Assembly (NCBI GenBank): GCA_033065855.1
Contig: JAVXUO010001608.1
Span: 115,926 to 179,925, forward strand
Source: Escallonia rubra
Taxonomy: Eukaryota > Streptophyta > Magnoliopsida > Escalloniales > Escalloniaceae
Length of the DNA: 64,000 nt
Direction: 5' to 3'
Made by a program: the position numbers and the translations under genes. The notes under the pieces are model-generated. The model did no database searches, was not told where the DNA came from, and was given only the letters and a program-made list of their open reading frames with translations. Shown piece by piece: positions 1 to 64,000 of the stretch. Each line of letters opens with the position of its first letter. Positions within the stretch are counted from its first letter, which is position 1.

Positions 1-431
1 CACGTGCTGGATTTGGTGCATATTCAGATTTTCTTACTGTGCTGGACAACCTTTATATAAAAACATCACATTTTCTCTGAAATTGTCCTAAGTGCAATAT
101 GAGTGATCCTTTCAGTATCCAATACTTCAGAGTTGGTCCATACTTGACTCACTGCATCATGCTGTACATCATGCCTTAATATCCTTCCTGCAACGGCGCT
201 TTTGAAGCATGAAATTGAAATTTTTTGAGACACAATCAGGTCCACCACCAGTGGTGAAAGGGCACCTCTCTGACATCTACTACACCTAACATGTAAAGAA
301 AAGTCAGCAGGTCATCTGCGTAGCACATTTTTCTTCGACAAGTTAACTTATTTTCTCTTGCTTATGCTTACTAGTGTTGTATATCACAATTGTTTTAGCG
401 TTACAAACTGTTTGTATATTATGCGAGGCAG
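1..431 (+). other. Intron upstream of the first visible AXR1 exon
   Basis: No AXR1-like coding could be read here in any frame, so this is taken as the 3' part of an intron; the earlier exons lie off the left edge. The acceptor is most likely the AG ending at 431 (GGCAG). An alternative AG ending at 398 would add eleven codons that do not resemble the family. Confidence 0.5.
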
Positions 432-1492
432 TATTGCTGTGGGGTTCTATATTCTGCTTCGAGCTGTTGACCGGTTTGCTGCAAACTATAACAGCTTCCC
501 TGGGCAATTTGATGGGTAAACCCTACTGCCACTTGACCACTTCCATAGTCATTTATATCTATTCTGATCTGTTCATAGTTAGAGACCAACAACCAACCTC
601 CAGGGAAAGGGGAGAGCTATAACTCCTTTTAGTTTCTGCAGTGTAATGGACGAGGATATTTCTCGATTGAAAACTACAGCTGTTAGCCTACTAAGTGACT
701 TGGGTTGCAATGGCTCAGCCGTAACAGAGGACCTTATCAATGAAATGTGCCGATATGGTGCTGCAGAGCTTCATGCAGTCGCTGCCTTCATTGGCGGAAT
801 TGCATCACAAGAAGTGATCAAGGTTTGTATATTCCTCTTGACATAAGCATGAGTTGCATAAAAAATCTTGTGTCGTCCATGGTCAATTGTTTACACTTCT
901 TTAGATTTGTTCATTACTAACGTAGTCTAGAAAATCCCTCGATATTATGCCATGTCCATTTGTAATCCCTCAAAATTGATGCAATATGGTATGGGACACC
1001 TGTTGCGGATTGCACGTATTTCAATATATGCGGATGTACTGGAATGTGATAATTAGGTTTATCCTTTAAATGACTTTCTGGAAGGCACTTGAGAAATTGC
1101 TCATAGAGCAATACTTTAAAACACTGTTGCAAGCTAGCATATATTCCTGTCTTCTACTGTGTCAATTTACTTCAGTTTTTATCATATTAAGTAAGATCAT
1201 TTGCCTTTCTTTTTTAGCAGCAGAACCTTCTATTATGTATACACCATAATTACACTTTAGTATAACCAAAACTAGTGCATCAGTGAGCACCTCAGTACAT
1301 TTCAGCTGAAGATATCTCACCCGTCATCAGAATTTGTGTTATGATATATACGCTTGATGCTGCTTTTCCGATTGCAACTTGAGGTATCATCTGTTCTCTT
1401 CTCTGCAGCTTATCACAGGACAATTCATTCCCATGTCTGGGAGTTTCATCTTTAACGGCATCGATCACAAGTCTCAGTTGTTGTCTCTCTAG
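432..1492 (+). CDS. AXR1: AXR1, NEDD8-activating enzyme E1 regulatory subunit (last three exons)
   Basis: AXR1 pairs with ECR1 to adenylate and load the ubiquitin-like protein NEDD8/RUB, the first step of cullin neddylation and so of SCF and auxin signalling. Three exons are read: 432-515, 642-822 and 1409-1492. Phases agree (GG|T glycine across the first junction, phase 0 at the second) and all borders are GT..AG. The first exon gives IAVGFYILLRAVDRFAANYN and then FPGQFDG; the second MDEDISRLKTTA, then EMCRYGAAELHAVAAFIGG and ASQEVIK; the third LITGQFIPMSGSFIFNGID and ends in SL-stop. These are the conserved C-terminal blocks of plant AXR1/NAE1. The ThiF-like N-terminal part is outside the window. 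The remaining coding looks undamaged. In Arabidopsis AXR1 and its paralogue AXL are both this type; the symbol is given on similarity only. Confidence 0.93.
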
Positions 1493-2569
1493 TCTTTGAG
1501 AGCATCAGGTATCATCTGACCTTGGGGACTCCCGAGTCAAAACCCCTTTTGAGATTGGATTCTTAACTCATGTGTTCAGTTGACAGATCATACTTGGAAT
1601 GGGGCTTGTGTCGGTGCAACTTTTGAAATATACTTGCTTTGAGATGGGATCACATTATATGGGAGGTGAACTTAGGTCAGCTTGGGTCGCTGTCATAGTA
1701 CTAAATTTTTTCTAACTATTCCCTCCACAGTAATGTTTTGTAGTGTATATGCGAAGAAAAGATTACAAGGTCCTGAATTTTCTAGAGCAATAAAGTGTTG
1801 CATCCGGAAATTACGCAAAAATTAATCACAGGAATTTTCTCAATTGATGTGGAGAAGTGCTAATGGCTTATGAGCTTCTTATGGGATCCATTAGATCAAA
1901 TCCAAAATCAATATATGTCCAATCTGGATCAGATTCTGTTGGATTGGATCTATGAAGGATTTGATCCAAACCAAACCAGAGTTCAAAAGGTTACATTGTG
2001 ACCTCAAACCTTTCCAGAAACCGCAGTTTGATCCACAATTTTTATTGGAAAATTTGCATGTGGTACAAGTTGTTCTATACTTTTTGGCCTTTAACTTCTC
2101 CCATAAATTACATAGTTTTCCCAACTTGAAGTTCAGAACTTGCATTTAGTGTCTTCCTGGTTGGAACTACTTAAGCTCAAAATTGGCATAAATTTCTCAT
2201 CGAAAGGAAGTTACAAACAAAGGCAAAGAGAGTTTTGCGTGTGTTTACACGTTGGAGTTGGTGGGCTGGATCACTTGTGGATAAATGGATCTCAAGATTC
2301 AACACAATCCATTTTAAAAACCGGGTTGGGGAAAACCCTATATGCAGATTTTAGGTTGGTCCTGTGGCAGAGGGCTAGAATTATTATTATGTAACAAAAG
2401 TAAAGTGTCATACATAATTGCTTAATTAAGGCATTTGGATCATTTAGAGGCTTTAACTCTTTGGGCCCGTTTGGTTCACTGTTTGTGCGTTACGTCATTG
2501 TAATCCCGATTGCAAGTGACATACAGGAAAAACAGAGTTAAATGACACAGCAATTCGGTGCAACTCTCC
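1493..2569. other. AXR1 3' UTR and intergenic DNA
   Basis: No gene seen. The first ~300 bases are probably the AXR1 3' UTR. Around 1890-2040 are several GGATC/TTGGATC-type repeats, and at about 2464 a GGGCCCGTTTGGTTC stretch that resembles one end of a plant TIR element, but no partner end was found. Confidence 0.5.
1789..1794 (+). terminator. Possible AXR1 poly(A) signal AATAAA
   Basis: An exact AATAAA lies 297 nt after the AXR1 stop, a plausible length for a plant 3' UTR. Plant signals are loose, so this is only a candidate. Confidence 0.35.
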
Positions 2570-2999
2570 TATTCTTAAGGGAAAAGTAGGGAATGACCCC
2601 CTCTACTATAAACGTTGTGCGATTTGCCTCTCTCCACTTCAAACTTAAGCACTAAACCCCCCCACAGTTTAAGAAAATGGGCACTTTAGACGAATCCGTT
2701 ATGAATAGCGTGAAATGACCAAAATATCCTTATTTCTTTATTAGCTAATGACCCCCTGTACTATACACGGTGTGCAATTTTCCCCCCTCAAATTTAAATT
2801 ACAATTTTTGCCCATGACCCTCTTCCTCTTGTCAACCCCGCTACAATTGGTGATTCACTGAGCACGACCACTTTACTGAGCACAACCACTGGTCTTTTTC
2901 TCCGACCACCAGGGAGTTACAAAAAAAAAAAGGAACCGCGATTGCCGTTAGGATTAGCAACTAATTTGCAAATTAAGCTTTTGAAATCCTAAAATTAGA

Positions 3000-3082
3000 G
3001 GATTTGAAACCCTGATTTAAAAATTAGGGTTTTGAAACCTTAAAATTAGGGTTTCAAAACCCTAATTTTCAAATTAGGGTTT
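3000..3082. repeat. Telobox-like AAACCCTAA / TTAGGGTTT cluster
   Basis: Inside the MULE, TTAGGGTTT or AAACCCTAA occurs four times in both orientations within about 80 bases, separated by AAAATT spacers, so the stretch can pair with itself. Teloboxes are common in promoters of plant ribosomal and cell-cycle genes; here they may be part of captured 5' sequence. Confidence 0.7.
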
Positions 3083-3302
3083 CTCTTCTCCTTCTCCAGA
3101 TCTGATCCCGCCGCCGGCAGCCCAAGCGTCCTCTTCACCCCACGCCGCCGGCAGCCTCTCTTGACCCACCATCCGGCAGACTCGCCCCACCCCCACGCAA
3201 GCGCCGCCAGCAAGCCCCTTGGCAAACCCACCTCACCACGCCGGCAAGCCCTTTGGCAAACCCACACCGCCGATTTCAATTCAATTCAAATTTTCATCAA
3301 TG

Positions 3303-3560
3303 CCGTGGAAGGGGAAGGGGAAGGGGAAGGGGGAGGGCGGTCGCGGCGACGGGGAAGGGGAGGGGGGAGGGCGGTCGCGGGGACGGGGCCTTGGGGGGGG
3401 GGAGGGCGGGCGCGGCGACGGGGAAGGGGAAGGGCGGTTGCTGCGACGGGGAAGGGGAAAGGGAAGGACGGTCGCTGCGATGGGGAAGGGGGAGGGTGGT
3501 GCGGCGACAGGGAAGAGGGAGGCAGACGGGGAGACGAAGGGGTGCGGTGGTCGGGGGAGT
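3303..3560 (+). repeat. G-rich (GGGGAA)n / GCGGCGACG tract
   Basis: Low-complexity purine tract with GGGGAAG repeats and recurring GGTCGCGGCGACGG blocks. It is open in several frames on both strands (Gly/Arg or Pro/Arg repeats) because it is simple sequence, not because it codes. Confidence 0.8.
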
Positions 3561-3871
3561 TGACATAATTGGGTTGGGGGATAGGGGGGTTGGGTGGCGG
3601 GGGTGGGGGGGGGGGGTGGGGTGGTTAGAATTAGAGTTTTTTCTGATTTTCTTTTCTAAAAAGAGACAATGGGCAAAAATGTCATTTACAAAAAAAAATC
3701 GTTAGTCAACGCGCGTGTTGACCACGCGCTGTTATATTTAACGGTTTTCGTCTAAGGTGCCCATTTTCTTAAACTGTGGGAGGGTTTAGTGCTTAAGTTT
3801 GAAGTGGAGGGGGGCAAATCGCACAACGTGTATAGTAGATGGGGTCATTCCCTACTTTTCCCTATTCTTAA

Positions 3872-4423
3872 TGCAATTCTCCTATTCCCCACACAAAAAA
3901 ATAAAAATAAAAATAAAAAATCTCGGTGCAACTTCGCTTTCAAGATAAATACAAGAAAACCACGGTAATAGTCTCTGTAATTAATTTGTGGAGTGTTTTA
4001 TCATTTGTTTTTCCATAACGTCCACTTGACAACATTTAACACTTAATTCCTACCTCCGCCATAAAAGATGATCCAAACTTATGTTCGTACATCTAACCTT
4101 CTCTAAGCTGTAATTGCAAAGACATCGATCGTACTTCAAGCGCTCAGCTAGAGTTGCTACCTTGAGTTTTCCTATTGTCTAGGCGCACAAAGTTTGAGGA
4201 AAATAAGTTTATCTTCCCCATAAAACAACCAAATTCATCAACCAATGACTACGGGGCATGATCAGGATCTTGGTATTCGATCACAAGATAAGTTTACAGT
4301 TAATTGAACTCAGATGATTTGATAATGAGTTAGATATTGCTCGACTTTAAGAGGGGAAAAAAATACGTAATACAGCGATGGAAATCAATAGGCAAACCGT
4401 ACCTATTGCATATAGGAGAATAT
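3872..4423. other. Intergenic, no gene seen
   Basis: AT-rich unique-looking sequence between the two Mutator-like elements, with a short (AAAATA)n run near 3896-3918. Nothing else supported. Confidence 0.5.
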
Positions 4424-4432
4424 TACAACCTA

Positions 4433-5756
4433 GGGTAAATTATACAAAACACTCCTGAGGTTTGTCATAATTACACTCCGCCCCCCTAACTATTAAAATT
4501 ACACTCCGTTCAAAATGTAATTTTTTTTCTTACGGTATTAACGGTGCAATGCAAAAAGACATGAATGCCCGTAAGACAAACCTAATCTCATCTCAAAGGC
4601 GACGCACCCACTTCTGGTGTCACTGTGCTGGGGGTGCGACGCCAAGGTTCACTCGGCCAACTTTCTCGTGGCGAGGCATGCGAGGACTCTGCTGTGCCAC
4701 GTGTGCCAGACTCCGAAGGCGTGGAGCACTTCCGGCCAGAAGCTCGGGCGGACGGTCTCTGTTTGCGAGTGTTGCGTCTGTGTTAGAGGTGGAATAAAAA
4801 ATGGCGTAGTGGACGAAGAGAGCCAATGAGGCAACGACGATGGAATTGATAGTGATGGTGACTACGATGAGGAGGAAGACGAAGATGACGATGGCGGTGA
4901 GTTTGATGTAGATGATGGAGAGAATCAGGTGGTGCCGTGGTCATCTACGGCGCCGCCACCGCCTCCACCGGCATAAAGTTCGTCAAGTAGCGAAGAGTCA
5001 TCGAGCAGGCTCTGTAATGCTGGCGATGAAGATGTTTCGTCGAAGGAATGTGTGAAAATATTGCAGATCTTTCCTCCGATGTATGAAATTTCTCTCGCCT
5101 CCTTTATTGTTTCAATTCCTTCGATTTTCTTCTCTCGGATGTTACTAGACCCGATTCTTTCTTCTACTGTTTTTTTTTTGTTTTATTTGATTAGTGTTCG
5201 ATTAGATCGTCCAATTGTTGACATAAATATATAAGAATTTGTATTTGCCTGCTTATGTGGGAAGAAATGACGCATTGTACGATTTCATTTGACGGTGAGG
5301 ACCTATTGTCTATTTTGTAGGATGATCTAAGTTGTTCATCTTCTTTACGGAAAAACCGTACGCTGCCTCAGATCCAACCATTCTTCACTATTTTCTGACC
5401 AAGACATTGTTACCTCCTCAAGTAGTTGGGTTTGATGAAGGCAATGGATAAAAGGGGATGAGCAGAAGGTGGAAGGAAGGGTCTCTGTGGAGTGGCTAAA
5501 ATTTACAAAAACCCAACATTAAAATAAGACCACATAGGTGTATAAAGAACAAACGGGGGGTATTTTGAGTATGAAAATTGCATAAAGTAGTGTGTCAAGG
5601 AATCTTGAAACGGAGTTTGGTATGCCGTTAAAAGTATGTAGTTATGTGTAACGCGGGTACAAACCTTAGGGGAACAGCATGTAATTTTAATAGTTAGCGG
5701 GGGCGGGACGGAGTTTAATTATGACAAATCTCAGGGGAGTTTTGTGTAATTTACCC
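4433..5756 (+). mobile_element. Pack-MULE carrying a captured B-box gene
   Basis: Terminal inverted repeats of about 75 bp start GGGTAAATTATACAAAAC on the left and match the reverse complement of the right end (GGGTAAATTACACAAAAC). Flanks are TACAACCTA (4424-4432) and TACAACTTA (5757-5765), a 9-bp target duplication with one change. There is no transposase. The interior from about 4613 to 5400 is host-gene sequence from a B-box zinc-finger gene, which makes this a Pack-MULE. The cargo keeps an intron, so it was taken from genomic DNA, not from an mRNA. The TIRs differ from those of the element at 2579-3862, so it is another family. Confidence 0.88.
4617..5398 (+). pseudogene. Captured BBX28/29-type B-box zinc-finger gene fragment
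   Basis: One frame from about 4617 reads LCWGCDAKVHSANFLVARHA, then TLLCHVCQTPKAW and SVCECCV, the B-box of BBX28/29-like transcription factors. It continues in the same frame through an acidic Asp/Glu stretch, ENQVVPWSST, a proline run and SSSSEESSS, in the order of the family. Two in-frame stops (4827-4829 and 4974-4976) and a 1-nt shift near 5050-5060 break it; after the shift ENIADLSSD-like coding reaches a donor at 5080/5081 (GTATGA). The intron 5081-5320 ends TTTTGTAG and the next exon gives DDLSCSSSLRKNR. The first zinc-ligand Cys pair is missing, so the start of the gene was not captured or is lost. It cannot make a normal BBX protein but could make antisense or small RNA against the parent gene (inference). 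Confidence 0.85.
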
Positions 5757-5765
5757 TACAACTTA

Positions 5766-7048
5766 AACAATTCGATCTAGTTGAAAATGGTCAACAGGCG
5801 GTCAAATAGGCCCATGTCTTCGGTTAGTGTTTCATTGCACTTTGGAGCACTGGCCTAAGGTCTACCTAAATGGTGATACCTATGCCATTATTTACGAGAG
5901 AGGGCATTCATTCACGCACTCTCCACAATCGAAATAAAAAATATTGAATTACTCTTTCAAATGTAGTCGATGGTGAAAAGAAATATTAACAAAGGTAATT
6001 ACATCATTGGTAAACTTTTGCAGCTTAGCTATACAAATTCTTCTCTAAAGACACCAAGCAACACTCGTGTTAAAATCAATAATTGGTGCCTTAAAGTTCG
6101 AAATTGTTATCATCGGAGAAAAAATGGCCTGCTAAAACAAATGGATGCTGCTTATGCACATACCCCTTTTCCGTAAAAACATTGCAAGAACCAGTTCAAA
6201 TTTTTTTTTTTTAATTGTAAGCACATTGTATTATTATCAAAGAGAAACAAGTGATTATTTTTAATAGGCAGAGTTTAGCCACACTCGTTGCACCCTATAT
6301 GAGTTCAACTCACTTTCCAGCATCCTTGTCGAAAATCACCTAAGCGATTTTGAGCTGTCTTGACTGGTCGATCTAATCAAAGGGGCTGGAGAGTAGCCTG
6401 TTCACTTTTGAACTGAACTTGTGTAGTCTCCAGAGTAGCTATTTTTAGGTGTTATATTGGACTGCAAAAACTAGAAAGACAAAACTATATAATAAAGACA
6501 ACTATATATAATAGCTTCTTACTGCAGTCTTCAATCAAGCATGTCTATTGTACTCCAATACCTTTTATAGAGCCCACACCCTACCAAACTCCTTGTATTA
6601 CCAGAACTTGCACCAAGTTACCAAACGTGGTTCTTTGGTTGCCATTTGATCTGCTCCACCGGTTGCCTCAGAGTTATCCACCCTATGTGCTTGGATCTCC
6701 CACAGTGGTGGATCTGACTTATGCTGATTTCCACTTTAAATATTCATAACTGGGCTCTTGGCTCGGGCTTGAAGACTTAGACCTAAGTGCCAAGACAAGC
6801 AAGAACAGGTAAGCTTGACAAAAGCTGAGCGGTCAGTCAATAGGTCCCCACCAGATACTTTTCCGGTCGAACACTTCTGATGGGTGGGGATTAAGGCATC
6901 TAACTTACTGACTGAAGTTTGGGGAGGGCCTGCCGGGCTTGCTTCTCATGAGCTTGGGTGAGGTACTAATATAGTCAGTCCGACCCTATCGCTGGCCAAT
7001 CCATACCTTGGAAGGTGATGGCTTGGATAAATCGACCTCCACGCAAAC
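5766..7048. other. Intergenic, no gene seen
   Basis: A T-run at about 6200-6212 could be the tail of a minus-strand retroposon, but no target duplication or polymerase III boxes were found. The rest looks like decayed repeat. Confidence 0.45.
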
Positions 7049-7056
7049 GCTAGCAT

Positions 7057-7668
7057 TAGGAGTGAGCACCAAACCGTTCAAACCGATCCGAACCGCTCAA
7101 ACCAAACCAATCCAATCCAAACCGTCCAAAGATCTCAACGGTTTGGTTTCACATTTTCTAAACCGACCTTGGTTCGATTTGGTTCACGGTTCACATTTTT
7201 GAAACCGATTCCAAACCGAACCGAACCGAACCGACATACGATATGTTAATATATTTTTAGTAACATTTCATTGATAATTACACATATAAGGTACTAAACA
7301 ACTTCAAATAAGCAAATCTTGAGAGTTAAAAGAAACGAAAATATTAACACTTAGAACACAAAAAATTTGTAACCAATATCTAGTTTATATTACTCATTCT
7401 TTCTCATTCATTAATGAGAACTTATATATCGAATGAAACAAGATTACATGCAATTTAGAAAAAAATATAACTTCAATTAGTAGTGTGCAAAGTAACGTCT
7501 TTAAGTGGACAAACCGATTCAAACCGACTAAGCCGAACCGTTTAAACCAACCAAACCGAACCGTCCAAACCGATGGTGTTTGATTTGATTCGGTTCACAA
7601 ATTTTCAAACCGAGGGGTAACGGTTCGGTTTGCGGTTTGACTCCCAAACCGAACCGTGCTCATCCCTA
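7057..7668. mobile_element. hAT-type non-autonomous element with 8-bp TSD
   Basis: Ends are TAGGAGTGAGCAC and, reversed, TAGGGATGAGCAC. The perfect 8-bp direct repeat GCTAGCAT flanks it (7049-7056 and 7669-7676), as for hAT transposons. Both subterminal regions hold many copies of AAACCGAACCG-like motifs, inverted between the ends; such arrays are typical transposase binding sites in hAT elements. The centre is AT-rich and non-coding. Confidence 0.88.
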
Positions 7669-7676
7669 GCTAGCAT

Positions 7677-8673
7677 ACATAGAGTGGGCAAGAAAAAGAA
7701 AAAGAAAGACAAATAGAGAAAAAACCAGGTTTGCGCTTTAGTAATTGAACAAGGAATAACCAAAATACAACAGTTCTAATCAAGAGTCCTGACTTGCAAA
7801 GGAAAAAGATAACACCTCCAAGATTTTTTCACGCCACAATACGAAGTTGCTCGATCAGAGGTTTTTTGATGCCTTTATTTTCTTCACTCAACCTGGGCAG
7901 AATTGGAATCTTTCTTGGCAGGATTATAAATGCTATACTCACCAAAATCTCTTCTACCACTGGCAAAAGAATGTCAACATCATATCCTTTTGCAAAAGGG
8001 AAGGACAATTTAGTTGCAAAACATGAATATCATTCTTCAAAGTTAGAACTGAGTTGAAAGCTAAGCACGAGAAAAAGCAAAGGATTGGGACTTGCAAAAG
8101 TTTCAACTGTATGCTCTTAAATAGAGCCCTTGCACTATAGATTTCAAAAAATACTATTAATTTTCTTCCATTATGCAACACCATTAATTAAGTTTAACAC
8201 CATTTGCATCAAATTTATTTGGTGTCACTTGCAACAGAAAGCTGTTTAGCCGTCACAACTATGCACAAAGCACTCGTTAATTTAGCTATATGTTTCATCT
8301 TCTTGTATTTATCTTTCCATCGTCCTCCATTATCTACTTGAAATCTTGTTATGATAGTGATGCGACACAATCACGGAAGCCATGGTCACTTTGCCAAGTG
8401 ACCATTATGTTGTGGATGGCCGCACCACCCTATAGATTAATGTTTGGTTACTAGATTTGGTTTTACAATAAGGACTGACCAGCAGTAAGAATTTTGGGTC
8501 CCACTTGACAGCACAAATTCATGCCTTCTTTTTTTTTTCCCCTTTTTTTTTGCAATTGCTTCTGAAAGCTATTCAGCCCTGGGGAGAGAATTTGGAAGAC
8601 TTTATTCGTGAACGACAGACAGGAGAGACTGGTGATAGTGTCTAGTGGATGACTTGTTTTGCTATACCCTGGA
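7677..8673. other. Intergenic, no gene seen
   Basis: AT-rich sequence with short T-runs at about 8528-8551. No coding, RNA gene or clear element ends could be supported. Confidence 0.45.
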
Positions 8674-9501
8674 TGTAACGACCTGGGTGCACACCCCCAC
8701 AACAGGGCAAAGCCTCCTCAAAAGTAGCTACAGTTACTTGGAATAGAACGATCTTTTAGTTACAGTTACTTGGAATAGAACGATCTTTAAAACCCAACTG
8801 GGTTGATCTTATTCAATTGATATTCACATGTTTGACGTATTACGACGCTAAAGAGTGTTTACGAGTTTGATGATCGAGTAGGTGTATCAAGAACACTTCC
8901 AAATAATGACTGGCGGATAGGATAGACAACAAATGAATAGTCTATGCTCACATAAAGTCCTCAATGTGGCGCCACACACTTACGATAAGTTAATAGCACA
9001 ATAACATGGTATTGTATTGAATGGTAGCTTTGGTACGATAAAATCCTAGCTTTACAAATTTCTGGATTTGACTTCCAAGAGGAAAAGATGGCAATAACAC
9101 TACTCAAATACTAGCAGGAACATAATACAAAGTTCACAAGTAGCAAATTCCATCAGGTAGCGATGTATTTAAACTTAGATCTTCACACGGAGCAATTTGG
9201 CAAAGCAAAGTAGGAATGCACTACACCACAAGTGGAACTTATGAAAAGCCAAAACAATGAGTAAAGAGATAATTGTGTTGATCCCCCAATAGGTTCCTAC
9301 AATTATATAGAAAAATGTAATACCACCATTAATTCCAAGTTATTGACCAATTAAAATTCCAACCTTAGTCTTCCCCATCTCTTGTTCCTCCCTAGGCGTG
9401 AAAAACTAGAAAAACACATGTTCCCAAAGCAATACTACTGTCAAATTTTATAAACACCACCGGTCAATTATAACTTGACCCTGTAAATCTGGGTCGTTAC
9501 A
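8674..9501 (-). mobile_element. Probable lone Ty3/gypsy-type LTR
   Basis: The segment starts TGTAACGACCTGGGT and ends ACCCAGATTTACAGGGTC-like sequence closing in GGGTCGTTACA, i.e. TG..CA with inverted ends TGTAACGACC, which many plant gypsy LTRs share. Length is 828 bp, with no internal region beside it. The flanking five bases (CTGGA and GATCT) do not match, so it could be a recombinant or eroded copy. Orientation (minus) is a guess from the longer TGTAACGACCC-like right end. Confidence 0.5.
8729..8789 (+). repeat. Two tandem ~30-bp copies (TACAGTTACTTGG...)
   Basis: TACAGTTACTTGGAATAGAA followed by CGATCTTT occurs twice head to tail with almost no change, a recent local duplication inside the presumed LTR. 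Confidence 0.85.
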
Positions 9502-10228
9502 GATCTAGCCTACTAGGTAGCAATGAGTTCCTTGGCAAAGTCTTTTTAGGCTAATTCCAAACACCAACGTATCTAATTGCAATTGGCCAGGGGTATTTAT
9601 GCAATTTGCTAATAAGTAGTAGTCCTTGGGGTTTTTCACAACTAACTTTTTTACCGTTCTTGTTTTCACACTTGGCTAGGAAGAGGATACAACAAAGACT
9701 ACGGTTTGAGACTTCTTTGATCAACAGTTTTGCGATACTGGTAAGTATCCGAAATCGTCTATACCAGATCATAGAATTTCAGAATAGAAACAACTCGTAC
9801 AGTATCGCGTCCCAAATTTGCTTTGCCAAATTGCTTTCATCAAGCAATTTGCTAATTGTAAATTTGTAGTATGTTACCTTGAGTAAATAGCGAGTTACTG
9901 AAATTGCTATTAGGTTTGTGTAATATAATTGCCATTTCTTTTTGGAACTTAATAACAAATCAATTTATCAATCTACAATTTTAACTTGGTAAAGTTTCGG
10001 TTCGACACGATCTTTTACTATTTGTGTATTGCAATATTCACTTGTCTTAAGTCAATGCCCTTTGGTCAAACAGTAACATGTACCTTCAAATACAATGCTT
10101 TATAATACTTCAAACTCTATATTGGCTAGAAATCAAGGGATGTCAATCCACCAAACATTTCAAGGGCAAAAAAAACCAGGACAACCAGTTAGATTAAAGC
10201 AAAAAGTGTTCAATTGCAAGTAAATGTG

Positions 10229-10530
10229 CACCCACTTGGCTAGCACCATTCAGGAAGGCATTGCCCTGAGGTCGGGTGATGGACCAGGGTCTTCTGCCCG
10301 TGGAAGAAGTTGAGACTGGGCCTTAGCGAGGACGCTAAAGCATAAAGAGGGGAGATTAGGATATCCCCCATCGGAAGTGGGATATTCCGAGTTTTTGCCT
10401 TACAAGACCTTGAGAAGAAATCAAGATTACCTACTTGGCTAGCCATTTTGAGGGAGGAATCACCCTCTGGTGGGGATGGGGAACCGGGTCCTAACCATCC
10501 AAAAGCTAGGCCTTGAGAAACAGTACATTT
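10229..10530 (-). repeat. Diverged direct duplication, units ~200 bp apart
   Basis: CACTTGGCTAGCACCATTCA at about 10231 and CTACTTGGCTAGCCATTTTG at about 10431 begin two segments that stay alignable for some 90 bases (GGGTGATGG / GGGGATGGGG, then GGGCCTTAG / AGGCCTTGAG). The duplication leaves a 117-codon open frame on the minus strand, which is not considered a gene. Confidence 0.5.
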
Positions 10531-11216
10531 TGCAAGGGCACTACCTATTTCTTTATTTGGTAAATCGTACCGCCCTTTGATTTCCCTTTTCATTATTTTG
10601 GAAGATAAAAGCTATATAGAACCCTCCCATTCGTGAAAGCCAAATGAAATGAATAAAATCTGCTAAATGACCTGTTCTTCGCAGTGCAGGTGCATACAGA
10701 TCTCCCTCGCAGCGATCAATGCCACAACTACCTCATTATCCCAATTAAATCTGCACATTAACCTCAATGTCAGCCGCCAAGGCCGTCACCAAAGATTTTA
10801 CTGAATCATCGCCATAACATCCCAACATAAAAACTGTCATGAATCACTAAGCTGCTGTAGTCAAACTGCAACCACCACCCTCTTACGTCACTGCGAGCAT
10901 GCCACCACCATCAAACTCATTAAAATCCACTACCACTACTAGTCCTCTTGAGACGGCATCAATGTCATTTTAGGTCCATTACCCTATTTGGAACCCCACC
11001 ATCTCTATAAACCCATCAGCTTCAACCCCTATGTAGTTGTCCCTCGATAAATTTTCCAAAATACATAAACACATACTTCCTCTCTAAGGAGTTCAACTAA
11101 AGTGGCTCCAAAATGGTTTGAGAAGTAATGTATAAAATGGACATGGGTGATTGGGAGTGTGCATATTTCCAGTTGGGCTTATGGGCTTTTGGACTTGGTT
11201 ATGACTGATATAGCTG

Positions 11217-11268
11217 TGTGTGTGTGGGAGAGGGAGAGAGAGGGAGAGAGAGAGAGAGAGAGAGAGAT
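11217..11268 (+). repeat. Microsatellite (TG)n-(GA)n
   Basis: TGTGTGTGTG followed by interrupted GAGAGG and pure GA repeats. Confidence 0.9.
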
Positions 11269-11650
11269 GGCGGTGCTCAGTAGAGCCATAGCAGTATGAA
11301 GTTGCAAGAACAAAGGTGGACTTTCTTTTTTGAGGGGTGGGGCTGGGGTTCGGAGTCGATTTCTTGCGGTTCCACATTAGTAGCAAGAAACTCCTCATAT
11401 GATGACGCTTCTCTCTCAGAAACTCGTTCTTGCGATCCCAAGTTAGGAGCTCCATGAGATGAAGTCCCAAGCTAAAATGGGAATTCAATCCCGTCTGCTG
11501 AACTGAGATGCATAGAACAAATGGAAGAGTACCAGAAAATCAAGCCCATTTCGACTCGTTTCCTTGTTTCCCTCTTCTTTCAAGTCCTTAAAGCCCCCTT
11601 GTCCGTTGCTGACTACCGTCATCGTGAGAACAGAGTTTGTTAGTAAGTGC

Positions 11651-11702
11651 ACGCTCTCTCTCTCTCTCTCCCCCCCCCCTTCCCCCTCTTCTCCCTCTCC
11701 CT
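11651..11702 (+). repeat. Pyrimidine tract (CT)n-C9-CCCTCTTCT
   Basis: CTCTCTCT repeats passing into a run of C and then CCCTCTTCTCCC. Simple sequence. Confidence 0.9.
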
Positions 11703-12654
11703 CTTCTATTCACTTTTGGCCCATGTCCAAACCTTAAGATGGGAGATGTGCCGCCTAGAAGTGTCTCGAGAAGTGAACAGCAGCAGCAAAACTATTGTTA
11801 CTTTTGTTATTCTCAAAGGCAAGTAGCCAGGAGCCACTTGATGTGAAAAGAAATAACAATTCCCTGTCGCTTAAGGTACTTTCAAGGAAAAAAGCATGCA
11901 CACAAGTGTAACATATACTAAACAAATGGTAATACTATTTTCGCATCTATTTATTCAAGCCGCTCCCAACCTTAGATTTCTCCAAGGGCTTATGCTCCCC
12001 AGCCCCCATTCTTGCTCCCACCCTCGCCCCCGGCCCCGCTTCATGCAAGTAAGGGTTCTACTACTTTTACTTGGGTTTAGATACTACATTCGCACACGGA
12101 TCACCAGATGCTTATCTACCAGGTATTTTGTAAAAGAAATGCAAACTTACATGATTGTTTTAACCCTAACTTGTTGTAAACTGAATCCCCACTTATTTTA
12201 AAGCTGTCTAGTTTTGGCACATAACTCTACTTGCATGTTTAACACGTCTCACAAACCAAGCTTTTTACCATGTCAACCTTTAAACAGGCTGCTTAAGTGT
12301 TTAGAATCATTTAGGGGTAAATACACTTTAGTACCCCAAAGTTACCCGGAAATCTCACTTGAGCACCCAAATGTTCGATTTTCACAATTGAGGGTCTGAA
12401 GTATCAATTAGGCCATTAGTAAGTACTTTCATCAAAATCCTTAACTTGGAGGCAATGGAATACCATACTAGGAAGGAGCTCAAAAATAACCTAGACCCTG
12501 GTCAGAGGATTCAATGTCACTAAGGGGCTAACGGCCCAATAAGACTTTTTGACCTTTCAATGAAAAGACTATCATCTTATCATCTTATGCAACTTATGGA
12601 AACTGCTGGTGTGCCATATTGAAAGAACATAGAAAGAATAATGAGGCAGTTTAC

Positions 12655-15600
12655 CTGTGCATTACATCCCAACCAGCAGGTAAGAAACGAGGATGAACAG
12701 CTTCGACAAAAACCTGTCTCCATCTCTGACAAAACTGACTAATCCCATTATCCCCATACTTCTTAAGTAGATGATCGACAACTTGTTTCCCATGTGGCCC
12801 ATGTCCTAGTAGTGATAACTTCGAGTTACGTGTCAATGGGGCACCGCCATCAGAAGTAGGGTAGAGTGAAGAAACTGTTCCATTTGATAGACTTCTTTCA
12901 GAATTAAAATCAGACTCCAATTCAGAGTTCATATCCATGCTATCAGAGACGGAGGCTTCCTCACTATCTAAGCGTACCAATGAAGGGTCTCTTTCGTCCT
13001 TGCTGCTTGTATCTCCATTTGATACGTGAGACCCATCTACATCATCACTGTTTAATGCATTATCAGATATGGATGGTATCCCATTATTCTCCACTTCCTC
13101 AACTAGACTGAGGCTCTTTGTTGATTGTTTTACTAAAAAACCTCTCTTTTTCTCAAACCGTCTTTTCTCATGTGGACTCATTCCAACTAACAAAGCTCTT
13201 TCCAGGTCCTCTTCTGTTATATCTCTTCCCCCATAATACCTCATGACAATCTGCAAAGGCAATAAGAATGAAACACATCTTTAAGAAGAGCTTAATATCC
13301 GTAACTTCAACTTCTAGAAAACTCTCATACCACATCTAATCTAAAAAAAGAGCATTGTGCTCGGAAGTACGCATATGATTTCCAAAGTCAACATTCAAGT
13401 TATGCTTTCACACCTGTGTCAGTTCTTCGTGACGCTTAGGTGGCATTCTTGTTCCATGGCGCAAGAGAGCCATAGACGCTGATCGCAACTCTAAAGGAGA
13501 AACGCCTGTGTCGTGAATATGCACTACAGATGAAGATGATGCAGATATATCTTGTGCTTGACTAGAATCAATTACTTTACGGATGAAAAGAGGTATTCCA
13601 AATTCTGCAGATATCTGTTTCTTATACTTCTCAGCAGCAGCATGAGCAACTTCATGACAATCCACACAAAGTAAGACAATATCATGAGATCGATGGCTTT
13701 TCAAGTGTTCTGGAAAGTGTATTCTGTAGCAGGAGGGTATAACTCGATAGCGTAAATAGTGATTTCCTTCACCACAGCCAACACATATATTTTTTTTACT
13801 GTTTGTATAGAAATTATTGTCCTCATCTTCAGGAAAACCTTTGGGTTCGAAAAGAAGCATTATGGCAGGTGGGTTTTCCTCAACAAGTTTTGCCAAGTCC
13901 CGACGAAGATACCTGTTGCAAGCCAAATTGCATATAAGTCCATGAAGATACAGCATATCCAAAATCCAATAATACACACACAGTTGTTTGACAAATTAAA
14001 CAAATGCAAAGTTATAAATTGAATGGAGATGAAATACAGGTTACCACTAACCATTCAAGTTTTCTGCGATCACAATAACATAGTAGGCGGCCGTCATTTG
14101 CATATATCCTACAGTTGTGATAAACTGGAGATTTGCAGGAAAACTTCTGAACAAACAGCTCACGTGAAGCCCTCCGACCAACTTGTTTTGCACTTTTCTT
14201 ACCATTTTCCTTGGAAACTAATCTAGTTGTTAGTTTCATGTTACTTTTGGACAATAGACCATAATTGTAAACAGATAGAGGACAACTCCCGTTTGGACCC
14301 AGGACCTTTTGAAGAGTAAGTTGAAAGATCTCATCAGGCTTGTCTATCACGTTTTGGAAGAAATAACTTAATTCTTCCACATGACTGCAAACTACAGGAG
14401 ACGGGGATTGGATGGAAGAAGCGAGATTCAGAGAATCAACATTTAGATCAGCTCGTACTATGGTGTCATATATATCAGTTTCACTCAGTGGAAAAATATT
14501 TGCAAGAGCAACCACGGCCTGATCTGATAAAAAATATCTCAAGTTCTCATCATGCACACGAGCCTGAAAACACATCAACATAGTGAGCAGAAAGACAACA
14601 AGTTCAACTTTATCTTCTCTTACCATAATCAAATAAGGAGCCTGGAAGGGCATGCACATAGCATGAGAGGCAAATATACAAGTTCCTACTTTTGTTGCCT
14701 CGGACGAAAATAAAAATAACTAGTGAATACCACATTCTAGAGGAACCACAGATTGAAGCCATTACCAGTCAAATAAAGGAAACAGAAATAACGCATAAAA
14801 TGAAAACTTCGAGTGTCAGAAGGCATTAGACTTCCCCACTTTCGGGAATTCTACATTAAATATTCATTGGTTCATAAGCAGTTCTGCTAAAGTGAGTTTT
14901 GAAGGTGGTGTCAATGTAAACAAACATGCCTAGTTGCACCAGTAATAGACGTAAAGGTAAAGTAGAACTTAATGCAAATATAACTTGTTGACATAAGGTA
15001 AATTCTAAAGGAGCCAGACAACAGCCTTCATTACTTTTTAGCTGCTTGCTTGATTACTAAGAGGGATTAAGGGTTCAGCCACGGTTTACCTGATGCTAGG
15101 TGGAGACCAGTTTAATAATCTGACCAGGCATGCAATTGGTAAACACCAGCATATAAGAATTATAACACAGACAAGCTCAACCTCATCTTATGCACATCCC
15201 ATCATTGTACTAAATGAACTTACATAACTAACTTGTATTGGAAATTGATCCCCATTTACTACTTTTGGTGAACGAATTGATAATCAATTAAGTTAGGTTA
15301 ATGATGAAACAATTATTCAGGCTGCTGAGGGAAGTCATGGACAATAGTAGGCAATTTTTAACTTCTACAGCAAGGCTCATTTGCACTTGTCTCCTTCGCC
15401 TTCTTGTCCGCATATGAAGGATAATATAAAACTACGATATCGACAAAGTGAATAAGAATAAAGATAAATTCTTCCGAAATCAATTGTCAATCAATACTCT
15501 AAGACGGCAAGATGAAAAAATGTCACGAAAAAGCAGATAAAAACTAAAGAAGATGACGTAGGCAAAAGAATATGATTTCATATATCAAATCTTTAAGGAA

Positions 15601-18600
15601 ATGAGGTAGGATCATTAGTTTAAGCACAATGGCATGAAGACTAATCTGGAACAGTTACACCTTCAGAAGGCTTATTTTGTTCTGCTGGAGTCACGGTCGT
15701 GGATCTAGATATGCTCAAGAACTTGACAGTAAAAGAAGGCAGAAGTATATAAAAGGCCTATGCACTGAATTCTAATAATCATGTTATCTGGCATTAATAG
15801 CCAAGAGAGGACAAATAACTACAAAGGATGAGGAATTTCGATATTCCATGCTTAATGTGATTAGATCCCAACGCGAAGGAAGCAAGGTTGAAAAGTTGGA
15901 GAAAGGACAAAATTGAAGATAATCTAATAGTAAGAATCCATGTATGCAGATAAACTTACAAGACCAAGCAAAGCTTCTTGATGCCTAGTTCTACAAGCCC
16001 GGAGAGGACTTCAAGGAAATAACAAAGGCTTCAAATGACAGAATTCTAATTATGCATGTAAATAATCAAGATGTAATTTTCCCCTTTTCATCCATCAAAA
16101 GAATTTTCAATAAGCATGATTAATCTGATGTTCAAGTAAACGAACCATTAAGTCCCTCCAAGCACATAATTGCCGCACAATATCCTGTAACTGAATCAAG
16201 AAGAAGATGAGAAGTTAGAAACAACATGATCTAAACCTTCTTTGACCTTAAGTAAGATCTATACATAAGATTACACACCTTAATGTCGCCAAGAACGGAT
16301 AAAGCACTTCCTTGACCATTCAAATGGCGGGAAATTATGGAAGATGCAGCAGATTCTCCTGGATAAGCCTCCGTCTCTTTCGAGAAAAGTTGCAGACAAA
16401 TTGTATTGGAACGCTGGCTAGCCTCGAGAACAAAACGGATTTCGTCATCGAGACAATCTGAGTTTTCTGATACACTAATCATTTTAGGAGTGTGATACTG
16501 ACGGTAAGCAACATAAAAAGGTTTTGAGTCGGCTACAGTTTTATGCCAGAGTTAATACTACATTACCACTCCATACATTTCTTCAACTGTAACATGTTAA
16601 GAAACAGTTTATAACGTATATGTCTTCTTTCTGTTCCATTTTCCTCCTTTTGAGTCCCCCGTTTGTGACCTATACTAACAACTTCTCATCTCCATGGTGT
16701 AAAATTTATTGTGTATAAAGAATAAACCTTAGTTTCAAAAAAAAAAGAGTAATTAACATTGGCTTCAGTGCTCTCTTATCTTTAATTACCCTTATTTATA
16801 AGCACATCAGAAAAACATTGAAATGTTTACCATGATACACAGACAATCCATGGAAGGCTCTGAGGGGGAGGAGGGAAGGGTATGTGTGTTTGGTGTGTGT
16901 GTGTGGGGGGGGGGGGGGGGGGGGGGGGAGAGAGAGAGAGAGAGATGAGTGTAACAGAAGGCATACCATTGTCATGTTCTTTGAGCTCAGTAGCAAGACA
17001 TTCTGCAATATACAATAAATAGTGTGCATCTGTTCGAGCATATTCCACCATTTCTATAGGCAATGGACGTTGTCTCCAGTCTTCACGCTACAATTTCAGA
17101 GGGCAAGATAATGTTGGTTACATGCCTTAGAAATATCTAACAGATTTTCCTTAAGTTTTCTAGTAAGAAAGTGTGGCAGTGGATTTATTAGTGCAAAAAA
17201 CATGGAGGCTTTTTCAGAGCGTTGAAACATGCCATAGACCATCTAGTCTAGCAGATGTAAACAGTTAAAAAAAGTTAGCAAATTAGCTCAAATAGTTCAC
17301 ACCACCTTAGACCATCTAGAGCCTGATGCATTGCCATCTTTTGATTTCTGGCCAAGGTCTACTCATGAAATTATAGAGTACAAGTGTAAGAGAGAAGAGC
17401 TGTTTCATGAACAGATCTGCTAATTGTTCCACCTATATTACTTGCTCTCGTGTGCTCAAGTGTTTAAGATTTGCTCCTTACTCAATATATGGTACACTTA
17501 TATTTCGCTATTCTTTCACTCAATATCTTCTTTGCAGTACAAGCAACAGTACGTCCATATAGCCAAAGTTAACGCCTGAAATGCAAATCACTCTTTTTCA
17601 AGACTAACACAGGTGACTTTTGGTCTTTCTATCTGGGGCAAAAGACTGAATCCACGCATTGACTTTAACTTTCAAAGGGGCATTAACTACTTGTTCCTAA
17701 AAAGTTGGTATTCCAAAATCACATTATTATTTGGGTACAGAGGGAGTAACAGAATCATGTGTGAAGGATATTTCCAGACCTGTAGCAGTTTGTTCTTGGC
17801 AACACCACAATAGGTTTCCAGCAAGTACGCTAATGATTTTTGTGGCTTAGACAATACATCACACGCCTGCAAAGATATAAAAGCCGATGCAGTACAATCA
17901 GTACTCTCACCCACAAACAACTCCCAGAGAAAATGTAACTATGAGATAGAACTATCTCCTTTACTCGTACTTCCCTAGTGAATCACTTGTGTCAAAAGAG
18001 CTTCAGCACTTAAGAATAATGCTATGGGTGTAAAGAGATACTGCATCTCACCTTTGCAGTATCAAATAAGTTGACAACATATATATGGAAGTCTCTTTGT
18101 AGCCAGAGAACATCATTATCAGCACCATGAAACACCTAAAATAAATTAGTCGGTCAATCCCCAAAAGCATCACACACAAGCAATGAACTTTAATCAGAAC
18201 CAACACCTCAAAAGAAACGAAACGAAATGAAAGACCTGATAATGTACGAAGTTACTCACACAAATCAAGTTGCCACATAAATCGAGTTGCCATATTCAAA
18301 ATGTTTACCTTTACATGTACCCATTGCCAATCACTCTATACCTATGCATATGACATCCGTAGATAATAGCAGCAACAAAGCCTCTACCAAAGGTCCCAAA
18401 AGAGAAAATCATATGGCAGTGTAATATAACCCATGCTCACAAGTTACCTTGCAAACTTTAGGATTGGCAAAGACCGGGCGAAGAATTCCCATCACGTCAT
18501 GCAAAGCTATGGAGTCCACCAGATAATCCTTGCTCTTAGTAGATATCTATTTGTAAAAAGGGCAAAACTATAAACGCTTCTCCTCTTTTAGCATTCTAAA

Positions 18601-19679
18601 GAGCCAGACGCACACGCACATACACGGTTCACAATAAACAAAATTTATCATGAAGATTCTTTTTGGAATTCTTTCAAACACAAATGCACAGATTCACCTT
18701 CAAATTTATTAAAAAAGATTCTGTTTGGGAGGTCTACAAGCGCACGAACACACATACATACACATGTCCAAAATATCAAAAAGAGTTCTTTAAGGAGTTC
18801 TACGGGGAATGCACACACAAACGCACACACGGTCAAACTTATCAAAAAGATTTCTTTTTAGTTCTTATAGTCCTACAAGAAATACACACACAAACACACA
18901 AACGTTCAAACTTATCAATTTCTTTTTTAGTTCTACAAGAAACGCACACAACACACGCACGCATGTTCTAAATTATCAAAAAGACTTTTCCCAATGCACC
19001 CACAGTCCCACACACACTTGAAGAAAAATTATTTTGTTTGTGGAACCCTACAAGATGCTCACACGCGCATGCACACACTTGTCCAGAGGTATACCTGCAC
19101 AAGAGCCGTGAACCCCAAAAAGGACCTCAAGCCATGCTGCTCGGTATCCACACCAAACACCCTTTCTCCACTCAACGCCTCAGCGAGTTCCACCAGCTTC
19201 GACTCGGTATCCACCCACACATACGACTCGCCCATCTCAAAATCCGCCTCCCCTTCAAAGAACCGCAATCCCACGTCCGGTTCCCTCAACATGCCACCAA
19301 TCTCTGTTACATACGGGTGCAAACTCGACGCGCCAGACTCTGCCAGCAAAAAAACCGCCGCTAAATGTACCCCAGGGGTTTGCCAAAAAAAAACGCCGCT
19401 AAAACGTGCAATTAGGGTTATCAGAATTGAGAAATGGAGAGAGCGTTTACCTTTGCTCGGAGTGTGGAGCTTGAGATGCTTGAACTGAGAGTAGGAATTG
19501 TCGGCCAGCACGCGCTTGAAGGCGTGCTGTGGCTTTTGCTCCGTTTTGAGGTAGCATGGTTTTGAAGATTGTTCCTGCTTCTGTTTCCGTTTCTTGCGTC
19601 TTGCTGCGAGGAGTACGGAGATTGCTGCCCAGCAACAGGCAATTGCTACTGCAACTTTGATCTTGCTTTTGTTTTCCAT
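12655..19679 (-). CDS. RRP6L3: RRP6-like protein 3, EXD2-type DEDDy 3'-5' exonuclease
   Basis: Predicted RNase D/RRP6-family exonuclease. Eleven exons on the minus strand, all GT..AG and phase-consistent: 19679-19451, 19339-19095, 18546-18448, 18135-18052, 17866-17780, 17087-16967, 16466-16279, 16190-16146, 14563-14052, 13912-13414, 13250-12655, about 901 codons. The ATG at 19679 (MENKSKIK) precedes a membrane segment, residues ~7-25 ([17 protein letters not shown]), and a basic RRKKRKQK. Exo I is FGVDTE (D141, E143), Exo [13 protein letters not shown] (D199), Exo [15 protein letters not shown] (Y264, D268), so the catalytic set is complete. An HRDC-like helix region follows, then an HNH-like metal site with CVGCGE and [11 protein letters not shown], as in EXD2 relatives. 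The reading ends at GWDVMH with two bases of the next codon; the usual short tail is not found nearby. Plant relatives are about 890 aa. The symbol rests on similarity. Confidence 0.93.
16892..16945 (+). repeat. (GT)n-G24-(AG)n tract in RRP6L3 intron 6
   Basis: GTGTGTGT, then 24 G in a row (16905-16928), then AG repeats. It begins about 20 nt after the exon-6 donor (16966). In the RRP6L3 transcript it reads as a long C/U tract; the G-run is on the template strand. Confidence 0.92.
18655..19085 (+). repeat. ~80-90 bp minisatellite with CACACA cores in RRP6L3 intron 2
   Basis: Five to six degenerate units, each with a T-rich TTTTTAGTTCTACAAGAAA-like part, an ACACACAAACGCACACA part and a TCAAACTTATCAAAAAGA part. 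Spacing is about 80-90 bases. It fills most of the intron between exons 2 and 3 and creates spurious Thr/His-rich frames. Confidence 0.8.
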
Positions 19680-19892
19680 TCTTCTCTTTCTTATAAAAAT
19701 TTCAAGAAGACTGAAGAAGAAGTAGTTTGTTTGTGGGCGGCTAAGTTTCAATATATAAAATAGCGTATATGGGCTGGGCTGCTGTCCTATTGGGCCAGAA
19801 ACCCAACATATTGTACAGTTTTTTGGATCGAACTTGGGTTGGGTGAGCGTAGGCCGTAATGCTATAGCACCATAGACTTTAGAGAGGGTAGG

Positions 19893-20315
19893 GATGGCAA
19901 TACGGGGCACCCCGCTCCAACCGATTCACTCCATTCCCCTTTGCCCCGTTTTTTATTTGATGTGCGTGTGCCCCATCCCATCCCATTTCATTTAGACCTA
20001 ATCGGCTTTATGTAATCCGAGTTAAATTGCTGACTTCTAATTTTTTTTTGTTTTAACCAAGTTTTTACTTTAAAAAAAAAGTATTTTCTTAATCTGGTTG
20101 GCAGCGAAAAGTTGTTGTCAGAGTTGGATGGTGGTGATGGTCAATAGTGGCGCCTAGAGTTGGATTGTGGTTCAGAGGCTTTCATCCGCGGTGTGGTCGA
20201 TGGTTGGCAACGGTGATGGCTTCAGAAATTGGCCAGCAATGTGAAGGTGACGGTCAATGCCGATGCCGGGAACCCCCGAAGTTGGTCAGCGGCAGTCGGT
20301 GGCTACCAACTGTGA

Positions 20316-20357
<42 letters not shown>

Positions 20358-20458
20358 GTGTATGGGTTTAAGGTTTTTTAACATCTACTTGGGTTAAGTT
20401 GGGGATGAGAAAAACCCAAACAGTCCCAAGTAATTTTATCCCCATTTGCTACCAAAGT
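19893..20458. mobile_element. Possible hAT-like non-autonomous element
   Basis: TAGGGATGGCAATACGGGG on the left and, reversed, TGGTAGCAAATGGGG on the right look like diverged copies of the widespread plant hAT end TAGGGGTGGCAATGGGG. No target duplication is clear. The interior has TGGTGATGG-rich low-complexity sequence and a (TG)n(AG)n tract. Confidence 0.35.
20316..20356 (+). repeat. Microsatellite (TG)n-(AG)n
   Basis: Pure TG repeats pass directly into GA repeats. Confidence 0.95.
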
Positions 20459-20735
20459 TCTCGTTATCGACAGACCGAAGGGAATTAAATAAATATTGAA
20501 CGGACGTTTAAGCTTACCAAGAATTTCAAAAGTCCAGCGTTTTTCTTCCTTATGCTAAAGGCAGCCTGAGCTATTGTAATTGGGCCTTCTCCACTAACGC
20601 TTCAGGCTTGGGCCTGGGGACCGGACCCAAATGAAGTAACCGCCTTTCAGTTTTTCAAAAGTTCGTTACAATCGGGTCAGTTCTTTCCCTTCAACCAAAG
20701 CAAAGGGGAGAAGGAAACCCTGCAAATCAAAGAAG

Positions 20736-22479
20736 ATGGCTTCTGCCAACCTAAAAATGGAAGGGAATGAAATCGACGTGGAAGCGATGGAACCCATTTC
20801 TCTTTCCGACCCGCTAGAAGAATGTGCTGATATTTCCGAGATTGGAGGTGTGGAGAACAAACATGATGAAGGTGAAACCAATGTTGTCAGAAAGTTCAAG
20901 CGATTCTTGGCCAATATGTGGCAAAAGTTGCTTGATAAGACAAGGGTTCTCGAAGATCTGTGGCCACAATACTGTTGTGGTGGTGGCGAAATGGAAAGAA
21001 CTAGAGCTTACCATGTTTGGCCAGGAAATAACGTAATGCACTACCTCAATATCCTTTTTTCATTTCATAAAGTTTTAATTAAGTCTTTCTTATGATTTCA
21101 CTTGATTTACAGGTATTTTTCTTCAGAGGACGACTAATTTGTGGTCCGGATCCAAGAGGGTTACTTCTAACCGCAGTTTCTATTAGTCTCTCAAGTTGGA
21201 TATTTGCTGTTTATGTTGCAGATGAGTTGCCTAATCATTCTGGTCTCGTAATCACCATCGGTGTGATCTTAACCATAATTGTTAGTGCTATCTGCTCATG
21301 TTTCACTACTTTTTTGCCTTATCTTCAACTTACATTAAACAGATTTGATAGATATAAGAAGATGATGCTTCAATCGTCACAGGCTAAATTTAAATATATA
21401 TAGAGCCAGTTTGATACCTTGTCAGAGTTTCAAGAGGACTTATGGAGTCAAAATACAGTTCTATTACTTACTTTGCAGTTGAGTAGCCAACTGCAGTTTC
21501 TTGTTGTAACCAAAAGCACCACAATCACTCCGTGATAAGTAATGTCTAAAGCACCCAATACTGAACTACTTAATTCTCTTACCTATAGAACTGATTTTAC
21601 AGTATATTCCAATGCAGGTTCTTGTGAACTTGATACTGGTTAGTATGATTGATCCAGGAATTGTTCCAAGGAATGATCAACCATTCGTCTTTGACGAAAT
21701 CGGCTCCAGTGATAGAACTAGAAAGAAAAGGGTGATTAATGTCAATGGATTGGAACTAAAATTGAAGTATTGTCGGGTCTGTAAGATCTATCGTCCACCT
21801 AGGAGCTGCCATTGTGCTGTTTGTGACAACTGTGTGGAGAATTTTGATCACCACTGCCCTTGGATTGGTCAATGCATTGGACTGGTACATATTGCCGAGA
21901 ACCCTGCACCTTCTTGCTACATATACTCACTCCCTATAAGTCTAAAACACGATATCTTGATGTGCAGCGAAACTATCGATTTTACCTGACTTTTTTAGTC
22001 ACGGCACTAGTTTTCTTTGCATACATATTTGCCTTTTCTTGCTGGAGAGTCCACCAAAGGATGTCGCAAAGTGGCACTGGGATTTTCTCGATGCTAAGGA
22101 ACCGCCCTGAAATTCTGGCGTTGGCTTCTTTCAGTTCTGCTGCTATTGCATTCCTTGCTGGCCTTACGGGTTACCATGCCTATCTTATTGCTACAAATCA
22201 GGTTTGTCTACAGATTTTTGGTGTTAGTTTCAGTCCGTGACTGCCAATTTTATAGAGACGAGTTTAATCGAACATATTGTGAATGCTGCATTTTGCCTAA
22301 TGCAGACAGCTTATGAGAATTTCCGGCAACGTTATTCTGGCTCTAGAAATCCCTATGACAAAGGAATTTTAAGCAATATCATGGACACTTTGTTCATGCG
22401 ACTTCCACCTTCTAGAGTTGACTTTCGAGCAGAAGTAGCGCCATGGTGGTCTGGCTGTAGTGATGGTGATGGCAAATGA
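20736..22479 (+). CDS. DHHC-type protein S-acyltransferase (PAT)
   Basis: Transfers palmitate from acyl-CoA through a cysteine intermediate to cysteines of target proteins at endomembranes or the plasma membrane. Five exons, all phase 0 with GT..AG: 20736-21032, 21113-21280, 21618-21884, 21968-22201, 22306-22479; 379 aa and TGA stop. The ATG has good context (GAAGATGG). Residues ~90-115 give YHVWPGNN then RGRLICGPD, the plant PAT hallmark. Four membrane segments: two in exons 2-3 and two in exon 4. DPG lies at 167-169. The zinc-binding cysteine-rich domain has [20 protein letters not shown] and DHHC at 232-235, followed by [15 protein letters not shown]. The TTxE motif is TAYE at 323-326. Every key residue is present. 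The substrate is unknown and the exact PAT number cannot be given. Confidence 0.95.
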
Positions 22480-23049
22480 TTTTTTCCTCTTGGAAGCAGC
22501 ATTTTGGTTGGCAAGCCCAACCATTTCAGTTGTTTAACTAACTCTTGTACAATGGAATACTTCATTCTTGTTTCAATAACGAGCCTGAACAATGAGACAC
22601 TTATATAATGAGATAAATTAATGTGCATATGGGCAATTTTTTGCCTATCAGCAAATTTTCTACATTCTCAAGTACATCAAATGATCCCTCTCCCTTATCA
22701 GAATACAAAGTACTATGGCTGGAATCTAGGACCGTGAATTGCGCTAGGGTTAACGAAAGGACGTGTAGTATGTTGGGAATTTTCCACAATTGATCCCTAC
22801 CTTATTGAACTTTGTACTAGAAGGTATAAAATGCAAAAAGAATCAATCAAATTGATTGATTGGTTTGAGAGATATTAACTCTCAAAGATTAACATTTAAT
22901 AAGGTTGAATAGGGTCATGATGTGAGTTCTCACATGACTTAGGAAATGAAAAAGTTAAGGGTATTTAAATGGTCTGTGACATACCATATTGTTCTAGAAA
23001 CACATGGTATGCATGGTCATGCACTCGCACAGGTGCACCGCACGCGCAC

Positions 23050-23077
23050 GCGATGGCGATGGCGATGGCGATGGCAG
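23050..23077 (+). repeat. (GCGATG)4-5 hexanucleotide repeat
   Basis: CGATGG is repeated four times, next to an alternating CGCACGCGCACGCG stretch. Confidence 0.9.
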
Positions 23078-25035
23078 GAGCGGAGTAATATAGCCTCGAA
23101 CAACATTGTTCTTTCTTTTTCTGTTATCAAGAAAAATGCTCTGAAAAATATTTTTGGCCCTAAATGTTGAGCCGAGTGAAGAGTTTTCCGCTCAAAGTCT
23201 TCCTGCATCAACTTGCCTTCGTCTATCATTCTCCTTTTTGACACCTCCTCATGTTTCGGTTAAATGTTTTCTTAGAGCAGTAAAGTATCACCCACACATC
23301 ACATTATTCTTGATTGTTTGACCTGATCTAGATCGCCGTAGTTGATCACATGATTCTTGGCTTCTTGATTCATCTCATCAGTTGAGTTGCCCGCATTGAC
23401 CATCTACCATCCCATGTGAGCCTGTGGCATAGAACAGCTACTTGAACATGACCAATTAGTCTTGGTTGTAAGTTGTAACCATTACATCCTGTTATCACTA
23501 GTCAATGTTAATGGTTAACACAATTGTAGATCCTCTAGCTGTGATATTCTCAAGCAAGATAGCACTGATCCACCGTGTATTATGCAAGATAGCCCTCAGC
23601 TCTTTTCGATCTATGGCTTGTAATAATGTCATAAAGGCGAGAAATTCCCAAGTGCAATAGTTGCAACGTAACGAGTGGAAAGAGGTACTTTGATGGCTCA
23701 ATATCAGTAAATTCTACATTCAAAATCAAGATACTGTATAAATAAGGATCCAAGAGTATTTTCAGGGATTCAGGAATATTTTCACACAGATACGGTCGGC
23801 TATACCTATAAATGAAGACCCCAAGCTTTTTTTCCCCGTAAATCCTCCTATGTTTAGGTGATAATGGAGTCGGTGTAAAGTTCAGTGCATATACACTTTT
23901 GCAGGCACCCACACAATGAGACCGTCTGTAACACATAAGAATGGCAGTTCGAATTGTACTCCTTCAGTCCTTCCTGAACTATTTAAGACTTCAGAGCACA
24001 AAAACTAGCTAATTAGCACCGATACAAAAGTCAGGATCACTCAACTCTTTTAATTGTAGGTCTGGATAGCACTTTTAAAATTTCAAATCTTAAATGAGCA
24101 GTTTCAAAAAAACGAAACGAGTTACAAATCATATTTCAATACAACTGTTCAAAATTAAGAAACGAACAAAACATGTTCAAATATCATATGAAAACAAAAA
24201 AACGTACACTATTTTCTAACACATCTAACGAAGGTAAGAAATATATATATTCGTAACGAAGGAACAACAACAAATCATATATTCTCAAGAACCCGAAATT
24301 TAAGAACGTGAATAATTCAAGAGGCGCAAGTAGGACTGAACACAAGGACGTTTATGGGGCGTGCAAGCGCAGACTGCGGAGGTGGGGCGAAAGCCGAAAG
24401 GGGGGTCTGACAGGCCAAATGAACCAACTGTTGGGTGCATTTGGTAGCTTGAAATTAACTGCTTCAAGTCTTAAAAGAGATCATAAGAGCTTGTGATGCA
24501 CAAAAGTGAAGTGACAAGCCACTTCTGCAGACAGTGCAAGTAAGTAAGGTATCCCCAAGAATGTGTCAAGGCCCTTGCTTCGGTCACTTGTCGCCCTCGT
24601 GACTGCACTGCACATTAACAATCATACTCGAGATGAGAACTTAAAAAAGAGTATTTCTTGGTGTACGAGTGAATCTAATGTCCAAACTTTGAAACAAAGT
24701 TTGCAGACATCTGAATTCTGATCACTCTGACTCACTCCCAGCCGACCAAGTGCATTCCATTGGTCATGGAAGTGTGCTTGCGCACATTGGAGATACTGTT
24801 TTCCAAAACTACGTCTGGAATAGTTTATTAGGGTTTTTATAACATGGCTCTGTTACAAACATCAAGAGAAGTAAGCCCAAGATGCATGTTCCCAAGGACA
24901 CCTGGAAAATTAAGTCCCGGCATGTACTGGAATCAACTCGAGAACTTTGAATTTCACTAGATATATGGCTCTCTCTATGTGACAGAAAAACGCTATTTCA
25001 CTCATACAATACCCCATTTTCTTTTTGACACAAAG

Positions 25036-25077
25036 CAAAAGTGCCATTCAGCCTATGACGGGAAGATGGCACTTTTG
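25036..25077 (+). repeat. Perfect 12-bp hairpin (CAAAAGTGCCAT / ATGGCACTTTTG)
   Basis: Twelve-base inverted repeat with an 18-base loop in non-coding DNA. Too short for a typical plant miRNA precursor; function unknown. Confidence 0.8.
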
Positions 25078-25376
25078 TTGTTTCTAAATTTGACATTTTT
25101 CAAAACATGAAAAGGTGGGCCATATATATATTGAATCAAAAATGATACGGAGTTAAGCTTAAGTCTGTATTTGAAAATTTGTATACAAGTGGAATTTTTT
25201 CATAGAACATATGAAAATACTTGTATTTTGGACATTCTCTATGAAGGTTATCCATAGAGAATGAATTGGTTCAAATATTATATATGGAGATTATTCTGGG
25301 GAGTTTTTTCTCTCCTAAAAAAAAACTCGCAAACAAGCTAATAAGACGGTGTTTGGGATAATTAATAGTCTAATAA

Positions 25377-26102
25377 GAGGGTGTTTAGGATTGATTATAA
25401 AATGGTCAAACCTGATTAAATTCGGATTAAATTAGTTTTGAAGTGTTTGGCAAAAAAAAAGTAAACTGATTAAATCAGCTCCAATGTGTTCAAAACTGAT
25501 TAAATCCAGAATTCTCATTTTTCTTGGATTCTGATTTGATCAGTTTTGTGAATCAAGTTTTACCAAAAGAATTACCAAAATATCTTTACACATACATAGA
25601 CATCAAATACTCCCTTTGAATTTGAATACACTATATGGTACTTTTGACATACTAAACCTACTTTAATCTCTTTTTATCCAAAAACTTTCAACAACTTTTA
25701 GAGACCATTTGTGATTAATTCTTAAAAGTAGATTTTGATTAAATTGTAATCAGTTTCTAAAATCAGCTTTAATCCATTTTAAGCATAATAGATTAAAAGT
25801 TGTTGAAGGTATTTGGATAAAAAGAGATTAAAGTAGATTTAGTGTAGCAAAATTACTATATAGTATATTCAAACTGAAATTGAGCATTTAATATTTTTTT
25901 ATATGTAATGATGTTTTGGTAAATCACTTGGTCAAACCTGATTCTCCAAAACTGATTAAATCTTAATCCAAGAAAATGAGGATCATGAATTTAATCAGTT
26001 TTGAGTATATTCGAGCAGATTTTTTTTCTCAAACACTTCAAAACTGATTTAATCTGAATTTAATCAGGTTTGATCAGTCTAAAATTAATCACAAACACCC
26101 TC
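25377..26102. mobile_element. 726-bp long-inverted-repeat (foldback-like) element
   Basis: Starts GAGGGTGTTTAGGATTGATT and ends in the reverse complement of GAGGGTGTTTGTGATTAATT. The two arms, about 300 bp each (25377-25690 and 25806-26102), pair along nearly their whole length with substitutions and small indels, leaving a loop of about 115 bases. A reversed copy of the loop sequence lies just outside the right arm (about 26106-26205). Flanks are TAA and TTA, so a Tourist-like 3-bp target site is possible but not proven. AT-rich and non-coding. Confidence 0.75.
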
Positions 26103-26284
26103 TTAATCTATTATCTTAAAATGGATTAAAACTGATTTTATAAACTAATTTAGATTTAATCAAAATCTACTTTTGAGAATCAATCCTAAATAGCCTCTAA
26201 GATATGATTAAATATTAATGTAGATGTTTATATTTAAGTATGTATCGCCTATATTATTGTTTAAATATTAATCTGACCATATAG

Positions 26285-26800
26285 CTCATACTTTGAGAAG
26301 ATTATAGGTAATCCAACTTTCAACTTTCAAGACTATTGAGATTTCTAGAGTATTTTAGTACACTTTTATTTGAGAACGTATAATATATTGATTGTGGATT
26401 ATTACCTTTCTCTTTGCTTTTTGAAATATGCTCGAATAAATCCAACCATGAACAAATTTAGATATGGACCGGTAATGTAACAACTTGATGAACAATACAA
26501 TTCAAGTTTAATCCAAAGATTTACTAACAAATGGGATTTACATGGATTCTAATCCCATCCATTGAGATTATAAATAATCTAACTTTCAACTTTCAAGACT
26601 ATGGAGATTTTTAGAGTCTTTTTGTATGTTCTTATTTGAGTACATATCACTGATTTGGATTATTAAAAGCCTTTTTCTTTTTGAATAGGGTTGAATAAAT
26701 CTAACTCCGAACAAATTTGGACATGAATCGATAATGTAACAACTCGATGAAAAATACAATCCAAGTGTGATCCAAGATTTACTAACAAGTTTCGTGGAGC
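26285..26800 (+). repeat. Diverged ~250-bp direct duplication
   Basis: AACTTTCAACTTTCAAGACT occurs at about 26310 and 26581, and the following ~200 bases match in order (GAACAAATTTAGATATGGAC versus GAACAAATTTGGACATGAAT, then AATGTAACAACT and AAGATTTACTAACAA in both). The copies are clearly diverged, so the duplication is old. Confidence 0.8.
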
Positions 26801-27904
26801 AAATGACATTCATATTTGTGAATTTACATCCGCTACTTCAATATTTAGTTCCTAAACTGATAGTCCCATTTTGTACCACTTTTTTTTTTTTATAAAATAG
26901 TCAAAACTGCAATTTATATGACCCATCAGTATGAGGATTCTGAACTCGGGAGCTCAAGTTCATACCCCAAGGTCCTTTGCCACTCCACCACCCCTTGAGT
27001 TTGAAGAATGATGTTAATGCACTAGTGTAAATTGTTAATAATCAATGTGTTCCTCATGTACTTGTTCACGTCTTTCTTAGACAAACTACCAAGGGCTTAT
27101 ATGTATATTTGTTAAACGAGAGAATGGTATTACATAATAATGTAGAACACAGAGTTTCCTAGTTTGGCCTTATCGCGTCACATATTTAAGAGTTACATAA
27201 GAACATATCTCATTTAATACAAAAGTTGTTGGCCCCTGAATAAATTGCAGATATATTACACGTTGTTATTTAGAAGTATCACTGATACACGAAAACAAAA
27301 TAACATAAATAAACATGTGGATCATTAGATCTAGTTACACAGCACTGTCCTCGTCTACAGAATCCTGATGGAAACCGACTTGAGCATGACATGCAAAACC
27401 TGCTTAAGATATTGCTTCATTCATTTTGGTAGGCTGAAGGCTGAAGATGAGCAAGGCTATAATAATTTAAAAATAGATACTAAGTCGTACAAGATATGTG
27501 TAATGTGACAAGGATACCTTCCTGGCACAGTTACAATATTAATGTTTTCTCTATAATTATCTTTTCTTGTAAATATGAGAATGCCTAGCTCCATTGTTAA
27601 AATATGCATAACTCGTGTGAAAACAATGCCTATTTCGAATGGTTGTACCGTAAGTTATGCTTGTTGGGTTTATACATGATACTCACATAAAGAATTGGGG
27701 ACATGTATACAAAGTAGTATAAATTAAGATATTTCCAAAATTAAAGAAATATTCCAAAAAATGAAAACTAATATCGTATTGTACTATATTGTCCAATTGT
27801 ATAGTTCCCTAAATTGCCTCATCAAGTGTGGGATGGGACGGGGAAAAGCTCCAACTAGACCTATAAATTGTAGTCCGAAGCAATGGCATTAAGCATTAAT
27901 AATA
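26801..27904. other. Intergenic, no gene seen
   Basis: AT-rich; a T-run at 26879-26892 is followed by a block seen often near plant retroposon ends (CAAAACTGCAATTTATATGA), also weakly present at about 49195. No gene supported. Confidence 0.4.
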
Positions 27905-29222
27905 ATAAGATTGCTTACACATATGTCCCCTAAGTTTATGATGAAATTATGGTCAACGATATTGAAGCTGAAAATGTAACAATATGTGACCAATGACATA
28001 AAATTTGTGTTAGCCATGTCCATCTGACATTGAACTGTTAAAAAGTGTATTTTTCTGCTGATGTCGTCGATATATATTTTGAAAAACGCTAATTCAGTAT
28101 ACCCTTAACCCACCAATGCTTTATGGCTTAAGTTACCACCGTCAACCCTTCGCGCAAAACACGCTTAAGCCACCACCCTTATCGATCCACCACCATAGCC
28201 ACCATCCTCAACCCTTTGCTTCATTGCTTCCCCCACACTCATTCGTAACCGTCATTTTCAACCAAACCCCACACCATTACTGCCACACACATCAAATTAA
28301 CATCACTAGCATCCATAACCGCCACGACCACCACCAGGTACCAATCGACCACCATAGCCACCACTCTTACTAGACCCATTATCATTACATGTAGATCCAT
28401 GTACACTAGATCTGTGGGAGCACTGTCTCAAATATCTTCACACCCCATAAAACCTCCATGCATTTTATCAACGCACCATGAACCTTCTCTATCTGCGTAT
28501 CATTGAGTTGATGATGATTTTGTTGACAAGCTGATCGACGACACAACTGATATGGCCGAAAGAGGTGATGATGGTGGTGGTGGTGGTCGGGGTGCATGGA
28601 GATGAAATGATGGCAGTTAGGGTTTAAGTTGATGGAATAACCATGTAGAGGTGTAGGTGGTCTATGTTCGAGTGATGTTGAAGGTGGGAGTGGTGGTGAT
28701 TGGGTAAGAGCCGCCTCCGTGCAGAGGCAGTAACATATTAAGGTTTGGTTGATGGGGCTATAGTGCAAGGGTGACATCAAATTGAGGTTTGGTCGGTGGG
28801 GCTGTCGTGCAGAATTGGTGGTGGTGTTGGCAATGGACAGGCTGCGTGGGACAATTGCTATCAGGGTTTGGTCTGAGGGGCTGCCAAGTGGTAGTGGTGG
28901 TGATGGTTGCCTTGTTAGGGTGGAAGCAGGTCAGTAAGTGGGTAGCTTCGAGTTGCTTTGGTCGGGGGTGTCAACTCCCTAAGTAAAAGGGGAGTGAATG
29001 ATTCTGATGGTGTAAGCAGTGAGTGTGGGTCGCCGTCGATGGGTGGTGGCGGTGTCTTTGCTTCCAATAGCGTTATCTTCCAAGTCCAAGTTATGGGCTA
29101 GAAAGCCATTATGTCAAGATAGTAATGTAGATTAGAATTCGGTCGGATTAAATAATGTCACTGATATTTGTCCAAACTTAAATACATTCTATCATAACTT
29201 CGAGGAGATAAATGTAATTAAT
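27905..29222. mobile_element. Probable decayed TIR element with CCACC / GGTGG interior
   Basis: Left end (about 27913, TTACACATATGTCCCCTAAG) and the reverse complement of the right end (about 29215, ATTACATTTATCTCCTCGAA) are similar over some 60 bases, suggesting old terminal inverted repeats. Inside, the left third is rich in CCACC/CCATC and the right half in GGTGG/GATGG, so the two parts are partly complementary. No intact gene; His/Pro-rich open frames come from this composition. Could be a Mutator-like element with captured sequence. No target duplication seen. Confidence 0.4.
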
Positions 29223-29359
29223 CATTTGTAATATTTTTCACCCGGTGGCAAGGAAAACAAGACACACGAATGACACGTGAATGATCACCGAATGACACGT
29301 GTGAGGATGCTTGCCAGACCTTTTCTGCGGCATCCACGTGAGTAGGAATGGAGGCTGTT

Positions 29360-30535
29360 ACGTGATTGCCACCATGGCCGCCCCACCGTGCTCCCGCTCG
29401 CGTGGGGCGGCAGCCTCTCCGGCGTGTCGTCTTGTTTTTCCTTGATTTCGTCTTGTGTGGTGGTAGCATTATGGCTTGATCAATGGGTGGCCGGCGAAGC
29501 CACGGATGGGCGGATGGTAGCGGAGCGCGTCCCACCAGATCTGATCGGAGACGGCGAGCTCTCGGTAGTCTCCGATCTCGATCGATCTTGGTAGATCCAA
29601 ACAGATCTGGCCATTTCGTCTTCTTTTGCACCTTCACCGGAGCTTCGCCGGCGGTGATCGGAATTACGCCGTCGGTGATCGGAATTATGCCGGCGGTGAC
29701 CGGAATTTCGCCGGCGGTACTTGAATGACATTTCTAAAAACTCCTTCATTTTTTATGCTCTTCATTCCTATCTGTTCCCTGCTGCACATTGGTGGATATG
29801 GGGTTTGTGGTTGGTTGTGTGATCTTTGGTAGTTGCAGGATGGCTTGGTTTTGAAGGGGCTTAGCCATAGGTTTTGGATTGTTCGGTGGATCCTGGGGTC
29901 TTGGGCAGGTGGGGTGGGGGGGATAAGGTCTCGGGGGTGGGGTGGGGTGCGCTCTGTTGGGAAAAAAAGGGGGGTTTCGAGGCTTTGGGTGGGGGGGTTG
30001 GGGTGGGGGAGCTCTGTCTGGGGTTCGGACAATCTGTTCTTGGGTTAGGGAGGGGGGGGGGGTTTCCTTTCGGTGATTTAGCGTCCTGTGTCTACCGTGA
30101 TCTGTTGTGGGTGAGTAGTGTTGTTCTCCGCCATGTCCGGTGGAAGTTGGTTCAGATTTGAGAAAAGGATAGTAGAAGGTTTAAATTTGCGGTGTTGATG
30201 ATCTTGGTGGTGTGCTGCACCGTATTTAACGGTTTGCTCACCTTTGGTTCGTGCGGTTCCCGTTGTCTGCTCTATTGTTACCACGTTACTCTTGTGCCTT
30301 TTTTATTTTTATGTTTCGTTTGTTTTGGTTTGCTAATCTGTAAATTGGGCATGTTACTTTAAGTTGAGTTAAAGTGTAGGATTTGCTCTGCTTTAGTTCA
30401 ATTGTAATGTGTATAAGTTTACGAGGTTAGTTGTTATAAATTTCTGTGTACACAGAGTCACGGGTTTGTCACCTTATGCCGTTTGGCGATTTGCTGATTG
30501 CTATCAATGCTATCAATCGATCTTATCAAAAAAAT
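29360..30535 (+). mobile_element. LINE-like non-autonomous retroposon, copy A
   Basis: Related to the minus-strand copy at 47913-49068. Both begin with GCCGCCCCACCGTGC close to GCCTCT and GGGGCGG, both contain a CGCCGGCG..GTGATCGG block, and both end with a similar 3' part (AAGTGTAGGATTTGCTCTGC then TTCAATTGTAATGTG here). This copy ends in TTATCAAAAAAA at 30535. It has no long frame of its own. The left border is approximate and no target duplication was found. Confidence 0.65.
29644..29720 (+). repeat. 21-bp minisatellite, about four units
   Basis: Units of the form TTCGCCGGCGGTGATCGGAA: four in a row with single-base changes, the last truncated. Located inside retroposon copy A; copy B has a single related block. 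Confidence 0.9.
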
Positions 30536-32722
30536 GAACAAGGTAAGGTGCTCCGTAGCACTGTTATCCAATTGGAAGCTGCCACCTTAATTGGCCAGCT
30601 CTTCTCACGTGCCCTTCTGCTCCAACTGATTCCAGCCTCGCTGAGCCATCACGTGCACTTTTGGGCCAATTTTCTTTTGGCGCTGGTCGTTTTCTTGACG
30701 CTTTATAGTAGCGTCGGCCATTTGTTTTCTCCTTTAACTTGGTGCTTTATTCACGTGAATTGTCGTAATTAGATTTTTTTTTTCCTTTTTGTAAGTCGCT
30801 GTATATTTTTTTTCAGTACAGAGTAAGGATTTTTATACCTTTTAATGACATTTTTTTAGTTTTACATTCTGACAAAAAAAGTGCAAGTAAATTATCAAAA
30901 GTTAACGTTTTTGAATAAATAACTTTCTTTTCCTGCGTTTGTTTATTTAATGAGTAAAAGTACAAGTAGGGTACGATGATCAACCCTAATTTGTCAGGGA
31001 TTTTGAGAAGTTTAAAAGTACCTTTTTAATTTTCAAAAGTTGGCGAGTAAGTGTTGGACAATAATAAGTGTTTTTTAATCTAAATTCTAAGCAAAAACTA
31101 TAATGTGCTTTAGCAAAAAAAGCAAAGAGTGGATTTATTTTGGCATTACCACTTGTTCAAAAGCAATTATAGCACCAAGTTACCCCCCCCAACCCGAATT
31201 AGCGTTACCATGATGCGTGATGAACATTCTGAGGACGGGAAGAAGAAGATGGACTAATGTGAAAAATATATCTATTTTTTTATGTCTAAATTGTGGCTAA
31301 AGTCACTTTAAATTGACACAATAGGCATTCGAAATCGTTTCCAAAACTTAAGTGGAGCATAAATGGTGTCTTATATCAAAAAGTGTAATTGACATAATTT
31401 ATAAAATTTCATATATAAAATACTTTTTTGATCGACAGTTATGTCTCTTCCATCCATCAAATTATCTCAAGAAAATTCTTAAGATCATTATTCCTTACAA
31501 AGTAAATGATCTTTTTTTTAATCATAGTAGTTACACTATATATATGCGTGCTTTGGCACTCCCAATTGCACAATCAGGATTTGCCCCCGATAAATATTAC
31601 CTCTGATAAGTAATGCCAAGTTGGCTAGATTATAAATACAAGTGGACCGGACAATCTAATGTGGCAACTAAGAAATGACAAAAATATCAATACTCAACCT
31701 TAAATCTCGGGTTAATTATACATGTGTCACCGAAGTTGGAGTATAATGCTACAACCAAGTACATACGATTTGGAAAGTGAAAACTTTATGGCCTAAAACA
31801 CCAAACATTGTTTCAATCTTGCCCATCTGATATTGACCCATTGGAAAAAGTGTGCTCTTTAGCTCATACAATCAAATTGTATTTTTAGTAATATCAATAT
31901 AGTCCTAATAAAATATGAACAAACTGTGGCTCCTACTCCGGTCGTAGGAATTTTTTTCCAACTCCGTGTATAATGACAATTAATAGTCACAAAATGTTTC
32001 TAGTGGCTTTTCTTCTAATACTTTCAGCGACAACTATTAGTAGCATTTTTTAATGTCACTAAATAAAAGTCACTAGAAACATTTAGGGACGATTGATTGT
32101 CGCTATATAGGGGATATGAAGAAGATTCCTCTAACCGATGTAGTAGCCAATTTTTTTTCCATAAAATATAGATATATACTTGTTCATAACCTCTAATCTT
32201 GAACTTGATTTAAAAATACCAATACAATCTTTATACTTTCAGATCAAGCTCGGTTGGTATATTGAGAATGAACTAAACAAGAACGAAATAAGCCGATTTT
32301 AAGAATATGCTTACGAACAGCTCTGTTCATTTGAAAAACATTATTGGAAAATTGACTTGAGAGAATGAAGTCAATGAAGAAAAAACATAGAGGAAAGGGG
32401 GAAAAAAAATGAGAGAATGAAAACTTATATGTGAGAAATATTAAAACCATAAAAGCCTAGACAAGAAGGAAAAGTGAAGCTTTCTCATACTTTTATGTAT
32501 CGATATCTCACTGTCTTTAATTGAAATTGTACGAAGTTATGTGCATCTTAATGTTGAGATTTTTGTATCCTTCAGATTGAGTACGTTTTATGTAGTTCAT
32601 GGCCTCACCATTTAGAGAAGATCTTCTAAGTCTTTTATTTATTTTGTTTCACTTTAAGTTTCTTCCGACCATTTTTCTCGTAAAAAATGAACAAAAACTA
32701 AAATGCAATCTCAAAGAGTAAT
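30536..32722. other. Intergenic, no gene seen
   Basis: AT-rich. It holds a small MITE at 31973-32103 and near 31712 a GGTTAATTATACATGTGTCA end resembling TIR elements. Open frames are short and without recognisable motifs. Confidence 0.45.
31973..32103. mobile_element. 131-bp hairpin MITE
   Basis: ATGACAATTAATAGTCACAA on the left pairs with the right end, whose reverse complement starts GCGACAATCAATCGTCCCTA. The arms share AAATGTTTCTAGTG and continue for about 50 bases. TATA-like flanks on both sides may be a target duplication. Confidence 0.65.
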
Positions 32723-33591
32723 TGTTGGACATCGTTTCTAAAAATTAATATAATTTCTATGCAAGCTCACAATTGAGTAAATAAAATCATAAGAACATTT
32801 TTACCTCTTAGTTGTGAGTACGAGAAACACGTTTACCTCAATCCTCTTAGAAACGCAACGTTGTTCTTATCATGTGAGGTACCATCAAGGGTTCGAAGGA
32901 TCAACCTTGAACACCTTCGAAACAAGTATACTAGTACTGGGTTGAGGCGCGGACTAAATCGCTCTCTTTAAAACGGTTTGCTCCCCTACGGAGTATACCG
33001 GTGCAATAAGTTCCAATGCGCCGCTTCCAGGATACAACAACCCAACTCTTATTTGCTATAACTTCTCTAAGTTTGCACCACTTGGGAGAAGTTGAAGCTT
33101 CACCCAATACCCTTCTTTGCCCAACAAAAATATGACAATTGTTCTCACACTCTTAAGAGACACATGATCACGAAATCATAAACTTTTGTACACTTGTCTT
33201 TGCAATAAGACTTGTAGTTAAGAAAAATATCGATATGTGAGTAGAAAAATGTAAAGGATCAAGTCTCTTAAGACACAAGCTCTACCATATGTTGACTAGA
33301 AAATGAAAGAGCTTGTAACAAAAATACAAAAATATCTTTTTGTAAGAACTAGAAGAATGACCTTTATATATATGTCTAATTAAGTGACACAATAAATATT
33401 TATAATAAGTTATTATTATGCAAATAACTATTGTCATTAACTTTGTAATGACACTTATGGACCAATAAAAGAGACATAAAGCAAAATATTACTTAATACT
33501 TGTAACGGTACAATAATAACAAAGTAATTATTGCTTGAAAAGATATTTTACCATAATAGATAAAAGGTATTTTTATTAAAATACTCCAACA
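32723..33591 (-). mobile_element. Solo LTR, Ty1-copia type, 5-bp TSD
   Basis: An 869-bp segment with TGTTGGACATCG at one end and ATACTCCAACA at the other (TG..CA) and a perfect 5-bp direct repeat GTAAT on both sides (32718-32722 and 33592-33596). There is no internal retroelement sequence next to it, so it is a lone LTR left by recombination between two LTRs. On the minus strand a TATATATAAAGG lies near 33362-33375, a plausible LTR promoter, which sets the orientation. Confidence 0.85.
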
Positions 33592-33694
33592 GTAATTATT
33601 GTCGTATGAATGCCACTCTACTGGGGAGCAGCTAAAACCTTTTAAGATGGATAGTGTTGCCTTTATACTAGAGCTTTTCCTTTTTCTTTTCAGG

Positions 33695-36600
33695 ATTCCA
33701 CAAGAATGTATAATGCAAGTTGCTCTATAATAAAAAATATTAAATATACAAACATGAATAATCGAATCTAAGACATGTCCAAATCAGATGATGAAGTAAA
33801 ACTTTTGAAAATTTAAGCTAGTAAAGAGTGCGCAGTGCAAATTGTATCGTAATAAAAGACATCATAAAAGGAGATTAAATATGCAAGTAAGAATAATCGA
33901 ACCTAGAACCTAATCAAATCAGAGCATAATAATACAACAGTTCTAAAAACTTAAGCCGTGAATTAAGAGTGCAGTATACGAATTGCACTCTAGTAAAAGG
34001 AATAACATATGATAGTGAGAATAAACGAAGCTAAGACCCAATCAAATCATAGCTCCATTGCTTAAAAAAATTTAAGCTATCAAAGAGAATAATTTTAAGA
34101 ATATATTACGACATGATTGCTCTAAAAACATAACGTGTTAAGGAGATTACTTCCACCATGATTTGGCTTTTATCTTCTAATTATATGTGATTTGAAACCA
34201 CTCGACTAGCAATTTGTCAAGTGCATGCCACGAATAAAGTACTCAATTGACCGAGGATACTTGGGGGTGACGAACATGCATTTGTTGAATAATTAGTAAT
34301 GATCAGGAATAATAATAATCCCTTAAACTATGAGTCTCTCAAAAGGTTTTAGATCGAGGACACTACAAACTTTCACCCATGGCCTTTCACATACAACGGC
34401 TACATGGCTGCTGCTACTTTGCCAAGTTTCTACTGCAGTACATTAACTCTAACACCATTCCTTTTTCCCACATTGTACCTGAAGAGCAACAAACGTATCA
34501 CCGGTTCTCTGTATCAATTGTCCGATCGATTTGGTGAATTTTTTGCACTCAGATGGAAGCTATAGAATCATGATTTGATGGCTTAAAATCAAAGATTTGA
34601 AGCTTCCGGATATGTTTCCGATGGGTGAAAGAGGTTTACGGTCTTGCTTATGGTAATAACGAGCTCAGTCTATTTTTACGTCTTTTATGAGGTTCAAGTA
34701 ACTTATTTATTCGGCCGAAAGATTTACTGAGAGCTTATTCAAGATCATTAATTCGGCATGCTTTGGTCTCACAAGGTTTCCAGCATTGCAGGGTGAGCCG
34801 TCGTTGAGAGACTGTTCCCACACTCCAAACATCTGACCTCATTGCAGTGGAACAATTTTTTCTTTTGCTTCAAAGCTCTTACCTGGTCCACGGCTCTACC
34901 ACAAGATTATGTCTTCCTTAAAAGGGTTAAGCAAATTAGGTACTTATAAGTTTGTAGGCAGAATTTTAAAAAGCCAATCACAAATTCAAGATTCCATGAG
35001 TTCTTTTTAGTCGCGAATCAAGTATGATATGTACTTTTCTAGGTATGCCGGAATAGGTCTAAAGATTAAGTCGCTAAAGAATGTATAATGCAAGTTGCAC
35101 TATAATAAAGGAGGACTAGTTATACAAGCGGGAATATCGAAATCAAGACAATTACCAAACCAAAGCATAATGGAATAATTTCAACAGTTTAAACTGTTAA
35201 AGAGCGCATAATGCAAACTGCATTGTAATAAAGAGAGACCAAATGTGCAAGCAAGATAATCAAACTTAAGACCTTATCAAACCAGAGCATAATGCAATAG
35301 TTCTAGAAGCTAAAGCCGTTAAAGAGTGCAGAATTCAAAAAGGGACTAAATATGCAAGCGAGAATAATCGAGCCTAAGACATTACAAATAAGAACTCTAA
35401 TACTATGTTAAGTTAAAGAGTGCAGAATTTAAGATGCAATATAATAAATAATAGGGACTAAATATGCAAACGAGAGTTATCGAACCTAAGGTTTTACCAA
35501 ATCAGAACTCTAGTCCCATATTAAGTTATTAGTTTCTCTGAAAATTTAAGTCATTAAAGAAAATGATCTTAGCCATATATATCGTGATTGTTCTAAAAAT
35601 TTAAATCGTTAAAGAAATTACTTCCAAAATAAGATACCTCATGCTTTAACAAAAAGTTTTGCTTTATTTCCTAATCAATTTAGGTTAAAACCACTCGCCT
35701 AGCAATTTGTCAACTGTATGCGAAGAATTAAGTACTCAATTGACCGAGGAGATTAGGGGGTGATTAACATGCATTAGTTGCATAGATAGATGGTAATGAT
35801 CAGAAATAATCCCATAAAATATGAATATGTTAAAAGGTTTGGATCATGGACCCTCGTTTAACTACATACTTTCATTAATTTATTTGGGGTTTTCATTAGT
35901 TATTGGACACTTATTACCTATGGCCTTTCACATAGAACGGCTACATGGCTGCTGCTGCTTTGCTAAGTTTCTAGTGCAGTGCATCAACTTAACAGCATTC
36001 CTCTTTCCCACATTGTACCCGGAGAGCAATAAACTTGACACAGGTTCTCTGTATCAATCTGTCTGATCAATTTGGTGAATTTTCTCCTCTCAATTCTTAA
36101 GTTTCCAGATATGTTACAGAGATTCGCGGGCTTGAATACGGCGATAACGAGCTAAATCTATTCACGTCTTCTCTAAAGTTCAAGCAAGTATTTATTTGGC
36201 CAAAAAATTCATTCAGAGCTTTGTCCAAGATCATTCGACATGCTCTGCTGTCACAAGGCTCCCACCATTGCGCGCGGGGGTGGAGGTGGGGGAAGCTGTT
36301 GTGGAACACCTTTTTCTTTTGCTTCAAAGCTATAAATGGTCCACGACTCTACCACTTGGTATGGTAGTGCCTCCACCAAAATGGCTGTTCAAAGTAGCTA
36401 TTTATAAAATTTATGAACAGTGCCTTAATTATAAGGCCAAACGCAATATTATTTCACATACCGATGCAGGATGTTATAATCTTCCTTGTCTTTATACCTT
36501 CACAATCCCACATAATCCAAAATATTCTTATATGGTCATTGTTGGATAATACCAGTAGCCCAACCTGTTGGATAATATTTTGCAGCCCAACTAGATCAGC

Positions 36601-36810
36601 TAGATTTGTGTCTTCCTCGTGCTTCAACCTTTGGCAACTCGACTAGATAGTCCAGTTCAAGCTTCTGAAAGTCGACTCTGATACTATTTGTAACGACCCG
36701 ACACACGACTCCACCACAGAAGAATGTCTCCCTAAAAAAGGTTAGCCAAAATAGATACATATGAGTTCATGCACAGAATCTTGCAAATTCAATCACAAAT
36801 TATCCCATGC
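33695..36810 (+). repeat. Direct segmental duplication (two blocks of ~1.3-1.7 kb)
   Basis: Block A (about 33695-35010) and block B (about 35070-36810) share the same order of landmarks. First come about 120-bp repeats beginning AGAATGTATAATGCAAGTTG (near 33703, 33823, 33963 in A; 35080, 35200, 35325, 35425 in B). Then TAGCAATTTGTCAA followed by GTACTCAATTGACCGAGGA, then GGCCTTTCACATA.AACGGCT and TACATGGCTGCTGCT, then a GGTCCACG.CTCTACCAC block, then GGTTAAGCAAAT/GGTTAGCCAAAA. B has about 350 extra bases near 36357-36704. The duplicated DNA looks like non-coding retroelement sequence; no gene is recognised. Confidence 0.75.
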
Positions 36811-36815
36811 CCTAT
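36675..36815 (-). mobile_element. Gypsy-type LTR edge with primer-binding-site remnant
   Basis: On the minus strand the sequence reads GGGTCGTTACA, three bases, then TAGTATCAGAGTC, close to the LTR end plus tRNA-Met primer site (TGGTATCAGAGC) of many plant LTR elements. The LTR side lies to the right from 36691. The other end and any internal genes were not found. Confidence 0.5.
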
Positions 36816-37650
36816 GGTGAAAATCATAATAATCAACTAATTTATGTGGATAAAATCCTCATCACAAATTAGAAAAAGAACTGTGTATGGTGTTAAAACT
36901 TGTGACAAGTTTGAAACTGAGCTCGAACCCTTTTGAATTGCCAAGATAAGGTTTCCATTTGCAGCAGGTAAAATAAGCTAAATACAGGCTAGACATAAGA
37001 CTTGGACTGCTAAAAAATATATGTATATATATTTGTCTGTCTTAATTAATGAAGCAACCTTTGCAAAGAAATGTGCGACACACACGTCGCCACATGTGAT
37101 CTCCGGTGGCTGTCAAATAAATATATGTATGTATTTGTTTCTCAAAACTGCCAAGAGAATTAACACAGCAAAAACTGCAGGAGGGGCATTTATGTCACTG
37201 TGGAAGCTGTTACAGGTACGCCTCACCATTTTAATAAGGGGATGGTCTGATAAGGACCGTTTGGTAACTTTGGTATAAGGACTTGGGCAGAGCAGTTAGT
37301 GGGTCTTCTCACTTCTGTTTGAAGTCCCTTCCCTGCAAAGTGTGGTGTGTGAGAGAGAGAGAGACAGAGAGAATCCAGAGCGAGAAAGTTTGTAGAGAGG
37401 GAAAGCAGAACATAGCATAGGATAAAGGAAGGAACAAATCAGACATAAAACCAAGGCACCTTCTTGTTATCTCTCCCTATCTTCCTCAATTTTAGTGCTC
37501 ACTTTCAAACTTTCCGAGTTGCTTCTGTTGCTAAATTCTGAGTTCTTGGGCGTTGTTTGCTAGTGGGTGTCTTTGATTTGGTTCATTTTCAACGTATTGC
37601 ATTTTGGGCTTTTCTTGTTTAAGCTAGATAGAGGTAAATAGCATAGAATT
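36816..37650 (+). promoter_or_regulatory. Upstream region and leader of the galactosyltransferase gene
   Basis: Contains the presumed promoter and 5' UTR; no TATA box is obvious. A GA-repeat (37338-37375, GTGAGAGAGAGAGAGACAGA) sits about 280 nt before the start codon, followed by purine-rich leader-like sequence. GA repeats are frequent in plant 5' UTRs and can bind BPC/GAGA factors. Confidence 0.45.
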
Positions 37651-40600
37651 ATGTCTATAAAGAGCAGAGGGGAGCAACCTGCAAGAAGTCTTGTATCTAA
37701 GAAATGGACCATCTTGCTTTGTCTTGGCAGCTTTTGTGCTGGATTGCTCTTCACCAATAGGTATGTCTCGGTTAAAGATTGCTTCCTTGGTTGAAATTAC
37801 CTCTTTTTACTTCCTTTTGATGTCACATACTGGTGGATTTTTTATTCATTGCTCCATCAGGCCCTGTTGAATATGTGTTTGAGTTAGTTTGTAACTCACT
37901 GTAGCTCCGTTGGAGAATAATTTGCTGTTTCTTTTTCACTCTGAGGATCCATATTGTAACTTGTTTTTGTTGTTTTATCTTATATGAATATCCGAAGATT
38001 TGTGTACTTTGGTGAGTTCGGAAGCAATCATGTTGGTACTCTAGCTTTTTGTAATTTGTTTGACTAGTGATGGTGCTCTGCGTTCCGTCTTCTTATGTCT
38101 TATGGCTTCGAGGTATTCTTTTGTCAGTGTAAGGTACTTTTTCTTGTGCCTTCAGGATTAGGAAATGGCTCATTCATCGGTCTAGAATTGACAGATCTAA
38201 GTTGGGAATTCTTGTATTTCATGTACACCATTTGATATATTCTTCCTCTTTGACGCTTGAATTTGGCAACTGATGGCAACAATTCTGCTTCGGGCTATAT
38301 TTGCCGGAACAGTAACAGTGAAAATGGCGATCTTCTTATGTCATTTTTCTTTTAATTTGCAGAATATGAGCAACTAAGTGGTTGAACGTCATATTGTGGA
38401 CCATGAAAAACAATGGCCACACTTTGGACAATTAAAATCCTGCATCCTGCTTTTTCTACCAATATAACCATTAATGATCCGCGAGGCCACTGCTGGCATA
38501 TGTCCTCATAATTTCTGGTAGCTTTTACTTTGAGTCTGATTATAGGTAACTGCCACCTAACAGAAGTTCATAAAAGCCTTCCTTCAAATTTCTATGCCAG
38601 TGGATTATGAATTTATCTAGAGCTGCTATTTGATGTTGTTAATCATTCTACATAATTTGGGTGTCTTGGTTGCAATATTTGCTTTGAGTTTGTCGATTGA
38701 TTTTAAAATGTTGTAGTGTGATAGTATGAGAAATTGCTGAACTGATTGTTGAGACTTGTAATATTTAAAAAAATATTGGTGACAGAATGTGGACGGTACC
38801 TGAATCTAGAGGTATTACAAGACCAACTGCAGCAGAGGCTGGAAGACTGAAGTTAGTTTCAGAAGGTTGTGATCCAAAAGTGGTGTGTACTCCATCTTCT
38901 TACTGAAATACGTGTGATTTATGAAAGAGACATTGTGTATTCAAGTTCTTTAGTAGAGTTGGCTTTTTTGCAATCTCATTGCATTGCTCCCACTAGTTGC
39001 ATATGAAGGACGTGAAGCGTGAATCTGGCGACATTTTTGGGGAAGTTTCAAAGACTCATCTAGCTATACAGTAAGTTTTGCTTTCTCTGTTGACACATTC
39101 AATTACACGTTCTTACGATATTTCTTGAAAATTGATTACTTTACTGTGGGTCTTCTTATAACATGATGGATATAGGACATTGGATAAAACTATTTCAAAT
39201 TTAGAGATGGAATTAGCTGCTGCAAAAGCGGCACATGAGTCTATTCAAAGTGGCTCTCCTCTATCAGAAGACATGAAAAAGAGTGACTATACTGGAAAGA
39301 AGAAATGTTTTATGGTTATAGGAATTAATACTGCTTTTAGCAGCCGAAAAAGAAGAGATTCAGTTCGCAATACATGGATGCCACAAGGTTCAAAGCGATC
39401 CCCTTCTCTATCTTATGCTGTTCAAGTTGCGTAGATCTAACTGACATCTTGTTATAATTTCTTCTAAACCATGAAAATAGGTGAAAAAAGAAGGAAGTTG
39501 GAGGAAGAGAAGGGTGTCATTATTCGCTTTGTCATTGGTCACAGGTGGGGATCAATTTTTCTTGAAATGATTATGTTGATGAATATACCTTTTTCTAAAT
39601 TCATGCTTGATTATCTCTGTATGTAGTAGTGTGCATATGTAATTATTAAATGTAGTAAGGATACATAAATTAGTTTGGTCAACTCTTTACCTCAATTCTG
39701 GTTTGTCAAGTTTATCCGATTGGAGCTTTACTGCAACTGTGGCTTATCTTTCATAAATTTGTTTCATACTGACAAAAATCTCAACCGTCTACACTCTAGA
39801 GCCTATATAGCTATGCGTTGAAGTCATGATATTTTAGTTCTGATCATCTTTAAATCACATTATTCTCTAGTGTATTTTAGCTATTGGCCCTGCGAGCTCA
39901 ATAGAGCTTCGGTTGGTCTTACTCGTTTAATAAATCTCAGCAAAGAGTCTCTTTGGTACTGTGGATGGAGTACTTACAGCTACTTTTCAATTAATATGCT
40001 GACTCAGCTTTAAAATATCTTAAATATGTGCCCATTCCTCAAGTGTCCATCGATTTAGTTACAGTTGTGGACATAAGTTTAAGCATTGTTATCCGTGTGT
40101 GTTCTAGCTCAAATCATGAGACTTAAACTGCGGATATACTTCTGCTAGTTGACGTAGTCAGTGTAATCATTTATTTTCTCTTTCTAGTGCCACATTAGGA
40201 GGTATACTGGACAGAGCTGTTGGAGCAGAGGACAGAAAGCACGGAGATATCTTGAGGCTGGTGATACTTTGTATCTTGTCTTCTAGCTACATTTTCTCTT
40301 TATTCTATACCATTTTCCCTTCTAGTTTCCGTCACTTTGAATCAAAAGCTTACATTATTGTTTCACTATGTATGAGCAGGATCACGTGGAGGGATATCTT
40401 GAGTTATCTGCCAAGACAAAGACATATTTTGCTACAGCTGTTGCTACGTGGGACGCAGAATTCTATATCAAGGTTGATGATGATGTACACGTAAATATAG
40501 GTGAGCAAATGTTTTCCTGCAGGAGTATTCTTTTCCCATTTTGATCGATACTTTCATTTCATCTGCATTTCCTCATCGAGAATATGAGGATGTCGAAGAT

Positions 40601-42694
40601 CTCAGAAGCTGGTGGTCGGACACGAATAATTTATTTAACCTTGTAAACAATCACTCAACAGAAAATTTGCATTTCCGACTTATTGTTAAATATCTCTTGC
40701 AGCTACACTAGGAGAAACTTTAGCAAGACACAGGAAAAAACCACGAGTCTATGTTGGATGCATGAAATCTGGCCCCGTCCTTGCTCAGAAGTAAGCCAAT
40801 TTCCTTAAAAATGTACTAGATAGGCTGAATGTTGGAACCCTTTTTAGCCTCTAATTTCTAACTTGTATGTTTCGTGGAACAGGGGAGTGAGATACCATGA
40901 ACCTGAGTATTGGAAATTTGGAGAGGCAGGAAACAAGTATTTCCGTCATGCTACAGGACAACTATATGCACTTTCAAAAGATTTGGCTTCTTATATCTCA
41001 GTAAACCAGTAAGTCCTACTCTTATTTTTGAGGTTGGAAAACTGGGCAAAAACTCTTAATCTAGATTTAGTAGCTTTTGTGTCTTTTGCGCATGACAGTT
41101 ATTATGTCAAAAAACTATCTCAGGCATGTACTCCACAAGTATGCTAACGAAGATGTTTCTTTGGGATCTTGGTTCATTGGGCTTGATGTGGAGCACATTG
41201 ACGACCGGCGGCTGTGTTGTGGAACACCACCTGGTAAATCATTAGTTTCAGTTTTTAGTTTATTACAAGAATTTATTTTGTCCCCTTTTCCTTATGTTTC
41301 TTGATTGGGCGGGGGGAGAAACTCTGGGCGGGGGGAAGGGGATGGTCTTATTAATGAACTTTGGAAAGGTACACATTTTAATTCAAAATGCCTCAAATTC
41401 CTTATTCTCTCTCCCCCCTCTCCCTCTTACCCTTCCTCGCCTTCCATCCTTTTCGAGAAGCAAGAAAGAAGGAGAAGGCTTTTGAACAATGTACCGAGGG
41501 AAGTAAGTCGAAGGACCATCTATAATCCCTTATATGGTAGCCCTTCAAAACCAAATTAGAGCAATTTATCCACATAGTAGTATTAGTGTTATACTATTAT
41601 ATCCTGTACCAAAAAAAGGTACTAGTCTTCTAACCCACTATTTGTGCCATTTTAAGATACTGCAAACCACTTTCATTTGTGTAACGGAGTATCTCTTTGA
41701 GTTGCTCACCATACTGTCATTTACTGTAATGTACCACACACATACGCAGACGTAAGTAATTACTACCCCGTTGTCACAAACTTCCCGGAAAATGTAACCG
41801 CTTCTCATGTTGAAAATGATGTGTTATGACTTGCCTGCGAACAGGCAGTCTTCTACTTATTATGTGGTCTAGAAATGCATTTGCATGTACCTGTTGTTTA
41901 CATAATACGATAAAGAATGACGTTCAAATCCTGGCTCCGACCCTTATCAAATAACTTCATGAACTGTTGATATGATAGTTTAGCAGTATTGTGGGAGGGG
42001 TTCAAACATCATGCACAAGCAAAGCCCTTGCCATGTTTAACCTTCCCAAAACACCCTATCCAGAAGTTAGAATTAACTGAATGGATAATGCAGTGTTATG
42101 GCTACTTTTCCCGAAGGTGGGAGTAAACTTATCTTAGCCTGGAAAGGTAGAGGTATGGCCCATAGGGAAGAAGGATCACCCAATCATGTAAAAGTTTTCT
42201 ATGGATGATTCCCATGTGGGACATTAATACACTCCTTTATTGCATTGACAACTACACTACTGACCATCGTGTAGTGGCTGATATCTTGACTTTGCATTTC
42301 CTAGAGAAGACCCCCTTTTTTAACACGCATCGCATTCTACAAGTGGGTTTCCAACTTCACCAGGGTATCTTTAATGTGTTGGGATTGCGACTACATGGTG
42401 GTGATGGCACAAAGATTGGCATTTTCCGCTCAAGTTGCTATGGGCCCATAGGGAGAAGAGAGAACCCTTAACCAGCAAATTTCCACTATTGAATAGCAAA
42501 TATGAGGACAAATTTGTATCTGTTTAACAAAGCTCGTTGCTGCAGATTGTGAATGGAAGGCTCAGGCGGGCAACATTTGTGTTGCTTCGTTTGACTGGAC
42601 GTGCAGTGGGATTTGCCGTTCTGTTGACCGGATCAAGGAGGTCCATCGGCGGTGCGGAGAAGGTGAGAATGCCGTGTGGACCGCTGCTTTTTGA
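37651..42694 (+). CDS. Probable beta-1,3-galactosyltransferase (GT31, B3GALT2-like)
   Basis: Golgi type II membrane enzyme that should transfer galactose from UDP-Gal in beta-1,3 linkage to glycoprotein or arabinogalactan glycans. Eleven GT..AG exons: 37651-37760, 38786-38882, 38997-39070, 39176-39387, 39481-39544, 40188-40260, 40380-40500, 40703-40790, 40883-41008, 41124-41233, 42546-42694; 1224 nt, 407 aa plus TGA, phases agree throughout. [19 protein letters not shown] precedes a membrane anchor (residues ~19-36, [14 protein letters not shown]). The DUF4094 stem follows (to ~110, with [18 protein letters not shown]). The catalytic domain has [18 protein letters not shown], the metal-binding KVDDDVHV (DDD 243-245) and [11 protein letters not shown] (331-333). 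The C-terminus is [17 protein letters not shown] then [11 protein letters not shown]. It appears complete. Closest in style to Arabidopsis B3GALT2/4-type proteins. Confidence 0.95.
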
Positions 42695-44895
42695 GTAATG
42701 ACCTCCAATTCTTCCAACCTCAGGAAGGACGAGAAGGTTGAAAATTCATGCCTACTTTTTTGTCATTTGAGAGTAAAGAATAGGTGCAATTGCTACACGA
42801 AGGGGAGAAAGAGATAAAAAGGGAGGCCCCCCCGGTTTGGGGGCCTGGGGGGTATTAATGAAGAGAGGTACTGCTGTGAAATGTTCTCCATTTTAGTGAA
42901 GGAGATGACTGCCAAAGCAGTCCGAAACATAAGCAAGCGGCCTCATTACGCTTTTTTTACTGCTTGAAGGAGGCAAAATGTAAGCCACGCTGATATCTGA
43001 GCTAATATTTACTAAAAGAATTCTTAGTGCTTTCCCCTGCCCTCTTCAGTTGTGTGCCACTTAGTTGTTTCCAGGTTACATGTTGATGAAGCTGCCGTTT
43101 GTTAGGCTGGCTTTAGGAGAGAATTGCAGGATAAACATACAAAATGAACATTTGAAACACTGGCATATAATCCGCTAATTTACTTGCTAAGCTTTGCCAG
43201 TACTAAATGCAGCCATGATACCAGAATGAAGCTGGAGTTCCGAATCAATTTGTAGAGACCTAAGGAAATCAGCAAGACTAGTAACACCCCTGCCCACCCC
43301 CGGCTGAACACCCCACATGTCTTGTGTTGGTTGAAACCCAATCAATGAGAAACACGAGAAGCTTGGGGAACTACGCAGTCTCAAACATAGCGTTAGGAAT
43401 ACGCAAGGGGATCCCCAAAACACTGGAGCGGGAAGAATAGAAGTCAAGACAACGTTAAATTAACTGAGACCATATTCTCCTTTTCATGTTTTAGGCAAAC
43501 CTATTATCAAAATGGAAAACAAAAATCTGGCAATGTAATTGTGCAAACCCTAACATCTTCGCAATAACGGGGTGTTGATGTGGCAATTGGACTCTCTTTC
43601 CACTATGCAACAAAGAGATTTGATTCAAGAATAACTATTTCATGGAATACAAATCAATGTCCTAAGAAGTGAAGCCATTTTCACAGTTAAAGAGTTGCAA
43701 TCAGCAGGTATGTCCTCCTCACAGATTCAGATGGTTGGTGGGCGATACTGAATGGGGTTACCCAGTCACTAGTCTTGTGGAAACTAGAGGATTAAGCGTT
43801 ACTCTATATTGATATGCTCTTCTGGAATATATCGAAATTTCAACTTGGAAGCACCAAATTTCTTTGTGGGTCGGTTAGGTTGTCCGGAGCAACTGCAGGC
43901 TGGTTAGGTACATCAACCTGTTCCCCTGTAAGTCCCTTTCAGAACCTCGCTTCCAAGGACTAATCGGTGCTCTTAATTTTTCAATCACTTGTGTTTTTTA
44001 AGTTATGAAATGGCAACACAAACAAGAGTGTAACACACACCTCATCTCATTAAAAGCTTAGAAAATAAAAAATCTTACCGTTAACATATTTTTTAGCGAT
44101 AAATGAAACGTGAAAGAACGAAAAAAAAGAGTGCAGAAATATGGAACTACTCATGACTATGGTCTTGGGAATATGCACAACAGAGCAAGAAGACAATGGT
44201 TGGGCTCAATTTTTGGTAGGTATCCAATCATGTGTTGTGGCTTCCAGTCTTTCACCTGTGACAATGTATGTTCCCCTCCGCCACGATGTTCTGAATGAAA
44301 TGTCTGGAGGAGAGAATAGAGCCCTGCAATATGATTGAGACCGTAGTGTTGTGCATCTTCCCAACTCAGCTTTACCAGGCACAACTTATAACTTGAATTA
44401 AAAGAATGATGATTATGACTATAGATATAAGCTCAAATTATACTACCTTCGACCATGTTGATCGTTAGCTCTCCTTTTTATTAAGCTCAATTGCAGAGTT
44501 CGAATCAATCACAAACTATTAGAAGTGTAACGTCACTCTGGTTGTAACAATTATTATTAGCCATTAGACAAGATTAAAGATTTTTCCTTTGTATCATCGA
44601 GAATTAACCAATCCGGTTTTTAGCAAATAATGTACATTGACGCATCGGGCCATACAGGAAAATTCTTGCATAGTATTTGTAACTCTCGTTTCCACAAGAA
44701 ATCAGTGCTATTGATCTGCGTTTCTCTGTCAAGATATACCACAAAATTAGATAGTTAAATTGCAACTTCAGCTAGGACGAAAGAAGCAGGGTGACAGGGC
44801 TGAAGAGTGAAGAGGGGGTATTAATTTTAGGGCCAGACATGTTCTCATCAGGCTCTTACTCAATATGTCCTCGGCGAAGTCTTTTTAGTCACAGA
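42695..44895. other. Galactosyltransferase 3' UTR and intergenic DNA
   Basis: No gene or element with clear ends was recognised. Open frames (e.g. 43187-43447 minus, 44110-44338 plus) are short and motif-free. Confidence 0.45.
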
Positions 44896-45563
44896 GTTAG
44901 GGTTCGTTTGACAAATTTTTGTTTTGGTTTTCAGTTTTTAAAGAGCTGTTTTTTAAAGAGCAGCTTAATTTTTTTTTTTTTATAAAAACAAGTGAGTGTT
45001 TGATATCCCCTTTTTTTTTTTGGTGTTTGGTAACCCTTTTTATTTTGACTTTTTTTTTTTGGTGGTTTGCGGTGGCGGTGGTGGGATGTAGCGGTGGTGG
45101 CCAGTGGTGGTGGTGGTGGCCGGCGGCCGGAGGTGGCTGTCGGCGGCCAGAGGTGGCTGCCGGTGGTCGCCGGCGGCCGGAGGTGGCTGCCGGTGGTCGC
45201 CGGCGGCCAGAGGTGGCAGCCGGCAGTCTTCGACGGTGGTCACCGGCGGCCGGTAGTCTCCGGCGGCCGGAGGTGGTCGCCGGCGGCCGAAGGTGGCTGC
45301 CGGCAGTCTCCGGCGGTGGTCGTCGGCGACCGGCGGTGGTCGCCTGAGGTGGCTGCCGGCGGTGGGAGGTGGTGGTGGTGGTCGAAGAAAAAAAAACCAA
45401 AAGTGAAAAAAAAAAACCAGTTTCTGGAGTTTTTTTTTTACTCTTCAGTTTAAAAACTGGTTTTTAAAATTGAAAAAAAAATGGTTACCAAACGCTCCTT
45501 TTTTTTTCAGTTTTTAAAAACTGAAAAAAACAAAGAGGAATTTTTTTTTTTCAAACCTAGTCT
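44896..45563. mobile_element. TIR element filled with a GC-rich minisatellite
   Basis: Left end TTAGGGTTCGTTTGAC with TTTTCAGTTTTTAAAGAGCTG and GTGTTTGGTAACC; reverse complement of the right end CTAGGTTTGAAAAA with TTTTCAGTTTTTAAAAACTG and GCGTTTGGTAACC, in the same order. These are about 140-bp diverged terminal inverted repeats with T-rich tracts. Between them lies only the minisatellite. No clear target duplication; superfamily unassigned (the outer TAGGGTTCGTTTG end occurs in hAT- and Mutator-like elements). Confidence 0.6.
45085..45375 (+). repeat. ~27-30 bp GC-rich minisatellite (GGTGGCTGCCGG..)
   Basis: About ten degenerate units built from GGTGGCTGCCGG, TGGTCGCCGGCGGCC and GGAGGTGGCTG. 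It is open in several frames on both strands (Pro/Arg/Ala-rich on minus), which is a composition effect. Confidence 0.9.
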
Positions 45564-45604
45564 TAAAAGACTAGTCTCTGGCCACTAGAAGATCAAAGAC
45601 AACT

Positions 45605-45780
45605 CTGGTATCATTAGTCTCATGAGGTTTCTGCTGCCGAATGCACTGCCGACATGCAGGGTATGAGCCTGATCAATTGTCTCATGAGGTTTCTGCTGCC
45701 GACATGCCGTGTATCATTAGTCTCATGAGGTTTCTGCTGTCGACATGCATTGCCGACATGCAGTGTATGAACATGATAAA
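45605..45780 (+). repeat. ~55-bp tandem repeat, three units
   Basis: TCTCATGAGGTTTCTGCTG occurs at about 45619, 45679 and 45721, each followed by CCGACATGC-like sequence; GTATCATTAGTCTCATGAGG and GTATGA.C.TGAT alternate between units. Units differ by partial internal duplications. Confidence 0.85.
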
Positions 45781-47896
45781 TTGTAATTTTGCACATTTCT
45801 CCCTGCAAATTGCACCTTTTTTATTTATTTAAATAGAACTACCTTTTATAAGAAAAATAATACTACAAGATATCAGGTGCCTACAAATAAACCTTGTGTC
45901 GAAAAGGTTAAAAAAAAATATATATTTGTTTTCAACGTATTTAAAGACGGTAGTATGCAATAAAAGGAGAATTCGGAATATGTAGCATCTTTCTTTGAGT
46001 AAAACTTTAGAACTTTATTGAAGTAAAGAGATAGCGGAGCACAATAGTAAAATAGAATATCGCCTAATCTCCTAAGTCTACAGCATACATATGCAGCGCA
46101 TAGCCTCACAAACTTTGTAAATAACCTCAAGTTTCCGCTCAAGTTGCTTTGCTTGCCAAGAAAAAGAATATGTATTGTTACCTAATATTGTGCTTAGTAA
46201 TACGTATCGTTCTCTCCATCTCCTTCCCGGAGCTGGCAACTTATGAAAAAAAATCTCCGCTTGTACAAAGCACTAGAGATTTGTCGCTAGTACCAGACTT
46301 ACATGTTTGCGTCATTTCTAGCGACAACTTCAAAAGTACGTGGTTACAAGCACTAGGGAAAGATACATTCTCTATCAACATTTACAAATTGGAAAAGGGA
46401 GAGAATTGTACCTTTCCTAATCTTCAAACAGGAAGAAGCTACAAGGGCTAGGAGCAGTGGCACGCGATATTGGCACGGCTCAATAAAAAAAAAGATCACT
46501 ACCATTTTCAGCACTAACTTTCGCATTGAACCGGACCAATATCTCGTTTAACTGTTCCATATGCAACATCTTTCATTTTATAGGCGAAAGATGTTTTGCT
46601 GAAACAAATACTGTAAACCACAATGATGAACGAGGAAGCGATGCATGAGAAAGGAGCAAGGTTTTCATTTTTAGATTTTGTTGCAAAGCTAATGAGGTTC
46701 TCTATGGTGAAGAAGGAGAAAGAGAGGAAGAGGTGGGGTGGCATTGAAGAAGTGGCATTTAGTTGCCAGCTACCGCTCACAAAGGACGTTGGAATATTAA
46801 TTTAAGAAGGTAAAGGAATCGTGAAAAAGCTCACGGGAACAAATCTAGAGTTTCTAATTTCTGCATGTATTGGACATGGAGAGTGAGGAGTGACAGAGGA
46901 TGTATGGTTTTGTTCAATTGGAATTGGCGCTTCATTCGAAATTTCTGTTGAATGCTCATTGATCAAGTCAACTCAAAATATCGTAAGCAACCGAAACAAA
47001 AAAAAGATCAAAGTAACTTATCGTCTTTGGGTTGTACATTATGGTTTTCGATTTTGAATTGGACATTATGGTTTCCGATTTTGAAATTGTTCATTATGGT
47101 TTTTTGGATTGGTTTTTTGGCCTGAGATTTCTCCAATTGGGGTCAACCTAAAAAAACAAAATATTATATTCTGAATATTAGTACTTCGTTACTTAAACAA
47201 AATGATATCAATTTGTGTTGTGTATATATATAAAAAGTTGATCCCTTAATAGTGCTGACATATAACTAATAGTTGCTAGTGTTAATTATAGAGCCATCAA
47301 CTTTAGCATTATGGACGATCTTGATCATTTTTTATAGTCATTTTATCTACATCTGCATGTGGGGGACGAGACATATGTCATTTTTGCCCGTCTTATCCTC
47401 GTTCGTTCTATGTTTCATATTTGAATCACTATCTTTCCTATCTTCTGTTCAGGAGTTTTTACGCCAAAGCAACCGTCCATCGCCACGACACCAGCACCAT
47501 TCAGCATATTACTACCACCAATTAGCCCACCACCACCACCGTTGCCCAACACTGTTGCCACCATCGCCTCCAAGGGCCCACGCTCTAAAAAAGTCGAACC
47601 CATAAAAAGGTGTCTCTATCTTCATAGATAAAATTACAACGATCCACCATCCCTTGATATTAAACTCTAACGATCCCCCACCAGCAAGAGAGCAAACTTT
47701 CAAGACCTTGCGGACCTCAAAATTATGTGTGAAATATCCAAGTGTAAAAAAAAGGCAACGGCGAGGCCTTATAAAGAGTAAATGGTCCAATATATCACAT
47801 TCAAAGCTATATCAGCCCATTTTTTGAGGCCCCAAGTTGGCTTTCTTTAAGGATGGCCTTGAATGTTGAAAGTACGGAAACTGGTACATCACCATG
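45781..47896. other. Intergenic, no gene seen
   Basis: Short frames at 46149-46451 and 46623-46805 lack recognisable motifs. Near 47500-47560 there is a CCACCA-rich stretch. 47640-47745 is related to two separate pieces at 49394-49460 and 49843-49870. Confidence 0.45.
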
Positions 47897-47912
47897 GACC
47901 AGCTTGCAAGTT

Positions 47913-49068
47913 TTTTTTTGGTTAAGAAGAGAAATATATTATCAGTAAAAGGTTATACAAGCCGTCCCGGCCAGAACAACTATATTGCAGACATTAAGAT
48001 AACAGTAAACGCTATCAAAACACTAAACCAACAACTAACTTATATGCCCGAAACAAATTACAATTAGACTGAAGCAGAACATATCTTACACTTCAGCCTA
48101 ATTTATCGTAACTTGCCGAGACAAACGGATACAAAAAAGACCAACTAAAGCAAAAAACCTAAAAAATATAACACAAGCTAACAAGAAAACCAAAAGAAAA
48201 CAACCAAACAAATTATAACAAATACACTGCATTGCCAGCTGTCCACGATCAGACCTGACAGCCGCCCTAAGGGTGCAGCTCACCTCGAACCATGTGCCCC
48301 CTCGCTGGCGCCGGATTTCCCACTTTCTCAGGCCACCATTCCGCTGCCGAGCCCCGATAAACCCCAAAGCTGCCTCACTAACCTGCCTCACCGGAATCTC
48401 CATCAGAAGATGCCTAATCTTCAGCCGAGCCCAGACCACCTATCGCACCTGCCGAGATCCGACCACCTATTGCAACCTCCTCCGTCGCAACACGGCCAAG
48501 CCACCTAATTCAACCATCTACAAGCGCAGATCAATCTAGGGCAAGGGGGAAGGGGGAAAATAAGCCCTAGAAGAAAAACCCTAGCCTAGACTCACCATTC
48601 GATCACAACCCAACGGAGCTCGAACTCAACAAACACGACTAAGGAAGATCAGACGAACCCTCAACCAAGCCTCAACCCCTTGACTCCGAAATCAGGACAA
48701 CTCATCCGGCAGAAACCTTACTCACCCGTTAGCCACCACAACCCAAAACGAGGAACCACCGAAGCCCCGAACAGCAACACCGAACTTCACACAAACCGAT
48801 CACCATCGCCGGCGAAAAGAGAAGACCACGTCTGATCGGAGGCAAAACGTCGCAACCCCGACGGCCGTCCAACTCACCAAAGCTTCCCAGATCCCAATTG
48901 AAACCCTATCTAAACACGACCTAACCTACCAAGTCAGAGAAGGGAACCTCCGCCCCAAGCGCGCCATCGCACGGTGGGGCGGCCGCAGAGGCTTTTTATG
49001 GAAGGTGGTTTAGAGAGAAGGGAGAGGGATATTTTCAATTCAGCGTAGTAGGAAGGTAAGATCACCTT
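47913..49068 (-). mobile_element. LINE-like non-autonomous retroposon, copy B, 16-bp TSD and A-tail
   Basis: GACCAGCTTGCAAGTT lies on both sides (47897-47912 and 49069-49084), a perfect 16-bp target duplication. On the minus strand the element ends TTCTCTTCTTAACC plus an A-run at the left border, so it was inserted by target-primed reverse transcription. Its 5' part is GC-rich and leader-like, its 3' part TG/T-rich like plant L1 tails. A minus-strand frame (48439-48098, 113 codons) has no known domain. It carries no reverse transcriptase, so it was moved by an autonomous LINE. Clearly related at both ends to copy A at 29360-30535. Confidence 0.85.
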
Positions 49069-49084
49069 GACCAGCTTGCAAGTT

Positions 49085-52000
49085 GAACTTGGGGAAAATG
49101 ATGAAAAATAAACTAACCGGATTCAAACGACACTAGTTACTTATGTAAGACGAAATCAATGATTTCTTTTTCCTTTTTTCTTTCGTTATGGTCAAAACTA
49201 TAATTTATATATCCCATCGTTATAGGAGTTAAATTTGGTGACCTTGTCGTTATCTTTCAAGGTCTCTGCCCTTTCACCTTTTGAGGTTAATGAATCAGTT
49301 GGTTTAATCTCAAAGAAAAAAAATTATAGATGTAGATTTTCATATCTACTAAAAATTTATGCAATCCACTTCCAGGATAAAAAATAAATTTGCTACCCAC
49401 CATCCCTTGATATTAAACTCTGAAGTTTAAACTTGCTACCCACCAGCAAGGTCTTGAAACTTTTTTCTAAATAGCCTCAACCCATCTCGGATTGTTTTAT
49501 TCACCATGGTCTATAAGCTAATACAAAAAGATATGTGCTTTCATGTGTTGACTACTTGATTAATTAGAATGTATAAAAATAATAAATTGATAAAGATGTG
49601 AGAATGTATGAGATCGCCATGGATGTTTGTCTCATTGACTATTTGATTAGTTAGTATATATATTAACAGCTTAAAAATATTCCAACGACAAAAGCTCCTA
49701 TATCTGCAAAAAAGAAGAACATATAAAGTAGTATAACTACAATATTTTTTTTATTTACACATGCAATAAATCAAACTATTGAGACTACATTTTAAAAATT
49801 AAAATCTTCTTATCACCAAAATAAATGGAAAATAAAATTTTGCGGACCTCAAAATTATGTGTGAAATATCGTTTGCCATCTTATAATGTATAATATCATA
49901 CTATATCCACCATATGCATAGATATATACTAATCAATGTGGGCTCGATATATCTACCTCCTCTTTTTTATTAAGCATTAATAAATGTACGTAATATAAAA
50001 GAAAATCTGATACTTATAAGTTCTAGTATATAATATGTTCTTAAGATTATACAAGACCTTCTACAACATTTTTATAATGCTGGAAAAGCAAATCAATCTT
50101 CAATCATATTGATTCAACCAATATCTTTTTAACGTTTAAGATGAATAGCTCATATTATATGGTGCAATTGTCAGATATATATGTATGTACATATGTGTGT
50201 ATGTGTATATATATTATAGATTGTTATGTATTAGTCTAAAAGTAAGTACCGTTTCAATAAGATGTTAATCGTCCTTTTCTCTCGTGCTATACAATTAATA
50301 TGCTTCAATACAATTTTTACAACTTTATATTATCTTTTATTTACTTGGCTTGGATTCCCGGGCTAGGTTTTTATAGTAGAGAGAGGTTTCTAGTTATGTG
50401 CTGAAGCAAAACAATTATGTGAAGCAGTGGAAAAAGAAAAAGAAATTAGTATAAGCCAATCCTGCAAAGGTGGTTATCATACTCTAAATATACTATCAAC
50501 ATATATAAACAAAATCACAACTGATGGTGCTTATGTGTTGGATCATTATCCGATCTAAAAACATACTATTTAAATTTGTCACAGAGTGATTTTTCAATCA
50601 TTAGAAGTCCAAAAATTAAGAGCAGCAATTAACATCAAAAGTTATCAGCATAACTGGGAAGAAAATATATAGAGACTGAAAATGGAATGAGAAATTTAGA
50701 AAAAGTAAGAAGAAATGAGGAAGAATCAACCTGAGCTGATGCGAGCCTATTTGTTATTGATCGTATAGTGAAGTAGAATTATAAGGCTCTCTTTTTCGTT
50801 GGTGAATGCACCCTTCTTGAGATTAAGCTCAGAAGATTAGTCCATCTTAGGCCTTAGCCTAATACTTTTCCCATATCTCAGCAACCCTAAGTTCCTTTGA
50901 ACTTCATTTCACTTCCCCTCTGCATGCCTCCTCACATAGTCTATCAAGAACATGTCCTCTGTTGCTATCCACGGCGGGCCCCTTTCTTAGAACCTGCCTA
51001 GGCCCCTTGTTGCCATCTTCAAATCCACAACCACCACCAAAGGACATCTTTTTGTTTTTTTTCCGAGATAAGATGCAAAAAGAAGAGAAAATTGTTAGTA
51101 TTGGGTGTCAACTCTCATTTTGCACTAGGTTGTGTGATGGATGATATGTTTTCTTGTCGGTTTCATCCTTGCCCGCTTCACTCTAATTCTTTACTAGATG
51201 GACACATGAAATTTTAATTTGTTCAGATGGAAATTAAAGAATTTAATTTTCTGTAAGAAGTTGAATAGTAGCTATACATGGAAGAATTATTAAGTATATT
51301 TAGTGTCAATTGATTTTGTAAAAACCTATTGTAATGAGGTACATTTTGTCATGTGTGTCGTACATCCTTAGTTCGCTCCATAAACTTTATGCCCTAGTTG
51401 GGTTCAACTTTTTCTTTTTTGCAGCTTTGTTATCAAATAATATTTGCTTTATTTAAAGCAGAAAAAAATTCAACATGAGTATCGAAATCTTTTTTGACAA
51501 TGAATATAATGTAAATAATACTTAACAGAGTACAATCCAATATCAAGCAATTTCTCTGTTTTCTTGAAAACAAAAGATGAGCATGTATGCTCTGAAATAG
51601 TACATATGAACGACAAAATGACAAGTAATTCTCTTTTGTCCTTGATAGGTTAATTAGGAATGTAAATTAGTCGAGCTGAGGCAAGTGACAACACTTTCAG
51701 GCTTGATCGGAGTAACTAATGCTATGCGTCAAACTTATGGCTAAAATATGTTTGAGCATTCAAGCGCAAACTCAGCTAGCAAGGATGTTTGCATGCAAAA
51801 TGAACTTAGCTGGGCTTCAAATCTAAACAAGTACTTTATTAAGTAGGCTAACAAGTCGACTGCCAAGAGAGCCCACGCATACAGGATGAGCCTAATCTGA
51901 CTTCAATGTTTAAGCCAAAAGGACTTGGTTCCCTTTAAGTATATATGCCCAACTTATTTATTATACTTACTCGATGTAAGACTAAACATAAGTCACTTGT

Positions 52001-52434
52001 GTGCCTCAACATACTTAAGTTCAAGAGCAAGAACAACTCTTCAGCTTAGCAAAGTAGCTCATCAAGCTCTAGCTCAAGATTTAAAATTTAATTACTTTGA
52101 AAACCATAAACAATTATTCTGTTTTGAGTGTTTTTCAGACTATGTATGTTTAAATTTCAAAGGCGCTTTAATTGGTTTAAACTTATGGCTTAAAGAACCA
52201 AGTGCCCCTGAACCTACCGAGTTGTGCATATATGTGGTTCGAGTTGGTTTAATAATATAGATGAGTTTTATTTAAGGTTTTAAATTTCCTTATTTTTTCA
52301 TGCATAGGAAATTTGACATCTTTATTGGGGCAAACTTTGACAATTTGATTTTATTCGACAATGTATACATGTTATTATTCACTTAAGTTAAAATCAATAG
52401 TTTTTTTCTTTGGAAACTTCGGGCCTTTTGTGTG
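49085..52434. other. Intergenic, no gene seen
   Basis: Very AT-rich, with alternating TATATGTATG-type sequence near 50175-50215. Pieces at 49394-49460 and 49843-49870 repeat sequence from 47640-47745. A 111-codon frame at 51925-52260 has no recognisable motif and is not called. Confidence 0.45.
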
Positions 52435-53460
52435 AGATCCCACATCACCTGTGTACTAGGGAGGTTCTGAGCTATGTGTGATATAAAGTTAAGTTGGATC
52501 TTATCCCGCTTTGAAAGTGAGAGAGAAAGAAGTTGGCCTTATTAGACATTCTCAATGAACTCTTAAGCACCTATTGACTAGCCTTTTTTAGGAAGACATT
52601 GCCATGTGGGGAGCATGTAGACCGTGTCTTTACAAATTGTATAAGAGTGGACTCTAAGGGTACTAATGATGTGCCTGAGCGTGGCCCTAGTGGTACTAAA
52701 CGTGTGCCAGTGAGGATGATGGGTCCCAAGGGGAGTAGATTGTGAGATCCTACATTTGCTTTATATTAGGGTGGATAGAGATCTCACATTGACTGTGTAC
52801 TAGCGGAGGTCATAGGCTATGTGTGGTATAAGTTTAAGTTAGATCTTGCGCCATAATGAAAGTGGGAGAGAAATAATTTTGGCCTTATAGACCTTGTAAA
52901 TGAACTCTTAAACACATATTGGCTAGCTCTTTTTAGGGAGACAACTCCATGTGGTGGTGCTCTAACCCTGTTGTTACGTGTAAGAAATGCCTTAAGTGAT
53001 TGTTGGCTAATTAATATGGAATTTGTTGAGGTGAATGTGTGGAGTTACTTAGTCCCATATCGAGTAAGTGTGAAAATTATTGGGGATACATACGATGAAC
53101 CAAGTTGTATTAGCTTAAGCTTTTATGCAAGTTGGGCTTATCCTAAATATGCGGGCCTATATCTTGGTGGACACTAGGCTTCCTGTTATCTACATATCAT
53201 TGGACTTATGTTGGTCGCTTATAGAAGAATAATGCTACTTGGTAGAGCAGGACGCTAGGGGAGTTTTGCTGTTTGGTGGACTTTAATATGAGGGGACGAT
53301 TATTGAGTGCACATGTGGAGTTACTTGATTAGTCCAACATGGAGGAATTGTGAAAAATAAGTAGGGCACTTATACGTGGATGGACTAATGTAAGCTTTTA
53401 AGTCAAGTTGGGTTCATTCCGTATACATCGGCAATCTTCTTGGACAATAAGCTCCCTATT
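52435..53460 (+). repeat. Two pairs of diverged direct repeats, LTR-like
   Basis: Pair one: TGTGAGATCCCACATCACC at about 52431 and AGATCTCACATTGACTGTG at about 52770, similar for ~180 bases, both ending near ACTCCATGTGG/TTGCCATGTGG. Pair two: TGTGGAGTTACTTAGTCCCA at about 53028 and TGTGGAGTTACTTGATTAGT at about 53313, similar for ~150 bases. TGTGAGATCCCACATC-type starts occur in plant LTRs, so these may be remnants of small LTR elements. Old and decayed. Confidence 0.6.
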
Positions 53461-53499
53461 ATCCTCTAGTAGAAGATTTTGGATTCTAGCACATCTGAT

Positions 53500-54290
53500 G
53501 TCACGACTAGGATTATCAAGGCACATGTAGCGAACCGCTTCATAAAAATCATTTCCGGATCCATGAGAGGTTCTAAGAGAATTTGGAGTCGCCGTCTTAT
53601 GGTATGAAAATAAAGAAAAAATGAGAAAACCTTAAAAAGACTCTAAAATACCAAGCAAGCTTCTAATCTACTGAAAGCAGAAATGATAGGTTTCATGACT
53701 AAGTTATATGGCGGGAAGATGTTAGGCACCCACCATACATTTTTGGTCTTTACTTTATTTTTTTTCCTTTCATTTTTGGCCTTTTAACATATATTCCCTC
53801 CGTCCAACATAATCTGAAATTTTTTTCTTTTTGGGCCGCTCCACAAAAATTGCTCATTTTTAAATTAGGAAAAATTATGTAGGTACTTTTATATATTTAC
53901 CCTTCTTATACTTTTTTATTCTATTTCTATCTCCATATTTATATCTCCATCAACTCATTTTCTCTCTCCTGACTCACTTTCTTACACTTTTTCATTAATT
54001 TCTCTATCCACATTTAATACTCCACTAAACCATTTTCTCTCTGAAGGATAGAATGAGAAACACACTATATATCACTTAAATCTCTAATCTGCATGCATAA
54101 AAAAAGTTGATCAAATTATGTAGGGCAAATGGAGTAACACATAATATGCATAAAATAAACCCTAAGTTAACACTTAGTTTTAGTTTAAATTCGACTACCA
54201 GGGCCTACGTATCCAGTCGGACAAACTAGGATCAAGGCAAAATTATCTCTAGATTTTGTAGATCGAACTTTGGTCATGATGAGGGGAATA
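53500..54290 (-). mobile_element. Ty3/gypsy-like remnant split by a MITE
   Basis: TTTGGAGTCGCCGTC at 53590, CCTTAAAAAGACTCTAAAATACC after it, GGCGGGAAGATGTTAGGCACC near 53712, and beyond the MITE GGGCCTACGTATCCAGTCG near 54201 match non-coding blocks commonly found beside LTRs in plant gypsy elements. No ends or genes could be set; strand is uncertain. It is a decayed fossil. Confidence 0.45.
53794..54134. mobile_element. Stowaway-type MITE
   Basis: Ends TTCCCTCCGTCCAACATAAT and, reversed, CTCCATTTGCCCTACATAAT match the Stowaway/Tc1-mariner consensus CTCCCTCCGTCC. It is flanked by TA on both sides (53792-53793 and 54135-54136). 341 bp, AT-rich, no coding. Confidence 0.85.
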
Positions 54291-54659
54291 TGCTAGACTT
54301 CTCTAGACTAAACTAGACAAGGTTCTAGATGATGATGCCTTAGAGGTCTTGGAACCATGTTGAGAGAATCTACAATGCAATGTAGATCACCAATATAAAA
54401 AGTGTTGTATGAAAATGCTGAAGTTCTCCTTAAAAATGATGTATAACTTTTAGGTAGAATTAGTATAAAAGTTCAATAAAGACCAGCCTCCTTGAAATAT
54501 AGCCAAAAGGCCCTTCTTATAGCGGTCCACGACTAATCAAAATGATAAAGAGATAATTTTTGAGTCTGAGATCCTTGATAGAGTAAGATATATTGTGATT
54601 GAAATTGCAAATTGGACAAAAGTCAATTAACAGAGCGCTTATTTATTTATTTAAAGTTA
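54291..54659. other. Intergenic, nothing recognised
   Basis: Unassigned sequence between the gypsy-like remnant and the LINE remnant. Confidence 0.4.
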
Positions 54660-55374
54660 AACATGAGAATGATGGTATATATAGGGGGGGGGGGGAGACC
54701 ATGGATACAGAAGTAGCGTAGCTACTTTCCATGGGCAGAAACGTTATAGTTAAGTAATAGAACCATATCGAAAGATTTGAAAGTTAGGAGTACTAAGAAA
54801 GCTAGAAAAGGAGAGTAGTAAAAGATGCAAAAGGCAGGATTGAGGAGACGGTTAGGAGTCTCCTATCCCTACAGATGAGGTCAAAAGCTGCTCCGCTGTA
54901 TCCTTTGGTAGTTGGATCTGATCAATTGTACATAAGCATACCTGGATAAAGTGATATTCTTTGAGGGCAAAATGAATATCTTTCAAAAGTCCAGAGTAAT
55001 GAGCATCATCAGTCCAGTGGGTCTGAATAATATAGAGAGTAAAAAGATCATGAATATATAGGGAAATATGAAAGGGTGCTAATCTAGTAAGCCAGAGTAG
55101 ACAGATAAACAGGCTTTTAAGACCAGCTTCTTTATGGGAATTAGCATAGAAAAAACTATGGAAATAATTAAAGGGGGAGGGGGTGAGAGGATTATTTATA
55201 ACAATGTAAAGGCTAAATTTGTGGGAAATGGAATCAAAGTGGAAGCCTAGAAAAATTGGTAGGTTATTGGGAGCAAGGCAAGAGCAAAGTTGAAAGGAGA
55301 GGAAAGAGGGGGGGGGGGTGGTGGTAGAAGAAGGGGGGTTTGTTTGGGGGGGGGGGGGGGGCGTTGGTAGAAGG
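54660..55374 (-). mobile_element. 3' part of an old L1-type LINE, interrupted by the copia element
   Basis: On the minus strand this continues the LINE remnant at 63445-64000; the copia element sits between with its GAAGG duplication. Short low-quality coding stretches remain but no clean domain can be quoted. G-runs at 54683-54695, 55310-55318 and 55347-55361 interrupt it. Left border approximate. Confidence 0.5.
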
Positions 55375-55721
55375 TGTTAACCCTACGGTTATTTAACCTA
55401 AGATTATATTTGGTTTTGATGATAACTAATATTGATGTTTATGTTGTCTAAACATGCATTGAGTTGATGAAGCAATATGAACAATCTCATACTCATGCAA
55501 ACGGATTATTAGACGAGCAACACGGTCAAAGACTCTCAACGGAACGCATCAAAGAGAGAATTCGTCGATTGAAGTTTTCATGCTTTTATTTCCGTCTTTG
55601 TAAACTAGATACAGAGAGATGATCGTTACGATGACTGTATACCTAGAAACTTGCCCATAGGTTTCCCTTGCATGCATAAAAGTTTTTCATGCTTTAAAAA
55701 CAAGGAAACTGCATTTTCAGG

Positions 55722-55918
55722 AATGCAGTCGACTGCAAGTTGGGCAGTGAGGTATTACAGTCGACTGCATTGGAATGCAGTCGACTGCAATACTTCCAGT
55801 AGCCTATTACAGTCGACTGCAATAGATTACAGTCGACTGCAAGTTGGAAATTTGAATTTCCAACGGCTACTTTTGGGTTACAGTCGACTGCAATGGTGCA
55901 TTGCAGTCGACTACATTT
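55722..55918 (+). repeat. Array of seven TGCAGTCGACTGCA palindromes in the 5' LTR
   Basis: Seven copies of GCAGTCGACTGCA or ACAGTCGACTGCA, each a 10-14 bp perfect or near-perfect palindrome around GTCGAC, spaced 20-45 bases with T-rich and GAAATTTGAATTTC spacers. The right LTR keeps five (about 62557-62695). Confidence 0.95.
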
Positions 55919-55977
55919 ACCGTTTAGCGCATTTAATGCTCTACCTAACTCCAAACGGTCATATTTATTCCCACCTC

Positions 55978-55985
55978 TATAAATA
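55978..55985 (+). promoter_or_regulatory. TATA box of the 5' LTR
   Basis: TATAAATA in a CCACCTCTATAAATACTC setting, just downstream of the palindrome array, preserved in the right LTR at 62758-62765. Expected start of the element's transcript about 30 bases later. Confidence 0.65.
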
Positions 55986-56682
55986 CTCATTTTGGGCATT
56001 GGTTTGATTCATCAATTGCATTCAAAGCTCTCTTATCTTTCATATTCTCAAAGATCAAAGCAATTGTTCAAATCTCTCTTGTTTTCATTGATTTCTCATC
56101 CATTTTAAGAGAGCATTTATTGTGAGCTTACATTAAAGAGAGATACACTTTCATAAGTCATCATACACTCATCTCTCTTATTCTAGTACTTCAACTTGTA
56201 CTCATCTACTTATTGAGAGTGAAATCTTGTACACATTTCTTCATTGAAAGGTTCTTGTATCAAATCTTGGGGTTGTCAAGCTTTGGAGCTTGGGGTTGTC
56301 AAGCTTTGGAGCTTTGGGTTTGTCAAGCTTTGGAGCTTTGGGTTTGTCAAAGCTTGTTCTTGATGTGGGCATAGCATCAAGGGATTGTAAGAGGTTCGAT
56401 CTTGACCCGTAAGGAAGATCATACTAGTGGATTCTAGGGCCTTTCAAGGGACTTCCTTGAAGGGGTGGACGTAGGCTTGTGGGTATATCAAGCCGAACCA
56501 TTTAATTCTCCTTGTCAAGTATCTCTAAACCCTTCTCTCTTTACTTTATCATTTTACATTTGTGCTGAGATTGGTTGTCTGTTTACTTGAGTTATTGAGA
56601 TTGAGGTTTGTTGGTTGTTAATTTTTAAAGTAGTCTTAAAACCCTATTCACCCCCCTCTAGGGTTATTTTATTGGTTTCAAG

Positions 56683-56695
56683 TGGTATCAGAGCC
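56683..56695 (+). other. Primer-binding site (tRNA-iMet)
   Basis: TGGTATCAGAGCC two bases after the 5' LTR, complementary to the 3' end of plant initiator tRNA-Met, as usual for copia elements. Confidence 0.93.
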
Positions 56696-56739
56696 TCGGC
56701 TCTTGTTATATTGGGTAACGCCAAGAGAGTTAATCGATC

Positions 56740-58476
56740 ATGGCTTACGTTGGGGGTATGGAGGGTAGTTCTACCACTAGGCCTCCATTGTTTAATGGGA
56801 CCAATTATAGTGTGTGGAAAGTTAAGATGAAAATCTACTTAGAATCTCAAGACTATGAGATGTGGGATATTGTTGAGAATGGCCCATTCGTTCCGATAAA
56901 GGTGGTTGACAAGGTTGAAGAGCCTAAATCAAAATCGGAGTATAGTGATCATGACAAGAAGATGATTTGTATGAATGCTAGAGTAAAAAATTGTCTTGTA
57001 TGTGCTTTAGACACTAATGAACTCAATGAAGTCATTATGTGTAATTCCGCTAATGAAGGGACTTCTCTTCTTAGAGATTCCAAGATGAACTTATTGTTTA
57101 AAGATTATGAGTTATTCCATATGCTTTCAAATGAATCTATTACGGATATGAATACTCGTTTTACTAACATTGTGAACCCTTTGAAGCAATTGGGTAAGGA
57201 ATTCACTAATGGTGATCTAGTAAGAAAAGTGATTAGGTCCTTACCAAGAGCTTGGGATGCAAAGATCACCGCCATCCAAGAATCAAAGAATCTCAACATC
57301 TTTCCTCTTGATGAATTGATGTGCTCACTCATGACGTACGAAATGCAACTCAAGACCTTTGATCAAGAGGACGTCAAGAAGAAGCCTACATCAATTGCTC
57401 TTAAAGCTTCATCTTCAAACCTTGAGTCAAGTGATGATGATGAAGAATTTGATGAAGAGGATATTGCATTGGTTGCAAAGAACTTCAAGAAGTTCTTAAG
57501 ATTTAGAAGAAATGATGGGAGAAGACAACAAAATGCTAGCAACGAAGAGAAGCTTTGCTACAAATGCCACAAGCCGGGACACATGAAGATGGATTGTCCT
57601 ATCTACAAAAGGGAGAAGAAGGAAAGAAAAGATGTATGGGAAAGAGCTAAAAGAAGACAATTCTCTAAGAAAGAGAACAAGGAGAAGGAAAGAGCAATGA
57701 ATGCCGAACATACTTCAACATGGAGTGATTTTGATTCAAGTGATGAAGAGAATGATCAAGCAAATGTATGCTTCATGGCAAATGATGAGGTAAGCTCTTC
57801 TTCCGGTAGTGATAGTGATAATGAAAGCTTTGAAGATGCTTATGATAGCTTATATGAGGAATCCAAGAAAATTTTCAAGAAAAATATTATTTTGTCTAAG
57901 AAATTCCTTGAAGCTAATAAGCAAATTGAGAAGTTGTTAATGGAAAATGATAAGTTGCATGCCAAGAATGAATGCATGTCTAGCCATTTATATGTAGAGC
58001 ATGTGAATAACGATTTGGTTGAATTACTTGTTAACACTCCTAGCTCAAAACAAATCTCTTCCAAAACTTTGGCTTTAGAAAAACAAAATGAAGATTTAAA
58101 AGTTGAGATTTGTGATTTGAAAAAATGTCTTGAAAAATTTGTTGATGGTCAAAACAATTTGGATGTCATGCTTGGACGCCAAAGAATTGGCCTAAACAAA
58201 GGTGGTCTTGGATTAGATCCCATGGCCATGCCTCCTAAAGTTTTGCAACAACAAGCTAGGTTGAATATTCATACAAAACGACCAAAGAACTATTGCACAC
58301 CTTTTACACATTGCGGTTGGTGCAACAAGAAAGGGCATACGACTAATCATTGTCCTTGTAGAATTGTTTTTGTTAGAGGTAGAAAGAAAATGTGGATTGT
58401 GAAAGGTCAAGAATACAAATGCAAGACTAACACCCAAGGACCCAAGAAAATTTGGGTACCAAAAGTCATTACTTGA
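56740..58476 (+). CDS. gag: Copia gag polyprotein
   Basis: One open frame of 578 codons that looks whole. The N-terminal ~210 residues (PPLFNGTNYSVWKVKMKIYL) form the UBN2/DUF4219-type capsid region. A CCHC zinc knuckle follows near 57556-57600 (CYKCHKPGHMKMDCP), then a basic and acidic middle, a coiled-coil-like stretch, and a second Cys/His motif near 58316-58355 (CGWCNKKGHTTNHCP). It ends GPKKIWVPK, typical of SIRE-like gag. It would assemble the cytoplasmic particle and bind the element RNA. Confidence 0.93.
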   Translation: MAYVGGMEGSSTTRPPLFNGTNYSVWKVKMKIYLESQDYEMWDIVENGPFVPIKVVDKVEEPKSKSEYSDHDKKMICMNARVKNCLVCALDTNELNEVIMCNSANEGTSLLRDSKMNLLFKDYELFHMLSNESITDMNTRFTNIVNPLKQLGKEFTNGDLVRKVIRSLPRAWDAKITAIQESKNLNIFPLDELMCSLMTYEMQLKTFDQEDVKKKPTSIALKASSSNLESSDDDEEFDEEDIALVAKNFKKFLRFRRNDGRRQQNASNEEKLCYKCHKPGHMKMDCPIYKREKKERKDVWERAKRRQFSKKENKEKERAMNAEHTSTWSDFDSSDEENDQANVCFMANDEVSSSSGSDSDNESFEDAYDSLYEESKKIFKKNIILSKKFLEANKQIEKLLMENDKLHAKNECMSSHLYVEHVNNDLVELLVNTPSSKQISSKTLALEKQNEDLKVEICDLKKCLEKFVDGQNNLDVMLGRQRIGLNKGGLGLDPMAMPPKVLQQQARLNIHTKRPKNYCTPFTHCGWCNKKGHTTNHCPCRIVFVRGRKKMWIVKGQEYKCKTNTQGPKKIWVPKVIT

Positions 58477-58499
58477 TTTGTGTTTATAGGTATGTCTCA

Positions 58500-61400
58500 A
58501 AGCAAAATCTAGTAGCAAGAAGTGGATTCTTGATAGTGGATGCTCAAGACATATGACCGGCAACATATCTCTTTTCACATCGATTGATCTTAAGGAAGGA
58601 GGAAATGTGACCTTTGGTGACAATTCTCAAGGAAAAATCAAAGGTAAAGGAACTATTGGTAAGGAACCACATTCAATTGAGAATGTGTTATATGTTGAAG
58701 GATTGAAGCATAACTTGCTAAGTATTACTAAGTATTGGTCAATTTAGTGATAAATGTTTTAAAGTTATCTTTGAGGCTTCTCATTGCACTATACAATCCT
58801 TGAAGAACAATGAAACTATTTTGGTTGGTAGTAGAGATAACAATGTTTACTCCATTCAATTAAATGATTTAGCTAACCAAGATGTCAAGTGTCTTAGTGC
58901 TATTAGTGAAACATCTTGGCTTTGGCATCGAAGACTTGGTCACATGCACATGGAGCACTTGAAGGATATTTCAAGCAAAGAACTTGTGAGGGGTCTCCCG
59001 AAGATCAAGTTTGAGAAAGATAAAGTATGTGATGCTTGTCAAATGGGTAAGCAAAAGAAGGTCTCTCACAAACTGAAGAAAATGGTATCTACTTCTAGAC
59101 CCTTGCAATTACTTCACATGGATTTGTTTGGACCAATCCCTACTACTAGTCTTGGTGGTAAATCATATTGTTTTGTTATTGTTGATGACTATTCTCGCTA
59201 TACTTGGACTTTCTTTTTGGCTACCAAAGATGAATCTCTAAATGTGTTCACTTCATTTGCAAAACGTGTTCAAAATCAAAAAGGTTATTTGATTACCAAC
59301 ATTCGAAGTGATCATGGTAAAGAATTTGAAAATTCAAAAATAGGAGCCTTGTGTGATGACTTTGGGATATCACATAATTTTTCGGCTCCTAGAACTCCTC
59401 AACAAAATGGTGTTGCCGAAAGAAAGAATAGGTCTTTGCAAGAAGCGGCAAGAACAATGCTTAACGAATATGGTTTACCTAAATACTTTTGGGCGGAGGC
59501 GGTCAATTGTGCTTGTTTTGTTCTTAATAGAGTTATCTTGCGAAATTTTTTGTTAAAAACCCCTTATGAGCTTTTTAATGATAAGAAACCTAAGGTGAGC
59601 TTTTTTAGAGTCTTTGGTTGCAAATGTTTTGTTTTAAATACCAAGGATCACCTTAGCAAATTTGATTCCAAAACCTTTGAGGGTATTTTTCTTGGTTACT
59701 CTAATAATAGTATGGCATATAGAGTTTATAATAAAAGTACTTTGGTTGTTGAAGAATCCATTAATGTTACTTTTGATGAGACTAATCCTTTTCTTCGGAG
59801 GACTAACATTGTTAATGTAGATGACATGGACAATGACTTGAGAACTTTGGACATAAGTGAAACACTACAAGACAACCCCAAAGAAATTGATCTAGGGGAG
59901 CAACAATCAAGTTCTCAAGGGGAAAATGAGGAAGCAATCAATGATGCTTCAAACTTGGACAACTCTCAAGAATTACCAAAAGATTGGACTTACAAAAAGG
60001 ATCATCCAAGCGATCAAATCTTAGGTAATCCTTCGAGTGGGGTAAGAACTCGACGCTCTCTTCAACAACATGTTAATATAGCGTTTCTTTCCCAAATTGA
60101 ACCGAAGAAATTCTCCGAAGCTCTACATCATGAATCTTGGATGCTTGCTATGCAAGAAGAGCTAGTTCAATTTGAAAGAAATCAAGTTTGGACCATTGTG
60201 CCTAAACCTCAAAACTTTAGGATTATAGGCACAAAATGGAATTTTAGAAACAAACTTGATGAATCCGGAGTCGTGGTTAGAAACAAGGCTAGATTAGTGG
60301 CCCAAGGTTATAACCAAGAGGAAGGAATTGATTTTGATGAAACTTATGCACCGGTAGCTAGACTTGAATCTATTAGAATGCTATTAGCTTTTGCTTGCTA
60401 TAGAGATTTTAAACTCTTTCAAATGGATGTCAAGAGTGCCTTTCTAAATGGTTTTATTTCGGAGGAGGTCTATGTGGCTCAACCTCCCGGCTTTGAACAT
60501 GAAAAATTTCCAAACCATGTTTTCTGTCTTAGCAAAGCTCTTTATGGTTTAAAACAAGCTCCTAGAGCTTGGTATGAAAGGCTAAGTAATTTTCTTTTAG
60601 AAAATGGTTTTTCAAGAGGAAAACTTGACACCACTCTTTTTATAAAATCTAAGGGCAATGACTTATTGTTGGTGCAAATTTATGTTGATGATATTATATT
60701 TGGTGCTACTAATGGATCCTTGTGCGAAGAGTTTGCTTCTTGTATGAGTAAGGAGTTTGAAATGAGCATGATGGGAGAACTCACCTTCTTCCTTGGATTG
60801 CAAATCAAACAAAGCAAGGATGTAATCTTTATCAACCAAGCCAAATACACCAAAGAGCTACTCAAGAGATTTGACATGGAAGCATCAAATGCTTTTGACA
60901 CTCCAATGAGCTCTTCATTAAAGCTTGATAAAGATGAAAAGGGTAAGGATGTTGATATTAAGCGCTATCGAGGTATGATCGGATCACTCATTTACCTTAC
61001 CGCAAGTAGACCCGATATAATGTTTAGTGTTTGTTTATGTGCTAGATTTCAAGCTTGTCCTAAGGAATCTCATTTGATTGCCGTCAAGAGAATCCTTAGA
61101 TATCTTAAAGGCACTCACGATTTAGGGTTATGGTTTCCTAGAAACACTTCATTTTTGACCTAATTGGTTACTCCGACGCCGACTATGCCGGTTGTAAAAC
61201 CGAGCGGAAAAGTACTAGTGGAGGTTGCCAATTCCTAGGTCACTCTCTTGTTTCTTGGAGTTCCAAAAAGCAAAACTCGGTTGCACTCTCTACCACCGAA
61301 GCCGAATATATGGCGGTTGGTGCTTGTTGTGCACAAATTCTTTGGATGAAACAAACCCTTTTGGATTTTGGACTCAAGTATGATCACATACCTATCTTAT

Positions 61401-61627
61401 GTGATAACACTAGTTCCATTGACTTGACCAAAAATCACATCCAACATTCTCGCACTAAGCCCATAGAAATCAAACACCATTTTATCCGTGATCATGTGCA
61501 AAAAGGTGATATTGTTCTAGATTTCGTGGACACAAATCACCAATTAGCGGATATCTTCACTAAACCTTTAGATTCGAAGAGGTTTACCGCTCTTAGAAGA
61601 GAACTTGGCATGTCTTCACCTATGTGA
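58500..61627 (+). pseudogene. pol: Copia pol region (PR, INT, RT, RNase H), broken
   Basis: Domains in order: aspartic protease with LDSGCSRHMTG (~58530); GAG-pre-integrase with WHRRLGHMH and CDACQMGK (~58920-59050); integrase core with [16 protein letters not shown] and [12 protein letters not shown] (~59110-59450); reverse transcriptase with [26 protein letters not shown] and IYVDDIIFG (~60280-60700); RNase H with STTEAEYMAVGACC (~61290) and IKHHFIRDHVQKG. gag and pol are in different frames. The region has about two or three breaks and is otherwise well preserved, in keeping with a young copy. Confidence 0.92.
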
Positions 61628-62195
61628 CTAAATGTTATATCTCTTGTGCTAATCATGCAAGTTGCACTTCTCATGCTTGAACATTATTTAATATGCTTAA
61701 AGCATGCTTTGGTTGATGTTTTTCTTTTCAAACTTATTGATTTTTGTTGATATTCATTCAATATCATTTGATTTGCACACACTCATATTTCTAAATCCTT
61801 TACACTTCCTATTTGTGCTATCTTTGTAACAAGTGCTTGGTACACCTTTTGATGGGTATTCAAGTACTTATGTTTTTATTGTTTGAATGCCCTTGTTGGC
61901 AATATTGATTATCCATGGATGGATACATAAGTTGATCACTTTCACACACACCCTTGACCTTTTTTCAATGATGTCAAAAGGGGGAGAAAATATTGTTGAT
62001 TCATATTTGTGTGGACTTGATATGAGCATATATTACTTAAGTTAGGGGGAGCACTATATTGCTTAATATAGGGAGAGCTTTTTTGTCATGATTTCTTCTC
62101 ATGACCCCTTATGGTTTATAATTGAGATTGTTATGCTTCTTTGGCTTTATTATCTTATATATCTCATATTATTTGAATCAATGTTTGCCATCATC

Positions 62196-62208
62196 AAAAA
62201 GGGGGAGA
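62196..62208 (+). other. Polypurine tract
   Basis: AAAAAGGGGGAGA directly before the right LTR, the plus-strand primer site. Confidence 0.9.
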
Positions 62209-62209
62209 T

Positions 62210-63444
62210 TGTTAACCCTACGGTTATTTAACCTAGGATTATATTTGGTTTTGATGATAACTAACATTGATGTTTATGTTGTCTAACATGCATTGAGTTG
62301 ATGAAGCAATAGGAACAATCTCATACTCATGCAAACAGATTATTAGACGAGCAACACGGTCAAAGACTCTCAACGGAACGCATCAAAGAGGAAATTCGTC
62401 GATTAAAGTTTTCATGCTTTTTTTTCGTCTTTGTAAACTAGACATAGAGAGATGATCGTTACGATGATTGTATACCTAGAACTTGCCCATAGGTTTCCCT
62501 TGCATGCATAAAAGTTTTTCATGCTTTAAAAACAAGGAAACTGCATTTTCAGGAATGCAGTCGACTGCAATACTTCCAGTAGCCTATTACAGTCGACTGC
62601 AATGGATTATAGTCGACTGCAAGTTGGAAATTTGAATTTCCAACGGCTACTTTTGGGTTACAGTCGACTGCAATGGTGCATTGCAGTCGACTGCATTTAC
62701 CGTTTGGCGCATTTAATGCTCCACCTAACTCCAAACGGTCATATTTATTCCCACCTCTATAAATACTCATTTTGGGCATTGGTTTGATTCATCAATTGCA
62801 TTCAAAGCTCTCTTATCTTTCATATTCTCAAATATCAAAGCAATTGTTCAAATTTCTCTTGTTTTCATTGATTTCTCATCCATTTCAAGAGAGCATTTAT
62901 TGTGAGCTTACATTAGAGAGAGATGCACTTTCATAAGTCATCATACACTTATCTCTCTTATTCTAGTACTTCAACTTGTACTCATCTACTTATTGAGAGT
63001 GAAATCTTGTACACATTTCTTCATTGAAAGGTTCTTGTATCAAAGCTTGGGGTTGTCAAGCTTTGGAGCTTGGGGTTGTCAAGCTTTGGAGCTTTGGGTT
63101 TGTCAAAGCTTGTTCTTGATGTGGGCATAGCATCAAGGGATTGTAAGAGGTTCGATCTTGACCCGTAAGGAAGATCATACTAGTGGATTCTAGGGCCTTT
63201 CAAGGGACTTCCTTGAAGGGGTGGACGTAGGCTTGTGGGTATATCAAGCCGAACCATTTAATTCTCCTTGTCAAGTATCTCTAAACCCTTCTCTCATTAC
63301 TTTATCGTTTTACATTTGTGTTGAGATTGGTTGCTTGTTTTTTTGAGTTATTGAGATTGAGGTTTATTGGTTGATAATTTTTAAAGTAGTCTTAAAATCC
63401 TATTCACCCCCCCCCCCCCCTCTAGGGTTATTTTATTGGTTTCA
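62210..63444 (+). repeat. 3' LTR of the copia element
   Basis: 1235 bp, same ends as the left LTR. About 70 bases shorter, mainly because it lacks two palindrome units and one ~23-bp GGGTTGTCAAGCTTTGG unit. A longer C-run precedes TCTAGGG near the end. Confidence 0.96.
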
Positions 63445-64000
63445 GAAGGGATGAAGAGTTATTGTAGGTATACGAAAAGCTTGCCGATACTGAGTGTAGA
63501 GAACACTGCGTTGGTTTTAAATATCTACATGAGACCAGACCGAGTTTTGAAAAATAATAGAGTTTCTAGATTTCCATATAAGCCAAAGAGAAATTAAAAA
63601 TTATATTACGAAGCGGAGATAAGCGAGAGAAATTAGGGGTGGAAAGCCAAGCGATAAGTCATTCCCTAAAAGAGTCGGAATCGACATTGTCTGGGATAGA
63701 CATGTTTATAGAGCGCCAGACCGGGGAAACTTTAAGGCAATTTAGGAAGAAGTGAACACTTGATTCTTCGTCAGAGAGGCAGATGGGGGCAGAGAGGGGA
63801 TGAGGTGATGGCTATTTTGTTGAGAAATTTTCGGGTTGGGAGTCTGTCAAGTAATAGCTGCCAGAGAAAAAAGATTAATTTGGAAGGCAACTTTAAAGAC
63901 CAGACTGCTTTCCAATTTTTTTTTTGAAAACTGACCGGTTCACACCATAATATTGAAAGATTTTTTTTGAATTTCGGGACATATTGTGCCTAATTCGGTA
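63445..64000 (-). mobile_element. L1-type LINE fragment with zf-RVT domain
   Basis: On the minus strand from about 63910 downwards the sequence reads VWSLKLPSK then FFLWQLLLDRLPTRK, the reverse-transcriptase zinc-binding domain (zf-RVT) that follows RT in plant LINEs. After an in-frame stop and a frame change it continues EESSVHFFLNCLKVSPVWRS, with the H and C ligands. The RT itself would be beyond the right edge. An old broken LINE whose downstream half is at 54660-55374. Confidence 0.8.

Follow-up and report, generated by a model that had tools for sequence, protein, structure and literature searches.

The window analysed in the present work, a stretch of 64,000 nucleotides of the Escallonia rubra genome, carries at positions 4433–5756 a Mutator-like element (MULE) in which part of a B-box (BBX) transcription-factor gene is enclosed between the two arms. 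The left terminal inverted repeat (TIR) of this element (4433..4511, plus strand), which is also present in three other loci described below (viz. L009, L011, and L032), pairs with the right TIR (5672..5756, minus strand) with 82% identity over 85 columns (E about 2e-20), and the outermost 54 nucleotides (4431–4484 against 5705–5758) are 89% complementary. The TIR arms have no other match inside the window at E 0.01 or better. Direct reading of the flanks identified an unstranded target-site duplication (TSD) on either side, TACAACCTA at 4424..4432 and TACAACTTA at 5757..5765, identical at eight of nine positions with one mismatch. An earlier reading made from the letters of the window alone (hereafter the sequence-only reading) had described long TIRs and a 9-bp duplication with eight matching positions, and both descriptions are borne out. 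The occurrence of TIRs, TSD and cargo at 4433–5756 is confirmed as real, and chance is excluded.

The two ends of L032, a transposase-bearing relative, match window positions 4433–4622 and 5367–5756, and the window element therefore consists of 190 bases of MULE 5' arm (4433..4622, plus strand), 744 bases of BBX sequence, and 390 bases of MULE 3' arm (5367..5756, plus strand), the last being common to family members without BBX. Comparison with the parent gene (see below) divides the cargo, on the plus strand, into an exon 1 piece beginning at about parent codon 22 (4623..5080), a GT..AG intron of 240 bp (5081..5320; 248 bp in the parent), and the start of exon 2 (5321..5366); our sequence-difference tables set the boundary of exon 1 and intron one base early (5079/5080, which should be 5080/5081). 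The cargo had previously been placed at 4617–5398, where a BBX piece does lie, but its extent is 4623–5366 and the bases from 5367 onward belong to the 3' arm. Likewise, the exon, intron and exon follow each other in the normal order as had been proposed, but the B-box is incomplete.

Translation of the window shows a BBX-like reading frame between the arms, and a tblastn search with the BBX protein P0001 of Escallonia herrerae matches 4617–5045 (83%, E 2.6e-43) with two in-frame stops. With the read-through as a protein query, 692 proteins among 867 candidates were matched with E <=0.001, and the 120 of these 692 that were listed are headed by three E. herrerae proteins (66–70% identity). The matches listed include BBX28 (Fragaria), B-box protein 31 and B-box protein 32; some of those listed are named BBX28 to BBX32 and many CONSTANS-LIKE. 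Seven of the 120 listed proteins were searched back against the window by tblastn, and all seven match within 4617–5045. The two stops and single frameshift noted from the letters are present, the latter as a 1-nt deletion near 5046, but the cargo also carries a 15-nt deletion that keeps the frame and an insertion of 3 nt, both common to the four copies. It lacks the first ~21 codons of the parent, hence the first half of the zinc-binding domain (B-box), and it ends ~15 codons into parent exon 2, the remainder of which is absent. A Pfam scan of 4611–4826 returned no family at E 1 or better.

Elsewhere in the window, we observed a MIR171_1 precursor at 46454–46553 (Rfam matches of 76 and 55.5 bits, one per strand; gathering threshold 48), a Copia-type retrotransposon at 56734–61624 with gag, integrase and reverse transcriptase matches, and a DHHC palmitoyltransferase match at 21543–21986 that is probably a gene exon.

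The parent gene, the dispersed copies and the MULE family

A search of the E. rubra genome (566,129,122 bases in 3222 contigs) with the cargo DNA gave 25 matches, six of which represent BBX sequence at five loci, viz. the window itself (contig C1397, 115926–179925), L009 (C925), the parent gene L010 (C1395), L011 (C1698; two matches divided by an insert), and L012 (C1904). The parent matches only 4623–5367 of the tested interval 4001–6200, at 91% identity, and no MULE arms were found around it in the 6 kb fetched. Its exon 1 is open from the start codon and its second exon is also open. Thus, the BBX homologue that the sequence-only reading expected to align across the cargo exists in the host genome, and the similarity stops at the arms and does not run past the TIRs into the flanks, an outcome on which that reading had also staked its case. 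The parent is the only near-identical BBX gene found in the genome; a second parent gene was considered and rejected, the next best BBX genes being 64% and 57% identical to P0001. Late in exon 2, at about residue 243, the C-terminal frame of the parent and the E. herrerae proteins diverge, which is either a real difference or an assembly error.

The domain scan was carried out on the E. herrerae relative P0001, to which the E. rubra parent aligns from M1; it identified one zf-B_box match (E 1.1e-6) and no CCT domain at E 0.05 or better. Arabidopsis BBX28 and BBX29 are group V single-B-box proteins according to the excerpted text of PMC10442040, and the E. herrerae relative resembles them in having one B-box and no CCT match. 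The proposed BBX28/29-type identity is thus upheld, on the E. herrerae relative, as regards the single B-box without CCT, and the subgroup itself is plausible. In contrast to these proteins, the captured piece is without the first half of the B-box and contains stops, so it cannot make a BBX28/BBX29-like protein. The role in light and flowering control that had been ascribed to BBX28/29 agrees with the same excerpt (PMC10442040).

Three further copies of the chimera were found in the genome, a search for other copies with the same TIRs having been proposed in the sequence-only reading. L009 is a complete copy of 1337 bp (90% identity), with a TSD TAAGAAAAA matching at 9/9 positions; L011 has the TSD TAGGAAATA (9/9), which differs in sequence from that of L009; and L012 comprises the right half only, being cut by the contig start, and its TSD is unreadable (an apparent 365-column deletion in L012 was dismissed as the contig edge only). 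A nested insert of about 940 bp (about 2841–3791 of the locus) interrupts L011; inspection by eye shows inverted ends (TAGACCTGGCAA) together with an 8-bp duplication, and we take the insert from its features to be hAT-like; a 1-nt deletion in L011 near column 265 may stem from the joining of its two parts.

Within the BBX piece, the window differs from L009 at 42 of 735 positions, from L011 at 56 of 727, from L012 at 34 of 393, and from the parent at 47 of 741. The four copies depart from the parent in an identical way at 12 sites, and five amino-acid differences from the parent are common to every copy for which there are data (three or four of them). When these five are polarized against three E. 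herrerae proteins, over parent codons 22 to 193 (the remainder being arm sequence), three are derived in the copies, the parent agreeing with the E. herrerae proteins, and two are derived in the parent, the copies agreeing with E. herrerae. The polarity of these five differences identifies the gene, therefore, as the source and the element as the recipient. The changes common to the copies point to what would be a single capture and later amplification. In a 3'-arm tree with four BBX-less members as root, the BBX copies fall together, though with a support of 48/100 only, and the window joins with L009 (81/100) and then with L011 (75/100); this tree is compatible with a single origin of the BBX copies. 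The tree of the BBX piece is weakly supported (30/100 and 51/100) and branches in a different order.

The other 19 of the 25 matches are confined to the final ~35 bp of the query, where the MULE 3' arm begins, and five of them were examined as longer stretches (L030–L034). The window 3' arm is 77–81% identical to L013/L030, L015/L031, L016/L032, and L017/L033; no left TIR was found in the stretches fetched for L031, L033, and L034. L032 is a 5502-bp element with the TSD TTTATATTA (9/9) that shares both arms with the window element; its 5' arm matches window 4433–4579 at 83% and 4586–4622 at 97%, and its 5' end carries about 168 extra bases within the part matching 4433–4622. Three of the four reading frames scanned in L032 match Mutator-type domains (viz. 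DBD_Tnp_Mut, E 6.9e-12, above the Pfam curated cut-off; Transposase_mut, E 4.8e-4, and SWIM, E 7e-4, both just below the cut-off), and one matches nothing. L030, whose outermost 36 left bases are missing, carries between its arms, at 8095–8520 and antisense to the element in the orientation used here, a piece of a plasma-membrane H+-ATPase (PDB 5ksd, E 9.5e-56), in which a Pfam scan found no match. With a BBX piece in the window element and an H+-ATPase piece in L030, the same MULE family thus seems to have taken up genes at least twice. An origin of the 3' arm from L014, suggested by a TIR-free match to 5366–5481, was considered and dropped, since the longer DNA of this locus, L034, resembles a family member in which some 3.3 kb interrupts the 3' arm.

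Capture junctions and origin of the chimera

The left junction of the BBX piece can be read in the MULE (GTCACTGTGCTGCGGG), the parent (GAGCCTGTGCTGGGGG) and the element (GTCACTGTGCTGGGGG). Eight bases, CTGTGCTG at 4623–4630, are present in both MULE and parent, and the capture breakpoint falls within them. Among 200,000 draws of random junctions, 8 shared nucleotides were reached with P 0.00012 and 2 or more with P 0.16, values that apply to one junction, chosen post hoc and read against one relative with a readable 5' arm. The right junction shares 1–2 nucleotides only, which limits the support for microhomology to the left side. The microhomology of the left junction would fit capture by template switching.

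These observations are almost certainly accounted for, as a whole, by a Pack-MULE history of BBX capture, amplification and decay, the mismatch in the window TSD being counted against it. As the sequence shows, a MuDR-type element holds, where its transposase interior would lie, a 744-bp genomic stretch copied from a BBX gene on another contig, with a portion of exon 1, the intron in full and the first part of exon 2. The copying probably involved a template switch in the course of gap repair or replication, with use of the 8 shared bases. The chimera then moved to at least four sites, with a 9-bp TSD at the three readable ones and transposase presumably supplied by relatives, and the copies, which are probably methylated, have subsequently decayed without clear coding constraint. 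The Pack-MULE reading first put forward from the letters alone gains support from the parent gene, from the sister copies with TSDs of their own, and from the transposase-bearing relative with the same arms.

The high exon identity between cargo and parent could also be expected if the window held a processed or segmental BBX duplicate that happens to sit between inverted repeats. However, the intron is kept (240 against 248 bp), and therefore the capture was from DNA and the piece is not retroposed; moreover, the similarity ends at both arms, these arms belong to a transposase-bearing family, and the same chimera occurs at other sites with new 9-bp duplications. We rejected segmental duplication and a retroposed copy on the basis of the arms, the kept intron and the sister copies with new TSDs, and the probability left to such a duplicate is negligible. 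Helitron capture was also rejected, as TIRs and a 9-bp TSD are present instead.

Decay of the copies and possible effects on the parent gene

All four copies contain stop codons. The earlier statement that no normal protein could be made from the window copy holds, in view of its stops and the missing half of the B-box. Ka/Ks of cargo against parent, a measurement the sequence-only reading had called for, is 0.25, a value which taken alone resembles constraint; it is 0.27 for window and L009, and ten pairs span 0.25 to 1.24. Transitions in CpG/CHG context make up 46–64% of the exon changes over eight sets (half or more in six of the eight), a share that is as expected for methylated transposon DNA, and we infer that the copies are methylated. 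We then compared the changes with a context-matched neutral expectation, obtained by random reassignment of changes to sites that share their context; as the parent served as the ancestor, a few of the changes counted are in fact those of the parent. Of all window changes, 14 were synonymous against 9.8 expected, which is borderline (P 0.074); the seven other sets, among them the private changes of the window (P 0.26), gave P 0.26 to 0.93. A clear excess of synonymous changes is hence absent in all eight context-matched sets (P 0.074 to 0.93), and clear coding-frame constraint was rejected on these tests. Fewer amino-acid changes than under neutrality, the mark of a coding Pack-MULE under selection, were not found in them. 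We read the copies as probably decaying freely, and most likely the captured piece has no present function.

Two ways in which the copies might nevertheless act have been weighed against this reading. Dispersed copies could regulate the parent BBX gene in trans through 21–24-nt small RNAs and so tune light and flowering responses. The window cargo retains 128 exact 21-mers and 103 exact 24-mers in common with the parent (of 914 and 911 in all, in a comparison covering parent exon 1 and the first 400 nt of exon 2), so small-RNA action is possible; four copies exist; and, according to the excerpted text of a 2026 review, captured sequences in maize form siRNA reservoirs that can silence their donor genes (PMC13317346). 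Sequence identity is, however, a precondition only, and any recent Pack-MULE shares such words with its donor; the copies also lack clear constraint, though small-RNA action needs no coding constraint. We consider such regulation very improbable. The other proposal concerns L009 and not the window copy: the predicted E. rubra protein P0005 (RJ640_004749) would be the product of a chimeric gene in which a flanking exon outside L009 (2242–2282) is spliced into the BBX cargo (2782 onward). Four placements of a single 499-nt intron, of which one is GT..AG, regenerate the model from L009; the intron starts in the flank, some 200 bp beyond the left TIR, and its other end lies in the cargo, immediately after the stop of L009. 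However, P0005 is a gene prediction whose protein evidence could be the parent BBX itself, and the predicted protein has no B-box. We consider a chimeric gene highly unlikely. Taken together, feedback of the BBX Pack-MULE copies on their parent, whether by small RNAs or by the predicted L009 chimeric transcript, appears highly unlikely; if it were true, the Escallonia gene for a light/flowering repressor would have come under the control of a transposon family.

Relation to known Pack-MULEs and significance

The first Pack-MULE paper is reportedly that of Jiang et al. in 2004. The E. rubra element resembles the Pack-MULEs of rice and other plants in being a MULE with long TIRs and a 9-bp TSD that holds an intron-bearing fragment from an unlinked host gene, and in its several copies produced by later transposition; one third of Pack-MULEs are multicopy according to the excerpted text of PMC8277862. 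It differs from them in host lineage (Escalloniales) and cargo only, and not in kind. The defining features of Pack-MULEs that were tested are all found here, viz. long TIRs, a 9-bp TSD (9/9 in L009, L011, and L032), MULE-family arms, a TIR-free parent, a kept intron, and transposition with the cargo (two copies with full TSDs).

A B-box gene has also been described in an Oryza Pack-MULE: the available part of PMC3503983 reports A-U6, homologous to LOC_Os02g07930 and moved by MERMITEA/MuDR. The two cases are alike in that a B-box-containing gene lies within a Pack-MULE, and, as far as that part of the source goes, they differ in plant, MULE family and gene. Both terms, Pack-MULE and B-box, also occur in a paper on a rice TE database (PMC4508813). 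Our search of the literature for Pack-MULE paired with B-box found no report of a BBX Pack-MULE in Escallonia. The present element is a clear and well-preserved but ordinary case of a known type of event.

Outside the grasses it is an unusually complete case, for which the parent gene, four copies, a transposase-bearing relative, a second gene piece and an 8-base junction are all at hand. The excerpted text of PMC8277862 calls the choice between the gap-filling and template-switch models in plant Pack-MULEs worth exploring. The uptake of genes by Pack-MULEs is still debated, and the junctions of this MULE family allow tests of it.
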